Shown piece by piece: positions 1 to 64,000 of a stretch of DNA of 64,000 bases (positions are counted from its first letter, which is position 1; the number at the start of each line of letters is the position of its first letter). Both the position numbers and the translations under genes were made by a program. The DNA is from Bacteroidota bacterium. Lineage in GTDB: Bacteria > Bacteroidota > Bacteroidia > Cytophagales > Cyclobacteriaceae. The DNA is taken from positions 248,001 to 312,000 of the forward strand of contig JAFDYT010000005.1 in the NCBI GenBank assembly GCA_018266055.1. Reading direction: 5' to 3'. The notes beneath the pieces were generated by a model, which did not search any database, was not told the origin of the DNA, and saw only the letters and a list, made by a program, of their open reading frames with translations.

Positions 1-140
1 TCATTGGTGGCCGAAGGACAATGCCAGCTCGGGTCGGCAAAATTCCATTGAGTAATGTGGGCTGGAAGGGTATAGTAATTCCACACTTTTTTTGCGTCAG
101 CCTGTATAGTGGCCTGCACGGTAATTTTTGATTGGCTCAT
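1..140 (-). CDS. START-like (AHSA1/SRPBCC) domain protein, partial
   Basis: The reverse strand from an ATG at 140 reads MSQSKITVQATIQADAKKVW and continues through YYT and HITQWNF to CPSATN at the window edge, so only about 46 N-terminal residues are present. The opening, a short beta strand followed by an Asp-Ala-Lys-x-Val-Trp helix and then a QWNFADPSWHCPSA segment, is typical of the AHSA1-like branch of the SRPBCC fold, small cytosolic proteins with a hydrophobic ligand cavity. The ligand cannot be read from sequence. The gene runs off the left edge. No clear TAnnTTTG promoter was found upstream. Confidence 0.7.
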   Translation of the reverse strand, partial: MSQSKITVQATIQADAKKVWNYYTLPAHITQWNFADPSWHCPSATN

Positions 141-235
141 CTTTTAATAGTTTTTCAAAAACCTAAAAGTACGTTACGTTTTTGATATGAACAGGGGGTG
201 ATAACGACACCTTCGGGGGTGTATTACGGCACTGA

Positions 236-370
236 TTACTTCAAGCTCATTCGACCAAGAATTCCGACTAATAAACTGGACAATGCGGCGAACAGTAGCA
301 GGGGAATAAATAAAATGCCTGCAGTTATAAATAATAAGCTAAGTGAGAATCGGACCGCAGGAGTGTGCAT
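236..370 (-). CDS. Possible small membrane protein (44 aa)
   Basis: An ATG-started reading frame encodes 44 residues, with a long hydrophobic stretch from about residue 8 to 40 (beginning MHTPAVRFSLSLLF, ending GRMSLK) that could form one or two membrane spans. It lies in the otherwise empty stretch 141-517 on the same strand as both flanking genes. There is no family I recognise, no clear promoter, and T-rich sequence can give hydrophobic translations by chance, so this is only a candidate. The rest of 141-517 shows nothing recognisable. Confidence 0.3.
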   Translation of the reverse strand: MHTPAVRFSLSLLFITAGILFIPLLLFAALSSLLVGILGRMSLK

Positions 371-517
371 GAATATAGGGTTGTTTTAAATGAGCTGAAG
401 TCTGCTAATGAAGAGATGTGCTCTAAAAGCCGGCTTCTTCTACACAACACATAATCAGGGGCCCACCCTTATGGTAAATGAATTAATATTTCCCGCCTTA
501 AATGACTGATTTGGAAC

Positions 518-1642
518 CTACCAGAAAGAAGGTTTTTTATTAGTAGAATTTCTATATACGGTCAGACAACTGTCATATATCTCATCGATGGAGATTACTT
601 TGTAGGGAACATCTTTGGCGGTAAGCACGACCGCTCTCGTGACGATGGAGGAGGCCGCAAAATATCCGATCACTGGCGCAGCGTTACTGTTCAATGCAGT
701 AAAGTTGCCGCCGGTCTTGGGGCTGGGAGTTTGAAACAAATTGCTGCTGTTTGATTTTTGAATAGCAATTCTTTTCCAGAATGAGTACACCGCTTCCGAC
801 ACACTTAGTTGATCAACTTCAAAGTAGAGCTTATCGTACATCGTGCGGCGATTCGCTTCCGCAAAGCCAATCTTCAAGTCATTGATTTGACCGTTGTGTA
901 TAAATCGCTGATCCGAGAGTAGAGGGGTTTGGTTGTAACTCGTAATCCAGCAATCACAACAGGTACAAGCCGGGTGCAAGGATGTTCCTGCGCAAGGTGG
1001 GGCATCTGGCACCAGAACTACGTTACCGTCGATGGGAGGCCGACCTCCTGCAGGTACTTTTCGTGATCCAGGAAAGGTAAGCACGTGATAGGTTTGTGAG
1101 GTTCGCCACCACACCCGTCCTTCTTGTTCGGGCAGCACTTCGCTGTTGATGTAAATATTAAATCCGTTGGCCGAAGAGATCTGGAGGTTCGCCATACTAT
1201 CCTCTACCTGTTTAAACTCCTTCCGAATGGTGAAGTCGCCTACTGGCAATAATTTTTCGGCCGTTGATTGGTACACGTCACCTTTGGCCGTGGTCACCGT
1301 GAGGGTATAAGTTCTCCCCACTGTGCCTTGCATGGAGGTTGTAAAAAAATGACCTGTTGTTTTCTCCACAAGTTGCTCGTGGTTGCCCATGTCGTCTTCA
1401 ATTTTTACAGACGCACCTGAAAGTTCGCCGATAGACTCAATCTGATCTTGCACGGGAATAGTTTGAGAAACTATGATTTCGTATGGCCCGGGCTGGTTGG
1501 TGATCATGCCTTGTATTACAACTTCTTCCTGAAACTGAGTATAGTCTAACGGATAAGGAGTGACGCATGAACTGACCAGCATGGCGACGGCGGGAGCATA
1601 CCGGTAAACAAGACCTACGTGTTTTGTGATTAGGGTGGTCAA
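518..1642 (-). CDS. DUF4249-family lipoprotein
   Basis: The mature part, after a lipobox-like LVSSC, runs VTPYPLDYTQFQEEVVIQG and then an Ig-like region with TYTLTV and a Cys-rich stretch (CTCCDCW). This is the layout of DUF4249 proteins, outer-membrane-associated lipoproteins of Bacteroidota, often encoded beside TonB-dependent receptors. No receptor lies next to this one. The start is uncertain: there is no ATG before the lipobox, and the open frame extends back to a TTG at 1780. The TTG at 1642 was chosen because it gives a normal-length signal peptide with Lys/His/Arg followed by a hydrophobic core; TTGs at 1651 and 1678 are alternatives. Confidence 0.7.
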   Translation of the reverse strand: MTTLITKHVGLVYRYAPAVAMLVSSCVTPYPLDYTQFQEEVVIQGMITNQPGPYEIIVSQTIPVQDQIESIGELSGASVKIEDDMGNHEQLVEKTTGHFFTTSMQGTVGRTYTLTVTTAKGDVYQSTAEKLLPVGDFTIRKEFKQVEDSMANLQISSANGFNIYINSEVLPEQEGRVWWRTSQTYHVLTFPGSRKVPAGGRPPIDGNVVLVPDAPPCAGTSLHPACTCCDCWITSYNQTPLLSDQRFIHNGQINDLKIGFAEANRRTMYDKLYFEVDQLSVSEAVYSFWKRIAIQKSNSSNLFQTPSPKTGGNFTALNSNAAPVIGYFAASSIVTRAVVLTAKDVPYKVISIDEIYDSCLTVYRNSTNKKPSFW

Positions 1643-1873
1643 TGATCTCAACGCCTCATTCGTTTTTTGTCGGACCAAAATACTAATAAATTCCAATGCG
1701 GGTTTTAGTTTTCCTTTTAGCACGTTTTTACCGATTTGACCGGCTTGTAATTTGGAATAGCTGAGGCACAACAAATTCAAACTGTATAGATATCAGAGGC
1801 GGCGCCGCTCCTCTATTTACAATTAAAAAAATAAAGCCCAATCCCGTATATTGCTGTATATCTTCCCATCACC

Positions 1874-3694
1874 ATGAAAAAAATAATTACACTCTTCTTC
1901 GCTTTCATCGCTGTGTGTGCATTCTCACAGAAAAAAAATGCGCCCGACAATCGCCTGGCTGGCGTGGATGCCAAGCTGCAGGCTATTCTCGCCGACTGGC
2001 ATGTGGCTGGCTTTGCCGTGGCCGTGGTAGAGAAAGACAAAATTGTATATGCCAAAGGCTTTGGCTTCCGCGACCTGGAAAACAAAAAGCCTGTAACGCC
2101 CAACACGCTCTTTGCCATCGGCAGTTGTAGCAAAGCGTTCACCTCTGGCTTGCTGGGAATCTTGCGCAATGAAGACAAAGTTTCGTTTGACGAAAAGCCT
2201 TCCAAGTATGTTCCTGAATTAAAATTCTATAACGATGAGATGAACAACGGCATCATTGTAAAAGATTTAATGAGCCACCGCACAGGCCTTGGTCGTCATG
2301 ACCTGAGCTGGTATTTTTTCAATTCGCCATCCAAAGACAGTCTGGTGCGCCGCATACAATATATGGAGCCGTTTACCGGCGTGCGCAAGCAGTGGTACTA
2401 CAACAACTTCATGTTCTTGACACAAGGCGTAATCGCTGAAAGAATCACCGGTCAGAGCTGGGAGAAAAATATTGCCGACCGATTTTTCAAGCCGCTTGGC
2501 ATGAACACGTCGAATGTGTCCATCGCCGAATTAGAAAAAAGTGCTGAACCTTCTCTTGGCTACGGCTTGAAGAACGATACCGAAATAAAAAAACTCGATT
2601 ACTATAACATCAGCGGCATGGCGCCAGCGGGCAGCATTAACAGCAGTGTGAATGAAATGGCCAACTGGGTGAATGCCTGGATTCACGGCGGCAAATTCAA
2701 TGGGAAAGAAGTGTTACCGTCGAGCTATGTTTCTGAGGCGATGAGTTCGCAAATGATCGTGGGTGGTGCGCTTCCCAGCAAAGAGCATCCCGACGTGCAG
2801 TTTGCCAACTATGGCTACGGTTGGTTTCTCGCTTCTTATAAGGGACATTATCGCGTAGAGCACGGCGGCAACATCGATGGCTTTTCGGCCAGCACTTCCT
2901 TCTTCCCCAGCGACAGCGTGGGCATTGTAGTGCTTGTCAACCAAAACGGATCTCCGGTGCCTTCCATCGTGCGCAACATCATCGCCGACCGTATGCTCGG
3001 CGTAGCGCAGAGCGACTGGAGCAAGGAGCTGAAAGACGCCAGAGATAAAAACAAGAAGGAAGAAAAGGACACCCAAAAGAAAAAGTCATCTTCGGTAAAA
3101 AAAGGAACACATCCTTCACATCTTCCTGAAGAATTTGAAGGAGGCTATTCGGCTGAAGGCTACGGCAAGTTCACTATCAGGGCCGTGCACGATTCGCTTT
3201 TCGCGAAGATGGGCCACAACACCTATTGGCTGAAACACTATCACTACGATGTGTTCGAACCTTTTGAAGTCGATAAATTCCACAAGATTGACACTGCCGA
3301 ACACGGCAACATGCGCTTCAATTTTATTAGCGGACTAAACGGCGAGATTGAGCGCGTGGCGATCAACGACATTGAGCCCACATTAAAAAAACCAATTGAG
3401 TTTGTGCGCCAGGCAGCCGCCAAAGACATCAAACCCGAAGAGCTGAAAAAATATGTGGGTGATTACGAGATGGCCGGAATGATTGCCAAAGTTTTTGTGA
3501 AAGCTGAAAAGACACTGTTCCTTTTTGTGCAGGGACAACCTGAATACGAACTCGTATTTTTGGGCAATAATAAATTTGCGATCAAAAACCTGACAGGCTA
3601 CAAACTGGAGTTTGAACAAAGCGCCGACGGAAAAATTCTGGGCGTAGCGTTTGTTCAGCCGAACGGAACCTTCAAAGCCAAACGAAAAAATTAA
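1874..3694 (+). CDS. Serine hydrolase, class C beta-lactamase/penicillin-binding-like
   Basis: A 606-residue exported protein with signal peptide MKKIITLFFAFIAVCAFSQ. The nucleophile motif SxxK is S84-C-S-K87 (in AIGSCSKAFTSG), the tyrosine motif is YYNN at about 176-179, and EHGG near 325 stands in for the KTG box. After about residue 385 comes a Lys/Glu-rich linker (KKEEKDTQKKKSSS) and then a C-terminal beta domain resembling DUF3471. The family includes beta-lactamases, D-aminopeptidases and esterases; the substrate cannot be called and resistance should not be assumed. The next gene starts 6 bases downstream in the same direction, so the two may be co-transcribed. Confidence 0.85.
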   Translation: MKKIITLFFAFIAVCAFSQKKNAPDNRLAGVDAKLQAILADWHVAGFAVAVVEKDKIVYAKGFGFRDLENKKPVTPNTLFAIGSCSKAFTSGLLGILRNEDKVSFDEKPSKYVPELKFYNDEMNNGIIVKDLMSHRTGLGRHDLSWYFFNSPSKDSLVRRIQYMEPFTGVRKQWYYNNFMFLTQGVIAERITGQSWEKNIADRFFKPLGMNTSNVSIAELEKSAEPSLGYGLKNDTEIKKLDYYNISGMAPAGSINSSVNEMANWVNAWIHGGKFNGKEVLPSSYVSEAMSSQMIVGGALPSKEHPDVQFANYGYGWFLASYKGHYRVEHGGNIDGFSASTSFFPSDSVGIVVLVNQNGSPVPSIVRNIIADRMLGVAQSDWSKELKDARDKNKKEEKDTQKKKSSSVKKGTHPSHLPEEFEGGYSAEGYGKFTIRAVHDSLFAKMGHNTYWLKHYHYDVFEPFEVDKFHKIDTAEHGNMRFNFISGLNGEIERVAINDIEPTLKKPIEFVRQAAAKDIKPEELKKYVGDYEMAGMIAKVFVKAEKTLFLFVQGQPEYELVFLGNNKFAIKNLTGYKLEFEQSADGKILGVAFVQPNGTFKAKRKN

Positions 3695-3700
3695 AACAAC

Positions 3701-4654
3701 ATGAACAGACGCCAATTCATCCACTCGTCCGCAGCCCTTACGGCGGGCGCTTTCCTGGCTGGCCAGGAAGCCTTTGCTTCACCGGCATTATTAAAAAATG
3801 TAGGCATCGGCCTTTTTTCGCTACCTAAATTATTGGAAAAAGATTTTGGCGCTGCCATTCATATGCTCAGCGAAATGGGTTACCGCGAAGCGGAATTATT
3901 CGGACCGTATCCTTTTAGCGACAAAGCGACGATCGAGCGTTGGGCAGCATTGGGCAACATGCTCGGTTTTAGCGGTAGCGGTTTTTTTGGAAAGCCAGCC
4001 AAAGAAGTCGGCGAGATTTTCAAAGCAAACAACATAAAGGTTCCATCAATACATACTGACCTCGAAACCTTGCGTCACAACATGGGCCAGCTTGGCGAGG
4101 CAGGCCACACACTCGGCTTTACATACGCAGTGCTGCCCGCCATTCCTCCGGAAAACCGAAAGACGATGGACGACTACAAAAAAATCAGCGACGAGTTTAA
4201 TAAGATCGGCGAGGAAGCGAAGAAGGCAGGTATAAAATTCGGATATCACAACCACGGCTATGGCCTGCACGAAATGGAAGGCAAAGTGCCGTTGCAATTC
4301 ATTCTGGAGAACACAGATCCGAAGTTGGTGTTTCTCGAAATGGATTTGTATTGGACAGTAGCCGGCGGCGCCGACCCGATTACTTATTTGAAAAAATACG
4401 AAGGCCGCTACACCATGATGCACGTGAAGAATATGAAAAAACTCATGCACTTCTCTGGCGATGGCAACGACCCGGCGCAGTGGATGGAATTGTTCCCCTA
4501 CATGACCACCGCCGACGATGGCGTTTTGGATCTGAAATCTATTCTGGCGACAGCCAGAGAAACCGGAGTGAAACATTTCTTCGTAGAGCAAGATCTGGTG
4601 AAGGATCCGGAAATTGCGCTCAAGAAAAGTATTGATTACCTGAAGTCTTTGTAA
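3701..4654 (+). CDS. Sugar phosphate isomerase/epimerase-like TIM-barrel protein
   Basis: 317 residues. The N-terminus MNRRQFIHSSAALTAGAF is a Tat signal with a twin arginine, suggesting export in folded form. The rest is a xylose-isomerase-like TIM barrel (AP endonuclease 2 superfamily): GIGLFSLP strand, GYREAELFGPYPF, IPSIHTDLE-like segment, a metal-site YHNHGYG, FLEMDLYWTVAGG and HVKNMKK. These Glu/His/Asp positions fit the family's divalent metal site. Bacteroidota encode many such periplasmic paralogues in carbohydrate loci; the substrate is not predictable here. It follows the serine hydrolase by 6 bases and precedes a small gene by 5 bases, consistent with one transcript. Confidence 0.85.
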   Translation: MNRRQFIHSSAALTAGAFLAGQEAFASPALLKNVGIGLFSLPKLLEKDFGAAIHMLSEMGYREAELFGPYPFSDKATIERWAALGNMLGFSGSGFFGKPAKEVGEIFKANNIKVPSIHTDLETLRHNMGQLGEAGHTLGFTYAVLPAIPPENRKTMDDYKKISDEFNKIGEEAKKAGIKFGYHNHGYGLHEMEGKVPLQFILENTDPKLVFLEMDLYWTVAGGADPITYLKKYEGRYTMMHVKNMKKLMHFSGDGNDPAQWMELFPYMTTADDGVLDLKSILATARETGVKHFFVEQDLVKDPEIALKKSIDYLKSL

Positions 4655-4659
4655 ATAAA

Positions 4660-5025
4660 ATGTTCAACGATCCCGAACTCAACGGCAAGTATTTAGGAAC
4701 CATTAGTTCTGATTTCATCAAAGTAGCCGACACACTTAAAGAAGCGTCGTATCAAATTCGCAAAGGCGGATTTGAATATCCGGTGTTTGCCATTTCAAAG
4801 AAGGACATCCCGATCGGGCAGTTGCTCATCGGCAAATTTGAACTGAACCTCGACTGGAATTATTATGCGTCGTTTATGGATGAGTTTGTACAACGCGAAC
4901 TCATCGCTACCGACAAGCAGGAAGATTTCATCAAAGCCTACAAAGACCCTGACGAGTTCTGTTGCCTGTTCGTAGTCGATGAAGATTTTACCAGCTTTGT
5001 TTTTATTCCGTATCCGGAAGACTAG
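4660..5025 (+). CDS. Conserved hypothetical protein (121 aa)
   Basis: A soluble, acidic 121-residue protein without signal peptide or membrane span, starting MFNDPELNGKYLGTISSDF and ending FVFIPYPED. Low-complexity and coiled-coil features are absent; the alternating hydrophobic pattern in the second half (CCLFVVDEDFTSFVFIPY) suggests a mixed alpha/beta fold. I do not recognise a characterised family. It begins 5 bases after the isomerase-like gene and is probably the last gene of that transcript, followed by an inverted repeat at 5043-5077. Confidence 0.7.
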   Translation: MFNDPELNGKYLGTISSDFIKVADTLKEASYQIRKGGFEYPVFAISKKDIPIGQLLIGKFELNLDWNYYASFMDEFVQRELIATDKQEDFIKAYKDPDEFCCLFVVDEDFTSFVFIPYPED

Positions 5026-5042
5026 CTCAAAGTGTTAAGTGA

Positions 5043-5077
5043 TAAGTTCTAAGTTCCTACTCACAACTTAGAACTTA
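5043..5077. repeat. Perfect 13-bp inverted repeat
   Basis: TAAGTTCTAAGTT is followed by a 9-base spacer and AACTTAGAACTTA, giving a perfect 13-bp stem. Further copies of the AACTTA word follow to 5095. It sits between two convergent genes and could act as a bidirectional terminator, though it has no GC-rich stem and may instead be a simple extragenic palindrome. Confidence 0.7.
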
Positions 5078-5093
5078 AAACTTACAACTTAAC

Positions 5094-6122
5094 TTAAAAA
5101 TGCTTCCATCCCTGTGCCTGAATCGGTACGACGGTTCCTTGTTTTGAGATCATCAGGTGTTGACTGGCGTTGTCGTGCAGGTGGCCGATGAAATGAATGT
5201 CGGCGTGGTTTTTCAGCGTTTCAAAATCCGAAGGTTTGATGGTAAAGAGTAGTTCATAGTCTTCGCCTCCGTTCATAGCCGTTGTGGTCGGGTCGATGTG
5301 AAATTCAATAGCAGTCTCGTACGTCTGCGAGTCGATCGGTATTTTTTCTTCAAAGATTTTTATTCCGGCTCCGGAATTTTTGGCCAGGTGAAGTAATTCA
5401 CTTGCCAACCCATCCGAAACATCGATCATAGAAGTGGGCACGATATTTTTCTCTGCGAGTTCGTGCACAATGTCCATACGAGCCTCGGGCTTTAGCTGGC
5501 GGCCTACCATGTATTCATATTTCTCCAGGTCGGGCTGCATGTTCGGGTTGGTTTGAAACACTTCCTTTTCGCGTGCCAATACTTGCAAGCCCATAAAAGC
5601 AGCACCAAGGTCGCCGGTCACACAAATGATGTCGTTTGGTTTGCCGCCGCTGCGCAGCACAGTTTTGTCTTTGGCCGCCCGGCCAATTGCTGTAATAGAA
5701 ATAACCAACCCCGACGGAGAGGACGTAGTATCGCCGCCTACCAGATCTACCTTATAATTGGAGCATGCTGCGCGGATTCCTTCATAGAGCATATCGACGG
5801 CCTCCAAAGAAAAGCGGTTGCTGATGCCAAGAGCTACCACAATTTGCTCGGGTTTGCCGTTCATGGCCGCAATGTCGCTTACGTTTACCGCCACGGCTTT
5901 GTAGCCCAAGTGCTGCAGCGGCATATACGACAGGTCAAAATGAATTCCCTCCAGCAGCATGTCCGTGGAGACAAGCAAGTTTTCAGTGCCGATGTCAATT
6001 ACCGCGGTGTCGTCGCCAATGCCTTTTAGCGATGTAAGATTCTGAAGTGAAAAACCATTTTTTATCCGGTCGATTAATCCGAATTCCCCTAAATCAGCGA
6101 TTTCTGTGCGTTTGGCAGCCAT
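5094..6122 (-). CDS. thiL: Thiamine-monophosphate kinase
   Basis: Phosphorylates thiamine monophosphate to the active cofactor thiamine diphosphate in the cytosol. Family marks are visible: GEFGLIDRIK at the N-terminus, GIGDDTAVI metal/ATP loop, STDMLLEGIHFDL, VSDIAAMNGKPEQ, GGDTTSSPSG, MIDVSDGLASEL and GGEDYELLFT. The frame is open further upstream, but the ATG at 6122 (MAAKRTEIADLGEFGL) gives the usual length of 342 residues. No other thiamine gene is nearby, so it stands alone. Convergent with the small gene upstream across the inverted repeat. Confidence 0.95.
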   Translation of the reverse strand: MAAKRTEIADLGEFGLIDRIKNGFSLQNLTSLKGIGDDTAVIDIGTENLLVSTDMLLEGIHFDLSYMPLQHLGYKAVAVNVSDIAAMNGKPEQIVVALGISNRFSLEAVDMLYEGIRAACSNYKVDLVGGDTTSSPSGLVISITAIGRAAKDKTVLRSGGKPNDIICVTGDLGAAFMGLQVLAREKEVFQTNPNMQPDLEKYEYMVGRQLKPEARMDIVHELAEKNIVPTSMIDVSDGLASELLHLAKNSGAGIKIFEEKIPIDSQTYETAIEFHIDPTTTAMNGGEDYELLFTIKPSDFETLKNHADIHFIGHLHDNASQHLMISKQGTVVPIQAQGWKHF

Positions 6123-6240
6123 GTAGTAAGTGTTAATCGACGGCTTTGGCGTCGGTTCATCCTGCAAAAGTACTACTTGCAGAGGAAGCAACTGCTATGG
6201 CGCCAGACTTCGGTATTTAGAGCTAGCAAATCAAACGAAA

Positions 6241-6399
6241 ATGAAAAAGTGGCTTGTACTATTTGTCTCGGCTTTGATCACCACGGCGGCTTGTACAACT
6301 CCAAAGGCGTATTACCAGACTTCTATTGGAAAGAAAAAACAGAAGTACTACAACTCCATCCAGTTTGGTCAGAAAGAACGGCCGAAGATGAAGTTTTAA
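6241..6399 (+). CDS. Small lipoprotein (52 aa)
   Basis: Starts at the ATG at 6241 with MKKWLVLFVSALITTAAC, a lipoprotein signal peptide with lipobox ITTAAC, followed by a short basic mature part (TTPKAYYQTSIGKKKQKYYN ending PKMKF). The mature peptide is only about 35 residues and Lys/Tyr/Gln-rich. I know no function. An upstream in-frame start at 6130 is possible but would bury the signal peptide. Its stop codon overlaps the stop of the convergent gene in a shared TTAA. Confidence 0.7.
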   Translation: MKKWLVLFVSALITTAACTTPKAYYQTSIGKKKQKYYNSIQFGQKERPKMKF

Positions 6400-7109
6400 A
6401 ATGTAATCGTGATGGCTTTGTGCTGTCCTGGCGCAAGATTGAGCGTATCGTAGGTAACAATCCGGTTTCCCGCTTTCACTTTGACAGTTTCCATAAACAC
6501 GGGCTGGTTGGCCTGAATTTCAATGGGGTTGCCCGGTAATTCTGACCATGAGATGGCGGGACCGCACACAGAGTTTCCGAATTTAGAGATAAAAGTACTT
6601 CCCAGATAGTCGCCATTAGACGAAGCGATGGCACCCGGATTAGTAATCGTAAGGTCCAGAAAGGCCTTGGCGGGAATGATGTACTGGTCATACACGGTAG
6701 TATCCCGTTTGAGCGGAGGAAGACCTATTTTAGTATTGTCAGCATTGGAAGAGCAGAGATAGTACTTTGTTTTGTCGATACTCATGGTGATTTGATAGTA
6801 TGCCTGCAACTCGTCTTCCTTTATGGCAAAAGTGAAGTTAAAATTGCCCGAAGCGTCTGTCCGTGCGGTGGCTTTTTCGCGCAGTGTTCCTCCCGGGCTG
6901 CCAGACGGGCCGATGAAGCAGGATAAAGTTAAGTTGAGATTGGCCAGCGCGGAGTTTCCTCCGTCGGTCAAAAACTTTCCCGAAACAGTGGTGCAATGCG
7001 ACGAACAGTTTTGACTCCCCAAATCATTTTCTTGCCTGATGCAACTATCCAGAACGCTCAATAACGCGACGAAGAAAAATGATAAGCCGATAAGTAAAAT
7101 TCTTTTCAT
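6396..7109 (-). CDS. Hypothetical lipoprotein with Ig/carboxypeptidase-regulatory-like fold
   Basis: 237 residues from the ATG at 7109 (MKRILLIGLSFFFVALLSVLDSC), a lipoprotein signal with Cys at the cleavage site. The mature part has a Cys pair (CSSHC), then a stretch like the beta-sandwich seen in carboxypeptidase regulatory-like domains (TVSGKFLTDGG, TARTDASGNFNFTF), ending with a short strand-rich tail (HKAITITF). Probably attached to a membrane facing the periplasm or cell surface. Function unknown. It lies one base downstream of moeA on the same strand, so it could be co-transcribed with it by read-through. Confidence 0.65.
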   Translation of the reverse strand: MKRILLIGLSFFFVALLSVLDSCIRQENDLGSQNCSSHCTTVSGKFLTDGGNSALANLNLTLSCFIGPSGSPGGTLREKATARTDASGNFNFTFAIKEDELQAYYQITMSIDKTKYYLCSSNADNTKIGLPPLKRDTTVYDQYIIPAKAFLDLTITNPGAIASSNGDYLGSTFISKFGNSVCGPAISWSELPGNPIEIQANQPVFMETVKVKAGNRIVTYDTLNLAPGQHKAITITF

Positions 7110-7134
7110 CGGGACAGGATAAGCCTTCATCAAA

Positions 7135-8319
7135 TTAACGAAATGAAATCAATGGAAATGTTTCGCCTGTGTTAAATTCCGAACGATCAAGCGGCAATTC
7201 CAGAAAGCCATCCACGTCTTTCAGGTTCGCAAAGTCGCCCGAGCCGCCGCCGGCTGCGGGGTAGGCCATGAGTTGACCACTTTCGTTCTTGATTTTTACT
7301 TGTAAAAAATAAGTCAGCTTGGGCGGAAATGAAAAATCCGTGGCCAGCACCGCCGACTCTTTTAATACCTCCGTTCTCAGGCTCTTCAAAAGCCACGGTT
7401 TCACATAGCGATGAAAGCACATAAAAGTAGAAACCGGATTTCCCGGAAGGGCAAACACCGTATTTCGTGGCGATTGCCCAAACCACATGGGCTTGCCCGG
7501 CCGCTGGCTTACCTGGTGAAATATTTTTTTCACGCCAAGTGACTCCAGCACCTTAGGCACAAAATCAAACTTGCCTTTTGACACCCCTCCTGATAAAATA
7601 ATGAGCTCGTAGTTTTCCAGCAGGCTTTTAATCTTTTCTTCCAGTTCTGTTTTATCGTCGGCCAGATGAAAAACACGCGCATTGCAGCCCGTCTCAGCCA
7701 GGGCAGCCGCCAGCGCATAGCTGTTGGATTTGCGAATCTGATGAGGGAGCGGAGTTTCTCCGACATCTACCAGTTCATCGCCTGTGGAAACAATCGCCGC
7801 CGTAGGATTTTTATACACAGCTACAGTCGTTTTTCCTACCGAAGCCAGCAGCGCAACTTCGGCCGGTGAAATTCGAAATCCTTTACTTAATAATAATGCG
7901 CCCTTTTGCGCGTCACTTCCTTGCCGGTGAATGTTCTGACCTTTGCTAACTGCCTCAAGCACGGTCACTAATTTTTCATTAATCGAAAGATGTTCGTATG
8001 GAATCACCGTGTCCGCGCCGTCAGGGAGCGGGGCACCCGTCATGATTTCAAAACAAAAGGCGCTGTCAGTCAGTTGTTGCTTGGGTTGGCCGGCGGCCTG
8101 CACCCCGCCGATGGCAAACCTGTGCTGCCCGGTTTGGTACTGATCAAAAGCGATGGCAATGCCATCCATTGTAGCCCGGTGAAACGGCGGCAAGTCACGG
8201 TCGGCAGCAATCTCTTCGGCCAATATCCTTCCATGCGCGGAGGTCAACGGAACAAACTCAACAGATGGATTAAATAAATGCTCGAGAATAATTCGCTTAG
8301 CTTCGGCCACGCTCACCAT
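7135..8319 (-). CDS. moeA: Molybdopterin molybdotransferase
   Basis: Inserts molybdate into adenylylated molybdopterin in the last step of molybdenum cofactor synthesis. 394 residues, normal length for MoeA. Visible marks: DRDLPPFHRATMDGIA near the N-terminus, MTGAPLPDGADTVIPYE, the MoCF-binding segment IVSTGDELVD and SGGVSKGKFDFVP, QRPGKPMWFG and FALPGNPVSTF. Divergent from moaC across 41 bases, which must hold both promoters. No molybdoenzyme is encoded in the window, so the cofactor's user lies elsewhere. Confidence 0.95.
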   Translation of the reverse strand: MVSVAEAKRIILEHLFNPSVEFVPLTSAHGRILAEEIAADRDLPPFHRATMDGIAIAFDQYQTGQHRFAIGGVQAAGQPKQQLTDSAFCFEIMTGAPLPDGADTVIPYEHLSINEKLVTVLEAVSKGQNIHRQGSDAQKGALLLSKGFRISPAEVALLASVGKTTVAVYKNPTAAIVSTGDELVDVGETPLPHQIRKSNSYALAAALAETGCNARVFHLADDKTELEEKIKSLLENYELIILSGGVSKGKFDFVPKVLESLGVKKIFHQVSQRPGKPMWFGQSPRNTVFALPGNPVSTFMCFHRYVKPWLLKSLRTEVLKESAVLATDFSFPPKLTYFLQVKIKNESGQLMAYPAAGGGSGDFANLKDVDGFLELPLDRSEFNTGETFPLISFR

Positions 8320-8360
8320 CGAATGTGTAATTTTGTTTGAGGCAAGTTACGCATTGAACC

Positions 8361-8837
8361 ATGAGAAAAAAGTTGAGCCACGTTGATGCCGCCGGGCTGC
8401 CGGCCATGGTCGATGTATCGGCGAAAAAAATTACCGCCCGAAAGGCCGAAGCTCAGGCCATCGTAAGTCTGCCCGCCGCGGTGCTCAAAGCCCTTACGGG
8501 GAATGAGCTCGTCACCAAAAAAGGCCCCGTCTTCCAAACGGCGATCCTGGCGGGTGTGATGGCGGCCAAAAAAACTCCGGAACTGATCCCGCTCTGTCAT
8601 CCGTTGCTTACCGAAGATTGTCAGGTGCGTATTTCCCTTTCGGGGAATGATGTTATAATTACCACCTCCGTTACGGTTACTGCCAAAACCGGCGCCGAAA
8701 TGGAAGCACTCACGGCGGCGTCGGTAGCCGCGCTTACCATCTACGATATGTGCAAGGCAATCTCTCCGCTTATCGTAATCAGAGAAATTAAATTAACAGC
8801 CAAATCGGGCGGAAAAAGCGACTTTTCAAGGGGTTAG
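8361..8837 (+). CDS. moaC: Cyclic pyranopterin monophosphate synthase
   Basis: Converts the MoaA product to cyclic pyranopterin monophosphate, the first stable intermediate of molybdenum cofactor synthesis. 158 residues, with the family motifs LSHVDAAGLPAMVDVSAKK, LIPLCHPL and GAEMEALTAASVAALTIYDM, the last carrying the catalytic Lys/Asp region that continues CKAI. Ends RGGKSDF-like (GGKSDFSRG), as is usual. Divergent from moeA; followed by the promoter of the ribosomal cluster. Confidence 0.95.
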   Translation: MRKKLSHVDAAGLPAMVDVSAKKITARKAEAQAIVSLPAAVLKALTGNELVTKKGPVFQTAILAGVMAAKKTPELIPLCHPLLTEDCQVRISLSGNDVIITTSVTVTAKTGAEMEALTAASVAALTIYDMCKAISPLIVIREIKLTAKSGGKSDFSRG

Positions 8838-8902
8838 CGCTACTTTTCGCAATGGAAAAACCCGATTTTAATTGGCCTCTCACGATTTTTTTTTATCCGC
8901 AC

Positions 8903-8932
8903 TTGTTACCTACGCTTTAGTTCCTATCTTTG
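8903..8932 (+). promoter_or_regulatory. Bacteroidota-type promoter of the ribosomal cluster
   Basis: TTG at 8903-8905 and TATCTTTG at 8925-8932, separated by 19 bases, match the Bacteroidota housekeeping sigma consensus TTG-N19-TAnnTTTG exactly. Transcription would start near 8937, leaving a leader of about 60 bases before rplC that includes a short TCCTT/AAGGA hairpin near 8936-8952. Confidence 0.85.
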
Positions 8933-8995
8933 CAGTCCTTTTTGCGGAAGGAAACCCGTAAATCGGTTTAAAATCAAGCAAAATAGGTTTCAATT

Positions 8996-9628
8996 ATGCC
9001 TGGAATATTAGGAAGGAAAGTAGGAATGACCAGCGTTTTCGGCCCAGACGGCCAAAATCTGGCGGTGACAGTCATCGAGGCGGGTCCTTGTGTTGTCACC
9101 CAGGTGAAAACCAAAGAATCGGATGGCTATAAGGCTGTTCAATTGGCGTATGGCGAGAAAAAGGAGAAAAACACTCCTGATCCGATGGTAGGCCATTTCA
9201 AAAAGGCAAACACAACTCCAAAAAGAAAAGTGGTTGAATTCCGCGATTTCAATGAAGAGTTTGCTGGCCTTGCCGAATTAGGTAAACAAATCAATATCAC
9301 CGACATCTTTGCTGAAGGCGACTTCCTCGATGTGGTTGGTACTTCAAAAGGTAAAGGTTTTCAAGGTGTAGTTAAGCGCCACGGTTTCGCCGGTGTGGGT
9401 GGTCAAACTCACGGTCAGCACAACCGCCTTCGTGCTCCTGGTTCAATGGGTAACGCGTCTTTCGCTTCCCGTGTAATCAAAGGAAAACGCCTTCCCGGAC
9501 GTATGGGTGGTGAGCGTGTAAAGAACACCAACCTTAAAGTGGTTAAAATTTTAGCGGAGCAAAACCTAATCCTCGTGAGCGGTTCAGTTCCCGGTGCAAA
9601 GAATTCAACGATAATCCTTAAAAAGTAA
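8996..9628 (+). CDS. rplC: 50S ribosomal protein L3
   Basis: 210 residues, starting [15 protein letters not shown], with the conserved segments [30 protein letters not shown] and [13 protein letters not shown] that line the peptidyl transferase region. First gene of the cluster and the one immediately behind the strong promoter. The usual upstream neighbour rpsJ is missing. Its stop overlaps the rplD start by one base. Confidence 0.98.
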
Positions 9629-10257
9629 TGGACTTAGCTGTTGTAAAATATAGTGGTGAAAAGACAGGCCGTAACATCAGCCTCTCGAGCGATGTATTTG
9701 GCATTGAGCCAAACGACCACGCCATCTATCTGGATGTAAAAAGCTACCTGGCCAATCAACGCCAAGGTACGCACAAGTCAAAGCAGAGAAACGAAATCTC
9801 AGGATCTTCTAAAAAGATCAAAAAGCAAAAAGGAACCGGTGGAGCTCGTGCGGGTAACATTAAAAACCCTCAGTTCAAAGGTGGTGGCCGTATCTTCGGT
9901 CCTCAGCCTCGCGACTACTCTTTCAAACTCAATAAAAAAGTAAAAGACCTGGCCCGCAAGTCAGCACTTACTTATAAAGCTAAAGACAATTCAATCGCAG
10001 TAATCGAAGATTTCAACTTCGAAGCACCAAAAACCAAGCAATACTTAAGCTTGTTGAAAGCGTTGTCATTGGGCGATAAGAAAACACTTCTTGTGTTGCC
10101 TGAGTCTTCTAAAAACGTGGTTCTCTCAGGCCGTAACGTTCAAAATACAAAAGTGATTACTGCTTCTCAGATCAATACTTACGATGTGCTTCACGCGGAG
10201 CATTTGATTCTGGCCGAAAGCTCACTCGAAAAAATCAATAACCTGTTAACCGCCTAG
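9628..10257 (+). CDS. rplD: 50S ribosomal protein L4
   Basis: 209 residues with the L4 extended loop [18 protein letters not shown] and [14 protein letters not shown] that reaches the exit tunnel. In other bacteria L4 is the autoregulator of the S10 operon; whether that holds here cannot be read from the leader. Start overlaps the rplC stop by one base, indicating translational coupling. Confidence 0.97.
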
Positions 10258-10259
10258 TC

Positions 10260-10547
10260 ATGAGTATCTTAAAAAGCCCATTGGTTACAGAAAAAGTTTC
10301 TGCCCTTAACGAAAAAGGCAAATACGGATTTATTGTAGAGGGCACTGCCAACAAAGTAGAAATTAAAAATGCCGTAGAAAAACAATACGGTGTGAATGTA
10401 GAGCGCGTGAATACCATCAACGTACTCGGAAAGAAAAAAACACGCTTCACCAAAGCCGGTACGCTGTCTGGCCGCAAGCCAGATTACAAAAAGGCTATCG
10501 TGACTTTAGCGGAAGGTGAAGTAATTGATTTTTATAGCAACGTATAA
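10260..10547 (+). CDS. rplW: 50S ribosomal protein L23
   Basis: 95 residues; SPLVTEKVSALNEKGKYGF at the start and the basic loop GKKKTRFTKAGTLSGRKPDYKK are the L23 signatures. L23 sits at the tunnel exit and docks trigger factor and SRP. Two bases separate it from rplD. Confidence 0.97.
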   Translation: MSILKSPLVTEKVSALNEKGKYGFIVEGTANKVEIKNAVEKQYGVNVERVNTINVLGKKKTRFTKAGTLSGRKPDYKKAIVTLAEGEVIDFYSNV

Positions 10548-10578
10548 TTTAAGACAACCCCGATAATCAAGGTACGTC

Positions 10579-11403
10579 ATGGCAATGAAGAAACTTAAAC
10601 CAGTAACTCCCGGTACACGCCACAGGCTTTCGCCTGGGTTTGAGGACATCACGGAGTCTCGCCCAGAGAAATCGCTGGTAAAAACCATTAAGAAATCCGG
10701 TGGCCGTAACAACGTAGGTCACATGACGATGCGCTACATAGGCGGTGGTCACAAACAAAAATTGCGTGTGATCGACTTCAAGCGCGATAAATTTGGAGTT
10801 CCTGCTGTAGTAAAGTCAATCGAGTACGATCCTACCCGCACCGCGCGTGTAGCTAAATTGTATTACGCTGACGGATATAAGTCGTATATCGTAGCTCCTC
10901 AGGGAATTAAAGTTGGCCAAACTCTTATTTCTGGCAGCGACATCGCTCCTGAAGTTGGAAATGCATTGCCACTTTCAAAAATCCCGGTAGGTACTATCGT
11001 TCATAACGTAGAAATGAAACCCGGAAAAGGGGCAGCGATTGCACGCAGCGCCGGTTCATTTGTACAATTGGTAGCCCGTGAAAATGAATTCGCAACCTTG
11101 CGTATGCCTTCAGGTGAGATGCGCAATGTGTTGGTGAATTGTATCGCGGTAGTTGGCGCAGTATCCAATGCTGAGCACATGAACGAAAAGGTAGGTAAGG
11201 CTGGTCGCTCACGCTGGAGAGGTATTCGTCCTCGCACCAGAGCGGTAGCGATGAACCCTGTTGATCACCCGATGGGTGGTGGTGAAGGTCGTGCATCAGG
11301 TGGTCATCCACGTTCACGCAAGGGATTGTTGTCGAAAGGCAAGAAGACCCGTCATCCAAAGAAGTATTCTGATGGTTTAATCATAGCAAGAAAGAAGAAA
11401 TAA
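10579..11403 (+). CDS. rplB: 50S ribosomal protein L2
   Basis: 274 residues, normal length. [17 protein letters not shown] opens it, and the C-terminal [20 protein letters not shown] loop carries the His residue associated with the peptidyl transferase centre. Its TAA overlaps the ATG of rpsS. Confidence 0.98.
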
Positions 11404-11681
11404 TGGGAAGGTCAATAAAAAAAGGTCCGTACCTGGATAACCGCTTGCTCAAGAAGGTGCAAGTGATGGAACAAGCCGGTAAAAAATCGGTTATCAAAAC
11501 CTGGTCTCGCCGGAGTACAATCACTCCAGACCTGATCGGCTTTACGTTTGCCGTGCACAACGGGAATAAATTTATTCCGGTGTACGTCACTGAAAACATG
11601 GTAGGCCACAAGCTTGGTGAATTTGCGCCAACCCGCACATTCAAAGGCCACTCTGGTAACAACAAGTCAGAAGCAAAATAA
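11403..11681 (+). CDS. rpsS: 30S ribosomal protein S19
   Basis: 92 residues; [19 protein letters not shown] and the RNA-binding [20 protein letters not shown] segment are diagnostic. Overlaps the rplB stop by one base, so the two are probably translationally coupled. Confidence 0.98.
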
Positions 11682-11711
11682 TCAGGCAAAAACGCTATAG
11701 ATACCTGAAAC

Positions 11712-12173
11712 ATGGAAACTGAAAAGAAAAAGAAAAGATCGGTAGTGAAAAGGGAGAAGCTGGAAGCTATTAAGCTTGCTGCTAAGTCAGGTCCCGCTAC
11801 TGCCCACCTGAACAATGCTCCTACTTCGCCTCGCAAAATGCGCCTTATCGCAGATTTGATCCGTGGCGAGCGGGTTGCAAGAGCATTGAATATTTTGAAA
11901 TATGATGCCAAGCATCCTTCAGCAAAAATGGAGAAGCTTCTGTTGTCAGCCATTAACAACTGGGAATCTAAAAACTCGGAAGTGAAGTTGGAAGAAGCTG
12001 ATCTGTATGTAAAAGAAGTATTCGTAGGTGGAGGCCGCATCCTTAAGCGTTTGAGACCAGCGCCGCAAGGTCGTGCACACCGCGTGAGAAAACGCTCGAA
12101 CCATGTTACCCTCGTGGTAGACAGAATGCCGGCAAAAGCAGAAAAATCAACAGCTAAAGAAACGAAAGAATAA
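11712..12173 (+). CDS. rplV: 50S ribosomal protein L22 with long N-terminus
   Basis: 153 residues. The L22 core ([19 protein letters not shown] to [17 protein letters not shown]) is preceded by about 33 Lys/Glu-rich residues ([20 protein letters not shown]), making it longer than the usual 110-130. A short C-terminal tail ([12 protein letters not shown]) is also added. The extension would lie on the solvent side of the subunit. Confidence 0.96.
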
Positions 12174-12994
12174 TGGGACAGAAAATAAACCCGGTAGGCC
12201 TTCGCTTAGGCATCGTTCGCGGATGGGACTCAAGTTGGTTCGGTGGAAATACCTTCTCCGACAAACTGGTTGAAGATCATAAGATCAGAAAATATGTGGA
12301 TGCCCGTATTCAAAAAGGCGGCATTTCAAAAGTAGTTATTGAGCGTACGTTGAAGCGCATCACCTTGACCATTCACACCGCTCGTCCGGGCGTGGTAATT
12401 GGTAAAGGCGGAACTGAAGTCGATAAGATCAAGGAAGAGTTGAAGAAACTCACTAACAAAGATGTTCAGATCAACATTTTCGAAATCAAACGCCCTGAGC
12501 TTGATTCTAAATTGGTAGGCGAATCGATCGCTCAGCAATTGGAAGCTCGTATCTCTTACCGTAGAGCCATGAAGCAAGCAATCGCTTCTACCATGCGTGT
12601 AGGTGCCGAAGGGATTAAAGTGAAATTGTCAGGTCGTTTGGCGGGTGCCGATATGGCGCGTACCGAACAATATAAAGAAGGAAGAATTCCGTTGCACACT
12701 CTTCGTGCGGATATCGACTATGCGATCTCTGAAGCACAGACGGTGTATGGCAAAATCGGAATCAAAGTTTGGATATTCAAAGGTGAAGTGTACGGCAAGC
12801 GCGACCTGTCTCCTAACGTGGGCATGGTGAGCAATGCGGGCGCAGAAAATAAAGGTGGTGCACCAAGTGCAGGTGGCGATAGAAGAAGAGGCGGTGGTGG
12901 CCGTGGCGAGCGTAGAGACGATCGCGGTGGCAGAGGCGAAAGACAAGACCGTGGCGACCGTGGCGGTGACAACCGTAGAGGACCAAGAAAATAA
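12173..12994 (+). CDS. rpsC: 30S ribosomal protein S3 with RGG-rich tail
   Basis: 273 residues. The S3 core ([16 protein letters not shown] motif [20 protein letters not shown]) ends around residue 218, followed by about 50 residues rich in Arg-Gly ([19 protein letters not shown] repeated in kind to GPRK). Such a tail is an RNA-binding type low-complexity segment. Start overlaps the rplV stop by one base. Confidence 0.97.
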
Positions 12995-13024
12995 TTTTTT
13001 CACAGAAGATTTAAGGTAGCAACC

Positions 13025-13459
13025 ATGTTACAACCGAAGCGAACTAAATTCAGGAAAATGCAAAAAGGAAAGGTGAAAGGAATGGCCACCCGTGGTCATC
13101 AAATCGCCTTCGGTTCATTTGCATTGAAGGCCCTTGAGCCAGGATGGATCACCGCACGTCAGCTCGAAGCAGCCCGTGTAGCCGTAACCCGCGCCATGAA
13201 ACGTGAAGGCCAGGTGTGGATCCGCATATTCCCTGACAAGCCAATTACCCGCAAGCCTGCTGAAGTGCGGATGGGTAAAGGTAAAGGAGCTCCCGAATAT
13301 TGGGTAGCTGTGATTAAGCCAGGTACTATCCTGTTCGAAGCAGGTGGTGTTACCGAGGCAACAGCAAAAGAAGCATTGGCATTGGCCGATAGAAAACTTC
13401 CGATCAAAACCCGGTTTACCGTACGTAGAGATTATGTAGAGCAAGCCGCTAAAGCGTAA
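13025..13459 (+). CDS. rplP: 50S ribosomal protein L16
   Basis: 144 residues; [19 protein letters not shown], [24 protein letters not shown] segment and [13 protein letters not shown] are the L16 signatures. Binds the A-site finger region of 23S rRNA late in assembly. Confidence 0.97.
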
Positions 13460-13464
13460 TAGAA

Positions 13465-13659
13465 ATGAAGAACTCAGAAATAAAAGCATTGACCGTAGCC
13501 GAACTGAAGGAGAAAATCGGCAGCGAAAACGAAGCCATGCGCAAAATCAAATTTGCTCATCAGGTTTCAGCAATCGAAAACCCAATGAAGATCCGCGAGA
13601 ACCGACGACTCATTGCCCGGTTGAAAACAGAATTGACAGCGAAAGAACGCCAAAAGTAA
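13465..13659 (+). CDS. rpmC: 50S ribosomal protein L29
   Basis: 64-residue helical protein; ELKEKIGSENEAMRKIKFAH and IRENRRLIARLKTEL match L29. It sits at the tunnel exit beside L23. Five bases after rplP. Confidence 0.96.
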   Translation: MKNSEIKALTVAELKEKIGSENEAMRKIKFAHQVSAIENPMKIRENRRLIARLKTELTAKERQK

Positions 13660-13665
13660 TTTGTG

Positions 13666-13929
13666 ATGGAAACTACAGAACGCAACAGTAGAAAAGAAAG
13701 AATCGGTAAAGTGGTGAGCAATAAAATGCAAAAATCCATCACCGTAGCCATGAACAGAAAGGTGAAACACCCGATCTATGGAAAGTTCATGAACAAGACC
13801 ACCAAATTCACTGCGCATGACGAAAAAAATGAAGCAGGTATCGGCGACACTGTGCGGATCATGGAAACCCGCCCGTTGAGCAAAACCAAAAGGTGGAGAT
13901 TGGTAGAAATTATTGAAAAAGCGAAGTAA
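13666..13929 (+). CDS. rpsQ: 30S ribosomal protein S17
   Basis: 87 residues from the ATG at 13666; a GTG directly before it at 13663 is the other possible start. [20 protein letters not shown] and the [19 protein letters not shown] block identify S17. Last gene of what is the S10 operon in E. coli. Confidence 0.96.
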
Positions 13930-13931
13930 TC

Positions 13932-13950
13932 GTGTTTTGCTGCAAAGCAC
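13932..13950 (+). other. Hairpin at the S10/spc boundary
   Basis: GTGTTTT-GCTGC-AAAGCAC can fold into a 7-bp stem (one G-U pair) with a 5-base loop. It lies in the 51-base gap between rpsQ and rplN, larger than most gaps in the cluster and exactly where the S10 and spc operons meet in other bacteria. No T-run follows, so it is not a plain terminator; a processing or regulatory role is inference. Confidence 0.4.
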
Positions 13951-13980
13951 AGCATGTGAACCATTAAATAGATTTGACTC

Positions 13981-14349
13981 ATGATATCAACCGAAAGCAG
14001 GCTTACCGTAGCAGATAATAGCGGCGCAAAAGAGGTGCTTTGCCTTCACGTACTCGGCGGCACGCACAGGCGCTCTGCCAGCGTAGGCGACAAAATTGTG
14101 GTGACTGTAAAATCAGCGCTCCCTACCAGCCAGATCAAAAAGGGCACAGTGAGCAAAGCTGTTATTGTTCGCACGAAAAAAGAAGTTCGTAGAAAAGACG
14201 GTTCATACATCCGCTTTGAAGACAACGCGGCCGTACTGTTGACCGCCCAGGATGAACCACGCGGAACGCGTATTTTCGGTCCGGTAGCACGCGAGCTTCG
14301 CGAGAAGCAGTTTATGAAAATTATATCTCTGGCGCCAGAAGTACTATAA
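13981..14349 (+). CDS. rplN: 50S ribosomal protein L14
   Basis: 122 residues. [20 protein letters not shown], the [20 protein letters not shown] segment and [14 protein letters not shown] are diagnostic for L14. First gene of the spc portion. Confidence 0.98.
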
Positions 14350-14350
14350 C

Positions 14351-14692
14351 ATGGAAAGAAAATCAAACAAGCAACAGAAGTTGCACATCCGCAAAGGCGA
14401 TACTGTAAAAGTATTGTCGGGAGATGATAAAAATAAAACTGGTAAAGTATTGGAAATTCTTACCAGCAAGAACCGCGCAGTGGTAGAAGGTGTAAACATC
14501 GTTACCAAGCACCAAAAGCCCTCAGCCGGTAAGCCTGAAGGCGGTATTAAGAAGATTGAGGCTGGCGTTCACATCAGCAACCTGATGTTGATTGATCCTG
14601 CTTCCGGTAAGGCTACCCGCACCGGCCGCAAGCTTAACGAAAAAGGAAAGCTTCAGCGCTATTCAAAAAAGTCAGGAGAATTTATAAAGTAA
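14351..14692 (+). CDS. rplX: 50S ribosomal protein L24
   Basis: 113 residues with the KOW motif KGDTVKVLSGDDKNKTGKVL and the HQKPSAGKPEGGIKKIEAGV segment. An assembly initiator for the large subunit. One base after rplN. Confidence 0.97.
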   Translation: MERKSNKQQKLHIRKGDTVKVLSGDDKNKTGKVLEILTSKNRAVVEGVNIVTKHQKPSAGKPEGGIKKIEAGVHISNLMLIDPASGKATRTGRKLNEKGKLQRYSKKSGEFIK

Positions 14693-14699
14693 TTAAGCT

Positions 14700-15251
14700 A
14701 TGGCAACGCCAAGATTAAAAGAGAAGTATTTGAAGGAAATCGTGCCGGGACTGAAGAGCAAGTTTCAGTATAAGTCGGTAATGCAGGTTCCTAAGATTGA
14801 AAAGATTTGCATCAACAAAGGTATTGGAGCAGCTGTAGCTGACAAGAAGTTGATTGATGTGGGTGTGGAGGAAATCACGACCATCAGCGGTCAAAAAGCC
14901 GTTCCTACTCGCTCAAAGAAAGATATTTCGAACTTCAAATTGCGTTCAGGCCAGGCTATCGGCGTAAAGGTAACTCTGCGCGGCGACCGTATGTTTGAAT
15001 TCATGGACCGCCTCATCAGTGTAGCCCTGCCCCGCGTTCGCGATTTCAAAGGCGTAAGCGACAAGGGATTTGATGGTCGTGGCAATTATACCCTCGGTGT
15101 AAAAGAGCAGATTATCTTCCCTGAGATCTTTATCGATAAGGTAAACAAGATCAACGGTATGGATATCACTTTTGTAACCACCGCCCAAACCGATCAAGAA
15201 AGTTATGAGCTCCTGAAAGCATTCGGGATGCCTTTTGTAAACAAAAATTAA
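14700..15251 (+). CDS. rplE: 50S ribosomal protein L5
   Basis: 183 residues; [30 protein letters not shown] and [20 protein letters not shown] are L5 signatures. Binds 5S rRNA at the central protuberance. Confidence 0.98.
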
Positions 15252-15252
15252 T

Positions 15253-15522
15253 ATGGCAAAATTATCCGTCATTGCGAGAGACAACAAGAAAGAGGCTTTG
15301 GTTAAGCGCTACGCCGAAAAGCGTAAAGCATTGAAGGCCGCTGGTGACTATGCTGCCCTGGATAAACTTCCACGTAGCTCATCGGCCGTACGTTTGCACA
15401 GCCGTTGCAAGCTTACTGGCAGACCGCGCGGTTATATGGGTAAATTTGGCCTTTGCCGTAACCAATTCCGCCAACTGGCCCACGAAGGGAAAATCCCCGG
15501 AGTGACCAAGGCAAGTTGGTAA
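15253..15522 (+). CDS. rpsN: 30S ribosomal protein S14, zinc-independent type
   Basis: 89 residues; [20 protein letters not shown], then [20 protein letters not shown] and [20 protein letters not shown]. Only two isolated Cys occur, without the CxxC pairs of the zinc-binding S14, so this is the zinc-free form. Followed by a 148-base gap with an internal promoter. Confidence 0.97.
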
Positions 15523-15596
15523 CTTGTACTAAAATTTTAGGTTGCTGAGTATCCAAGGTCGCGAGGATAATAATCCAAGCGAAACCAGGTAACAGT

Positions 15597-15625
15597 TTGG
15601 AAACCCCAATTTGTTAATTATCTTT
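15597..15625 (+). promoter_or_regulatory. Internal promoter upstream of rpsH
   Basis: TTG at 15597-15599 and TATCTTTG at 15618-15625, spaced by 18 bases, match the Bacteroidota consensus. It lies in the largest gap of the cluster and would give the distal genes (rpsH onward) a second transcript. The promoter element, followed by GCAGCCCGTTT, closely resembles the one before rplC (TATCTTTGCAGTCC). Confidence 0.75.
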
Positions 15626-15628
15626 GCA

Positions 15629-15656
15629 GCCCGTTTCATAAAACGGGTTTGCTTTT
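15629..15656 (+). other. Hairpin with T-run in the rpsH leader
   Basis: CCCGTTT-CATA-AAACGGG forms a perfect 7-bp stem, followed by TTTGCTTTTTT. Because it begins at the predicted transcription start, it could cap the 5' end of the new transcript, or act as a partial terminator for transcripts arriving from rpsN. Confidence 0.55.
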
Positions 15657-15670
15657 TTAAAGTAGAGAAT

Positions 15671-16075
15671 ATGAAAATAACGGATCCAATTGCAGATTAT
15701 TTGACCCGCGTTCGCAACGCCATCAAAGCCCGTCACCGTGTGGTGGAAGTGCCTGCTTCCAATATCAAAAAGGAAGTAACTAAGGTACTTTATGATAAAG
15801 GGTATATCCTGAATTATAAATTCGAAGAAACCGAAAACAGACAAGGCAATATTAAGATCGCCTTGAAATATAATCCTGAAACGAAAGAGTCAGCGATTAC
15901 CAAACTGGAGCGTGTCAGCTCGCCCGGTCTTCGTCAGTACAAGCCAGCTACTGATTTGCCAAAAGTATTGAACGGTTTGGGCATTGCGATCTTATCCACC
16001 TCCAAAGGTGTGATTACCGATAAGGAAGCCAAGGCTTTGAATGTAGGTGGTGAAGTTTTGTGTTACGTTTATTAA
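15671..16075 (+). CDS. rpsH: 30S ribosomal protein S8
   Basis: 134 residues from the ATG at 15671 ([20 protein letters not shown]); the frame is open further up, but that would include the promoter hairpin. [19 protein letters not shown] and [17 protein letters not shown] match S8, the autoregulator of the spc operon in E. coli. Confidence 0.97.
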
Positions 16076-16087
16076 TAGAGCAAGACC

Positions 16088-16645
16088 ATGTCACGAATAG
16101 GAAGATTACCGATTAGCCTGCCGAAAGGAGTAACCTGCACATTTGCAGAGGCTGACCATAAAGTTGTGGTAAAAGGACCCAAAGGTGAATTGAATCAGGT
16201 TATTGACCGTGATTTCAAAGTCACTATGGAAGAAGGAAACGTGCTTGTGCACCGCCCTACTGAACAAAAAAGACATAAAGCTATGCACGGTTTGTACCGC
16301 TCGCTGATTGCGAACATGGTAGAAGGTGTTAGCAAAGGATATAGAAGAGACCTCGAGCTGATTGGTGTGGGTTACAAAGCCACCGCCCAGGGAAACGTTC
16401 TTGACCTGAGCCTTGGATATTCACACAGTGTGATTGTGGCAATCCCTTCAGAACTGAAACTGCAGGCAGTGCAGGAGAAGGGACAAAACCCAATGATTAT
16501 TCTGGAAGGAATTGACAAGCAATTGATCGGTCAGGTTGCTGCAAAAATCAAATCGTTGCGCCCGGTTGAACCTTACAAAGGAAAAGGTATTCGCTATGTG
16601 GGTGAGTTTGTAAGAAGAAAAGCTGGTAAGGCAGCGGCTAAATAA
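16088..16645 (+). CDS. rplF: 50S ribosomal protein L6
   Basis: 185 residues; [15 protein letters not shown] and the signature [16 protein letters not shown] with the [10 protein letters not shown] end. Two repeated alpha/beta domains as in all L6 proteins. Confidence 0.98.
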
Positions 16646-16653
16646 TAAAGGAT

Positions 16654-17001
16654 ATGCCCAATATTAAAGACAGAAGACTGCGAATCAAATTGAGCATTCG
16701 CCACAAAATTGAAGGTACGCCTGCCAGGCCAAGACTTTCAGTGTTCAAAAGCAACAAGGCAATCTATGCCCAGGTAATTGATGATTCAAAAGGCCACACC
16801 ATTTTGGCGGCTTCTTCCAAAGAACTGGAATCAAAAGGTGGAGTAAACCTGGAGATCTCTAAGACGGTAGGAAAGAAGATTGCCGAGAAGGCTCTTGCCA
16901 GCGGAATCAATGAAATTGTATTTGACCGCAACGGTTATTTATATCATGGTAATATCAAAGCTTTGGCTGAAGGAGCCAGAGAAGGAGGCTTAAAATTTTA
17001 A
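16654..17001 (+). CDS. rplR: 50S ribosomal protein L18
   Basis: 115 residues; [35 protein letters not shown] and [20 protein letters not shown] identify L18, a 5S rRNA-binding protein. Confidence 0.97.
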
Positions 17002-17004
17002 CGC

Positions 17005-17523
17005 ATGACACAAAGTAACGTCAGCACAGTAAAGGCCAGCGAGATCGACTTGAAAGAGAAGGTTGTTGCTATCCAACGCGTAGCTAAAGTAGTGAAAGGT
17101 GGTCGCAGATTCAGTTTTGCTGCCATCGTAGTAGTAGGTGATGGCAACGGCGTAGTAGGTTACGGTTTGGGAAAAGCAAACGAAGTAACAGACGCAATCA
17201 CCAAAGGTATCGACGATGCCAAGAAGCACCTGGTGAAAGTTCCGATCATCAAAGGAACTGTGCCACACGAGTCGCTTGGTAAATTCGGCGGCGGTTTTGT
17301 GTTGTTGAAGCCTGCTTCTCCGGGTACTGGTGTAATCGCCGGTGGTGCTATGCGCGCTGTGCTTGAAAGCGCAGGTGTTCATAATGTATTGGCGAAGTCA
17401 AAGGGATCTTCAAACCCTCACAACGTGGTAAAGGCGACCTTCAAGGCGCTGACTACCATGCGCGACCCTCAAACCGTAGCGCGTAATCGTGGTATATCAT
17501 TGTCAAAAGTATTCAACGGATAA
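17005..17523 (+). CDS. rpsE: 30S ribosomal protein S5
   Basis: 172 residues; [37 protein letters not shown] and [20 protein letters not shown] mark S5, which guards the mRNA entry side and decoding accuracy. Confidence 0.98.
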
Positions 17524-17528
17524 GAGTT

Positions 17529-17708
17529 ATGGCAAAAGTTAGAATCACACAAATCCGTAGTACCATTAAAAGACCTGAAACTCAATTGAGAACCATTCAG
17601 TCTTTGGGATTAGGAAAAGTGCACAATTCTGTGGAAGTGGAATACACTCCGCAAATTAAAGGCATGGTAAAAAAGGTAAATCATTTAGTAAGCGTAACCG
17701 AATTATAA
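17529..17708 (+). CDS. rpmD: 50S ribosomal protein L30
   Basis: A 59-residue gene from ATG 17529 to TAA 17708. It reads MAKVRITQIRSTIKRPETQL, then SLGLGKVHNSVEVEYT and KKVNHLVSV, a typical L30. It fills the gap between rpsE and rplO where L30 is expected. Confidence 0.97.
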   Translation: MAKVRITQIRSTIKRPETQLRTIQSLGLGKVHNSVEVEYTPQIKGMVKKVNHLVSVTEL

Positions 17709-17709
17709 G

Positions 17710-18156
17710 ATGAACTTACATACGCTAAAGCCGGCCTCAGGATCGGTAAAAACAAATAAGCGCCTCGGCAGAGGACAGGGTAGTGGCGGTAGCACGGCAG
17801 GTCGCGGACACAAAGGTGCTCAGTCACGCTCAGGATATCATCAGAAATTCGGCTTCGAAGGTGGTCAGATGCCTTTGCAAAGACGCGTTCCGAAATTCGG
17901 TTTCAAGAACAACGAAAAAATTTATTTCAAGCCGATCAATCTTGACGTGCTTGAAGAATTGGCAGGAAAAACTAAATCTGCTGCTCTTACTTTGCAACTC
18001 ATGCGTGATAACGGTATCGTGGGCAAGAACGACAAGGTAAAAGTATTGGGCAGAGGAGAATTAAAATCAAAGGTGTCTGTTGAAGCTCACTCTTTTTCAG
18101 CTACCGCAACTAAAGCAATTGAAACGGCTGGCGGCAACGTCACAATCGTGAAATAA
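17710..18156 (+). CDS. rplO: 50S ribosomal protein L15
   Basis: 148 residues; NLHTLKPASGSVKTNKRLGR, GQGSGGSTAGRGHKGAQSRS and GFEGGQMPLQRRVPKFGFKN are the L15 marks. One base after rpmD; its stop overlaps the secY start by one base. Confidence 0.98.
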   Translation: MNLHTLKPASGSVKTNKRLGRGQGSGGSTAGRGHKGAQSRSGYHQKFGFEGGQMPLQRRVPKFGFKNNEKIYFKPINLDVLEELAGKTKSAALTLQLMRDNGIVGKNDKVKVLGRGELKSKVSVEAHSFSATATKAIETAGGNVTIVK

Positions 18157-19466
18157 TGAAGCGCTTTTTTACTACCATAAAGAACATTTTCTCTATTGAA
18201 GACCTCCGTGTCAGGATATTCAATACGATCGGCTATCTGATTATTTTCAGATTGGGCTCTTACATTGTATTGCCTGGCATCGATGCTACAAAATTGACGG
18301 GAAACCAAGGTGGTATCTTTGATCTTCTAAATACATTTCTTGGTGGCTCTTTTACACGCGCCTCCATCTTCGCGCTCGGTATCATGCCTTACATCTCTGC
18401 ATCGATCGTGGTGCAGTTGTTGACGGTAGCGGTTCCTCACTTCACCAAACTTCAAAAGGAAGGTGAAAGTGGCAGAAAGAAATTGAATCAGTTTACACGC
18501 GTCCTTACCATCATCATCACGGCAGCTCAATCGTTTGGCTACCTGAAGTCTATCGTAAATCCAGAGGCAATTATTCAACCAGGCTTGTTCTATACGGTAT
18601 CTTCGATGATTATCATCGTGGCTGGTACCATGTTCTGCATGTGGTTAGGCGAGCGTATCACTGACAAAGGAATTGGTAACGGTATCAGTATGCTGATCAT
18701 GATCGGTATCGTGTCACGCTTCCCGCTAGCGATTATCCAAGAGGTTCAGTCAAAAGGATTAAATGGTGCGCTGTTGTTTATCATCGAAGTGCTTGCACTG
18801 TTCTTTGTAGTAGTTGGTGTGATTGCATTGACACAGGCCACTCGCAAAATTCCGATTCAATATGCCAAGCAAGTGGTAGGCAATAAATTGTACGGCGGCA
18901 AACGCGATTTCATTCCTTTGAAGTTGAATTCTGCCGGCGTTATGCCGATCATCTTCGCGCAAGCATTGATGTTTATTCCTCCGTTGATGGCCAGCATTTG
19001 GCGCGATAGCGACCTTGGCGCATATGTAGGAACAACCTTCGCAGACTTTACATCATGGCAGTACAACCTGTTGTTTGCTTCCCTGATTATCATCTTTACT
19101 TTCTTTTATACAGCAATCACAGTGCCGTCTAATGACATTGCGGATAACCTGAAAAGAAATGGTGGTTTTGTTCCAGGCATTAAGCCAGGAAAACAAACCG
19201 CAGAATTTATCGATAGTATTCTATCAAAAATCACTTTACCGGGCGCAATATTCCTGGCGATGGTGGCGATTCTTCCCGCATTTGCTGTGAAGGCCGGCAT
19301 CACTCAGAATTTTGCTTACTTCTATGGTGGAACTTCCCTGTTGATTTTGGTTGGTGTGGTGCTTGATACACTGCAGCAGATCGAAAGCTACTTGTTGATG
19401 CGCCACTACGAGGGAATGATGAAGTCAGGTAGAGTGAAAGGACGTTCTCAGTTTGCTGCAGCTTGA
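18156..19466 (+). CDS. secY: Protein translocase subunit SecY
   Basis: 436 residues, ten predicted membrane spans, forming the Sec channel with SecE and SecG. Conserved segments: FRLGSYIVLPGIDA, FALGIMPYISASIVVQLL (plug region follows), GKKxLNQFTRxLT-like, GERITDKGIGNGISMLIMIGI shortened here to its recognisable core, and IADNLKRNGGFVPGIKPG. The end is QIESYLLMRHYEGMMKSG. Overlaps rplO by one base and is followed by map after 5 bases. Confidence 0.98.
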   Translation: MKRFFTTIKNIFSIEDLRVRIFNTIGYLIIFRLGSYIVLPGIDATKLTGNQGGIFDLLNTFLGGSFTRASIFALGIMPYISASIVVQLLTVAVPHFTKLQKEGESGRKKLNQFTRVLTIIITAAQSFGYLKSIVNPEAIIQPGLFYTVSSMIIIVAGTMFCMWLGERITDKGIGNGISMLIMIGIVSRFPLAIIQEVQSKGLNGALLFIIEVLALFFVVVGVIALTQATRKIPIQYAKQVVGNKLYGGKRDFIPLKLNSAGVMPIIFAQALMFIPPLMASIWRDSDLGAYVGTTFADFTSWQYNLLFASLIIIFTFFYTAITVPSNDIADNLKRNGGFVPGIKPGKQTAEFIDSILSKITLPGAIFLAMVAILPAFAVKAGITQNFAYFYGGTSLLILVGVVLDTLQQIESYLLMRHYEGMMKSGRVKGRSQFAAA

Positions 19467-19471
19467 AGTGA

Positions 19472-20266
19472 ATGATTCGCTACAAGACGGTTGAGGAGAT
19501 TCAGGTTATAAAAGAAAGCGCCCAGATTTTAGGAAAGGCGCATGCGGAAGTAGCCAAGGCCATAAAGCCCGGAGTGAAAACAAAAGACCTGGATAAAATA
19601 GCCGATGAATATATTCAAGATCATGGCGGATGGCCATCGTTCAAGAATTATCACGGTTTCCCGACAGCCTTGTGCATTTCGGTGAACGAGGTAGTAGTAC
19701 ACGGTTTTCCCGGCGACTATGAACTTAAAGAAGGCGACATTATTTCCGTTGATTGCGGAGTAAAGTTCAAGGGATTTCACAGCGACTCTGCCTACACTTA
19801 TCCGCTGGAAGGTGTAAGTGAAGAAGTGCTGAAATTGCTAGAGCGTACCCGTGAGTCGCTTTACCTGGGAATAGCTCAGGCCAAAGTGGGTAACCGGATT
19901 GGAGATGTGAGCTACGCAGTACAAAGTTATGTGGAGCAGTTTGGTTACGGAGTGGTGAGAGAGTTGGTAGGGCACGGAGTCGGCAAAGAGTTGCACGAAG
20001 ATCCGGAAGTACCCAACTACGGCAAGAGGGGCAAAGGCCCAAAGATTGCAGAAGGAATGGTTTTCGCGATCGAGCCGATGATCAACATGGGAACCAAAGA
20101 TGTGTCGCAAGACAAAGACGGTTGGACGATAAGAACAAAAGATCATAAACCATCCGCTCATTTTGAGCACATGGTGGCGGTCTTTAAGGATAGAACAGAG
20201 ATAGTAACAACACACGAGTACATAGAAGAAAGTTATAAGTTCAAGTGGCGAAGCAAAAGTCGATAG
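19472..20266 (+). CDS. map: Methionine aminopeptidase, type I
   Basis: Removes the N-terminal methionine from new proteins. 264 residues of the type I pita-bread fold. Metal ligands are visible in [20 protein letters not shown] (two Asp), [13 protein letters not shown] (His), FAIEPMIN (Glu) and the final HFEHMVAV/E region. [20 protein letters not shown] starts it. The last 22 bases overlap infA. Confidence 0.96.
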
Positions 20267-20463
20267 AACAAGACGGAACGATTCTCGAGGCACTATCCAA
20301 CGCGATGTTTAAAGTGCAGTTGGAAAATGGTCACGAAGTGTTGGCACATATTTCAGGGAAGATGAGGATGCACTATATCCGTATTTTGCCCGGCGACAAA
20401 GTGAGGTTGGAGATGTCGCCGTATGATTTGACAAAGGGAAGAATAACATTTAGGTATAAATAA
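20245..20463 (+). CDS. infA: Translation initiation factor IF-1
   Basis: 72 residues with an S1/OB fold: [40 protein letters not shown] and [20 protein letters not shown]. The start codon is GTG at 20245, inside the end of map; the resulting N-terminus [11 protein letters not shown] fits the family, so the 22-base overlap looks real. Confidence 0.96.
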
Positions 20464-20555
20464 GAAGTTGATAGTTATCGGTTGGAAGTAAAGAGTGAAA
20501 ACTTGAAGCGAATAACAGATAACAATTAACCGATAACTGATAACGATTAACGAAC
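20464..20555. repeat. AT-rich inverted repeat between infA and rpmJ
   Basis: AGTTATCGGTT at 20473-20483 is the exact reverse complement of AACCGATAACT at 20528-20538. The right side also contains further GATAAC/GATTAAC words. The 92-base spacer is unusual inside an otherwise tightly packed cluster and looks like an inserted extragenic palindrome. Confidence 0.6.
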
Positions 20556-20672
20556 ATGAAAGTAAGAGCATCCATCAAAAAGCGCAGCGCTGATTGCAAG
20601 ATCATCAGACGCAAGGGCAAGTTGTATGTCATCAACAAGAAGAATCCACGTTATAAACAAAGACAAGGTTAA
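20556..20672 (+). CDS. rpmJ: 50S ribosomal protein L36, zinc-free type
   Basis: A 38-residue gene: [20 protein letters not shown] and then [16 protein letters not shown]. Only Cys14 of the usual C-C-C-H zinc set is present, so it is the zinc-independent form common in Bacteroidota. Three bases precede rpsM. Confidence 0.97.
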
Positions 20673-20675
20673 TAT

Positions 20676-21056
20676 ATGGCACGTATAGCAGGCGTAGATA
20701 TTCCGGACAACAAGCGAGGCGAAATCGGCCTCACGTATATTTTTGGTATTGGTCGCAGAACCGCCCAAAAGATACTTGCGCAAGCACATGTAAGCCTGGA
20801 CAAGAAAGTAAAGGACTGGAATGACGAAGAGTCAAATCAGATTCGTTCCATCATCGCTGAGCAGTTCCGTATTGAAGGAGCGCTTAAATCAGAAATCCAA
20901 TTGAGCATTAAGCGCTTAATGGATATCGGTTGTTACCGTGGACTACGTCACCGCAAGGGATTGCCGGTGCGTGGACAAACCACTAAAAACAACGCACGCA
21001 CACGGAAAGGAAAGCGTAAGACCGTGGCGAACAAGAAGAAAGCAGTTAAAGGGTAA
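20676..21056 (+). CDS. rpsM: 30S ribosomal protein S13
   Basis: 126 residues; [34 protein letters not shown] and [20 protein letters not shown] are diagnostic. The C-terminal basic tail contacts the P-site tRNA region. Confidence 0.98.
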
Positions 21057-21078
21057 TTAAAACACTAAAACTTTTCGT

Positions 21079-21486
21079 ATGGCAACAGCACCTGTAGCTG
21101 AAAAGAAAAAAGATAAGAGCAAGAAACGCACTGTAGTGGTGGAGGCCGTAGGTCATGCCCACATTCAGGCGACGTTCAATAACATCATCATTTCGCTGAC
21201 CAACAGTACCGGTCAGGTAGTAGCGTGGGCTTCCGCCGGAAAGATGGGTTTCAAAGGCTCTAAGAAAAATACTCCGTACGCCGCTCAGGTGGCTGCGCAG
21301 GAAGCAGCAACAAAGGCATTCGAACAAGGATTGCGCAAAGTTGAAGTATTTGTAAAAGGACCTGGTGCCGGACGTGAGTCTGCCATCCGCAGCCTGCAAG
21401 CTTCTGGTATCGAAGTAACCACAATCAAGGATATGACTCCGCTACCACACAATGGTTGCCGTCCTCCTAAGAAAAGAAGAGTTTAA
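21079..21486 (+). CDS. rpsK: 30S ribosomal protein S11
   Basis: 135 residues; after a Lys-rich start, [40 protein letters not shown] and [18 protein letters not shown] mark S11, part of the platform at the E site. Confidence 0.98.
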
Positions 21487-21506
21487 TATTGAATTGAAAT
21501 AAAATC

Positions 21507-22112
21507 ATGGCAAGATACACCGGTCCCAAAGTAAGGATATCCAGAAAATTCAACGAGCCTGTAATGGGCGAGAGCAAAGTTCTGGCGAAGAAGAATTACG
21601 CCCCTGGACAGCACGGCAAAACCAAAAAGCGCAAGCTTTCTGAATACGCTACTCAGCTGGCCGAGAAACAAAAGGCAAAGTATATCTATGGTGTTTTGGA
21701 ACGTCAGTTTGAAAATACCTTCGACAAAGCGTCGCGCAAAAAAGGTGTAACAGGCGAAGTGTTGTTGCAACTTTTGGAGGCACGCCTTGATAATACCGTA
21801 TATCGTCTTGGCGTAGCGCCTACCCGCAGAGCGGCTCGCCAGCTGGTAGTGCACAAGCACATCCTGGTGAACGGTGATGTAGTAAATATTCCTTCTTACA
21901 CATTGAAGCCTGGCGATGTAGTAGCTGTGCGTGAAAAATCCAAATCATTGGAAGCCATCACTACTGCGTTGTCGGTGAACGGTGCAAAAAAATACAACTG
22001 GCTGGAGTGGGATACTAAAGAACTTGAAGGCAAGGTGATCAACCTTCCTCCTCGCGAAGACATTCCTGAAAACATCAATGAACAGTTGATCGTTGAATTG
22101 TACTCGAAGTAA
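21507..22112 (+). CDS. rpsD: 30S ribosomal protein S4
   Basis: 201 residues; [51 protein letters not shown] and the S4 RNA-binding domain [20 protein letters not shown]. An assembly initiator of the small subunit and regulator of the alpha operon in E. coli. Confidence 0.98.
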
Positions 22113-22136
22113 TCTGAAACAAAAAGAAAATCGCTT

Positions 22137-23126
22137 ATGTCAATATTAGCATTTCAAATGCCGGATAAAGTGGTGATGGAAAAATCGGACGATTTCCATG
22201 GCCTCTTCACCTTCAAACCTTTGGAAAAAGGTTATGGTGTAACAATCGGTAATGCGCTTAGAAGAATTTTATTGTCTTCCTTAGAGGGATATGCGATCAC
22301 CGGAATTAAAATTCCTGGTGTGTTACATGAGTTCTCTACCATCGAAGGGGTGGTGGAAGATGTGGCTGAAATTATCCTGAACTTGAAACAAGTTCGATTC
22401 AGAAAAGTAGGTGAAACAAACGAGAGCAAAATTGTAGTAAATATCAAAAAGCAGAAGCAATTCAAAGCTGGTGATATCGCTAAGTTTACTTCAGGTTTCG
22501 AAATTTTGAATGCAGATCACGTAATCGCAAACCTTGATGAGTCAGCTCATTTCGAAATTGAACTTTCGATTGAAAAAGGTCGTGGTTATTTGCCAGCAGA
22601 AGAGAACAAACCGAATGAGCAAGTATTCGGACACATTCCGATCGATGCCATCTTCACGCCAATTAAAAACGTGAAGTATAGCGTGGAGAATACTCGCGTG
22701 GAGCAGAAGACTGACTACGAGAAGTTGATGATCGAGATTGAGACTGACGGATCAATCCATCCTGAAGAAGCTCTTGAAGGCGCAGCTTTTATCCTGATCC
22801 AACACTTCCGCTTGTTCTCTGATAAGTCGATCGAACTCGAAACTACCAAGGACAGCGAAGTAGAGCAGGTAGATGAGGAAATGTTGCATATGCGTAAGCT
22901 GTTGAAGACGCAATTGCATGACTTAGACCTGTCAGTTCGTGCGTACAATTGCTTGAAGGCGGCCGATGTTAAAACATTGGGCGACCTCGTTCAGTTGGAT
23001 ATCTCTGACATGATGAAGTTCAGGAACTTCGGTAAAAAATCCCTGGCGGAATTAGAACAATTAGTATCTGAGAAAAATCTCACTTTCGGGATGGATCTCG
23101 CTAAATATAAACTGGACGAAGACTAA
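22137..23126 (+). CDS. rpoA: DNA-directed RNA polymerase subunit alpha
   Basis: 329 residues, normal length. The N-terminal assembly domain shows [20 protein letters not shown] and the loop [20 protein letters not shown]. The C-terminal domain shows [20 protein letters not shown] and [16 protein letters not shown], the helices that bind upstream DNA and activators. Its TAA overlaps the rplQ ATG by one base. Confidence 0.98.
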
Positions 23127-23635
23127 TGAGACACGGTAAAAAAGTAAACCATTTGGGAAGAACCTCGGCACATCGCCATGCGCTTCTTTCTAATATGGCT
23201 TCTTCGCTGATCCTCAACAAACGGATTACCACCACACTGGCTAAGGCGAAAGAGCTTAAGAAATATGTTGAACCTTTGATTACGAAGGCAAAGACAGACT
23301 CTACTCACTCACGAAGAGTGGTGTTTTCTTACCTGCAAAACAAAGAATCGGTAACTACCCTGTTTGGTGAAATCGCTGGCCGCACTACCGACAGGCCAGG
23401 TGGTTATACCCGCATCATTAAGTTGAGCGATCCTCGTCTTGGAGATGCTGCTGACATGTGCTTGATGGAATTGGTGGACTTCAACGATCTTTACAAGAAA
23501 GACGGGGCTGCCAAGAAGACCAAAACTCGTCGTGGACGCAAAGGCAAAAAAGAAGAAGGCGCTGAAGCAGCAACCGAAGTTGCCGCTGAAGAAAAGCCTA
23601 AAAAAGCTGCTAAAAAGACGAAGAAGGCAGAATAA
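23126..23635 (+). CDS. rplQ: 50S ribosomal protein L17 with Lys/Ala/Glu tail
   Basis: 169 residues. The L17 core ([20 protein letters not shown] to [11 protein letters not shown]) is about 120 residues; a tail of about 50 follows, rich in Lys, Ala and Glu ([20 protein letters not shown] and on to KKTKKAE). Last gene of the cluster, followed 21 bases later by an intrinsic terminator. Confidence 0.97.
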
Positions 23636-23656
23636 ATTGAATAGAATTTTTCATAC

Positions 23657-23690
23657 AAAAGGGATTGGGTTCAGGCTCAATCCCTTTTTT
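23657..23690 (+). terminator. Intrinsic terminator of the ribosomal cluster
   Basis: AAAAGGGATTG pairs perfectly with CAATCCCTTTT, extended by G-U and G-C pairs around a 6-base loop, and the stem runs directly into a T-run. A strong Rho-independent terminator right after rplQ. Confidence 0.9.
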
Positions 23691-23701
23691 TATTGCGTTG
23701 A

Positions 23702-23740
23702 ATTGGGTATTCGTAAAATATTAGTCCGAATCAACCCAAT
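23702..23740. repeat. Inverted repeat upstream of carA
   Basis: ATTGGGT followed by ATTCG is mirrored by CGAAT and ACCCAAT with a 2-base bulge, giving arms of 7+5 bp. It lies after the terminator and just before the carA promoter element. Confidence 0.5.
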
Positions 23741-23756
23741 GTTTCTCTCGATCCAG

Positions 23757-23764
23757 TATTTTTG
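23757..23764 (+). promoter_or_regulatory. Putative -7 element of carA
   Basis: TATTTTTG matches TAnnTTTG, 17 bases upstream of the carA ATG. No TTG is found at the expected -33 distance, so this would be a weak or activator-dependent promoter. Confidence 0.4.
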
Positions 23765-23781
23765 TTAACCACTACTAAACC

Positions 23782-24879
23782 ATGAGCGATAAAGCGTACT
23801 TACTTCTGGCAGACGGCCTTCTTTTGGAGGGCAAAGCAATAGGTAAACGAGGTACATCCGGGGGGGAAATATGCTTCAATACGGGCATGACCGGCTACCA
23901 GGAAATATACACCGACCCATCTTATTACGGTCAAATCATTGTTAATACCACGGCCCATATCGGAAACTACGGAACCATCGATGAGGAGCAGGAATCAGAC
24001 AAACCCCAGATTAGTGGTATCGTGGTGAATGAATTCTCATCTGAGTTTAGCCGAAAAACTTCAACCGAGAGTTTGCAAACGTATCTGGAAAAGAATAATG
24101 TGGTTGGAATTACCGACCTCGATACGCGTGAACTGGTGAGGCATATACGGAGCAAAGGCGCGATGAACGCGATCATTTCTTCAGAGCATTCGCCTGAGCA
24201 ATTAAAAAAAGAGTTGGAAAAAGTGCCTTCGATGGATGGCCTTGAGCTCTCCTCGCTCGTGAGCACTTCTAAGCCTTATTTTGTGGGCGATCCATCCTCT
24301 TCAATCAAAATCGCTGCGCTGGATTTTGGCATCAAGAAAAATATTCTGCGGAGCCTCGCTGCCCGTGGTTGTTATATTCAGGTGTATCCTGCCAAGACTC
24401 CTGCCAAAGAAATACAGGCGTGGTCACCCGATGGATATTTTCTTTCGAATGGTCCTGGCGATCCTTCTGTGATGGATTATGCGATTAAAACAGTGAAAGA
24501 AATTCTAGAGACGGGGAAACCTGTGTTTGGCATTTGCCTTGGTCATCAATTGCTGGCGTTGGCAAGCGGACTTTCTACCTACAAAATGCACCACGGTCAC
24601 CGCGGGTTAAATCACCCGGTAAAAAATTTAGTTACCGGACTGGGCGAAATGACTTCGCAAAATCATGGCTTTGGCGTGAAGGAATCAGATGTAGAGAAGA
24701 ACCCGAATGTGGAAGTCACGCACCTTCATCTCAACGACAATACCATCATGGGTATTCGTCTAAAAAACAAAAAAGCATTCTCGGTACAATATCATCCTGA
24801 GGCATCGCCTGGTCCGCACGACTCGCGCTATCTGTTCGATCAGTTTTTGGATATGGTCAAAGCAGATCAAAAGAAATAA
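23782..24879 (+). CDS. carA: Carbamoyl-phosphate synthase small subunit
   Basis: Glutaminase subunit that hands ammonia to CarB to make carbamoyl phosphate for pyrimidine and arginine synthesis. 365 residues. N-terminal CPSase domain: GEICFNTGMTGYQEIYTDPS and GQIIVNTTAHIGNYG. C-terminal class I glutamine amidotransferase domain: FLSNGPGDP, nucleophile Cys in PVFGICLGHQLLALASG, and the catalytic His-Glu pair in VQYHPEASPGPHDS. The large subunit carB is not in the window. Followed by eno in the same direction after 58 bases. Confidence 0.97.
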   Translation: MSDKAYLLLADGLLLEGKAIGKRGTSGGEICFNTGMTGYQEIYTDPSYYGQIIVNTTAHIGNYGTIDEEQESDKPQISGIVVNEFSSEFSRKTSTESLQTYLEKNNVVGITDLDTRELVRHIRSKGAMNAIISSEHSPEQLKKELEKVPSMDGLELSSLVSTSKPYFVGDPSSSIKIAALDFGIKKNILRSLAARGCYIQVYPAKTPAKEIQAWSPDGYFLSNGPGDPSVMDYAIKTVKEILETGKPVFGICLGHQLLALASGLSTYKMHHGHRGLNHPVKNLVTGLGEMTSQNHGFGVKESDVEKNPNVEVTHLHLNDNTIMGIRLKNKKAFSVQYHPEASPGPHDSRYLFDQFLDMVKADQKK

Positions 24880-24925
24880 GATTGAATAAAAAAGAAACCC
24901 AAAATCGTTAATCACCAAATCTTAA

Positions 24926-26215
<1,290 letters not shown>

Positions 26216-26232
26216 GGGCTAATCATTAAGCA

Positions 26233-26700
26233 ATGAAAGCAAAACTCGACGCCATCGATAAGAAAATTCTTGAGTTACTTCAGGCCAACTCAAACATTAC
26301 CAATGCCCAACTGGCGCAGGAGATAGGATTATCTCCTGCCCCTACGTTGGAGCGGGTAAAAAAACTGGAGACTCAGGGAATTATAAAAAGTTATCACGCC
26401 GTGGTGGATATGGCCAGTGTCGGGCTTGGCGTTTGCACCTTTGTTACGGTGTCCCTCAAAGGGCACAACAAAGAAAACATCGAGAAATTTATTAAAGCCA
26501 TCAGCCGCATCCCAGAAGTGGTGGAGTGTCATCATGTAACGGGTCAGGCTGATTTTATTTTGAAAATGGTGGCGCCTGATATTCCTGCGTACCAAAACCT
26601 GATGTTGGAAAAAGTATCCAACATTGAAGTGGTGGACAACATGCAATCCATCGTGATCCTCTCAACCTTTAAAGACAGCCGAGTACTTCCTTTGCCATGA
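26233..26700 (+). CDS. Lrp/AsnC-family transcriptional regulator
   Basis: 155 residues, one helix-turn-helix and one ligand-binding domain. The HTH lies at about residues 5-55 (LDAIDKKILELLQANSNITN, AQLAQEIGLSPAPTLERVKK), followed by a RAM/ACT-like domain (VCTFVTVSLKG, VECHHVTGQADFILKMVA). Such proteins usually bind amino acids and act as octamers; the ligand is unknown. Its TGA overlaps the ATG of the next gene in ATGA, so the two are translationally coupled. Confidence 0.92.
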   Translation: MKAKLDAIDKKILELLQANSNITNAQLAQEIGLSPAPTLERVKKLETQGIIKSYHAVVDMASVGLGVCTFVTVSLKGHNKENIEKFIKAISRIPEVVECHHVTGQADFILKMVAPDIPAYQNLMLEKVSNIEVVDNMQSIVILSTFKDSRVLPLP

Positions 26701-27206
26701 GCGAGGTGTCAGAAAAAACTTTAGTGCTCAATGCCAAGCAGGTGAGCCAGAAAATCCGGAGAATTGCTTTCGAGATTTACGAAAACAATTTTTCAGAGAA
26801 GGTGGTGGTGCTTGCTGGCCTGGAGGGCCAGGGTTATGAGTTTGCAAAAATTCTTGAAAAAGAACTTAAGTCGATATCCACTCTTGACACGCTCCTCACC
26901 AAAGTGTCATTGAATAAATTTGCTTCTACACAGAGCGAAGTGTCGCTTGACGTTGCCGTGAAAGACCTGAAGAAAAAGAGTATCATTTTGGTGGACGACG
27001 TGCTTAACACCGGCCGAACATTGGCGTATGCCATGAAGCCTTTTCTGGAAATTGAAATTAAAAAAATTGAAGTGGCAGTATTAGTCAACCGAAGCCACAC
27101 ACTTTTCCCCATCGTGCCCACGTATTCAGGATTTGAGCTAGCCACTACTTTTAATGAGCACGTTGAGGTTAAGCTCGGAAAGAACGCAGCCGTGTATCTC
27201 CGTTGA
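26697..27206 (+). CDS. PyrR-like phosphoribosyltransferase
   Basis: 169 residues with the type I PRTase fold. The PRPP-binding loop is at residues 98-108 (LVDDVLNTGRT), and the N-terminal KVVVLAGLEGQGYEFA and NRSHTLFPIVPTYSGFELAT segments resemble PyrR. PyrR proteins are uracil phosphoribosyltransferases that can also bind pyr mRNA; carA, a pyrimidine gene, lies 3 kb upstream, but the nearest neighbour is an Lrp regulator. Uracil, purine or another base are all possible substrates. Start overlaps the regulator stop by four bases. Confidence 0.8.
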   Translation: MSEVSEKTLVLNAKQVSQKIRRIAFEIYENNFSEKVVVLAGLEGQGYEFAKILEKELKSISTLDTLLTKVSLNKFASTQSEVSLDVAVKDLKKKSIILVDDVLNTGRTLAYAMKPFLEIEIKKIEVAVLVNRSHTLFPIVPTYSGFELATTFNEHVEVKLGKNAAVYLR

Positions 27207-27245
27207 TATTTTAGCGGGTAGTTTTCCTGAATTAAATTTTGCGCT

Positions 27246-28067
27246 ATGTCTCTTCATAAGAAAACAGATTTGAAAAGAGTCACCACTCATCAACTTCAGG
27301 AGATGAAGAACCGTGGTGAAAAAATCGCCATGCTTACGGCATACGATTTTAGCATGGCCAAAATCATTGACGGCGCAGGTATTGATATTATTCTTGTCGG
27401 CGATTCAGCCTCGAATGTGATGGCAGGGAATGAAACAACATTGCCAATTACGTTGGATCAAATGATTTACCATGCGACTTCTGTAGTGAAAGGAGTGAAG
27501 CGTTCGCTGGTGGTAGTGGATATTCCCTTTGGATATTATCAAGGCAGCTCGGGAGAAGGACTGCGATCAGCCATCCGTATCATGAAAGAATCGGGAGCGC
27601 ATGCTGTGAAGCTGGAAGGTGGTAGCGAAGTGAAAGATTCTATCCTTCGAATCTTAAGTGCTGGGGTTCCGGTAATGGGCCACCTCGGCCTTACGCCACA
27701 GTCTATTTATAAATTTGGTACTTATACCGTACGAGCGCAGGAAGAAGCTGAAGCCAATAAGCTTATCGAAGATGCTCAACTTTTGCAAGAGTGCGGATGC
27801 TTCGCTATCGTTCTTGAAAAAATACCTGCTGAGTTAGCGAGAAAGGTCACCGCAAAACTCAGCATTCCGGTGATCGGAATCGGTGCTGGCGCAGATGTTG
27901 ATGGCCAAGTGCTGGTGATGCAGGATATGTTGGGTATTACCAAAGAATTTAAACCGCGTTTTCTTCGCCGTTATGCCGACCTTGACGCCATCATTACTTC
28001 GGCGGTCAACAAATACGTTGAAGATGTGAAGATGAAAGATTTTCCTAACGAAAAGGAACGATACTAA
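27246..28067 (+). CDS. panB: 3-methyl-2-oxobutanoate hydroxymethyltransferase
   Basis: First committed step of pantothenate synthesis, adding a hydroxymethyl group from methylene-tetrahydrofolate to alpha-ketoisovalerate. 273 residues. Marks: [40 protein letters not shown] (Mg-binding Asp), [27 protein letters not shown] and the catalytic Glu in [10 protein letters not shown], then IPVIGIGAG. Same strand as the preceding regulator and PRTase, 39 bases away; convergent with the histidine kinase gene, 4 bases apart. Confidence 0.97.
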
Positions 28068-28071
28068 AGGA

Positions 28072-30153
28072 TCACGTGTGCTGGTGTTGGATCACTTTTA
28101 CAGGAACGCGCACCACAAATTCACTTCCATTTCCTTTTGAACTGTGAAGGATTATTTCTCCCTTAAGTCGGTCTACCAATGTTTTTACAATCGCAAGACC
28201 AAGACCATTCGAACTTTCTCCTCCTGTTGGTCGGGCACTTAACTTTTTGAAACGCTGATAAAGCAACATCTTGTCGGTATCCGAAAAGCCAGGACCATTA
28301 TCTTTTACCGACAGCTCCAAAATATTTTCGGCAAGCCGTGTACTTACTTCAACTATTGAGCCACGCGAGGAAAACTTAAGTGCATTTGAAACAAGGTTAT
28401 CAAGAATTCGACCGATATAACTTGGGTTGCTCTCTATTGTTTCAAAAATCGGATTAATTACTTTGAGTGTTATCCCTTTATTCGTTGCAGCAAATTGAAA
28501 AAGAGACATGCGTTCCTCTATTAGTGGAGCCGGTGCGAATGTCGAGTACTCAATACCTTGTTGGTTCGTGTCCAGCGCGCTGACGTCAAGTAGATCGACA
28601 ATTAAATTCAAATTTGATTGCGTCACTTCTCTGATCATCCGCAAGTAGTCGCGGTGCACCGGCTGAAGTTGCCCTTCCATGTTCATAAGATTGATGAGGC
28701 CGAGTATGCTGGTCAGTGGCGATTTTAAATCGTGAGCTACAATACTCATGATCACATCTTTTTCGTGGTTCAGATCTGCGAGGCTCTGATTTTGTGATGA
28801 GAGTTCTATATTTCGTTTTTCGATTTGCTGTCGCTGCAGATCGATAAACATGTTCTGTGCTTTCAATTTCAGATTATTACGTCGGCCCTTCCTATTGAAA
28901 TACCACGAGACTGCACCGACGATTAACATTAAAAGGAGGATGAAGAATAATAAAATGTTTTGAGCCTGCTGTTTGGCAATCACGATCGACTGATTTGCTT
29001 TAGACAGTTTTAGCAGTTCGTTTTCCTTTTCCTTTTTTTCAATTTCCAATTGAAACTGAAGTCGCTCTACCTGACGCGTAAGGTCAAGGTCTTTGATGGA
29101 GTCATTCAGAATCAGGTATTGATTCATGTACGTCACGGCTTCGTGCTTATTTTTTTGAGCTTCAGAAAGTCTCCATAGCTGTTTGTAAGCATTCATCTGT
29201 CCGTGTAAATCACGAATCTCAAAAGCAATTTTTAAGGATGATTTCAGTAAGTCTTCCGCTTCTTTGTATTTTCCACGTTGCACCTTTAGTGTCCCAAGTA
29301 TCAACTGGGCTTCTGCCAGTAGCCTTTTGTATTGTACTTTCACAATTACCCTGGTGCCGGCTTCCGCTATCCTTTCAGCTTCTTCTACTCTTCCTTGTTC
29401 GATATAATTTTTAGCTTGAAGAATTTTTATTTCCGATAGATTAATTTCATCGTGTATCAGTTGACCCACCGAGTCAGCACTCACCAGCGCGCGAATCGAC
29501 TTATCGTATTCTTTCTTTTCGTAGAAGAGTTTACTTAGCAGAATCAAACTGGACATGATGTCGCGTTTGTTTTTCAGTTCCAGTCGGAGGAGATACGCCT
29601 CCATAAACCGATTTTCTGATTGGGTAAAATCCTTTTGCGAGAGTTGAAGGTTTCCTAAACTTTGAAGTGTGTAAGCCAACCCCGACTTGTCGTGGAGTTT
29701 TTTAAAGATGCCGTAGGATTTGATATAATAGTCATAGGCCTTGGCCATGAGCCCCTGATTGAATAGCAATATGCCAAGATTGTTGTTGCTATAAGCTAGT
29801 TGCAAAGAGTCATTCTGCTGTAGACTTACATTGAGTGCTTCATTATAGTACTCGTATGCTTTGAGAGGATTACCCTTGTAATTGTACGCTACACCAATGT
29901 AATTCAGGGCTTTTGCCTGGCCGATGGGAAGGGCGAGGTCAGCGGCAAGGGAGTGCGCTTGCTGAGCAAAAAGAATTGTGCTGTCAGGGTAGGCAAACCG
30001 ATATTCCCACGCCAGGTCTATTAAAAGAGCAAATCTGTTTTCGCCAGAAAGGTGAGCAAGTTTTTTTCGTAGACTATCGATTTTTTGCAAATTCTGACCC
30101 ATGCCCAGCAGGGGCAATGCGATCAAAACAAGGCATCCGACAACTTTGGCCAT
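28072..30153 (-). CDS. TPR-containing sensor histidine kinase
   Basis: 693 residues. Signal peptide MAKVVGCLVLIALPLLGMGQ, then about 330 residues of tetratricopeptide repeats in the periplasm (helix pairs such as AKALNYIGVAYNYKGNPLKA and AYTLQSLGNLQLSQKDFTQS), a coiled coil, one membrane span at about 399-420 (LLFFILLLMLIVGAVSWYF), a second coiled coil, then the kinase core. H-box with phospho-His H474 in SIVAHDLKSPL, N-box LDNLVSNALKFS, G1 VKDNGPGFSD and G2 SNGLGLAIVKTL. No receiver domain and no adjacent response regulator, so it is an orphan. Signal sensed is unknown. Confidence 0.9.
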   Translation of the reverse strand: MAKVVGCLVLIALPLLGMGQNLQKIDSLRKKLAHLSGENRFALLIDLAWEYRFAYPDSTILFAQQAHSLAADLALPIGQAKALNYIGVAYNYKGNPLKAYEYYNEALNVSLQQNDSLQLAYSNNNLGILLFNQGLMAKAYDYYIKSYGIFKKLHDKSGLAYTLQSLGNLQLSQKDFTQSENRFMEAYLLRLELKNKRDIMSSLILLSKLFYEKKEYDKSIRALVSADSVGQLIHDEINLSEIKILQAKNYIEQGRVEEAERIAEAGTRVIVKVQYKRLLAEAQLILGTLKVQRGKYKEAEDLLKSSLKIAFEIRDLHGQMNAYKQLWRLSEAQKNKHEAVTYMNQYLILNDSIKDLDLTRQVERLQFQLEIEKKEKENELLKLSKANQSIVIAKQQAQNILLFFILLLMLIVGAVSWYFNRKGRRNNLKLKAQNMFIDLQRQQIEKRNIELSSQNQSLADLNHEKDVIMSIVAHDLKSPLTSILGLINLMNMEGQLQPVHRDYLRMIREVTQSNLNLIVDLLDVSALDTNQQGIEYSTFAPAPLIEERMSLFQFAATNKGITLKVINPIFETIESNPSYIGRILDNLVSNALKFSSRGSIVEVSTRLAENILELSVKDNGPGFSDTDKMLLYQRFKKLSARPTGGESSNGLGLAIVKTLVDRLKGEIILHSSKGNGSEFVVRVPVKVIQHQHT

Positions 30154-30234
30154 TCGGCTATAAAGTTACCGTTTACAACGGAAGTAGAAAATATACCTTC
30201 CTATTTTAGGTGAATGGGAAAACCTGACAAAGAA

Positions 30235-31461
30235 TCAGTTTTCTTCCAAAAAGTTCATATCGCGTGAAAAAGTCTCATCAATTAATCGGATGGCGATCAG
30301 CGCAATCAGAAAGGTGAGAATCCCGACGAAAAGCGCCCCTTGTATTACGCCTACTTCGCCGCGCAGATACTTGAATAACAGAGTAAGGGGAACTACCGTT
30401 CCGCGGATGAAGTTGGGTACCGTATTGGCAACGGTGGAGCGCAGGTTGGTGCCAAACTGCTCGGCAGCAATGGTAACGAATAAGGCCCAATAGCCAGTGC
30501 CCACTCCAAGCAGAAAGCAGTTGAAATAAAACCAATCGGGAGTAATTGAATCGGAGTACAAGTACACGACCACAAAGAGGAAAGTGATCAGTACGTACAA
30601 CAGCACAATTTTTTTTCGGGAGCGGAACAACTGGCTGAACAGCCCGCTTGAAAGATCGCCTACGGCTAAGCCGATGTAACTCCACATTACGGCATCACCA
30701 GATGAAACCTTACCCGACACATGAAGTACCGACGCAATTTCAGGAGCGGCGAAAATTAATATTCCGATCACATACCAGATTGGTGTGCCAATAAAGATAC
30801 ACCCCAGGAAGCGAAGCAACCTTTCCCTTTTGGTGAAGAGCATAAAAAAATTGCCTCGCTGAATATGCTGCTCTTTGATTTTTAAAAACACACCGGATTC
30901 AAAAACTCGAACACGTGCGATCAGAAGCATTAACCCCAAGCCGCCTCCTATAAAAAATGCGGTACGCCAGTCGGACAATCGTACCACAAAGTTGGCAACA
31001 ACCGCTCCCAACAAACCTACAGTGGCCACCAGTGTGGTGCCATACCCTCGCAATCGTGTTGGCAGGGATTCGGATACTAAAGTAATGCCCGCGCCAAGTT
31101 CGCCGGCCAGTCCGATGCCTGCAATGAAACGAAGTACGGCATATTGTCCGGTTGTGGTAACAAATCCGTTAGCGATGTTGGATAAAGAATATAATAAGAT
31201 AGAGCCGAATAAAACCGAAAGCCGGCCACGCTTGTCGCCCATGATTCCCCAGATTATTCCGCCTAGCAGCAGACCAATCATTTGCACTTGCAGCAGAAAT
31301 TCACCTTCGGTAAGCAAACCACTTTCGGTCACACCAAGTGAAGTAAGGCTTGGCCGCCGCACGATGCTGAAGAGCAGCAGATCATAAATGTCAACGAAGT
31401 AACCGAGCGCTGCAACAATTACAGGTACGCTGAAGAGAGGTTTTAGGCTTTTATCTTCCAT
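30235..31461 (-). CDS. MFS transporter
   Basis: 408 residues with about 12 membrane spans. The MFS signature between spans 2 and 3 is visible as GIIWGIMGDKRGRLSVL, and span 1 carries GYFVDIYDLLLFSIV with charged residues like sugar/organic acid symporters of the metabolite:H+ group. Divergent from a second MFS gene with 124 bases between starts. The substrate cannot be assigned from sequence. Confidence 0.88.
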   Translation of the reverse strand: MEDKSLKPLFSVPVIVAALGYFVDIYDLLLFSIVRRPSLTSLGVTESGLLTEGEFLLQVQMIGLLLGGIIWGIMGDKRGRLSVLFGSILLYSLSNIANGFVTTTGQYAVLRFIAGIGLAGELGAGITLVSESLPTRLRGYGTTLVATVGLLGAVVANFVVRLSDWRTAFFIGGGLGLMLLIARVRVFESGVFLKIKEQHIQRGNFFMLFTKRERLLRFLGCIFIGTPIWYVIGILIFAAPEIASVLHVSGKVSSGDAVMWSYIGLAVGDLSSGLFSQLFRSRKKIVLLYVLITFLFVVVYLYSDSITPDWFYFNCFLLGVGTGYWALFVTIAAEQFGTNLRSTVANTVPNFIRGTVVPLTLLFKYLRGEVGVIQGALFVGILTFLIALIAIRLIDETFSRDMNFLEEN

Positions 31462-31585
31462 TCTAATTTTGCTTGAAAGTAATTTGAGTTTGCTCGAAAT
31501 GCAATTAATGATAGCTTTGAAATTACATAATCCAAGAATAATTCAAGCTTCTTTTTGTAAGATTGGTTTATTTAATCGCCCATTC

Positions 31586-32824
31586 ATGAATGAGAATCCG
31601 ATCGTACCAGTTGCTGTCCCGGATAGAATAACGTCCAGTTTGTGGACTACCTATGCTATCTGCTTTCTTAGCACGGCACTTGGTGGAGCAGTTTCTGTTT
31701 TGATGTCCGTGTACCTGCCTACTGTGGTGAGGGATCTTCTGGGTAAGTCTGATCCGGATTTACTCGTTCAGGTTAGTTCGTACATCAACGCTACATTTCT
31801 TATCGGCTGGACGATCGGTGGCGTGGTGTGGGGCGTGATCGGTGATCGCATTGGCCGAGCGCGTGCGGTAGCGTTGGCATTTGCTATGTTCGGTTTGTTT
31901 ACCGTGCTTATTGCGTTTGCTCCATCGTGGGGCTACGTTATAGCTTGCCGATTTTTTGCGGGCTTCGGCGTGGGTGGTGTGCTTGTAGTGACCGTCACCT
32001 TGTTGCTTGAAATCTGGCCACTCAAAACTCGCGCCATTATCATTGGCATTATTAGCGTCGCTTTTCCGATTGGAATTTTTTCTGCAGGTACCATCAATTA
32101 TTTCATCGCCGGATGGCGCGAAGGATTTATGGCCGGCGTGGTACCACTCGTGGTGGGCTTACTTTCATTGCCGCTTTTGCAAGAGTCGGAACGATGGAAA
32201 CAGGATCGTCTCCGTCCACAAGAAAAAAATGACGGGGTTCACCTTACAACGTATTCGAAACAATTGATCATGGGCTCGGTGATTTTCGGCACCATGCTCA
32301 TCGGCCTTTGGGCAGTGTTTTCATGGGTGCCAACATGGGTGCAAAGCATGCTGCCGGATGGCGGTGGACAAAAAGAAAGAGGGATGAGCATGATGATACT
32401 CGGCGGTGGGGCACTACTGGGAGGCGTAGTGTCGGGGTGGACAATTAACTTCCTTGGTTTTCGAAAGGCCATGCTCCTATGTTTTGGCGGATGCTTTGCA
32501 CTTTCGTTTGTGCTCTTCAAACTCAATACCACATTCACTACCATCGCCATGGTGGAGATGAGCTTACTCGCCATATTTTTTGGGATCAGTCAAGGAGTGT
32601 TGTCGGGATATTTGCCTCAGCTTTTCCCAGTTAAGGTTAGGGCCACGGCCACCGGTCTGTGTTTTAATGTGGGGCGGATATTCACTTCGGCAGCAGTCTT
32701 CTTTGTAGGCTCGTGGGTGACGGCACTTGGCGGTTATGGTCACTCTATCTTTTTCTTTTCATGGGTTTTTGTAATCGGGCTGGCAGCCGTTTTCTTTACA
32801 AAAAAAGAACAAACACTCTATTGA
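31586..32824 (+). CDS. MFS transporter
   Basis: 412 residues from the ATG at 31586 (MNENPIVPVAVPDRITSSLW); the frame is open to 31469, but the extra residues look unlike a membrane protein start. About 12 spans, with the loop signature GVVWGVIGDRIGRARAV and a central GGGALLGGVVSGWTINFLG repeat. Only 10 bases separate it from the GH3 glycosidase gene, so co-transcription and a link to sugar uptake are likely but unproven. It is not a close copy of the divergent MFS gene. Confidence 0.87.
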   Translation: MNENPIVPVAVPDRITSSLWTTYAICFLSTALGGAVSVLMSVYLPTVVRDLLGKSDPDLLVQVSSYINATFLIGWTIGGVVWGVIGDRIGRARAVALAFAMFGLFTVLIAFAPSWGYVIACRFFAGFGVGGVLVVTVTLLLEIWPLKTRAIIIGIISVAFPIGIFSAGTINYFIAGWREGFMAGVVPLVVGLLSLPLLQESERWKQDRLRPQEKNDGVHLTTYSKQLIMGSVIFGTMLIGLWAVFSWVPTWVQSMLPDGGGQKERGMSMMILGGGALLGGVVSGWTINFLGFRKAMLLCFGGCFALSFVLFKLNTTFTTIAMVEMSLLAIFFGISQGVLSGYLPQLFPVKVRATATGLCFNVGRIFTSAAVFFVGSWVTALGGYGHSIFFFSWVFVIGLAAVFFTKKEQTLY

Positions 32825-32834
32825 TTTTTTCTAC

Positions 32835-35513
32835 ATGAGAATAATTACAAAAGGAATTCTTGCGGCGTGCCTGATGCATTTTTTTCAACAGGTCAATGCT
32901 CAATCAATACCACTTTATAAAAACCCGAAGCGAAGTGTAGATGAGCGAGTGAAAGACTTGCTCGGCCGGATGACGAAAGAAGAAAAATTCTGGCAGCTCT
33001 TCATGATTCCGGGTGACCTTAGTGACGGAAAAGAAAAATACAAGAATGGCATTTTTGGATTTCAGGTAAGTGCAAAAGGCAATACCGACGCTGCCGGTCA
33101 GGTGCTTAACTACAGCGCCGCCTCTGATGCTGCGCAAACCGCAAGACTTATCAATTCTATTCAAAAATATTTTGTGGAAGAAACCCGGTTGGGGATTCCG
33201 ATCATCGCTTTTGATGAAACACTTCATGGCCTGGTGCGCGATGGAGCGACATCATTTCCTCAGGCGATTGGGCTAGCGGCTTCGTGGGATCCGGCATTAA
33301 TGAGTAAGGTTTCATCCGCCATCGCGATGGAAACTAAAAGCCGTGGTATTCGGCAAGTGTTGTCGCCGGTGGTGAATATCGCCAGTGACGTTCGCTGGGG
33401 CCGAGTAGAAGAAACGTATGGTGAAGATCCTTTTCTGTCTTCTGAAATGGGAGTAGCCTTCGTTTCCTCATTCGAGAAAAGAGGAATCGTAACAACACCG
33501 AAGCATTTCCTGGCCAACAGTGGCGATGGCGGTCGCGACAGTTATCCGATAGACTACAATGAGCGACTGCTGGAAGAAATTTATCTTCCCCCATTCAATG
33601 CATGTTTTAAAAAAGGCGGCAGCCGTAGCGTGATGACGTCGTACAACTCGTTGAACGGAAGCCCGAGCACGGCCAACTTTTGGTTGCTCAATGAGAAGTT
33701 GAAAAAGCAAATGAAGTTTGGAGGATTTGTTATTTCCGACGCCTCGGCTGTAGGAGGTGCAACGGTCTTGCACGATACGGCAAAGGATTACCCGGAGTCG
33801 TCGGCAAACGCAATCAACAATGGGCTTGACGTAATTTTTCAAACAGCGTATGAACATCATCAACTTTTTATTCCTCCCTTTTTAGATGGAAGGATAAAAT
33901 CCGAAACGATCGACGAAGCCGTAGCGCGTGTGTTGAAAGTAAAATTTGAGTTGGGTCTTTTTGAAAATCCTTATGTCGATGAGGCGGCAGTAACCCAGGC
34001 GAAAGGTATTGCCGACAACAAACAACTTGCGAAAGAAGCGGCGTTGAAATCGATGGTGTTGTTGAAGAATGAAAAGGCCGTGCTTCCATTTTCAAAAAAT
34101 ATAAAATCGATAGCCGTGATCGGAGCTGACGCCGTTGAGGCAAGGTTGGGTGGTTACAGTGGCCGCGGGAACAATAAGGTAAATATTGTGGATGGAATAA
34201 AATCGAAAGTTGGCCGAACGGTAAATGTAACGTTTGCCGAAGGTTGTGGTCGTACCTCGCCCGAATGGGTGGTGGTTCCTTCGTCAAGCTTATTTCATGC
34301 TACCCAGGAAAATAAAATTGAACAGGGTTTGCTCGGTGAATATTTCAATAATATTCAACTGAGCGGATCGCCGGTGCTTTCCCGGGTGGACAAAGAAGTA
34401 AATTTTGGCTGGACGTTATATTCTCCCGATCCTAAAATCAATTATGATTTTTATTCTGTTCGCTGGAGCGGAAAAATAAAATCACCCGTGACAGGAAAAA
34501 TTAAAATTGGAATTGAAGGCAATGATGGATACCGACTTTACCTTAATAATAAATTGGTTCTCGACAATTGGAAAAGCCAAACCTTCACCACGCGACTTGC
34601 TGAAGTTGATTTTGAAAAAGACGCGACGTATGATATCCGTATCGAATTTTTTGAATCGCAAGGTTATGCCCGTTTCAAATTGGTTTGGAATGCCGGCGTG
34701 GCGAATGATTGGCAAAAGAAGATTAGCGACGCTGTGGCTGTTGCCAGAAATTCTGAAGTGGCCGTTGTAGTCGCCGGCATTGAAGAAGGTGAGTCGCAAG
34801 ACCGCGCTTATCTTTCGCTGCCGGGTCATCAGGAAGAACTGATCAATGCAGTAGCTGCAACGGGCACACCTACGGCTGTCGTGCTGATCGGCGGAAGTGC
34901 CATCACCATGACGAAGTGGATCGATCAGGTTCCTGCGGTGATCGACGCATGGTACCCGGGTGAAGAAGGCGGGCACGCTGTCGCGGATGTGTTGTTCGGC
35001 GACTTTAATCCTGCCGGACGTTTGCCAATTACTTTCCCTGTGTTCGAGGGCCAGCTGCCTTTAGTGTACAATCACAAGCCTACCGGCCGAACTGACGATT
35101 ACGCCAACCTCAACGGGCAACCGCTTTTCCCGTTTGGTTTTGGGTTAAGTTACTCCACATTTCAATACAGCAATCTACGCTTCGATAAAAAGAAATTTTC
35201 AAAATCAGATTCAACGAAAGTCTACTGCACAGTAAAAAATGCAAGTGTCCGCGAAGGCGACGAAGTAGTGCAGCTTTATATTCGCGATTTGTTTTCCTCG
35301 GTCGCGCAGCCAGTGAAATCATTGAAAGGTTTTCAGCGATTACATTTGAAAGCCGGCGAAGAGAAAGAAATTTCGTTTTGGATCACACCGGAAAAATTAC
35401 AACTCCTTGACACCAACATGAAATGGATTGTAGAGCCGGGAGAATTCAGAATCATGATCGGAAGCTCATCCAAAGATATTCGGTTGAGGGAAGTAATCAC
35501 TGTAGTGGACTAG
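32835..35513 (+). CDS. Glycoside hydrolase family 3 with PA14 insert
   Basis: 892 residues, exported by the signal peptide MRIITKGILAACLMHFFQQVNAQ. GH3 N-terminal barrel: FDETLHGLVRDGATSFPQAI, TPKHFLANS (K223, H224) and the nucleophile D302 in GGFVISDASAV. The second alpha/beta domain (KSMVLLKNEKAVLPFS onward) is interrupted by a PA14 carbohydrate-binding domain at about residues 498-620 (LLGEYFNNIQLSGSP), then resumes (AVVVAGIEEGESQDR, WYPGEEGGHAVADVLFG). A fibronectin III-like domain closes the protein. GH3-PA14 enzymes are beta-glucosidases or related exo-glycosidases; the exact sugar is unknown. Follows an MFS gene by 10 bases. Confidence 0.93.
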   Translation: MRIITKGILAACLMHFFQQVNAQSIPLYKNPKRSVDERVKDLLGRMTKEEKFWQLFMIPGDLSDGKEKYKNGIFGFQVSAKGNTDAAGQVLNYSAASDAAQTARLINSIQKYFVEETRLGIPIIAFDETLHGLVRDGATSFPQAIGLAASWDPALMSKVSSAIAMETKSRGIRQVLSPVVNIASDVRWGRVEETYGEDPFLSSEMGVAFVSSFEKRGIVTTPKHFLANSGDGGRDSYPIDYNERLLEEIYLPPFNACFKKGGSRSVMTSYNSLNGSPSTANFWLLNEKLKKQMKFGGFVISDASAVGGATVLHDTAKDYPESSANAINNGLDVIFQTAYEHHQLFIPPFLDGRIKSETIDEAVARVLKVKFELGLFENPYVDEAAVTQAKGIADNKQLAKEAALKSMVLLKNEKAVLPFSKNIKSIAVIGADAVEARLGGYSGRGNNKVNIVDGIKSKVGRTVNVTFAEGCGRTSPEWVVVPSSSLFHATQENKIEQGLLGEYFNNIQLSGSPVLSRVDKEVNFGWTLYSPDPKINYDFYSVRWSGKIKSPVTGKIKIGIEGNDGYRLYLNNKLVLDNWKSQTFTTRLAEVDFEKDATYDIRIEFFESQGYARFKLVWNAGVANDWQKKISDAVAVARNSEVAVVVAGIEEGESQDRAYLSLPGHQEELINAVAATGTPTAVVLIGGSAITMTKWIDQVPAVIDAWYPGEEGGHAVADVLFGDFNPAGRLPITFPVFEGQLPLVYNHKPTGRTDDYANLNGQPLFPFGFGLSYSTFQYSNLRFDKKKFSKSDSTKVYCTVKNASVREGDEVVQLYIRDLFSSVAQPVKSLKGFQRLHLKAGEEKEISFWITPEKLQLLDTNMKWIVEPGEFRIMIGSSSKDIRLREVITVVD

Positions 35514-35534
35514 GTGATGCGCCATTCATAAAAT

Positions 35535-35560
35535 AAAGCCATCATTCTTCGGGCTTTTTT
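35535..35560 (+). terminator. Probable intrinsic terminator after the GH3 gene
   Basis: AAAGCC-N11-GGCTTT forms a 6-bp stem running into TTTTTT, 22 bases after the GH3 stop codon. Confidence 0.6.
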
Positions 35561-35601
35561 GCTAAAATCGTTCTTAATTACGATTCATAAATTCACCGAA
35601 G

Positions 35602-38600
35602 ATGAAAAAAGTATTTTTAGTCTTAATCTGTTTCTGTACTTGGCATGCGTTTGCACAAAAGAAGGTAACGGCCTCGAAGAGCACGGTCTCGTATGACGAG
35701 AAATTATATAATGCCCTGGAGTGGCGCGGCATCGGCCCCTATCGCGGTGGGCGTTCGGCTGCAGTGACAGGAGTTCCTGGCAAACCTAACTTGTTTTACT
35801 TTGGCTCTGTGGGAGGTGGCGTCTGGAAAACAACTGACGCTGGCAATACATGGTCAAATATTTCGGATGGATTTTTCGGTGGATCAATTGGCTCGGTCGC
35901 AGTGAGCGATTGGGACAACAATGTGATTTATGTGGGACAAGGGGAAGCCACCGTGCGCGGCAATGTGTCATTTGGGCATGGCATCTGGAAAACGACAGAC
36001 GCTGGAAAGACTTGGGCATTTACCGGGTTGAAAAACTCGAATCATATTCCGCGCATTCGCATTCATCCCAAAAACCCTGACCTGGTTTACGCAGCCGTGC
36101 TCGGCGATCTTTTTAAATCCTCAGAAGAGCGCGGCGTATATCGCTCAGACGACGGTGGAAAAAACTGGAAGCGCATTTTGTTTGCGAATGCGGATGCCGG
36201 CGCTGTCGATCTCTGCATGGATCCGAATAATCCGCGAATTCTTTTTGCATCGACCTGGCGCATTCGTCGCACTCCCTATAGCCTGGAGAGCGGCGGCGAC
36301 GGATCGGCGCTTTGGAAAAGTACCGATGGTGGCGATACGTGGAAAAATATTTCTGCTAATGAAGGAATGCCTAAAGGAATATGGGGAATCGTGGGTGTTT
36401 CGGTGTCACCAGTGAATTCAAATAAGGTGTATGCCATTATTGAAAATGATAACGGCGGTGTCTATCGCTCGGACGATGGAGGAACGACCTGGAAAAAAAT
36501 GAACGACGACCGCAACTTGCGGCAGCGTGCTTGGTACTACTCAAAAATTTATGCTGACACCAAAGACGAAGACATCGTGTATGTGATGAACGTATCGTAT
36601 CACAAATCAAAAGATGGAGGCAAGACTTTTAAAGCGATGAATGCCAATCATGGCGACCATCACGATTTGTGGATCGCCCCCGAAGACAATCAGCGCATGA
36701 TCATCGGCGATGACGGCGGCGGCCAGGTTTCGTTTGATGCCGGCGAAAACTGGAGTACTTATAACAATCAACCGACTGCACAATACTACCGTGTTATCAC
36801 AGATAATCATTTTCCATATCGGATTTATGGAGCGCAACAGGATAACTCCACGCAGCGCGTACTCCATCGCACAGACGGCTATTCTATCGGCGACCATGAC
36901 TGGGAATCTACTGCTGGCGGCGAGAGTGGACACATTGCCATCGATCCTACGGATGAAGATGTGGTGTACGGCGGAAGTTATGACGGGTATCTTGAGCGGA
37001 GAAATCATCGCACGGGCGAGTCGCGTAGCGTGAATGCGTGGCCAGACAACCCGATGGGCTCAGGTGCCGAAGGCGCGAAGTACCGCTTTCAATGGAACTT
37101 CCCGATTTTCTTTTCGCCGCATAATCCGAAAAAATTATATGCCGCATCACAGCACTTGCACGTGAGCTACAATGCCGGCGAAAGCTGGGAGTTGATCAGT
37201 CCTGATCTAACGCGCAACGATCCTACGAAGCTTGGACCTTCCGGCGGACCAATTACTAAAGACAACACAGCGGTGGAATATTACTGTTCTATTTTCGCTG
37301 TCGCGGAATCGCCTTACGAGAAGGACGTAATCATTGCCGGCTCTGACGACGGACTGCTGTACATTACAAAAGACGGGGGCAAGAACTGGGAGAAGATTAC
37401 ACCGAAAGGAATGCCTGAATGGATGATGTTCAATAGCGTGGAATTTGATCCTTTTGTAAAAGGCGGCGCATACATTGCTGGCACACGCTACAAATCGGGC
37501 GACTACCAGCCTTACCTTTATAAGACGAAAGATTATGGGAAGACCTGGACGAAAATTACCGACGGTATCGACGCCTCGCACTTCACACGCGTAGTGCGCG
37601 CTGACCCCAAGCGAGCTGGCTTGTTGTATGCAGGCACAGAGTTTGGCATGTACATTTCTTTTGATGACGGCGCAAGCTGGAAACCGTTTCAACTTAATCT
37701 GCCTATCGTGCCGATCACCGATCTTACCTTGAAAAATGATAACCTGATCGCCGCCACACAGGGGAGAAGTTTTTGGTTGATTGATGATCTGACTCCACTT
37801 CATCAACTTAACGATGCTGTGGCCAAAAGTGATGTGCATTTGTTCAAGCCAATGCCTAGCTATCGCATGAATGGTGGCCAAGGCAGACAAGAATCAAAGA
37901 CGGAAGGAAAGAATCATCCGAATGGTGTGATGATTCATTATTACCTGCGTGATACGACCAAGACAAAAGCCACCTTGGAGATCCTCGAAACCAACGGAAC
38001 GTTGATTAAAAAATTCTCCACAAAGCCTGACAAAAAGCTCAAAGAAGAAGAGCTGAAAATAAAAGTCGGCATGAACCGTCATATTTGGAACATGCGCTAT
38101 GCCGATGCAGAAGGCTTTGATGGGCTCATTATGTGGAGCGCTTCGCTGGCAGGGCCAAAGGCCGTACCAGGAATGTACAAAGCGAGGCTTACGGTCAACG
38201 ACCAAGTTCAGGAAACAGAGTTTGAAATTTTAAAAGATCCACGCACTTCAGGCTCGATTGCCGACATCAAAGCGCAGTTTGACTTTGCGATAGCAGTTCG
38301 CGACAAACTTAACGAAACGCACAAGGCAATTAAAAACATTCGCACAGTGCGTGACCAGGTTAATCGCGTAACTGATCCGATGAAAGACAAGAAGGAATTG
38401 AAAGATGTGGTAGACATGGGCAAATCGATCACCGACGACATGAAAAAAATCGAAGAGTCGCTGTACCAAACAAAAAATCGTAGTGGACAGGATCCTCTCA
38501 ATTTCCCTATTCGGTTGAATAATAAATTGGGAGCGTTGGCAGGCGAAGTAGACGGTAGCGATTATCACCCGACTGAGCAAGTGAAGATGGTTTACAAGGA

Positions 38601-38727
38601 ACTTTCTGACAAAATCGATCTGCAGCTCAACAATCTTCGTCAGATCATGAAAGACAAGCTTCCGAAGTTTAATGAGCTTGTTCGGCAAAAGCAGGTAAGT
38701 GCTGTGACGGTCGAAGACATTATGTGA
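35602..38727 (+). CDS. Exported sortilin/BNR-repeat beta-propeller protein
   Basis: 1041 residues with signal peptide MKKVFLVLICFCTWHAFAQ. Repeated Asp-box motifs (VWKTTDAGNTWSNI, IWKTTDAGKTWAF, VYRSDDGGKNWKRI, LWKSTDGGDTWKNI, VYRSDDGGTTWKKM, LYITKDGGKNWEKI, LYKTKDYGKTWTKI) mark a large VPS10/sortilin-like propeller covering about residues 45-745. The C-terminal 270 residues are helical and charged (DKLNETHKAIKNIRTVRDQV). The family is widely annotated as glycosyl hydrolase or sortilin-like, but no catalytic residues are established for it. Likely periplasmic or surface located; function unknown. Its own terminator-separated unit. Confidence 0.88.
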   Translation: MKKVFLVLICFCTWHAFAQKKVTASKSTVSYDEKLYNALEWRGIGPYRGGRSAAVTGVPGKPNLFYFGSVGGGVWKTTDAGNTWSNISDGFFGGSIGSVAVSDWDNNVIYVGQGEATVRGNVSFGHGIWKTTDAGKTWAFTGLKNSNHIPRIRIHPKNPDLVYAAVLGDLFKSSEERGVYRSDDGGKNWKRILFANADAGAVDLCMDPNNPRILFASTWRIRRTPYSLESGGDGSALWKSTDGGDTWKNISANEGMPKGIWGIVGVSVSPVNSNKVYAIIENDNGGVYRSDDGGTTWKKMNDDRNLRQRAWYYSKIYADTKDEDIVYVMNVSYHKSKDGGKTFKAMNANHGDHHDLWIAPEDNQRMIIGDDGGGQVSFDAGENWSTYNNQPTAQYYRVITDNHFPYRIYGAQQDNSTQRVLHRTDGYSIGDHDWESTAGGESGHIAIDPTDEDVVYGGSYDGYLERRNHRTGESRSVNAWPDNPMGSGAEGAKYRFQWNFPIFFSPHNPKKLYAASQHLHVSYNAGESWELISPDLTRNDPTKLGPSGGPITKDNTAVEYYCSIFAVAESPYEKDVIIAGSDDGLLYITKDGGKNWEKITPKGMPEWMMFNSVEFDPFVKGGAYIAGTRYKSGDYQPYLYKTKDYGKTWTKITDGIDASHFTRVVRADPKRAGLLYAGTEFGMYISFDDGASWKPFQLNLPIVPITDLTLKNDNLIAATQGRSFWLIDDLTPLHQLNDAVAKSDVHLFKPMPSYRMNGGQGRQESKTEGKNHPNGVMIHYYLRDTTKTKATLEILETNGTLIKKFSTKPDKKLKEEELKIKVGMNRHIWNMRYADAEGFDGLIMWSASLAGPKAVPGMYKARLTVNDQVQETEFEILKDPRTSGSIADIKAQFDFAIAVRDKLNETHKAIKNIRTVRDQVNRVTDPMKDKKELKDVVDMGKSITDDMKKIEESLYQTKNRSGQDPLNFPIRLNNKLGALAGEVDGSDYHPTEQVKMVYKELSDKIDLQLNNLRQIMKDKLPKFNELVRQKQVSAVTVEDIM

Positions 38728-38777
38728 TGATCATTTGGGTATGAAGGATTGATCCTGTTCGCGTATCTTTACTCGCC

Positions 38778-39794
38778 ATGCAGGAGAAAAGACCGCTTTC
38801 TTTTGGAGTACAATTAACCCTAGTTTTTTTTGGGTTAGTATTTTTGTTTTCCCTGAACGTGGGCTTGGGAAGCGTTTCGCTTTCTTTCTCAGAAATCATT
38901 AGCAACCTATTCCGCGAAAGCGATGCAAGCGTTCATACTATTCTTTGGCAATTTCGGTTGCCGAAGGCACTCACTTGCATTCTTGCCGGCGCCGGCCTCG
39001 CTACCAGTGGCTTGCTGATGCAAACACTTTTCAGAAATCCTCTCGCGGGACCAGATGTGTTAGGCCTGAGCTCGGGTGCGAGTTTGGCAGTGGGTTTATT
39101 ATTGCTGGCTGGCAAAGGGTTTCTTTTTACAAGCAATGCATGGAGCCTGGCAATAGCGGCAAGTGGAGGAGGTGCGCTCGTACTTTTGCTGATGCTTACC
39201 ATTGCGCGAAGTGTGCGCGATAACACGTCCTTGTTGATCATCGGATTGATGATGGCCGCGGCCACTTCTTCTGTCATGAGTGTAATTCAGTTCATAAGTC
39301 GGGCCGATGATTTGCAATCGTACATCATCTGGACGATGGGTAGCGTGGGTAACACTGGATGGAACGAAGTTGGCGTTCTCGCCGTGATACTTTTTGTTGG
39401 ACTCGTCATCAGCGTCTTTCTATTGAAGTCACTTAACGGATGGTTGCTAGGCGAAAACTATGCGCATAGTCTTGGTATCAACGTGCCCCGTGCACGAATT
39501 GGGATAGTAGTTGCTACTGGTTTTATGACGGGTGGAATCACAGCCTTTTGTGGGCCGATTGCCTTCGTGGGCTTGGCCGTACCACACTTGGCCCGGCTTG
39601 CTACATCGACTACCAACCATCGCATCCTTCTACCTATAGTAGCTTGCGGTGGGGCAATGTTGTTATTGCTTTGCGACACACTTTCACAAGCCATTGGTAA
39701 TGTGCAATCGCTTCCGCTTAATGCACTCACTTCTTTAATTGGCGCGCCGGTCGTAATTTATCAGGTGATAAAAATGAAGCGTGTTAGTGTGTAA
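38778..39794 (+). CDS. FecCD-type ABC transporter permease
   Basis: 338 residues with about 9-10 membrane spans. Family marks: FRLPKALTCILAGAGLATSG, LLMQTLFRNPLAGPDVLGLSSGASL shortened here to NPLAGPDVLGLSSGASLAVG, GALGG-like turns, and the coupling-helix region GLAVPHLARLATST. These permeases import iron-siderophore, heme or cobalamin with a BtuD/FecE ATPase and a periplasmic binding protein; neither partner gene is adjacent. A TATCTTTA element lies 7 bases upstream of the ATG, so the mRNA leader may be very short. Convergent with the next gene. Confidence 0.92.
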   Translation: MQEKRPLSFGVQLTLVFFGLVFLFSLNVGLGSVSLSFSEIISNLFRESDASVHTILWQFRLPKALTCILAGAGLATSGLLMQTLFRNPLAGPDVLGLSSGASLAVGLLLLAGKGFLFTSNAWSLAIAASGGGALVLLLMLTIARSVRDNTSLLIIGLMMAAATSSVMSVIQFISRADDLQSYIIWTMGSVGNTGWNEVGVLAVILFVGLVISVFLLKSLNGWLLGENYAHSLGINVPRARIGIVVATGFMTGGITAFCGPIAFVGLAVPHLARLATSTTNHRILLPIVACGGAMLLLLCDTLSQAIGNVQSLPLNALTSLIGAPVVIYQVIKMKRVSV

Positions 39795-39811
39795 TCATTT
39801 TTTCGCTTCAT

Positions 39812-40204
39812 TTATTTAGTTCCGCTTTCGCGGATTAAAAGCCTTAGAAAATATATTGGGTAAATCAAAAGGAATAGATTTGGTGCCCACCAGAGCGGAT
39901 CAAAGTCCTTTGTCACGGTCCAGAAAGAAACTGCCATTAAACCACTGGCGCTGGTAAGCACCAGCGAAATAAAAGCATAATTCGTCCAGCTTTTAATCCT
40001 TGACCGGCGAAGATACAGACTGTATAAACCCGAAAAGGAGATCAATAAATCAATGGAGAGGAAGCTCCAATTCCACGACACCAGCAGTGGATTTTGATAA
40101 TCGTTGTACAGGTATTCTTCAGGTATTAAATGAAGGGCTGTGACGAGCCAGTAAACGATAAAACCAATATCAACAACGAGGAAAAACTTAGGAAGGTGTT
40201 TCAT
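39812..40204 (-). CDS. Small integral membrane protein, possibly YvaD/DUF5360-like
   Basis: 130 residues with four predicted membrane spans: FFLVVDIGFIVYWLVTALHL, FLSIDLLISFSGLYSLYL, YAFISLVLTSASGLMAVSFW and NLFLLIYPIYFLRLL. Acidic and aromatic residues lie between spans 1 and 2 (PEEYLYNDYQNP). The pattern resembles the uncharacterised YvaD/DUF5360 family, but that match is from memory and not certain. Convergent with the FecCD gene and divergent from norC with 133 bases between. Confidence 0.65.
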   Translation of the reverse strand: MKHLPKFFLVVDIGFIVYWLVTALHLIPEEYLYNDYQNPLLVSWNWSFLSIDLLISFSGLYSLYLRRSRIKSWTNYAFISLVLTSASGLMAVSFWTVTKDFDPLWWAPNLFLLIYPIYFLRLLIRESGTK

Positions 40205-40256
40205 GGTTAGTGCAATGGGGCAGTAAAATAGCGAAAAAATTGACGACGCCTCGGGG

Positions 40257-40264
40257 TAAATTTG
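40257..40264 (+). promoter_or_regulatory. Possible promoter element upstream of norC
   Basis: TAAATTTG matches TAnnTTTG, but the nearest upstream TTG (40240-40242) is only 14 bases away rather than 19. About 70 bases of AT-rich sequence separate it from the norC start. Weak support. Confidence 0.3.
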
Positions 40265-40337
40265 AAACTAAAAAAGATAATATAGTCTTAAAATAGTTTT
40301 ACCTTTAAGCATCAATTTTCGATTAATTCGATAGAGC

Positions 40338-40745
40338 TTGAGTTCAAAAGCAAAATTGAGTCTGTACATTGGGCTGATCGTCGTTTTTAGCTTTTACACG
40401 ACGATTGTTTATACTTTAACAGCCAAGCAAGACAGCGTTGATGTCACCGAAGTGATGAAGGGAAAAATGATCTGGCAGGAGAAAAATTGCCTGGCTTGTC
40501 ATCAGATCTACGGACTCGGAGGATTTCTTGGTCCAGATCTTACCAACGTGTATTCAAACCAAACTAAAGGCCCAGCATATATCACTGCCTTTGTAAGAAA
40601 TGGAACGCCAACGATGCCATCCTTTTCGCTCACTGAAAGCGAAATGAATTCGCTCTTGGCTTTTCTGCAACATGTATCGGCATCAGGGCAATCAAATCCG
40701 CAAAGTTTTAAAATTAACGCGAATGGAACCATTGAGGGAAAATGA
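40338..40745 (+). CDS. norC: Membrane-anchored cytochrome c, nitric oxide reductase small subunit (NorC-like)
   Basis: 135 residues. One N-terminal membrane anchor (residues 8-28, LYIGLIVVFSFYTTIVYTL), then a periplasmic class I cytochrome c. Heme is attached at C51-x-x-C54-H55 (NCLACH), the segment GLGGFLGPDLTNVYSN is typical of NorC, and M93 in TPTMPSF is the likely sixth ligand. It would receive electrons and pass them to NorB. Start codon is TTG at 40338; no ATG or GTG occurs before the anchor, so this start is forced. The 3' end overlaps norB by 23 bases. Confidence 0.88.
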   Translation: MSSKAKLSLYIGLIVVFSFYTTIVYTLTAKQDSVDVTEVMKGKMIWQEKNCLACHQIYGLGGFLGPDLTNVYSNQTKGPAYITAFVRNGTPTMPSFSLTESEMNSLLAFLQHVSASGQSNPQSFKINANGTIEGK

Positions 40746-42051
40746 TTCGCGGATTCCGAAGTTGTTTATTGTAGCTGGACTTGGTTTGCTATTTCTTGCC
40801 ATGGCCTTTGGTATTGTAGGGGCGCTACAGTACGTGGTTCCGGGTTTGCTAAAACAATATTTATCATTCGAAAAGGTAAGGCCACTGCATGTTTCTTCTG
40901 CTGTGTTTTGGATCATCTTCGGCGCCATGGGCGGCACGTTGGCTTATCTTCAGCGTTTCGGTGAAAAGCCGTATCGCCCGGGGCTATTGAGATTGCAATT
41001 TTGGATTTTATCGATGGCGGTCATTCTTATCCTCGGTAGTTATTTGGCTGGTATTTTTGGTGGCCGGGAATACTGGGAGTTTCCTCCGCCGTTGGCGATC
41101 TTGATAATCGTGGCCTGGATACTGTATGTCATCAATGTAGTAAGTGCGGTGAAAACCTTACGAGGTCAGCCGGTGTATATCTGGATGTGGATTACCGGCG
41201 CGTTTGGTTTCCTTTTTACGTTTTCAGAATCGTACTTATGGGTGTTCCCATATTTTCAGCAGCACATAGTTCGCGATATGACCGTGCAATGGAAATCATA
41301 CGGCTCGATGGTGGGTTGTTGGAATATGCTGGTGTACGGTCTCGGTCTTTACCTGATGGAAAAAATAAGCAACGATACTTCGTATGCACAATCGCGGATG
41401 GGATTTGCGCTTTTCTTTTTGGGCTTCTTCAACTTGCTGTTCAATTGGAGTCATCACATTTATACACTACCCATTCCACAAGGGATAAAAAATGTGGGCT
41501 ATCTGGTTAGTATGACTGAGTTGTTTATTTTAGGAAGGATCATTTATAAATGGAAAGCGTCGGTCACCACGGCGCAAAAATTTAATCACCTGTTGCCGTT
41601 TCGTTTCTTAATGGCCGCTGATATCTGGGTATTTTTAAATCTCAGTCTTGCGATCCTTATGTCGATCCCTGCGTTCAATGTGTTTACTCATGGCACACAC
41701 ATCACCGTAGCCCACAGCATGGGCACTACTATTGGAATAAACACCATGCTCTTGTTGGCGGTAGCATTTGATGTATTAAACCCGGAACGAAAAGTAATCG
41801 GCACTAACTTGATCATTAAGAGAAGCATTTGGGTCGTGGGAATTTCTCTTTTTGTTTTTCTGAGCTCGCTCGTGTTAGCGGGTGTGCATCGGGCGAAATG
41901 GCAAATGGCTGAAACGCCAGTATCGTTTGGCACGATGATGAATGGAATCACACCTTATTTTGTAGCCGTGACCGTGGCCGGAATAATCATATTTCTCGGC
42001 CTGGCGTTTATTATCCTGGCACTCTTTCGGGTTGTGAAGGGCTCCAGGTAA
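40723..42051 (+). CDS. norB: NorB-like heme-copper oxidase superfamily subunit with altered active site
   Basis: 442 residues from the ATG at 40723 (MEPLRENDSRIPKLFIVAGL), about 12 membrane spans. NorB-like features: GGREYWEFPPP near 113-123 (calcium/heme region), H56 in VRPLHVSSAVFW (low-spin heme ligand), H244-H245 in NWSHHIY (two FeB ligands), and H331 in THGTHITVAHSMG (high-spin heme ligand). Two expected residues are absent: the helix VI His (HFWVEG in cNOR, YGHNAVGF in cbb3) aligns with YGSMVG at 193-198, and the second His of the HxH pair is M333. It most likely reduces NO to N2O, but this is inference given the changes. Overlaps norC. Confidence 0.82.
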   Translation: MEPLRENDSRIPKLFIVAGLGLLFLAMAFGIVGALQYVVPGLLKQYLSFEKVRPLHVSSAVFWIIFGAMGGTLAYLQRFGEKPYRPGLLRLQFWILSMAVILILGSYLAGIFGGREYWEFPPPLAILIIVAWILYVINVVSAVKTLRGQPVYIWMWITGAFGFLFTFSESYLWVFPYFQQHIVRDMTVQWKSYGSMVGCWNMLVYGLGLYLMEKISNDTSYAQSRMGFALFFLGFFNLLFNWSHHIYTLPIPQGIKNVGYLVSMTELFILGRIIYKWKASVTTAQKFNHLLPFRFLMAADIWVFLNLSLAILMSIPAFNVFTHGTHITVAHSMGTTIGINTMLLLAVAFDVLNPERKVIGTNLIIKRSIWVVGISLFVFLSSLVLAGVHRAKWQMAETPVSFGTMMNGITPYFVAVTVAGIIIFLGLAFIILALFRVVKGSR

Positions 42052-42052
42052 A

Positions 42053-43060
42053 TCAGATCCAACCCTTTTCTTTATACCAGGCCACGGTTTCGCGGATTCC
42101 TTGTTCGAGAGAGTAGGTTGGCTTTGAAGAAACTTCTTCCCAGAAATCCTGACTATCGCATAACCAGTTGGCGCTGCTGATTTCGTCTACTTTTTCGGTG
42201 TTGAGAAAGGGCAGCTTCCCAAATAATATGTAAACGCTCTCTACAGCACCAATAAGCCACCGAAACGGGGTGGCAGGAATTTTTAATACAATCGTCTTTT
42301 TGCTGAGCGTAGTGCGTACAGTAGCGCCAAGACCTTCCTTACTATAGTTCTCACCATCAGAAATGATAAATGCACGCTGTTGCGCTTCGGATTTCATGGC
42401 CAGTACGATGGCGCGCGCCAGGTCTTTCACAAAGATTAGTGAAATCATTTGCTTGTGCGAGCCGATATAAAACTCAAACCCTTTGTTGATGAGTTTTACC
42501 ATCTCCAGAAAATCTTTATCCCGCGGCCCATACACGGCTGTCGGGTTGAGAATAAGAAATGGAAAAGAGGTAATGGATTTTACATGCAGCTCTCCGAGTA
42601 ATTTACTTTTGGCATAACTGGAGATAGGAAGCTGGCGACTCGTGATTCGAATCGGTGCGAATGTGCGTTCATCGCCGGGACCGAATACAGCTAGCGAGCT
42701 TACTAACACAAACTTGGTAAGAGTCATGCTGCTGGACGCAAGCGCCTCTGTTAGATTTTTAGTGTAGTTAAAATTTACTTTTTCGAATTCTTCTTTCCGC
42801 GGTGCATACGTGATGCCCGCATTGTGGATGACGTAATCAAAAGTACCTGACGTTGCTAAAAATTCTTCAAAGGTCTTCTTCAGCGCATCCACAGAACTTA
42901 AATCCAGATTGATGAACTGGATCCGTTCGTCGGTAAGGTATTCCCGGCTGCTGGAGGGACGAATGCCCGCATAAACCTCAAAGCCCTCGCGCAGTGCTTC
43001 TTCCACCAAAAAGCTACCGATGAAGCCGCTGGCTCCGGTGATGAGCACTTTTTTGTTCAT
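42053..43060 (-). CDS. NAD-dependent epimerase/dehydratase family, probable ceramide reductase (CerR-like)
   Basis: 335 residues from the ATG at 43060. Rossmann NAD(P) motif GASGFIGSF at the start, the DLSSVDALKKTFEEF pattern, VIHNAGITYAPRKEEFEKVN, and the catalytic Tyr-Lys of extended SDR proteins in ISSYAKSKLLGE. In bacteria with a proven ceramide pathway, a protein of this family (CerR) reduces the 3-keto group of 3-oxo-ceramide. Here it follows, on the same strand, a serine palmitoyltransferase-like gene and a GNAT-like gene, which supports that role. Its general family alone would not. Convergent with norB, one base apart. Confidence 0.8.
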   Translation of the reverse strand: MNKKVLITGASGFIGSFLVEEALREGFEVYAGIRPSSSREYLTDERIQFINLDLSSVDALKKTFEEFLATSGTFDYVIHNAGITYAPRKEEFEKVNFNYTKNLTEALASSSMTLTKFVLVSSLAVFGPGDERTFAPIRITSRQLPISSYAKSKLLGELHVKSITSFPFLILNPTAVYGPRDKDFLEMVKLINKGFEFYIGSHKQMISLIFVKDLARAIVLAMKSEAQQRAFIISDGENYSKEGLGATVRTTLSKKTIVLKIPATPFRWLIGAVESVYILFGKLPFLNTEKVDEISSANWLCDSQDFWEEVSSKPTYSLEQGIRETVAWYKEKGWI

Positions 43061-43078
43061 ACCCAAAGTTACACGTAC

Positions 43079-44200
43079 TTACAGGTTCTTGATATAGCAG
43101 CGGCGGCGTTTATGTTGCTGCACTTCATAGTATTCCCAAAGTGCCTGCACCTGAATGTTGGTTTCCAACTCAGGGTTTGACTCCGCATATTCAATTCCGT
43201 TTTTGATGTACGATTTTGTCAGGTCGCACATCAGCATGGCGTTGACGCCCTTGCCTTGCAGGTCTTTCCGCACCGCCACGAGATAAAGATCGCCGAGGTT
43301 GTTTTTTTTCAGCGCTTTCAGGATGTGAATGAATCCGAACGGAAGAAGGCTGCCCTGAGCTTTTTGCAACGCTTTTGAAAGCGATGGCATGGTGATGCCA
43401 AAGGCGGCGAGTTTGCCATTGGCGTCCACAATCAGCGAAACAAAATCGGTACGGATGAACGAGAAGTATTGCTTGGTGTAATAATCAATTTGCTTTTTGG
43501 TGAGCGGCACCACACCGTACAGGTTCGAATAGGCTTCGTTGATGAGCTGAAATATTTCATCGCCGTAAGGAAGAATCTGCTTGGCTGATTTTGCTCTGAC
43601 AAACTTCAGGTTGAGCCGTCGCTGCACGATCGACGAAAGTTTCTCAAGTTGTTCAGGAATCTGCTTAGGTAACTTTATTTTATATTCCAGCCAGTCGATA
43701 TCTTTTTTGTAGCCCAGTTTTTCGAGCAGTTGAGGATAGTAGGGATGATTGTAAATGGTGGCCAACGTGCCTAACTGATCAAATCCTTCTACCAGCATTC
43801 CCTCATGGTCAAGGTCGGTAAAGCCAAGCGGACCGTGCACGGAAGTCATTCCTTTTTCCTTCGCCCACATCTCCACCTGGTTCATCAGGGCGTCCAAGAT
43901 TTGTTGATCGTTTTCAAAATCGATCCACCCAAAACGCATGTATTGATTTCTCCATTTGGCGATGTATGAATGATTGAGGATGGCCGCTACGCGCCCTACA
44001 ACTTTTTCGCCTTTGTAGGCAAGCCAATACCGGGCTTCACAATAATCAAACGCGGGGTTTTTATCTTTTCGTAGCGTTCCCATTTCGTCGAAGTGAAGGG
44101 GAGGAACGAAATACGGGTTTCCCTTGTATAACCGGTCTGGGAAATGGATGAATTCTTTAAGCTGTTTGTTGGAAGTTACTTCACAGATCGTAATGCTCAT
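43079..44200 (-). CDS. GNAT-like N-acyltransferase, probable bacterial ceramide synthase (bCerS-like)
   Basis: 373 residues from the ATG at 44200 (MSITICEVTSNKQLKEFIHF); the longer frame would overlap the upstream gene. Features of the acyl-CoA N-acyltransferase fold include NPYFVPPLHFDEMGTL, NPAFDYCEARYWLAYKGEKV, VGRVAAILNHSY and, near the end, DLYLVAVRKDLQGKGVNAML with the pyrophosphate-binding QGKG loop. Bacterial ceramide synthases are reported to be of this kind: they acylate 3-ketosphinganine before reduction. Placement between spt and a CerR-like gene, with gaps of 7 and 18 bases, supports the assignment. No membrane span. Confidence 0.78.
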   Translation of the reverse strand: MSITICEVTSNKQLKEFIHFPDRLYKGNPYFVPPLHFDEMGTLRKDKNPAFDYCEARYWLAYKGEKVVGRVAAILNHSYIAKWRNQYMRFGWIDFENDQQILDALMNQVEMWAKEKGMTSVHGPLGFTDLDHEGMLVEGFDQLGTLATIYNHPYYPQLLEKLGYKKDIDWLEYKIKLPKQIPEQLEKLSSIVQRRLNLKFVRAKSAKQILPYGDEIFQLINEAYSNLYGVVPLTKKQIDYYTKQYFSFIRTDFVSLIVDANGKLAAFGITMPSLSKALQKAQGSLLPFGFIHILKALKKNNLGDLYLVAVRKDLQGKGVNAMLMCDLTKSYIKNGIEYAESNPELETNIQVQALWEYYEVQQHKRRRCYIKNL

Positions 44201-44207
44201 GATGGTT

Positions 44208-45428
44208 TTATAAAATAGCCAGCTTCCTGGAAATCGAAACGATCTTTTCCAAGGCTTCCTCAATCTGCTCGCGCGTGTGTGTAGCCATCAGGCTGAAGCG
44301 GATCAGCGCATTTTCCTTGGCCACGGCGGGCGAGGCGATGGGGTTTACAAAAATACCTTCGTCTAAAAGCATTCGCGAAAGCTGGAAAGTTTTAACGTCA
44401 TCACGAATATAGATAGGAATAATAGGAGTGCAAGAGGCACCGGTTTCAAAACCAAGACGTTTCAGTTCTTTTAATGCAAAATTGGTATTGTCCCAGAGTT
44501 GTTCAATGCGCTGCGGCTCGGCCTGGATGATTTCCAACGCGGCCAGCGCACTGGCTGTAGCGGCAGGCGAAATGCTGGCGCTGAACATCAGCGAACGCGC
44601 GTGGTGCTTCAGGTAGTTGATGGTTTCTTTATCAGAGGCGATGAACCCGCCGATAGAGGCCAGCGATTTGCTGAAGGTGCCCATGATCAGTTGAGTGCTG
44701 TTGGTAAGGTTGAAGTGCGAAGCCGTGCCGCGTCCTCCCTGACCTATCACTCCGAGGGCATGCGCATCGTCGACCATGATCGTGCCGTTGTATTTTTCGG
44801 CCAACTTTACAATCTCCGGAAGGGGAGCGATGTCGCCGTCCATGCTGAAGATGCCATCCAACACAATCAGTTTCATTTTATCCAACGGGCAATTTTGCAA
44901 TACCTTCTCCAGCGACTCCATGTTGTTGTGTCGGTATTTCCGGGTTTGCCCTAGTGAAAGGCTCGACCCTTCAATGATCGAGGCGTGATCCAACTCGTCA
45001 AGAATGAGATAGTCGTGGCGACCTACCAGCGCGGGGATAACACCAATATTGACCTGAAAGCCGGTACTGAATACAAGCGCATCTTCTTTTCCTACAAATT
45101 CGGCCAGCTTTTGCTCGAGCTCAAGGTGGATGTCCAGCGTGCCATTAAGAAAGCGAGAGCCTGCGCAGCCGCAGCCGTATTTTTCAATGGCCTCGATCGA
45201 TTTCTTTTTTATTTGTGGATGGTTGGTAAGGCCGAGATAGCTGTTGGAGCCAAACATAAGCACCTTCTTTCCATCAATAATTACTTCAGTATCCTGGTCT
45301 GATTCGATAACCCTGAAATAAGGATACAGCCCGGCCTCTTTTAGCTGATCGGCCCTGGTGAAGCGAGCGGTTTTTTCATGCAACAAATAGGAGCTATTGG
45401 CTACGTCGTGGGGCTGGGTAAGATTCAT
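44208..45428 (-). CDS. spt: Serine palmitoyltransferase-like alpha-oxoamine synthase
   Basis: 406 residues, PLP-dependent. Joins serine with an acyl-CoA to give 3-ketosphinganine, the first step of sphingolipid synthesis. PLP lysine K254 in MGTFSKSLASIGG, cofactor ring stacking H148 in LDELDHASII, Asp-Ala-His at 221-223 (VDDAHALGV), and GSNSYLGLTNHP plus GSRFLNGTLDIHLELE near the N-terminus. AOS relatives (KBL, BioF) share these, but the following bCerS- and CerR-like genes point to SPT. First gene of the ceramide operon; a TAAGTTTG element lies about 50 bases upstream. Confidence 0.88.
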   Translation of the reverse strand: MNLTQPHDVANSSYLLHEKTARFTRADQLKEAGLYPYFRVIESDQDTEVIIDGKKVLMFGSNSYLGLTNHPQIKKKSIEAIEKYGCGCAGSRFLNGTLDIHLELEQKLAEFVGKEDALVFSTGFQVNIGVIPALVGRHDYLILDELDHASIIEGSSLSLGQTRKYRHNNMESLEKVLQNCPLDKMKLIVLDGIFSMDGDIAPLPEIVKLAEKYNGTIMVDDAHALGVIGQGGRGTASHFNLTNSTQLIMGTFSKSLASIGGFIASDKETINYLKHHARSLMFSASISPAATASALAALEIIQAEPQRIEQLWDNTNFALKELKRLGFETGASCTPIIPIYIRDDVKTFQLSRMLLDEGIFVNPIASPAVAKENALIRFSLMATHTREQIEEALEKIVSISRKLAIL

Positions 45429-45477
45429 GATGTCTGATTAAGTCTTTAACAAATCAAAAATTTAAGACAAAGTAATA

Positions 45478-45485
45478 CAAACTTA
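45478..45485 (-). promoter_or_regulatory. Putative -7 element of the ceramide operon
   Basis: On the reverse strand TAAGTTTG (45485 to 45478) matches TAnnTTTG exactly and lies 50 bases before the spt ATG. A TTG at the right -33 spacing was not found. Confidence 0.45.
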
Positions 45486-45503
45486 ATAAAAGACTCATCT
45501 ATC

Positions 45504-45516
45504 TTAATCAGATTAA
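45504..45516. promoter_or_regulatory. Palindrome between spt and queD, possible operator
   Basis: TTAATC-A-GATTAA is a perfect 6-1-6 palindrome lying between the putative -7 elements of the two divergent genes. A half-site copy, CTGATTAAG, occurs near 45434 just upstream of the spt ATG. Confidence 0.35.
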
Positions 45517-45521
45517 AAGGA

Positions 45522-45529
45522 TATTTTTG
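45522..45529 (+). promoter_or_regulatory. Putative -7 element of queD
   Basis: TATTTTTG matches TAnnTTTG. It lies about 90 bases upstream of the queD start. No TTG was found 19 bases further up. Confidence 0.4.
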
Positions 45530-45622
45530 TCTCTTTAAAACCCATCCAGGGCTTTTTATGAGATTCAGGTGCGGAATATTCACTAAAAAGGAGGATTCTG
45601 ACCTATTAAATCGGTTGTGAAA

Positions 45623-46048
45623 ATGATAACGATAACAAAAATTTTCAGGTTTGAAGCAGCACATGCCATTTACCGGTATCCGGGCAGCTGTGCCAATATT
45701 CACGGGCATTCATACGAACTGCATGTTTCCGTGCGAGCCGAAAGCTCAGCGGAGGGGTACATTCCCGGCATCGGGATTATAATGGATTTTAAAGAGCTAA
45801 AGAATATGGTTCAGCAGAACGCTATTGCCTTGCTCGACCACAAGGTGATTTTATCGAAGGCTTATCTGGCAGAGAAGAAAAATTCATTTTCCGGCGATGA
45901 GCTCACCGTGATGGAGGCTGAACCAACCGCCGAAAATTTGCTTTATTTTATACTAAAATGCATCCAAGGGAAGTTTCCTTCCGATGTCAAAATCACTTCA
46001 ATGAAGTTGTGGGAAACCCGCGACTCCTTTGCCGAATGGTCAGCGTAG
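45623..46048 (+). CDS. queD: 6-carboxytetrahydropterin synthase (QueD/PTPS-like)
   Basis: 141 residues from the ATG at 45623; a GTG at 45617 is an alternative. Zinc ligands H14, H27 and H29 (RFEAAHAI, IHGHSYEL), catalytic C23 in GSCANIHG, an Asp-His pair in ALLDHKVI, and Glu residues in PTAENLLYF and LWETRDSFAEW. The family makes 6-carboxy-tetrahydropterin for queuosine, or tetrahydropterin intermediates. No other queuosine genes are next to it. Its last 9 bases overlap the convergent Rrf2 gene. Confidence 0.9.
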   Translation: MITITKIFRFEAAHAIYRYPGSCANIHGHSYELHVSVRAESSAEGYIPGIGIIMDFKELKNMVQQNAIALLDHKVILSKAYLAEKKNSFSGDELTVMEAEPTAENLLYFILKCIQGKFPSDVKITSMKLWETRDSFAEWSA

Positions 46049-46489
46049 GCGCACCTTGTAGTTTCTCAAGAAAGTCTTTCCCTTCGACAGGTCATTGGCC
46101 AAGTGTTGCAAGGTTTTTTCTTTCATGATTTTGCGCAACCGCTCTTTGTAGGTCTTGATGTCATTATGTATCGGGCACGGAAATTTATCCGAGCATTCTT
46201 TCAATCCAAGTGAACAGGAGTGAAGAATGTTATCACCGTCAATAGCCTTAACAATGGCATTGAGGGCAATGGGTTTTGATCTTGGATCCAGATAAAATCC
46301 TCCGTTAGGTCCTTTCACCGAAGAAATAATTCCTTCGCGGGAAAGGCTTTGGAGAATTTTGGCTGTAAAATGAACTGGAGAATCTATCTCTTTAGCAATC
46401 TCTTTTATCCCTAGTTTAGATCCATCAACACTTTTCATGGAAATATAAAGGGAAGCACGAATGGCATACTCACACGCTTTTGAAAACAT
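46040..46489 (-). CDS. Rrf2-family transcriptional regulator with IscR/NsrR-type Fe-S ligands
   Basis: 149 residues. Winged helix at about 1-70 (MFSKACEYAIRASLYISMKS, IAKEIDSPVHFTAKILQSLS, SVKGPNGGFYLD). The cluster-binding loop holds C92, C99 and C105 with H108 (SCSLGLKECSDKFPCPIH), almost the spacing of IscR (92, 98, 104, 107), so a [2Fe-2S] or [4Fe-4S] cluster is likely. Rrf2 members sense Fe-S supply, redox state or nitric oxide. It lies 61 bases downstream of the 608-residue gene on the same strand and about 4 kb from norCB. Which signal it senses cannot be read directly. Confidence 0.9.
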   Translation of the reverse strand: MFSKACEYAIRASLYISMKSVDGSKLGIKEIAKEIDSPVHFTAKILQSLSREGIISSVKGPNGGFYLDPRSKPIALNAIVKAIDGDNILHSCSLGLKECSDKFPCPIHNDIKTYKERLRKIMKEKTLQHLANDLSKGKTFLRNYKVRLR

Positions 46490-46496
46490 AGCTCTT

Positions 46497-46530
46497 CATA
46501 TTAGTTAGCTGGATAGTTACTAAAAATATG
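46497..46530. promoter_or_regulatory. Inverted repeat upstream of the Rrf2 gene
   Basis: CATATT at 46497-46502 is mirrored by AATATG at 46525-46530, enclosing TAGT...ACTA and two TAGTTA words. The 34-base footprint just before the Rrf2 start is about the size of an Rrf2 dimer site. Candidate autoregulatory operator. Confidence 0.35.
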
Positions 46531-46550
46531 AGGCAGTAGCAATAAATAAT

Positions 46551-48377
46551 TCAGGCTTCGGTCAAAACGTTGTCCTGATGGCTTAAAAATAAAAATTTCA
46601 ACTCGGCCTCGATCTCGTCAAGGTTGTCGGTTAGTTTACTTTTCAAGGCAAAAAACTCCTGATTAACCTCAACTGCAATCCTTCGATAGTAACCGATTCC
46701 TTCCATCAAGTTGTTATAAAAGTTCTCAAGGTAGGTTTTTCGCTTGGTGTCGATGGCGCCTTTGGCCTCTACCAGCAATTCGTTCCAGTATTCTACATAG
46801 AGCTGCAATTCCTTGATAAACATATGGGGACGGTGGGTTCCATGCAAAAGATTGGTGCGACCATAGATGTGATCGAGCATTTTTCGTAGCGATACGATTT
46901 CTGAGAAATAGGCGATGTTGGGGCCCGGGCATACGTTCACCGCTTTACGCTGGCCAAATGGTTTAAGTTTATAGGCGTTTACGGCCGCATTGCTTAAACC
47001 AATGCACAGACATTCTTTATCCAGCACGTCTTTCATCTGCCTCTTAAACTCTTTTTCCGGAAGCCCCATGGCTTTGAGCTGTTCGGTTTTTTGCTTTTGG
47101 TAGGTATGCGAAGCGGTACAAATCGGATCTTTTCCGAATTCGGTATTAGAAACCAGGTATTCTTCAGAACATGGGCTTCCTGGTAGGCCTTGTTCGATTC
47201 TGGAAAACTTTTCTTTTTCGGCCGAAGTACCTTTTAAATAATAGAAACGGACTCCGAGAGGCGAATTTTTGCTTAGAATGACATCTTTTTCCCCTGCTGC
47301 GCATAGCTGATGCAAGGTTGGTTCGTCTACTGTGGTAGCCTCTGGAACGAGCAGAAAGGGCGTTCCCCACCCGGTGCTATCCACTCCGTAGTATGTGCGC
47401 AGAAATTCGTCTTCTTCATGGGTGCCTATTCCTCCTTGCACGGTGATGCGAAGCGCGTGGGGTGCTTCAAAGGTCTTTCTGCCTTTACTTTGAAGGGCCT
47501 GATTGTACATGCTGAATAACGTGTTGGTAAGCTCCTGCTTTTTGGTCTTAAATTCTTCAAGGATGGGACCCATCAAATAACCGTCAGAGGCAAACGCATG
47601 GCCGCCGCAGTTCAATCCTGACTCAATACGGAATTCACTTACCCACAGACCTTTTTTGGCGAGCATTTTTCCCTGGATTAGCGCCGAGCGGTAGTCGGAA
47701 ACTTTGATCACAATCTGCTTTTCAAATTCCCCCTGGCTGTCAGCGTCAAATGCCGTGAGCTTTTCCATGTAATTAAACAATCGTGGATTCATCCCGGCCG
47801 ACAAAATCACCGATGAGTTGCTGAGATTGCTGTTGGCGTACCCGCGCAGTGCCGCCACAGCATCCGATCCATCGTCGATCACTTGCCCGTTTTCATCCAG
47901 ATTATTTTTGTCCAGCTTGGTCATAATGTTTACATCAATACTTCCTGGCTGTATTTCATCCCTCAACCAGTTTTCGAGTTGAAGTTTATCGACCGGATCA
48001 GTCACTTTTTCAAGCTGATTGTAAATACTTTTTAGATTACTTTTCTCGGGAAGCATCTCAAAATATTTATTGATGTCCGAGCCCGCTTCAAATTCAGAAT
48101 TTTTAAGTCGATGGATCTGGTCGTTCACCATGCGGTTGATCAGGTTGAGGTAATCGGTTATTCGCCTGGCGCGGTAGTCAGTCTCCTGATTGGTAATGGG
48201 CACATAGGGTTCTCCACATTGAGCATAATAATGACTACGCATTTTTTCCACCAGGTTATCTTCAATGATGGATACCACAGAGCTGATGCCATACCGGGCA
48301 ACCTTGACAGGTGAGTCGATAGTATAGGCTAAGCCCATGACGGGGATATGAAAAGAGTGCGGTTTTTCGGATTGCAT
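46551..48377 (-). CDS. Uncharacterised FMN/TIM-barrel-like protein with cysteine-rich segment
   Basis: 608 residues, soluble, no signal peptide. The first part, IPVMGLAYTIDSPVKVARYG, followed by SSVVSIIEDNLV, and the middle segments WVSEFRIESGLNCGGHAF, HALRITVQGGIGTHEEDEFL and GWGTPFLLVPEATTVD resemble barrel strands of nitronate monooxygenase or IMP dehydrogenase-type flavin/phosphate-binding enzymes. Between about residues 395 and 490 lie several Cys (GSPCSEEY, DPICTASH, KECLCIGLSN, VNVCPGPN), a possible Fe-S or metal site. The end is helical. I know no characterised member. It heads a two-gene unit with the Rrf2 regulator. TATCTTTA about 35 bases upstream may be its -7 element. Confidence 0.75.
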   Translation of the reverse strand: MQSEKPHSFHIPVMGLAYTIDSPVKVARYGISSVVSIIEDNLVEKMRSHYYAQCGEPYVPITNQETDYRARRITDYLNLINRMVNDQIHRLKNSEFEAGSDINKYFEMLPEKSNLKSIYNQLEKVTDPVDKLQLENWLRDEIQPGSIDVNIMTKLDKNNLDENGQVIDDGSDAVAALRGYANSNLSNSSVILSAGMNPRLFNYMEKLTAFDADSQGEFEKQIVIKVSDYRSALIQGKMLAKKGLWVSEFRIESGLNCGGHAFASDGYLMGPILEEFKTKKQELTNTLFSMYNQALQSKGRKTFEAPHALRITVQGGIGTHEEDEFLRTYYGVDSTGWGTPFLLVPEATTVDEPTLHQLCAAGEKDVILSKNSPLGVRFYYLKGTSAEKEKFSRIEQGLPGSPCSEEYLVSNTEFGKDPICTASHTYQKQKTEQLKAMGLPEKEFKRQMKDVLDKECLCIGLSNAAVNAYKLKPFGQRKAVNVCPGPNIAYFSEIVSLRKMLDHIYGRTNLLHGTHRPHMFIKELQLYVEYWNELLVEAKGAIDTKRKTYLENFYNNLMEGIGYYRRIAVEVNQEFFALKSKLTDNLDEIEAELKFLFLSHQDNVLTEA

Positions 48378-48636
48378 ATCGGTGGTTATTTATTCGAAAC
48401 TGTAAAGATACTGATTAAAAGATAAATGTGTCTTTTATAGTGAACCACAAAGTACTTAAACACCAAGGCTGGGTTTATGAGAAAAATCATAAGAAGTATT
48501 ACTTAAATCATTTTTTGGCAGGGTGAGCTAAAATACCTGAATATAGGGTAGGCCAGTGTAAGATAAAGTCATGAATTCATAATCAGGACTCCCTGAAAAT
48601 GTTTTGCTGAATGAGTATCTTACTCAAAAAAAGGGT

Positions 48637-51090
48637 ATGAAGTGGATACTATCGTTGACTTTCTGTAGTGGCTTAATAGTTGGTTGTATGCCCAAGAACG
48701 AGGCCGAGGAAGATGCCGAGCTCCTGGCAAAATTGGCCTCTTCACGAGTAACCTTGCCAAACGGCTGGGGGATTACGCCCGTAGGGAAAAGTCTGCCTCT
48801 TAACGACCTGCCACTAAACCTGGTTGTTTCCCCGTCTGAGAAGTGGCTGGCGGTTACCAACAACGGCCAAAGCACTCAGTCGATCACCCTGATCGATGCA
48901 AAAAAAGAAGTTATTGTAGATGATGTGACTATTCCCAAATCATGGGTTGGTCTTGCTTTTAGCGACGATGAAAAATATTTGTATGCGTCCGGCGGCAATG
49001 ATAATCGTGTGGTGATCTATAAAATCGAAAAGGGGAAACTCAAGGAAGATGGATTCCTGATTTTGGGCGAGGAAAAGGAAGTGATTTCTCCGGCAGGCTT
49101 GTGTGTGGATTCCCGTCACAACCGCCTTTATGTGGTCGCTAAAGATTCTCGATCGTTTTTTATTTGTGATCTGGCCACTAAAAAAGTGATGAAAGAAGCG
49201 AAACTCGAAGCAGAGCCCTTCACTTGCAAAATTTCTCCGCTATCCGGCGAGCTGTTTATCTCTCTATGGGGAGGAAGCAAAGTGCTTGTATACGATTTAG
49301 TTAAAGAAAAAATTGTTCAGGAAATCCCGACCAACAGTCACCCCAATGATCTGCTCTTTACACGCGACGGAAAATTTCTTTTTGTACCCAACGGCAACGA
49401 CAATACCGTGTCGGTGATTGAAACCACTACGTACAAAGTATTAGAACACATCACGGCTTCACTTTATCCCGATGCACCAATCGGCTCTACGCCCAACGGC
49501 GTGGCGCTGTCGCCCGATGAGAACACGCTTTATGTGGCCAACGCGGATAATAATTGTCTGGCGGTGTTTGACGTGAGCGAAAAAGGAAACAGCCGGTCCA
49601 AAGGATTTATCCCGACAGGATGGTATCCCACGGCAGTGAAAACAATTGGCGAAAAGATTTTCGTCACCAATGGCAAGGGCTTCAGTTCGAAGGCAAATCC
49701 TCAAGGACCTAATCCATACAAAAAGAAAAAGCCGCAGGCGGAAGGAGCGAATCCTGAAGCCAACAAAGATGTGGTGCAATACATCGGTGGGCTCTTTAAA
49801 GGAACTCTTTCCATCATCGATCAACCTGAAGAAAAAGCATTGGCCACGTATTCTCACGCCGTTTACCTCAACACGCCTTACAGCAAAGACAAGGAGCTAA
49901 TGGCGGAAGGTGAAAGCGGCAACCCCATTCCGCGAAAGCGAACAGAAAAATCGCCCATTCGATATGTGTTTTATATCATCAAGGAAAATCGAACATACGA
50001 TCAGGTGCTGGGCGATGTGAAAGCCGGAAATGGCGACTCTTCGTTGTGTCTTTTCCCAAGAAAGCTTACGCCTAACCTTCACAAAATTGTAGATGAATTT
50101 GTGTTGCTGGATAATTTCTATGTCGATGCAGAAGTTTCTGCCGACGGCCACAACTGGTCAACTGCGGCTTACGCCAATGACTTTGTAGAGAAAACATGGG
50201 TCACCAGTTATGGCGGTCGTGGCGGAGCGTATGATTACGAAGGCACGCGCGGGGTAGCCTTACCCAAGAATGGGTTTATTTGGGATTTTTGTAATCGCGC
50301 TAACGTATCGTATCGCACGTACGGAGAATTTACCGATGGCCAAACAGCAAATTACCCCGGCGTAGAAAATCATTTCTGTAAACACTACCGCGGATGGGAT
50401 ATGGATTTTAAAGATGTGGATCGCGAAAAGCAATGGGAAGTAGATTTTGATTCGATGCTCGCCATCAACGCGGTGACACAGTTTAACAGCTTGCGGTTTG
50501 GTAACGATCACACTTCAGGTTCAAAGGAAGGTGCTTACAGTATTGAGGCTAGTATTGCCGACAACGATCTTGCGGTAGGGCGTTTTATTGAACATCTTTC
50601 TAAGTCGAGCATCTGGAAGGAGTCGGCTGTATTTATTTTGGAAGACGACGCACAAAACGGATCCGATCATGTGGATGCGCATCGCTCTACAGCGTACGTG
50701 ATAAGCCCCTATGTGAAGAGGAAATCCGTTGATCACACTGTTTATTCCACCTCTGGAATGCTGCGCACAATCGAATTAATTTTAGGGTTGCCACCGATGA
50801 GTCAATACGATGCTGCAGCTACACCGCTCTATCGGTGCTTCACCAGTGAGTTGACGGCGGATGAATTCACTTCATTGAATGCCAATTGGGATATCAACAA
50901 AAGGAATCCTAAGTCAACATCGTCAACAAAACGAAAAGTGAATTTTGATTTTAGTCGTGAAGACGCAGCCCCTGACCTCGCTTTTAACGAAGACATCTGG
51001 AAGACTATGCGCGGCGAAAGCAGCGTGATGCCTGCACCACGTCGCAGCGCTTTTGTGAGAGCAATCAAGGAAGAAGGAGACGATGACTAG
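48637..51090 (+). CDS. Lipoprotein with YVTN-type propeller and phosphoesterase domain
   Basis: 817 residues from the ATG at 48637, giving the lipoprotein signal MKWILSLTFCSGLIVGC. Residues about 50-400 form a seven-bladed YVTN/lactonase-like propeller (LVVSPSEKWLAVTNNGQST, LAFSDDEKYLYASGGNDNRV, GVALSPDENTLYVANADNN). From about 435 comes a phospholipase C/acid phosphatase-like phosphoesterase domain: YIIKENRTYDQVLGDV, ADGHNWSTAAYANDF and FILEDDAQNGSDHVDAHRST with its Asp/His metal positions. Probably a periplasm- or surface-exposed hydrolase of phosphate esters or phospholipids; the substrate is unknown. Convergent with the next gene, 9 bases apart. Confidence 0.88.
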   Translation: MKWILSLTFCSGLIVGCMPKNEAEEDAELLAKLASSRVTLPNGWGITPVGKSLPLNDLPLNLVVSPSEKWLAVTNNGQSTQSITLIDAKKEVIVDDVTIPKSWVGLAFSDDEKYLYASGGNDNRVVIYKIEKGKLKEDGFLILGEEKEVISPAGLCVDSRHNRLYVVAKDSRSFFICDLATKKVMKEAKLEAEPFTCKISPLSGELFISLWGGSKVLVYDLVKEKIVQEIPTNSHPNDLLFTRDGKFLFVPNGNDNTVSVIETTTYKVLEHITASLYPDAPIGSTPNGVALSPDENTLYVANADNNCLAVFDVSEKGNSRSKGFIPTGWYPTAVKTIGEKIFVTNGKGFSSKANPQGPNPYKKKKPQAEGANPEANKDVVQYIGGLFKGTLSIIDQPEEKALATYSHAVYLNTPYSKDKELMAEGESGNPIPRKRTEKSPIRYVFYIIKENRTYDQVLGDVKAGNGDSSLCLFPRKLTPNLHKIVDEFVLLDNFYVDAEVSADGHNWSTAAYANDFVEKTWVTSYGGRGGAYDYEGTRGVALPKNGFIWDFCNRANVSYRTYGEFTDGQTANYPGVENHFCKHYRGWDMDFKDVDREKQWEVDFDSMLAINAVTQFNSLRFGNDHTSGSKEGAYSIEASIADNDLAVGRFIEHLSKSSIWKESAVFILEDDAQNGSDHVDAHRSTAYVISPYVKRKSVDHTVYSTSGMLRTIELILGLPPMSQYDAAATPLYRCFTSELTADEFTSLNANWDINKRNPKSTSSTKRKVNFDFSREDAAPDLAFNEDIWKTMRGESSVMPAPRRSAFVRAIKEEGDDD

Positions 51091-51099
51091 AAAGAAATC

Positions 51100-52449
51100 T
51101 CAGCGATTGATTACCAACCGCTTCACTTCTTTGTAAGATTCATTCACAATCGTGATCACGTAGACTCCAGGATCTAACGTAATCGGGAAAATTACATTCG
51201 ACTCGGTAAAAGTTGCGGATGCTTTCGTCGCCCCAAATGTATCCGAGATGGTTACTGCAGTAGCAGCACCAGTTTCAAAGTTTAGGTTGATGTGAAGATT
51301 CCCGTTTGTCAATGGATTGGGGTAAACAGAAATGTCTTTTTGAGCTGCAAAATTGGCGACAATCACATTGAAAGTTTCGGTGTGCCCGTCTACGTCCACG
51401 GCTTTTAGTCGGTAGAAATTTGAACCGATCATCGGATCCTGATCAGTGAAGGAATATTCATGTTGCACTTTGGTTGTGCCATGGCCCGCCACCTGAGCTA
51501 TTTTAGTAAATTCAGTATTGTTCACTGACTTCTCTAATTCAAAATAATCGAAATTCAATTCGCTGGCAGTTGTCCAAAGCACTTGAATGGAATTGGCGTT
51601 TTGCGTTCCGATTTTAAATTCCGTCAAGGTAACAGGAAGCGGGCTGCCTGGTTGTGAAGCTACCCACGAATAAAAAGATGGGTCACCAGAAAGCATGTCA
51701 GCTTTTGTTCCTTTATTTGACGTAGTGGTAGCACCGCCGCCGGTATTAGTGGTTGTTCCATTTACATAAAGCCCAAAGGGGCTTGTGCTGTTGTTGTTCG
51801 TAATCTGATCACCACCTCCTGTAAAGGCAACGTTTCCATTCACATACATTTGACCCCCGTTATTTATCGTAAGGGATTGCCCACCGCCAGTGCTGCTGGT
51901 GAGGTTTCCATACACGGCCACTCTTCCATTTTGATTTACGGTCATACCTGCTCCTCCTGAAGCTAATGCTACGTTGCTCTCAAAAACCATATCTGCATAT
52001 GGTGGAGGTGCAGCGTTGGTGCCGATTTTGATCACCGCATTGTTGTTGATCGTCGCAGCGCCCTGTATAATCACTTGGCCGCCGGGGTGCACAAAGAAGC
52101 TTCCTGGATTGGCTGAGGCGGTGAGCGTTCCGGTCACGATAAGCGTGCCATATACATCGATGGTACCCCCACTATTGCTAAGGGTGAGGTTTCCGTTTAT
52201 TGTGAAGGTCTTTCCAGAGGATACCGACAGTGCGAAGCTTCCGACAGTATAGCTACCACTGGTATTCATATTGTTTTGAACCGTTACCGATCCAAAAGAC
52301 TGGCCGCTCAGGGGAGGAGCAGTGCCGCCTGCCCAATTAGATCCGGTGCTAAACGCTCCGTCCGTCGACGATGTGTAGGTTTGGGCATTCGCCGAAACCA
52401 AGACCAGGAAAAAAAAGGCTATAGCCAGCCCGGTTTTTAAATTGTTCAT
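51100..52449 (-). CDS. T9SS-sorted secreted beta-rich protein
   Basis: 449 residues from the ATG at 52449 (MNNLKTGLAIAFFFLVLVSA signal peptide). The middle is Gly/Ser/Thr/Asn-rich with a repeating beta-helix-like pattern (ITVQ/LTLSNSGGTIDVYGTL, LTINNGGQMYVNGNVAFTGG), then a fibronectin-like domain (VTLTEFKIGTQNANSIQVLW). The C-terminal 75 residues are a type A sorting domain (ISVYPNPLTNGNLHIN to YKEVKRLVINR) used for export by the type IX secretion system and anchoring at the surface. Function of the passenger is unknown; adhesion or matrix roles are typical for such proteins. Confidence 0.88.
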   Translation of the reverse strand: MNNLKTGLAIAFFFLVLVSANAQTYTSSTDGAFSTGSNWAGGTAPPLSGQSFGSVTVQNNMNTSGSYTVGSFALSVSSGKTFTINGNLTLSNSGGTIDVYGTLIVTGTLTASANPGSFFVHPGGQVIIQGAATINNNAVIKIGTNAAPPPYADMVFESNVALASGGAGMTVNQNGRVAVYGNLTSSTGGGQSLTINNGGQMYVNGNVAFTGGGDQITNNNSTSPFGLYVNGTTTNTGGGATTTSNKGTKADMLSGDPSFYSWVASQPGSPLPVTLTEFKIGTQNANSIQVLWTTASELNFDYFELEKSVNNTEFTKIAQVAGHGTTKVQHEYSFTDQDPMIGSNFYRLKAVDVDGHTETFNVIVANFAAQKDISVYPNPLTNGNLHINLNFETGAATAVTISDTFGATKASATFTESNVIFPITLDPGVYVITIVNESYKEVKRLVINR

Positions 52450-52536
52450 TTGGTGGTTAATTGAATCATGCCCTCGCAACAATCTTTCCAAGCTCCTCAT
52501 TCAGGGTAAAAATGAGAGTTTTCTAAAATGAAGGTT

Positions 52537-52544
52537 CAAATTTA
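52537..52544 (-). promoter_or_regulatory. Putative -7 element of the T9SS-sorted protein gene
   Basis: TAAATTTG on the reverse strand (52544 to 52537) matches TAnnTTTG, giving a leader of about 85 bases. No TTG was seen at the -33 distance. The rest of the 227-base gap 52450-52676 shows only a weak AATCC/GGATT hairpin near 52630-52650 after paaN. Confidence 0.4.
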
Positions 52545-52676
52545 AGGAAAATAGCGAAACATGACCTAAATCATTTTATAGATGAAAAAGACCAGTTTTT
52601 GGTTCAGTTTGCAGATTTGGAGATGGAAAATCCAGAATAGATAGCCGGATTATTTTTTTTCTCTTTTGAGCCGCTT

Positions 52677-54344
52677 TTAAGCTTTCACCGGCTCCCGATG
52701 TCCCACCCACGTGAACCGCTTGGTAACATACTCTGGGTTGGTGAATGAAGCGTTGCCTGAAGGGTTTCCCCCCGTGACATGAAAGTCGGAGAAGGCCGCA
52801 TTCTGATTCATGTAAATGCCTCCCGTCAGATTGAATGAAACCGGTGTTGCCGCGAGTGCCATCGCATCGGCAATCTGGTCGTGTACTTCGGCGCGTGTTG
52901 TGTACGCGCCACACGAGATTGCGCCGTGAGTTTGTGCCAGTTCCTGCGCCAGCGCGATCGACTGCTCGGTATTTTTGGTTTTGATCAGCAAAGCAATTGG
53001 CCCGAAAAGTTCTTTGCTAAAAATTTCTTTTTTATTCGCGTCAAGCTCAATCACTACAGGCGTAGCCGTACGCGCATTTTTGAATTGCGGATTTTCAACG
53101 ACGCGCGATTTGAGCAGCACTTTTCCGGCTAGTTTTTCTGAGTCGATCACTCGCTCGCTTGTCTTTTTGCTTTGCACTGCGCCTAGCACAAACGGGCCAG
53201 CCTTAGGGTTGTCCACCAGGCTGTTGATTTGAGTGATGAATTTTTGCGCAAATTCATCGAAAGAAATTTTTCCGCTTGGCGAATCAATTCCGTTCTCCGG
53301 AATGAAAAAATTTTGTGGGGCAGTGCACATTTGCCCGCTGTACAGATTTACCGAGAAGGCAAGATTGGCAGCCACTTTATCGGCATCGTTAACAGAGTCA
53401 AGAATTACTGAGTTTACACCGGTTTTCTCTGTGAAAACAGTTTTGCCTGGAAGTGCTTCAAGGTATGAGCCGAATAGTGAGTTTCCTGTAAAATCAATGA
53501 GTTTTACTTCAGGATGTTCGGCAAGTTCTTTCGTGATCATGTGGCCAAACGTGTCGGCACCGAGCTGACAAGTGTTGGGATCAAGATTATTTTCGGTCAG
53601 TACATTTTGAATCTCCGCCACAAAAATGGCAATAGGCAAGATCGCCCCAGGATGAGGTTTTACGATCACCGTATTTCCGGTGATCAGGCTTCCGTAAATT
53701 CCGGTAACAGAATTCCAGGTTGGGAAAGTTGAGCAGCCGATAACCACCGAAATCCCTTTAGGAACAGCACGCCATTCTTTGTTAAGCTGAAGATTGAATT
53801 TGCCCATCGGTTTATCCCACGTCACATTTACTGGAAAGCGATTAAGCTCTTCATAGCCCGCAGCGATGGCCTCTAATGCACGGTCGGCAGCGTGTGGTCC
53901 GCTTGCCTGAAAGGCCATCATGTAACCCTGACCGGTAGTGTGCATGGTGGCATACGCAATTTCAAAGAATCTTTTTTTCACCCGATCCAGAGATTCAAGT
54001 AAAATTCCGGCACGCTCGTCGGCACTCAGCTTACGCCACGATGCGAACGCTTTCTTTGAATTTTCAACCAAAGCGGATACAGGATATTGCGGGTAGGAAA
54101 TCCCAAGCCGCTCTTGAGTGTAAGGTGATTCTTCTTCACCTGCCCACGCGTTAGCAGGAGTTTGTTTTAGCTCCTCAAATTTTTTTCCGAGGTAATTTTT
54201 GAATTTCGTTTGACCGTCGGCATCCGCTGTTTCTCCATATACTGCCGGCGCCGGGTGTTCAGGAAATGCCGCAAAGAATGTTCGCGCATGCAAGGCTTCA
54301 ATGGCTTTGGCAAGCAACGGTTGATGTTTTTGAAATAAGCTCAT
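52677..54344 (-). CDS. paaN: PaaN-type aldehyde dehydrogenase family protein
   Basis: 555 residues. The fold is that of aldehyde dehydrogenases, with KGISVVIGCSTFPTWNSVTG (cofactor Rossmann region), IDFTGNSLFGSYLEALPGKT, TEKTGVNSVILDSVNDAD and the Cys-containing LYSGQMCTAPQNFFIPENGI at the usual nucleophile position. Length and the N-terminal LFQKHQPLLAKAIEALHART match the phenylacetate-degradation protein PaaN of the long type. No other paa gene is in the window, so the role in phenylacetate breakdown is unconfirmed. Last of a four-gene same-strand run. Confidence 0.82.
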   Translation of the reverse strand: MSLFQKHQPLLAKAIEALHARTFFAAFPEHPAPAVYGETADADGQTKFKNYLGKKFEELKQTPANAWAGEEESPYTQERLGISYPQYPVSALVENSKKAFASWRKLSADERAGILLESLDRVKKRFFEIAYATMHTTGQGYMMAFQASGPHAADRALEAIAAGYEELNRFPVNVTWDKPMGKFNLQLNKEWRAVPKGISVVIGCSTFPTWNSVTGIYGSLITGNTVIVKPHPGAILPIAIFVAEIQNVLTENNLDPNTCQLGADTFGHMITKELAEHPEVKLIDFTGNSLFGSYLEALPGKTVFTEKTGVNSVILDSVNDADKVAANLAFSVNLYSGQMCTAPQNFFIPENGIDSPSGKISFDEFAQKFITQINSLVDNPKAGPFVLGAVQSKKTSERVIDSEKLAGKVLLKSRVVENPQFKNARTATPVVIELDANKKEIFSKELFGPIALLIKTKNTEQSIALAQELAQTHGAISCGAYTTRAEVHDQIADAMALAATPVSFNLTGGIYMNQNAAFSDFHVTGGNPSGNASFTNPEYVTKRFTWVGHREPVKA

Positions 54345-54386
54345 AACAGTGGGTTGTGGTTGATGAAATTATTGTTGTGCTCAATC

Positions 54387-54824
54387 TTATTTAAAAACAA
54401 GTTTAGCTAACAAAATTCGCTTTGCTCTTCCGGGTTCAAGATAGTATACCAAAAAATATTTTGAAGTTTTAGAATTCCATCGATCAATTATTTTTTCCAG
54501 TGTAAAAGTGATGGGTTGACGTGAGTTTTTTCCGCTAGCAATGATTACCTGTTTTTGAGAGTCATCATACACCGCTACTTGTGTTACACAAGATGCGCAA
54601 GGTGCATCGCACGAGTATTGCACAGTAAGTGAATTGGCAGCTTTGGATTTAACCAGATCCAGGATCAGTAGCGGATCGGATTCAATGGCATTAAAGCGTT
54701 GCAGTAAATTATTTTTTTGATAGAACGACCAGCTGTCGATGGTGTCAGGCAATATTCCTGCCTCCGTCTGGTAAACCCACAGGCAAAATAAAATCCCAAC
54801 GAATATTTTTTTCACCTGTGCCAT
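54387..54824 (-). CDS. Hypothetical exported protein (145 aa)
   Basis: 145 residues with a signal peptide (MAQVKKIFVGILFCLWVYQT, cleavage after EA). The mature part contains CDAPCASC, three Cys that could form a disulfide or metal site, and a mixed alpha/beta C-terminus ending RILLAKLVFK. I do not recognise a family. It starts 8 bases after the DUF4197 gene and is likely co-transcribed with it. Confidence 0.65.
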   Translation of the reverse strand: MAQVKKIFVGILFCLWVYQTEAGILPDTIDSWSFYQKNNLLQRFNAIESDPLLILDLVKSKAANSLTVQYSCDAPCASCVTQVAVYDDSQKQVIIASGKNSRQPITFTLEKIIDRWNSKTSKYFLVYYLEPGRAKRILLAKLVFK

Positions 54825-54832
54825 TGATTAAC

Positions 54833-55507
54833 TCATTTTAATCCAAATACTTTCTTTAGCAAATCGCTGGTACGCGCGACGGGATTGGCCCGTATGTTTT
54901 TTTCTTCGTTGGCAATCATTAAGAACAATCCCTGAATGGCCAGGTCAGTGGTGTACGCTGTCAAGTCGGGGTTTACTTTTTTCACGAAAGGAATTTTATC
55001 ATACTCGCCGGCAAGGTTGCTGTAGTATTTGGTAGCCTCTACTTTATCCAACGAGGCTTTGATCACCGGTGTGAATTGAGCCTTCAATTGAGTAATCGTA
55101 GTTTTCTTCAGGTATTGTGTGGCTGCATCAGGTTGCCCTTTTAAAATTGTGACGGCATCGGTGATGCTCATTTTTTTTATGGCGTCAACAAAGATTGGTT
55201 TAGCTTGTTTTGCCGCGTCCTCGGCGCCACGGTTTAAGGTCAAAATAAAATTATCGACTTCTTTGCCCATGCCCAGGTCGCGCAATTTCTTTTCCATTTT
55301 TTGTGCATCTGGCGGAAACGGAATTTTAATTGCAGGATTTTTGAAATAACCATCTACCTGCGAAAGTGCATCGGCACCTTTTGATATCCCTTGTGTCAGC
55401 GCTTCTTTCAATCCTTTACTTATTTCTTCGTTGCCCAACTGCAGTTGAGCAAGTGCTGAGGCGGAGACTAAAACCAATAATGAAAGTCCGAGTGCAATTT
55501 TCTTCAT
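54833..55507 (-). CDS. DUF4197 domain protein
   Basis: 224 residues from the ATG at 55507 (MKKIALGLSLLVLVSASALA signal peptide). The mature protein is mostly helical: EEISKGLKEALTQGISKGAD, FPPDAQKMEKKLRDLGMGKE, NRGAEDAAKQAKPIFVDAIK, TDAVTILKGQPDAATQYL and TDLAIQGLFLMIANEEKNIR, which fit DUF4197, an exported family without known function. Between an FMN oxidase gene (47 bases upstream) and a small exported protein gene (8 bases downstream). Confidence 0.88.
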   Translation of the reverse strand: MKKIALGLSLLVLVSASALAQLQLGNEEISKGLKEALTQGISKGADALSQVDGYFKNPAIKIPFPPDAQKMEKKLRDLGMGKEVDNFILTLNRGAEDAAKQAKPIFVDAIKKMSITDAVTILKGQPDAATQYLKKTTITQLKAQFTPVIKASLDKVEATKYYSNLAGEYDKIPFVKKVNPDLTAYTTDLAIQGLFLMIANEEKNIRANPVARTSDLLKKVFGLK

Positions 55508-55554
55508 AAAAAATCTTGAGTTAGTCGACAAAGTTAAAAAAGAAAGCATGAATA

Positions 55555-56808
55555 TCAGGCTAGCGTACTTCGCGTGATTTCTGAAATATTCTTGCATCCC
55601 GACAAGGCCATTGTTAATTCAAAATCGGTGAGTATGTTTTGCAAAATTTCGCTTACACCGGTTTCGCCAGCGACCGAAAGCCCGTACACATAAGGCCTGC
55701 CAAGGCAAACTGCTTTGGCGCCTAAGGCTAACGCTTTAAAAATATCCGCGCCTCCGCGAATGCCACTGTCCATCAGCACAGGAATTTTTCCGTTCACAGC
55801 TTCAACAATAGCAGGCAATGCGTCGATTGTGCTGATGCTGCCATCTACTTGGCGACCGCCGTGGTTGGAAACGATGATTCCATTCATTCCATAATCCAAA
55901 GCTTTGCACGCATCGTCGGGATGAAGAATTCCTTTTAGTACAATGGGAAGTTTGGTAATGTCTTTCAGTAACTTGAGATCACTCCATTGCAATGCCGGAT
56001 TGGAGTAGGTGTTGATGAATTTTTGCACGGCCTTTATCGGGCGACCAGATTTTAATTTCGTGAAAAAATTTCCGCCTGGATAATTGTTAACCATATCCAC
56101 GAGTCTGAGCAGCGAGTGCACGGAGATTTTTCTTTCTGATGCAGGCTCAGCTTCGTCCATCAGGTGTTGAAATACAGGATCGGAAGTGTACTGGGCAATT
56201 CCTTTGCCTTGCAGAAACGGAAGATAGGCTAACTCAAGATCGCGCGTGCGCCAGCCCAATACGGTGGTGTCGAGCGTAACTACAATCGCTGAACATCCGC
56301 ATTGCTCGGCGCGAGTGACAAAACTTTTCACCAACTCGTTCGACTTACTCCAATACAACTGAAACCAATGCGGGCTGCCGTGCATGGCGGCGGCAACTTC
56401 TTCCATGGGCTTTGAAGCCTGGTTGGAAAAAATATAAGGAACTCCCAGCGTGGAGGCGGCTTTACCAACAGCCAGGTCGGCCTGAGGGTGGACCATTTCA
56501 AGAACGCCAATGGGTGCAAGCAGAAGGGGTGACGGTAAGGTCTGACCGAACAGTTCGATGCTCGTGTTGCGCACACTTACGTCACGCAACATGCGCGGAA
56601 TGATTTTATAATTTTCGAAAGATTGAGTGTTGGCGCGCAAAGTACTTTCGTTACCCGCACCTCCCGCGATGTAGGCGTAAGCCTGAGCCGACATTTTGTT
56701 TTTTGCCGCTTCCTCCAGCGCCGCAAAAGAAATGGGAACGGCAGGCTTTCGCCCGGCAAAGCCATTCAGGTAAATTTCTTTTTGACGTTGGAGCGAAGGA
56801 ATTTTCAT
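55555..56808 (-). CDS. FMN-dependent alpha-hydroxy-acid oxidizing enzyme
   Basis: 417 residues from the ATG at 56808. The TIM barrel of the lactate/glycolate oxidase family is clear: AYAYIAGGAGNESTLRANTQ, PLLLAPIGVLEMVHPQADLA, IFSNQASKPMEEVAAAM, QLYWSKSNELVKSFVTRAEQ, IVVTLDTTVLGWRTRDLE, LKGILHPDDACKALDYGMNG, catalytic His with substrate Arg in VSNHGGRQVDGS, and VLMDSGIRGGADIFKALALG (FMN phosphate). Lactate 2-monooxygenase or a lactate/mandelate oxidase are the closest known activities; the substrate is not fixed. Head of a same-strand run with DUF4197, a small exported protein and PaaN. Confidence 0.9.
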   Translation of the reverse strand: MKIPSLQRQKEIYLNGFAGRKPAVPISFAALEEAAKNKMSAQAYAYIAGGAGNESTLRANTQSFENYKIIPRMLRDVSVRNTSIELFGQTLPSPLLLAPIGVLEMVHPQADLAVGKAASTLGVPYIFSNQASKPMEEVAAAMHGSPHWFQLYWSKSNELVKSFVTRAEQCGCSAIVVTLDTTVLGWRTRDLELAYLPFLQGKGIAQYTSDPVFQHLMDEAEPASERKISVHSLLRLVDMVNNYPGGNFFTKLKSGRPIKAVQKFINTYSNPALQWSDLKLLKDITKLPIVLKGILHPDDACKALDYGMNGIIVSNHGGRQVDGSISTIDALPAIVEAVNGKIPVLMDSGIRGGADIFKALALGAKAVCLGRPYVYGLSVAGETGVSEILQNILTDFELTMALSGCKNISEITRSTLA

Positions 56809-56898
56809 AGTCAAACAAAATACCTGTACAATCTACAAACAATTTCAATTCATTTTTCTTTTAGATATTTGTCGCGCTAAAATCAATGCGATTAACAG

Positions 56899-58146
56899 AT
56901 GAAACCTATTCTTGCAGAACTGCTCACGATCGGTGATGAAATTTTATACGGACAAATTGTAGACACCAATTCTCAATGGATGAGTGTTGAGTTGGATAAA
57001 GTGGGCATCAAGGTGATTCGCAAAACATCGGTAGGAGATGTAGAATCGGAGATTCTTTCTGCATTCGCGGAAGCCGAGCAGCGTGCTGACATTATATTAA
57101 TTACCGGCGGCCTTGGCCCCACCAGCGACGACTTGACCAAGCCTTTACTGGCCAAATATTTTAACTGTGAATTGAAGCTCCATGAAGAAGCGCTGCAAGA
57201 ACTTTCAGCTTATTTTAAAAGCCGCGGACGTGAGCTTTCAGAAACCAACAAGCAGCAGGCGTTTCTTCCGGTGTGCTGCACGAAGATCACCAATCCAGTA
57301 GGTACTGCACCAGGCATGTGGTTTGAGCGCAACGGAAAAATTTTTATGTCGATGCCGGGTGTACCTCACGAAATGAAAAAGATGATGACCGAAAGGGTCA
57401 TTCCTAAGCTCAAAGAAAAGTTTAAGACGCCAACGATCGTTCACAAAGTCATTCGCACCGTGGGCATTGGCGAGTCCTTTCTTGCCGACAAAATTACTGC
57501 GTGGGAGAAGTCCTTACCTACTCACATTAAGTTAGCTTACCTTCCCAGTCTTGGTGAAGTGAAGCTCAGGCTTACTGGCTTTGGTGACGATGAACAAAAA
57601 CTAAAAGCGGAAGTAGAAGGGCTCACTGCAAAGATTCAGCCTCTGGCCGGAGAATATATTTACGGGTATGGCGACGAGCCGTTAGAGGCGGCCATCGGCA
57701 AGCTGTTGCGCGAAAAGAAGCTTACCATTTCGATGGCAGAGAGTTGTACAGGCGGGTATCTTTCTCACCTGATTACGAGTGTGCCCGGCAGCTCTGAGTA
57801 TTTTTTGGGAAGCATGGTGCCCTACGATTATCAAATTAAAATGCGTCAACTGGGAGTGCGCCCCGAAGTGCTGGAGCAGTACGGCGCTGTGAGCGAGCCT
57901 ACAATTATAGAAATGGCAAACATTGTGCGCGCGAAATTCAATACTGACATTGGGGTGGCCACCAGCGGCATTGCCGGCCCCGGCGGCGCAACACCCGAAA
58001 AACCAGTTGGGTTAGTATGGATCGCGTACTCTGATAAACATCACACGGTTACTAGGAAACTTCAGCTTTCCACCGAGCGCCTGGTGAACATCAAAGCGGC
58101 ATCGATAGCTGTATTGAATTTGATCCGAACGAGTTTGCCAAAATAG
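56899..58146 (+). CDS. cinA: CinA family NMN deamidase-related protein
   Basis: 415 residues with two domains. N-terminal MoCF-biosynthesis/COG1058 domain: EILYGQIVDTNSQWMSVELD, IILITGGLGPTSDDLTKPLL and FERNGKIFMSMPGVPHEMKK. C-terminal PncC-type domain: ISMAESCTGGYLSHLITSVP, GSSEYFLGSMVPYDY, ATSGIAGPGGATPEKPVGLV. The C-terminal part hydrolyses nicotinamide mononucleotide to recycle NAD precursors; the N-terminal part is an ADP-ribose pyrophosphatase in studied CinA proteins. Divergent from the FMN oxidase gene. Confidence 0.94.
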   Translation: MKPILAELLTIGDEILYGQIVDTNSQWMSVELDKVGIKVIRKTSVGDVESEILSAFAEAEQRADIILITGGLGPTSDDLTKPLLAKYFNCELKLHEEALQELSAYFKSRGRELSETNKQQAFLPVCCTKITNPVGTAPGMWFERNGKIFMSMPGVPHEMKKMMTERVIPKLKEKFKTPTIVHKVIRTVGIGESFLADKITAWEKSLPTHIKLAYLPSLGEVKLRLTGFGDDEQKLKAEVEGLTAKIQPLAGEYIYGYGDEPLEAAIGKLLREKKLTISMAESCTGGYLSHLITSVPGSSEYFLGSMVPYDYQIKMRQLGVRPEVLEQYGAVSEPTIIEMANIVRAKFNTDIGVATSGIAGPGGATPEKPVGLVWIAYSDKHHTVTRKLQLSTERLVNIKAASIAVLNLIRTSLPK

Positions 58147-58236
58147 AATTCCCTTTTTCAGCTTCGACTTCAAGTCGTTCTCTTTGATGGTACTGAAGGG
58201 AGAAAGCAGTTGTCAATTAATGGTGATGGTATTCTG
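58147..58236. repeat. Inverted repeat after cinA
   Basis: TCCCTTTTTCAG near 58151 is mirrored imperfectly by CTGAAGGGA near 58192-58200, with a small GACTT-CAA-GTC-like hairpin inside. It lies between convergent genes and may fold as a terminator for either, but there is no T-run. Confidence 0.3.
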
Positions 58237-60897
58237 TCACTCATTCTTTAGTGATTCAACAGGATTTCGAGCTGCAGCTTTTAATGTTTGAATCATGACG
58301 GTAGCCAGTGCAAAAATCACGACGGCAATCATGGGTACAATGAAGTGCCAGACACTCAACTCAATTTTCACTGCAAAGCCAGACAACCATTCCTTTATGC
58401 CGAAGTAAGTCAAGGGCAAGGCGATAACTGACGCAAGGATAATCAGCAACAAGTACTCGCTCGTTAACTTCAGGACGAGATGCGTAAGCGGAGCGCCTAA
58501 CACTTTCCGGATGCTGATCTCCTTCAATCGGGTAGCAAGAGAATACATTGACAAGCCAAACAATCCTACACCTGCGATGCTAAAGGCCAGCAGGCAGAAC
58601 AAATTGAAAAGCCTCGCCACGCGTTCATCATCTTCATATTGCTGATTGAAGCGGTCTTCCAAAATAAAATAGTCGAAGGCGTTGCTGGGAAAGAATTGCT
58701 GCCATGCATCTTTTATTTGAGCTAATGCCGCCGGAAGATTTTTATCGGCTCCCTCCGTAAGTTTCAGTGTCATCGAAGGCCCCATGTTCGCAACATAAAG
58801 CATAGGTTGAATGGATTTTTTTAATGACTCGGTATGAAACTCTTCAATCACACCTACCACCAGACACTTGCTTGCCTCTTTGCGCAAGCCCCAATAAATA
58901 TACTGCCCGATGGATTCTTCAACACTTTTAAATCCGAGAACTTCGGACCCCTTTCGATTGATGATGACGGGCTCCAACTTATCGCCAAAGTGTGTACCTG
59001 GAAAATCACCGGTTGTAAAATTGCGGCCGGCCAAAAGTTTAAGATGATAGCTTTCGATGAAGTCAGGATCTATCACGTTGATACCAAAACCAAATCCTGT
59101 TTCGTCGGCTGATCTCATGATGTTGCCTCCCCAGCCTGATCCCAGCGCATTGCCAGGAACATCGGTTGATGTTGCTACAGAATGAATTACGGTCTTTGTC
59201 TTAAGTTGATTTTTGAACGACGAAAGTTTTTGAAGATAAGTTGAGTCAACGTTGGCCGGCGCGGTGAGTACAATAGATCGTTTGATATCGATGCCAAGTG
59301 CTTGCTCTTTAATGAAGCTAAACTGCTGTTCAAAGATCAGCACGACGATGGCTAAGATGACGGTGCACGAAAATTGAAACGTCAGCATCACTTTCCGCAC
59401 AGGAAATTTGGTTCGCGGTGCTTGCCATTTCCCTTTTAAAACTTTTGAGGGATTTACTGCCGCAAAATATCGAACCGGGAAAAACCCGGAAGCAAAAAGG
59501 CCGACAAGGAATAATCCGATAATTCCAACAATCCATGCTCTGGTGATGAGACCAAGAAGGGAGAATGAAGCAATGTGCGGAAGACCGATCCACCGGTAAA
59601 AGATTGGCGTGATGAGATTGAAAAAAATAATAGCAAGCATGAAACTAATGGTGTGCATCACCAACGACTCCGTTAAAAATTGCCAGGCGATGGATGCGCG
59701 TGAAGCGCCCGTTACTTTTCGTATTCCGATTTCTTTGGCGCGGTGAATTGATCGCGAGGCAGTGAGATTGAAATAATTAATCCACGCCATGATTAAAACC
59801 ACAATGCCAACTAGCACCAAAAAGTAAACTGTTGTGGCGCTGCCCGTGCTTTTAGGTTGATCTTGTAATTGGCTATGAAGATGAATAGAGCTTATTGACT
59901 CCAACATGAGATGCGTTTCTGTTTTATTGTTGGCTGGAATGTACTCCGATGCCAATGCGTTCATTCGTTTTTCAACTTGCCTGACGTCGGCACCTGGCGC
60001 CAATTGAACGTAGGTCAATGCATCAAAGCCATCGCCTATGGAATTGATGGAAGCAAGAATCGCAATGTCGAGGTGCTAGTTGATCGGGAAATCTTCCATC
60101 ACACCTGTCACGGTGTAGTCATGCGTTTGAAAGCTACCATGAAGTTTCATCGTCTTGCCAATAGCATTTTCACCGCCGAAATATTTTTTAGCGACGGTGT
60201 TGGATAGGACAATTGAAAAAGGTTTCTGAAGTGCTTTGGTTTTATTGCCTTCCAGGAAATTAAGTTGAAGCAGTGAGGTGATTGCCGGATCGGCGAAGTA
60301 GAAGCCTTTCTTCTCATTGAATATTTTTTGTTCGCCATGTTCTGTTGACGCCAGCGTGCAATCAAACCAACTGCCCGTGCTGGACAATCGTGCAGCTTCT
60401 GCGACTTCCGGGAGTTTCTCTTTTAATATTTGCCCGACCTGAAGCGATGTTATTGCGCTCCTATTTTTTTCGGCTCCGTTTTCAGCCACGACAGCGCCAA
60501 CGCGATAAATGCTCCGCGAGAATTGTTTGTCGTAGCTGAGTTCGAAGAGCGCATATTGAAAAATGAGCAAGCAGGCCATCATGCTTGCCGACAAGCCAAA
60601 AACATTAATCGCAGAGAACAACTTGTTCTTTTGCATTGTGCGGAAGGCCATCTTCAGATTGTTTTGCAAGAGTATCATCGGCACTATGTTGTTAGATTGA
60701 TTGCGCAACAAAATCCCCGGCCGGAAAAACCGAATCACATTCCAGAGTAATCTTCGTTTGGCTTTTTGTTCGCCAAATGTTTTCGCATCTCGCTCAAATT
60801 TTTGCAGCAAGTCGCCTTCGATCTCTTCGAGCAGATGAGGCGGGCAGAAGGCGTGAAGGAGCCTTAATGCAAAATGGAATGGTGATCGCTCATTCAT
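58237..60897 (-). pseudogene. FtsX/MacB-type ABC permease interrupted by an in-frame amber codon
   Basis: From ATG 60897 (MNERSPFHFALRLLHAFCPP) to the stop at 58237 there is one reading frame of 887 codons, broken only by TAG at 60076-60078. The first part has the permease prefix domain (HLLEEIEGDLLQKFERDAKT), span 1 and most of a MacB-like periplasmic domain (TVTGVMEDFPIN, then stop). The rest continues HLDIAILASINSIG, then three spans of the first FtsX core, a second periplasmic domain and a final FtsX core (GLSMYSLATRLKEISIRKVL, ending NPVESLKNE). No frameshift is seen. Either a recent nonsense mutation, suppression of amber, or a sequencing error. It overlaps the upstream permease gene by 8 bases (ATGAATGA). 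Confidence 0.85.
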
Positions 60898-63493
60898 TGC
60901 GAAGGCTTTCAACCGGGTTAGCTTGCGCAGCGCGTACGGTTTGTGTGCCTGTAATCACGATGGCCATAATGATAACGGTTAAGCCCGCGACGGGAATCGT
61001 GAATAAGCCAACTGAAATGTGAAACGGGTAGGTCGATAGCCACCAGTTTGTGAGGTACCAGCTTAGCGGACTGAAAATAGCGAGCGCGATCAGGATCGGT
61101 TTCACCGAAGCCCATGTCAGCATTTGAGTAATGCTTATCGCAGATCCGCCCATCACCTTGCGAATGCCAATTTCTTTTACGCGTACTTCAATCATAAACG
61201 TCGACAGTCCGAGTAAGCCCAACCCTGCGATGAGTATGGTAAGGAAACTTGCCAATAACGTAATGGTGCGGGTAGTCTCTACGCTGGCAAACTTGCGTGC
61301 GTAGGCATCGTCTACAAATTCGTATTCAAAGGGAAAGTCTGGATTGTATTTTTTTGAAAGTGCTTCCATCGCCTGGAGATTTTCGCGAATCGGGCGGTTG
61401 CCATTTAGTTTGATGTGGGCCACAGAAAATGCCCATGATTGGTTGCACCCGAAGAGAATGGTCGGCTCCACCGGGTGGAAAGGCGACGTAAAAATAAAAT
61501 CCTTTACTATTCCGATCACGTGCCAGTCAACTCCATTGTCTTGAATTTTTTCTCCTATAGGATCTGAAAATCCCATCGCCTTTGCCGCCGCTTCGTTCAG
61601 CAGCACCGCGGTTGAGTCGGTAGAATATTTCTCCAGATCCATGTCGCGCCCGCGCAAAATGGTAAGCCCGGCAGTAGTAGCGAGATGCTGGTCGGCGTAA
61701 AATCGTTCGAACAGAGTTTTATCCTGAGCGTCTTTTCCTCGCCACATTATTCCGTCTGTGTTACTCCAGCGCTCGGTTATCGGGTTACTGGTTTTGGTGA
61801 CGGAGGTGGCGATACCTCTTTGCAATAATTCGTTTTTATACGACTGGAAATTTTTCCCCAGGGTGCCAGTGAAATTCTGATAGATCAGATTTTCTTTGTC
61901 GTAGCCTTTGTCGCGATTTTGGATGTACATGATTTGACGTTGCACTACGAAAACAGAAACCATCAACGTGATTGCAATTCCAAATTGAAAGACAACCAAT
62001 GCGGTTCGCAGTACACTTTTGCTCGAGGCAGTGAAAAATCCTTTTAAGATTTTTACCGGTTGAAACGCTGACGTATAGAACGCAGGATAACTGCCAGCAA
62101 GGAGACCAACTAATAAAAGTAAGGACACGCCGCCGAGCCAAAAGTTAATATTGTAAAAATTCAAGACCAGCTTTTCATTGACGAGCGTGCTGAAGTAGGG
62201 CAGGGCCAGATACACCGCTCCCAATGACAACAAGCCTGCTCCAAATGCCAACAGCATTGATTCACATAGAAATTGAGCGATTAATGAATGCCTGAATGCG
62301 CCGGTTACTTTGCGGATGGCTACTTCTTTAGATCTTCGCTGCGCACGAGCCGTACTCAGGTTGATGAAGTTGATACAGGCAATAACCAATAGCGCAAGTC
62401 CGAGGATGCCCAACAGACGAATGATTTCGATGCGGCCTCCTGACTGCACACCATTTTCGAATCGCGAGTACAACCGCATTTTGGTGAGAGGAAACAGAAA
62501 TACTTCGCGTGTTTTGGTGTCTTTATAATGCTTCTTCACCACGCCCTTCACCAGCTCATTAAACTCATCTGCGTTGACGCCTTCCCTAAGTTTGACATAA
62601 GTGTAAACGGAGTTGAGCCCCCAGCGTACTTTCTTGCCCGTCACCATTTCCACCAATGAATAGGGGAGAATGTATTCAAACTTAAATTCAGTGTTAGTAG
62701 GAAGATCTTTCAAAACGGCGGTGATGGTGACAGGCATTGACGCTTCGCCTTCACCGATGGTGACCGATTTTCCCATGGCTTCTTCGTCGCCGAATAATTC
62801 ACGGGCAAACGTCTCAGTAATGGCAATTGACTTTGGATCTTTAAATGCGGTGCGCGCATCACCTTTGATTAGCGGAAAACTAAACATCGTCAGGAACGAA
62901 GAGTCGGCGTAAGCGCCTGACGTTTTTAGAATTCTTTTTTGACCTTCTACAAACAGATGTTGCTCGCCCCAAGCTGCGTAACTGACGGCGGTTTCTACTC
63001 CCGCAAATTCCTCGTGCAGCGTTGGCGCCAGCACGCGTGGCGTAACATCCCAGCAGTTTATTTTTCCGTTGGCGATATCGCGATTCCAAACTTTGAAGAG
63101 ACGATCTTTGTCGGCGTGAAATTGATCATAGCTTAATTCCTGCTGAATCCAGATGAACAACAAGGCAAAAGAGGTGATGCCTAGTGCGAGACTGAATAAA
63201 TTGATAAACGAATAGGACTTACTTCGTCCCATCACACGCAAAGCCACTTTTAAATAATTGGTTAGCATATCAACCGTGTTAATGTTAGACTTTATTTTAT
63301 TGCGCAAAAGAATTCCCGGCCTGCAATAACGGATCGCGTTCCAGAGCAACCTTTGCTTCGCCTTTCTTTCATCGACTAGCCTTATGTCGCGCTGAAACTG
63401 CTGCAGCAAGTCGCCTTCGATCTCTTCGAGAAGTTGCGACGGGCAAAACTTTCGAAGGAGCTTTATTGCAAATGGAATAGACTCCGTTTCCAT
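60890..63493 (-). CDS. FtsX/MacB-type ABC transporter permease with prefix domain
   Basis: 867 residues. Residues 1-75 form the cytoplasmic permease prefix domain (IKLLRKFCPSQLLEEIEGDL). Then span 1 (FINLFSLALGITSFALLFIW), a MacB_PCD periplasmic domain (LFGDEEAMGKSVTIGEGEAS, VLKDLPTNTEFKFEYILPYS), an FtsX core of three spans (EVAIRKVTGAFRHSLIAQFL), a second periplasmic domain and a second FtsX core (EIGIRKVMGGSAISITQMLT, ending NPVESLRNE). The partner ATPase is not adjacent. Such tandem permeases in Bacteroidota probably export or extract peptides, antibiotics or lipoproteins, but the substrate is unknown. Follows padR by 11 bases. Confidence 0.9.
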   Translation of the reverse strand: METESIPFAIKLLRKFCPSQLLEEIEGDLLQQFQRDIRLVDERKAKQRLLWNAIRYCRPGILLRNKIKSNINTVDMLTNYLKVALRVMGRSKSYSFINLFSLALGITSFALLFIWIQQELSYDQFHADKDRLFKVWNRDIANGKINCWDVTPRVLAPTLHEEFAGVETAVSYAAWGEQHLFVEGQKRILKTSGAYADSSFLTMFSFPLIKGDARTAFKDPKSIAITETFARELFGDEEAMGKSVTIGEGEASMPVTITAVLKDLPTNTEFKFEYILPYSLVEMVTGKKVRWGLNSVYTYVKLREGVNADEFNELVKGVVKKHYKDTKTREVFLFPLTKMRLYSRFENGVQSGGRIEIIRLLGILGLALLVIACINFINLSTARAQRRSKEVAIRKVTGAFRHSLIAQFLCESMLLAFGAGLLSLGAVYLALPYFSTLVNEKLVLNFYNINFWLGGVSLLLLVGLLAGSYPAFYTSAFQPVKILKGFFTASSKSVLRTALVVFQFGIAITLMVSVFVVQRQIMYIQNRDKGYDKENLIYQNFTGTLGKNFQSYKNELLQRGIATSVTKTSNPITERWSNTDGIMWRGKDAQDKTLFERFYADQHLATTAGLTILRGRDMDLEKYSTDSTAVLLNEAAAKAMGFSDPIGEKIQDNGVDWHVIGIVKDFIFTSPFHPVEPTILFGCNQSWAFSVAHIKLNGNRPIRENLQAMEALSKKYNPDFPFEYEFVDDAYARKFASVETTRTITLLASFLTILIAGLGLLGLSTFMIEVRVKEIGIRKVMGGSAISITQMLTWASVKPILIALAIFSPLSWYLTNWWLSTYPFHISVGLFTIPVAGLTVIIMAIVITGTQTVRAAQANPVESLRNE

Positions 63494-63504
63494 ATTTTTT
63501 TATT

Positions 63505-63834
63505 TCAGCCCACGATTTTCAACTGCGGCACCAGCTTCCACAATTCCATCCGCGATTCTTTCATCGCCTTTAGCATCGCCATACCGGCGTTGGTGATTGC
63601 GTAAATTCTTTTTCTGCGCCCGCCGCGTTCATTCGTCGATCCACCAAATGATGATTTGATAAAGCCTTTGTCTTCCAGACGGTAGAGTGTCACATGGATC
63701 GCGCTGAGGTTGGCGTCGCGTTTCACGCGGGTTTCCAATTCTTCGGCAATAGCCGCGCCATAGGCATCTTCCTGTAGCACGGCTACCAGTGTTAATATTA
63801 ATTCCTCAAACTCGCCGAGGTATTCTTTTCCCAT
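63505..63834 (-). CDS. PadR-family transcriptional regulator
   Basis: 109 residues, winged helix: GEFEELILTLVAVLQEDAYG, AAIAEELETRVKRDANLSAI, HVTLYRLEDKGFIKSSFGGS and RKRIYAITNAGMAMLKAMKE. Short PadR proteins of this type repress genes for adjacent transporters and release DNA on binding a drug-like ligand. It heads the run padR-permease-permease, so it probably controls both permeases and itself. A candidate operator lies just upstream at 63842-63859. Confidence 0.93.
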   Translation of the reverse strand: MGKEYLGEFEELILTLVAVLQEDAYGAAIAEELETRVKRDANLSAIHVTLYRLEDKGFIKSSFGGSTNERGGRRKRIYAITNAGMAMLKAMKESRMELWKLVPQLKIVG

Positions 63835-63841
63835 ATCCTTC

Positions 63842-63859
63842 TATTTTGTTAAGCAAATA
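63842..63859. promoter_or_regulatory. Candidate PadR operator
   Basis: TATTTTGTTAAGCAAATA is a near-palindrome (14 of 18 positions symmetric) 8 bases upstream of the padR start. The neighbouring AAGCAAATA/AAGCAAAAA words form a direct repeat. The position overlaps where the promoter should be. The remainder to 64000 shows no gene; TAACTTTA near 63982 could be a rightward -7 element for a gene beyond the window. Confidence 0.4.
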
Positions 63860-64000
63860 AAGCAAAAAAATTATTCGTTTTGAAAATGACGGGTAAGAAT
63901 AGTTTTTGTTTGCCCTACAGCGAGGCCCGCAAAACAATATTCCGACTGCAATCGACTGTTGGCAGAAGGAAATAAAATAGTCTAACTTTACCTTTCAATT

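What the first reader, a model, noticed from the sequence alone, without database searches (positions are those of the whole stretch)
40723..42051. NorB-like oxidase subunit lacking a copper/iron-site histidine and a heme histidine
Seen: H56, H244-H245 and H331 are in place, but the helix VI motif that carries one FeB ligand (HFWVEG in cNOR, YGHNAVGF in cbb3 oxidases) reads YGSMVG, and the second His of the helix X HxH motif is Met (AHSMG). The Glu after the helix VI His is absent too. Known: canonical NorB needs three FeB His and bis-His low-spin heme. Inferred: either a divergent NO reductase with a new metal site and His-Met heme, or an enzyme with another substrate. NOR families with altered active sites have been described, and this could belong to one common in Bacteroidota.
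Basis: partly seen in the sequence, partly recalled or inferred. Interest (0 to 1): 0.75.

Follow-up and report, generated by a model that had tools for sequence, protein, structure and literature searches.

The report
Bacteroidota NO-reductase-like enzyme missing ligand histidines
This gene belongs to a widespread but apparently undescribed family of respiratory enzymes in Bacteroidota that look like nitric oxide reductases with a rebuilt metal centre, and it may be the missing step that turns NO into N2O in many bacteria thought to lack one.

Summary
Gene 40723-42051 encodes a 442-residue heme-copper-oxidase homologue that keeps four of the six signature histidines (H56, H244, H245, H331). 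The helix VI ligand His is Gly (G194), the catalytic Glu of cNOR is Gly (G198), and the second His of helix X HxH is Met (M333). This is not decay: the pattern is fixed in 59 non-identical members (58 Bacteroidota including this one, 1 Parabeggiatoa). The only other invariant His, H323, is shared with cNOR and cbb3. The family forms one clade (100/99) outside cNOR+qNOR+NOD and outside cbb3, beside a NorC-like cytochrome gene (56 of 60 locus rows). It occurs in 77 of 395 genomes of the window's class and tracks nosZ (64 of 77, against 66 of 318 without it). Among genomes without cNOR/qNOR match it tracks nirK (11 of 17 nirK genomes, against 61 of 358 others). I read it as a cytochrome-c-fed NO reductase with His/Met heme b and a rebuilt second metal site. 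Substrate, metal and ligation are inferred, not measured. No description appeared in the papers searched; the key survey of NOR families was not available.

The parts
40338..40745 (+). NorC-like membrane-anchored mono-heme cytochrome c (CLACH and MP motifs), presumed electron donor subunit
   Evidence: ORF; Cytochrome_CBB3 / Cytochrom_C; best solved relative NorC of P. aeruginosa cNOR 3o0r_C, E 3e-10; directly upstream in 56 of 60 locus rows
40723..42051 (+). NorB-like heme-copper-oxidase homologue with altered ligand set (P0001); an upstream in-frame ATG at 40672 is also possible
40888..40890 (+). codon of H56, helix II low-spin heme ligand by position (retained)
   Evidence: 56/56 rows
41068..41070 (+). 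codon of E116 in GREYWE, aligned with the Glu of GREFLE in cNOR (recalled as a Ca2+ ligand)
   Evidence: 57/57 rows; alignment
41302..41304 (+). codon of G194, at the place of the helix VI FeB/CuB His
   Evidence: 59/59 Gly; gapless reading against cbb3 and cNOR
41314..41316 (+). codon of G198, at the place of the catalytic Glu of cNOR (E211, recalled number)
   Evidence: 59/59 Gly; gapless reading
41443..41445 (+). codon of N241, one helical turn before H244/H245; candidate extra ligand (speculative)
   Evidence: 58/59; Gly in the cNOR rows and Ala in the cbb3 rows
41452..41457 (+). codons of H244-H245, helix VII metal ligands by position (retained)
   Evidence: 59/59 each
41518..41520 (+). 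codon of E266, aligned with the helix VIII Glu of cNOR (E280, recalled number)
   Evidence: 59/59
41713..41715 (+). codon of H331, proximal ligand of the catalytic heme by position (retained)
   Evidence: 58/58
41719..41721 (+). codon of M333, at the place of the second low-spin heme His
   Evidence: 58/58 Met
45617..46048 (+). QueD/PTPS-like gene, recurrent neighbour of the family; role unknown
   Evidence: TIGR03367 77.4 bits, under its cut-off of 89.25; PTPS cluster in 24 of 60 locus rows
46040..46489 (-). Rrf2-family regulator, recurrent neighbour
   Evidence: PF02082; 32 of 60 locus rows
46551..48377 (-). 608-aa protein, recurrent neighbour, no curated family over its cut-off
   Evidence: 17 of 60 locus rows; NCBIfam: one match of 15 bits only; its relative L014:8314-10137 has no Pfam match at 1e-5

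Best explanation
A two-subunit, NorC/NorB-like membrane enzyme that most likely reduces NO to N2O with electrons from periplasmic cytochrome c. Proposed path: the NorC-like heme c passes electrons to a low-spin heme b held by H56 and M333 (His/Met instead of bis-His), then to a catalytic heme b3 on H331. NO is coupled there with the help of a second metal bound by H244 and H245 but not by the usual helix VI His and Glu, both of which are invariant Gly here. Shown: residues, conservation, predicted fold, NorC-like partner gene, separate clade, co-occurrence. Inferred: heme ligation by M333, presence and nature of the second metal, NO as substrate, electron and proton routes.
For: Fixed residue pattern in 59 members. 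Confident HCO-type model (pLDDT 87.7, pTM 0.89), TM 0.87 to cbb3 3mk7 (rank 1) and 0.84 to cNOR 3o0r (rank 7). NorC-like partner gene in 56 of 60 locus rows, closest solved relative NorC. GREYWE and helix VIII Glu as in cNOR. nosZ in 64 of 77 family genomes against 66 of 318 others, on the same contig in 15 of these 64, within 17 kb in 14. Among 375 genomes without a cNOR/qNOR match, nirK goes with the family (11 of 17 nirK genomes against 61 of 358, p 3e-5). 36 of 60 locus rows carry an Rrf2, RIC, DUF2249, NnrS or truncated-globin gene nearby, 32 of them an Rrf2. A cNOR operon lies beside it in L047/L048 and a NOD-like gene in six fetched loci.
Against: cNOR has, and by recall needs, the residues that are missing here, so a working FeB site is not assured. 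No activity, spectrum or structure exists. Half of the nosZ genomes (66 of 130) lack the family; of 31 nirK genomes 16 lack it (10 have another NOR match, 6 have none); 13 of 77 family genomes lack nosZ. Co-occurrence is not corrected for shared descent. NorQ/NorD, which accompany cNOR, are near it in only 3 of 60 rows. No shared regulatory box was found upstream. Residue distances in the model could not be measured.
Confidence: 0.6

Rival explanations
1. It is an NO-handling enzyme that is not a classical 2NO-to-N2O reductase: for example a heme-b3-only NO or nitroxyl reductase, with no second redox metal because two of its four cNOR-type ligands are gone.
For: Both helix VI ligand positions are invariant Gly; NorQ/NorD are mostly absent from the loci (3 of 60), fitting absence of a non-heme FeB; NO-linked context.
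Against: H244-H245 are invariant in 59 of 59 though I know of no other role for them in this fold; the helix VIII Glu is kept; genomes with nirK and nosZ but no cNOR/qNOR match would still need an N2O-forming step.
Confidence: 0.17
2. It is an oxygen reductase related to cbb3 with relaxed active-site needs.
For: Best structural match is cbb3 (TM 0.87); weak ccoN match (65 bits against a cut-off of 583); an invariant Tyr (Y247, 59/59) stands one residue before the place of the cbb3 helix VII Tyr.
Against: The tree places it outside the three cbb3 rows; no three-His copper site; the very place of the cbb3 helix VII Tyr (recalled role) is Thr in P0001; the partner gene is NorC-like and no CcoO/CcoP gene lies beside it in the window (not searched for elsewhere); the genome has separate A-type and cbb3 oxidases; NO-linked context.
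Confidence: 0.08
3. It is an electron-transfer or sensing membrane cytochrome without catalysis that serves denitrification, for example passing electrons to NosZ.
For: Strong link with nosZ; loss of catalytic ligands.
Against: 66 of 130 nosZ genomes lack it and 13 of 77 family genomes lack nosZ; H331, H244, H245 and E266 are invariant, unexpected for a mere conduit.
Confidence: 0.1
4. It dismutates NO to N2 and O2 like the proposed NO dismutases.
For: Altered ligand set, as in NOD; linked to NOD-like genes (7 of 10 NOD-like genomes carry the family, p 6e-4).
Against: NODs are qNOR-like single chains with His-to-Asn and Glu-to-Gln exchanges and apparently no external electron input; this family has different exchanges and a NorC-like partner gene.
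Confidence: 0.05

Closest known systems
cNOR (NorCB, cytochrome-c-dependent NO reductase)
   Same: Two genes, NorC-like then NorB-like; similar predicted fold; HH of helix VII, proximal His of the catalytic heme, GRE(Y/F)xE-type motif and helix VIII Glu
   Different: No helix VI His or Glu (both Gly), HxH is HxM, outside the 100/100 group of cNOR+qNOR+NOD-like rows, NorQ/NorD rarely near
cbb3 oxidase subunit CcoN
   Same: Closest solved fold (TM 0.87); the VQW stretch of helix VI and the KEYAE-type motif align without gaps
   Different: No three-His CuB, no bis-His low-spin heme, NorC-like instead of CcoO/CcoP gene beside it in the window, outside the three cbb3 rows of the tree
Putative NO dismutase (NOD; qNOR-like)
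   Same: An HCO homologue with an altered second-metal site in NO metabolism; genetically linked in several genomes
   Different: NOD changes one His to Asn and a Glu to Gln in a long qNOR-like chain; this family keeps HH and loses the helix VI His and the low-spin heme His
Described alternative NORs (eNOR, sNOR, gNOR, bNOR, nNOR)
   Same: HCO homologues proposed or shown to reduce NO, with altered active sites
   Different: Reported as related to B-family oxidases, eNOR with a cupredoxin subunit II; this protein is closest to cNOR/cbb3 by sequence and has a NorC-like partner. No direct alignment with them was made.

Membership tests
Heme-copper oxidase superfamily | COX1 profile and 12-helix core | tested here: met
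   PF00115 112.5 bits; model with 12 long helices (my count) and Foldseek matches to cbb3 and cNOR
Heme-copper oxidase superfamily | Sextet of six ligand histidines (called a signature in PMC3413370) | tested here: not met
   4 of 6 kept; helix VI His is Gly (59/59), second His of HxH is Met (58/58) (definition from passages)
cNOR (NorB) | NorC partner encoded together | tested here: met
   56 of 60 locus rows; NorC is the best solved relative of the window's copy
cNOR (NorB) | Helix VI HxWVE motif with FeB His and Glu | tested here: not met
   G194 and G198 in 59 of 59; the 15 cNOR rows have HLWVEG or HLWVEA
cNOR (NorB) | HxH of helix X (catalytic and low-spin heme ligands) | tested here: not met
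   HxM in 58 of 58
cNOR (NorB) | Falls within the cNOR clade | tested here: not met
   Outside the 25-row group (15 cNOR, 6 qNOR, 3 NOD-like, 1 unclassed), support 100/100; long branches are flagged there
cNOR (NorB) | NO reductase activity | not testable with these tools
   needs protein
cbb3 oxidase (CcoN) | Curated ccoN profile over cut-off | tested here: not met
   TIGR00780 65 bits against 583.15
cbb3 oxidase (CcoN) | Three-His CuB site | tested here: not met
   helix VI His is Gly
NO dismutase | One ligand His changed to Asn and catalytic Glu changed to Gln in a qNOR-like chain | tested here: not met
   HH kept 59/59 and helix VIII Glu kept 59/59; 442 aa without the long N-terminal part (definition)
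eNOR/sNOR/gNOR/bNOR/nNOR | Relationship to B-family oxidases and their signature residues | tested here: inconclusive
   No member of these was in the tree; no ba3 (B-type) chain up to E = 1 in the sequence search of solved structures, while the fold search lists ba3 from rank 12 on, below cbb3, cNOR and qNOR

The most novel reading that the evidence does not exclude
An undescribed NO reductase family, the main NOR of many NosZ-bearing Bacteroidota, that works with a His/Met low-spin heme b and a second metal held by only two histidines (with Asn, Met or water, or none at all). To my knowledge it would be the first heme-copper-oxidase homologue with four instead of six ligand histidines shown to be catalytic, and it would fill part of the 'nir and nosZ but no nor' gap in this phylum.
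Probability: 0.42. Interest if true: 0.87.

Novelty: new variant of a known kind. Interest (0 to 1): 0.72.

Why it matters
A survey of 61,293 bacterial genomes reports that Bacteroidota supply 53% of the genomes with nosZ but no nir, and that 9% of Bacteroidota with denitrification genes carry nir and nosZ but no nor, using a NOR reference set and removing sequences that lack conserved ligand residues (PMC12569097, passages seen). An earlier survey found nor in 17% of 24 nosZ-only and 67% of 24 nirK+nosZ Bacteroidetes (PMC4250227, passages). If this family reduces NO, many organisms now scored as pure N2O sinks would be NO-to-N2 reducers or complete denitrifiers, which changes N2O budgets built from genomes. 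Chemically it would show that NO coupling in this fold does not need the three-His plus Glu site or a bis-His heme b.

Tried and rejected
Another His as substitute ligand: the only other invariant His of the family is H323, in the HGT loop; cNOR, cbb3 and NOD-like rows have it too, the qNOR rows L114-L116, L125 and L126 do not. H326 is His in 54 of 58; H181, H289 and H389 are not among the columns over 80%. So I see no third FeB His or second heme His by sequence; a structure could still disagree.

Decay or sequencing error: rejected, the same pattern is fixed in 59 members.

Common regulatory box upstream of the NorC-like gene: FNR/Crp-type and NsrR-type palindromes were little or no more frequent than in base-shuffled controls (56 upstream regions; e.g. 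FNR-type with up to 2 mismatches 20 against 14.8, NsrR-type 14 against 13.95); negative.

Viral carriage: no relative in viral contigs. Plasmids: 207 records match, none at 60% identity or more; the 30 listed are 22.6-30.7% identical and named nitric-oxide reductase or cbb3-type subunit I, or not annotated. Outside the class: 0 of 61 genomes of other classes of the phylum; the only 2 of 80 in that sample are the window's genome and one of its own family. In the gammaproteobacterial sample 1 of 104, the Parabeggiatoa itself, plus two canonical cNORs at about 100 bits. The 84,980-genome scan used exact peptide patterns of P0001, so distant members can have been missed.

Own-genome 'qNOR' as a canonical NOR: rejected, it carries the NOD exchanges (its quinol site was not examined), so I moved the 10 such genomes out of the cNOR/qNOR count (compare).

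Caveats of counts: in the 395-genome searches at most 4 (family), 3 (NosZ), 2 (NOR) and 5 (NirK) candidates per genome were scored, so absences are less sure than presences. 13 of 69 pattern-matched stretches were not relatives. 6 of 65 ORFs were dropped as duplicates before the 59-row count, and 5 more rows (L045, L049, L052, L056, L057; partial or in a doubtful frame) before the 54-row alignment A1. The 60 locus rows hold one place twice (L004 and L072), and some contigs are cut short; of the 4 rows without a NorC-like gene, L049, L052 and L057 start inside the gene, and in L014 the small ORF upstream was not examined. Of the 56 related loci, six were left out and one more (L011) was not held, giving 49 genomes; these overlap with the 395-genome sample. 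In the tree L113a is labelled qNOR though it carries HN and FSTLQ.

Literature: ten searches showed no description of this family in their listings; I read passages of five papers, none in full. The NOR-diversity paper by Murali and colleagues is not held, so I could not check it; what I say of it comes from papers that cite it or is recalled.

Full report
What is there. The frame 40723-42051 (+) encodes a 442-residue membrane protein, P0001, with a COX1 match along residues 11-422 and no curated NCBIfam family over its cut-off. It starts inside the end of a 135-codon gene for a membrane-anchored mono-heme cytochrome c (40338-40745) whose closest solved relative is NorC of cytochrome-c NO reductase, 3o0r_C, E 3e-10. 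The genome (4.79 Mb) has six COX1-type matches: an A-type and a cbb3 oxidase, a long qNOR-like chain, an NnrS-like protein, P0001 and a paralogue of P0001 (the naming is mine).

Check of the observation. H56, H244, H245 and H331 are present; YGSMVG and AHSMG stand where helix VI and helix X ligands should be. A scan of 84,980 species genomes with peptide patterns of P0001 gave 56 relatives. With both own copies and one further genome hit I aligned 59 non-identical ORFs. Invariant among rows with letters: H56 (56/56), G194 and G198 (59/59), H244 and H245 (59/59), E266 (59/59), H323 (59/59), H331 and M333 (58/58). The helix VI stretch reads W-K-[S/V/A]-[Y/N/A]-G-[S/A]-[M/L/I]-[V/I]-G. Read without gaps from the shared W190, G194 takes the place of the ligand His of both cbb3 (VQWWYGHNAVAF) and cNOR (WWVVHLWVEG), and G198 the place of the cNOR Glu. 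So the six-histidine signature described for this superfamily (PMC3413370, passages) is reduced to four, with Met in one place and Gly in the other. H323 lies in the HGT loop that cNOR and NOD-like rows share, and cbb3 has a His there too, so I do not count it as a spare ligand.

Fold and place in the family tree. AlphaFold on the 54-row alignment A1 gives mean pLDDT 87.7, pTM 0.89 and 12 long helices by my count. Foldseek ranks cbb3 chains first (3mk7, TM 0.87), cNOR 3o0r seventh (TM 0.84), then qNOR and, lower, ba3 and A-type oxidases. In a tree of 52 rows the 23 sampled members form one group (100/99). The 25 cNOR, qNOR, NOD-like and one unclassed row form another (100/100), with cbb3 and the A-type oxidase apart. 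The tree warns of long branches, among them the join of this family with the NOR group, so the exact sister group is unsure. By sequence the nearest solved subunits are cNOR and cbb3; no ba3 chain appears up to E = 1. Motifs shared with cNOR are GREYWE, the HGT loop and the helix VIII Glu. The roles of these in cNOR (Ca2+ site, proton delivery) and the cNOR residue numbers are recalled.

Genomic company. Over 60 locus rows (one place counted twice), the NorC-like gene is next to it in 56; three of the other four contigs begin inside the gene. An Rrf2 regulator is near in 32, a PTPS/QueD-like gene in 24, a beta-eliminating lyase in 21, a 608-aa protein in 17, RIC (ScdA) in 9, and DUF2249, NnrS and truncated globin in 6, 4 and 4. 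36 of 60 have at least one of Rrf2, RIC, DUF2249, NnrS, globin (the names DUF2249 and NnrS are mine, not from a profile search). In L047 and L048 a cNOR operon with RIC, NorQ and NorD lies directly upstream (the cNOR chain of L048 is read as L117). In L010, L013, L014, L024, L025 and L051 a long NOR-like chain lies with its centre within 6 kb; all six lie in genomes whose chain I fetched (L137-L139, L141-L143) and found to carry HN and FSTLQ, the kind of exchanges given for NO dismutase.

Co-occurrence. In 395 evenly drawn genomes of the window's class (Bacteroidia, by inference from its relatives) the family is in 77 (48 of 196 genera), NosZ of TIGR04246 in 130, 128 of them over the cut-off, NirK in 31, 30 over the cut-off, and a qNOR/cNOR/NOD-like match in 30. 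Ten of these 30 are NOD-like by sequence. Family and nosZ share 64 genomes (64 of 77 against 66 of 318; odds ratio 18.8, p 2e-24), on the same contig in 15 and within 17 kb in 14. With NOD-like chains set aside, 14 of 31 nirK genomes have a cNOR or qNOR match (4 of these also the family), 11 have the family without one, and 6 have neither. Among genomes without a cNOR/qNOR match the family is in 11 of 17 nirK genomes against 61 of 358 others (p 3e-5), and it is in 7 of 10 NOD-like genomes (p 6e-4). The family is not linked with cNOR/qNOR itself (5 of 20, p 0.35). In the 49 genomes of fetched loci, nosZ is over cut-off in 36, NirK over cut-off in 15, NirS in 1, and a qNOR/cNOR/NOD-like match exists in 17, 9 of them NOD-like. 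None of these tests is corrected for shared descent, and the first look scored only a few candidates per genome.

The window's genome itself has NirK (C7), NosZ (C6), the NOD-like chain (C7), the NnrS-like gene (C7) and two copies of this family, one of them on C7 within 18 kb of the NOD-like gene, and no cNOR or true qNOR among its six COX1-type matches. So if it forms N2O from nitrite by an enzyme of this superfamily, this family is the candidate.

How it probably works. The NorC-like heme c hands electrons to a low-spin heme b ligated by H56 and, by position, M333. Met is an ordinary axial ligand and would raise the potential of heme b; cytochrome bd has a His/Met heme b (recalled). The catalytic heme sits on H331. 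A second metal would be held by H244 and H245; family-specific invariant or near-invariant residues near by in sequence (N241, N237, M264) are candidate partners, but this is a guess without coordinates. Two glycines on helix VI leave room where His and Glu were. The rivals are listed separately; the strongest is a heme-only NO enzyme without a second redox metal.

Known or not. A NOR set in use lists cNOR, qNOR, bNOR, eNOR, gNOR, sNOR and nNOR, and its authors removed sequences lacking conserved ligands (PMC12569097, passages; families also in PMC11388526 and PMC8756737, passages). Such a filter would probably discard this family. Ten library searches showed no description of it, but the original survey is not held, so novelty is likely, not proven.

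Verdict. A real, strictly conserved, apparently undescribed family with a striking ligand set and a strong genomic link to NO and N2O metabolism; a new variant of a known kind, pending biochemistry.

Noticed in passing
L003:640-3003 (G000:C7:143093-145453) and fetched relatives L112, L113, L128-L143: The genome's long 'qNOR' and its relatives of 40-77% identity (20 chains read, own included) have HN for HH and Gln for the helix VIII Glu, the kind of exchanges given for NO dismutase. In 6 of the 7 of 395 sampled genomes with both, it lies on the same contig as the present family, within 18 kb (positions).
   Followed up: partly
window:45617-46048 and PTPS genes in 24 of 60 locus rows, e.g. L012, L026, L004: A QueD/PTPS-like gene often follows the NorB-like gene directly on the same strand; no link between pterin or queuosine chemistry and NO reduction is known to me.
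   Followed up: no
21 of 60 locus rows, e.g. L044:2799-4178, L043:2801-5582: One or two tandem beta-eliminating lyases (tryptophanase-like) often lie near, mostly upstream of the NorC-like gene and in the same direction.
   Followed up: no
window:46551-48377: A 608-aa protein without a significant curated family (its relative L014:8314-10137 has no Pfam match) recurs in 17 of 60 locus rows, often next to the Rrf2 gene.
   Followed up: partly
L115 (G108:C1:1042414-1044627): A qNOR-like chain with HLWVEG and HH intact has HGY where relatives have HGH, so the low-spin heme His position is Tyr in this one sequence.
   Followed up: no
G065:C1:1092091-1093904 (genome of L034, Sediminibacterium salmoneum): The nosZ match comes in two open pieces in different stretches, so nosZ may be interrupted in this strain or in its assembly.
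   Followed up: no
window:42053-45428: An epimerase-like gene, an acetyltransferase-like gene and a serine palmitoyltransferase gene (NF047600 over cut-off) lie between this gene and the PTPS gene here, but upstream of the NorC-like gene in other loci such as L010, L012 and L013: a block that has moved.
   Followed up: no
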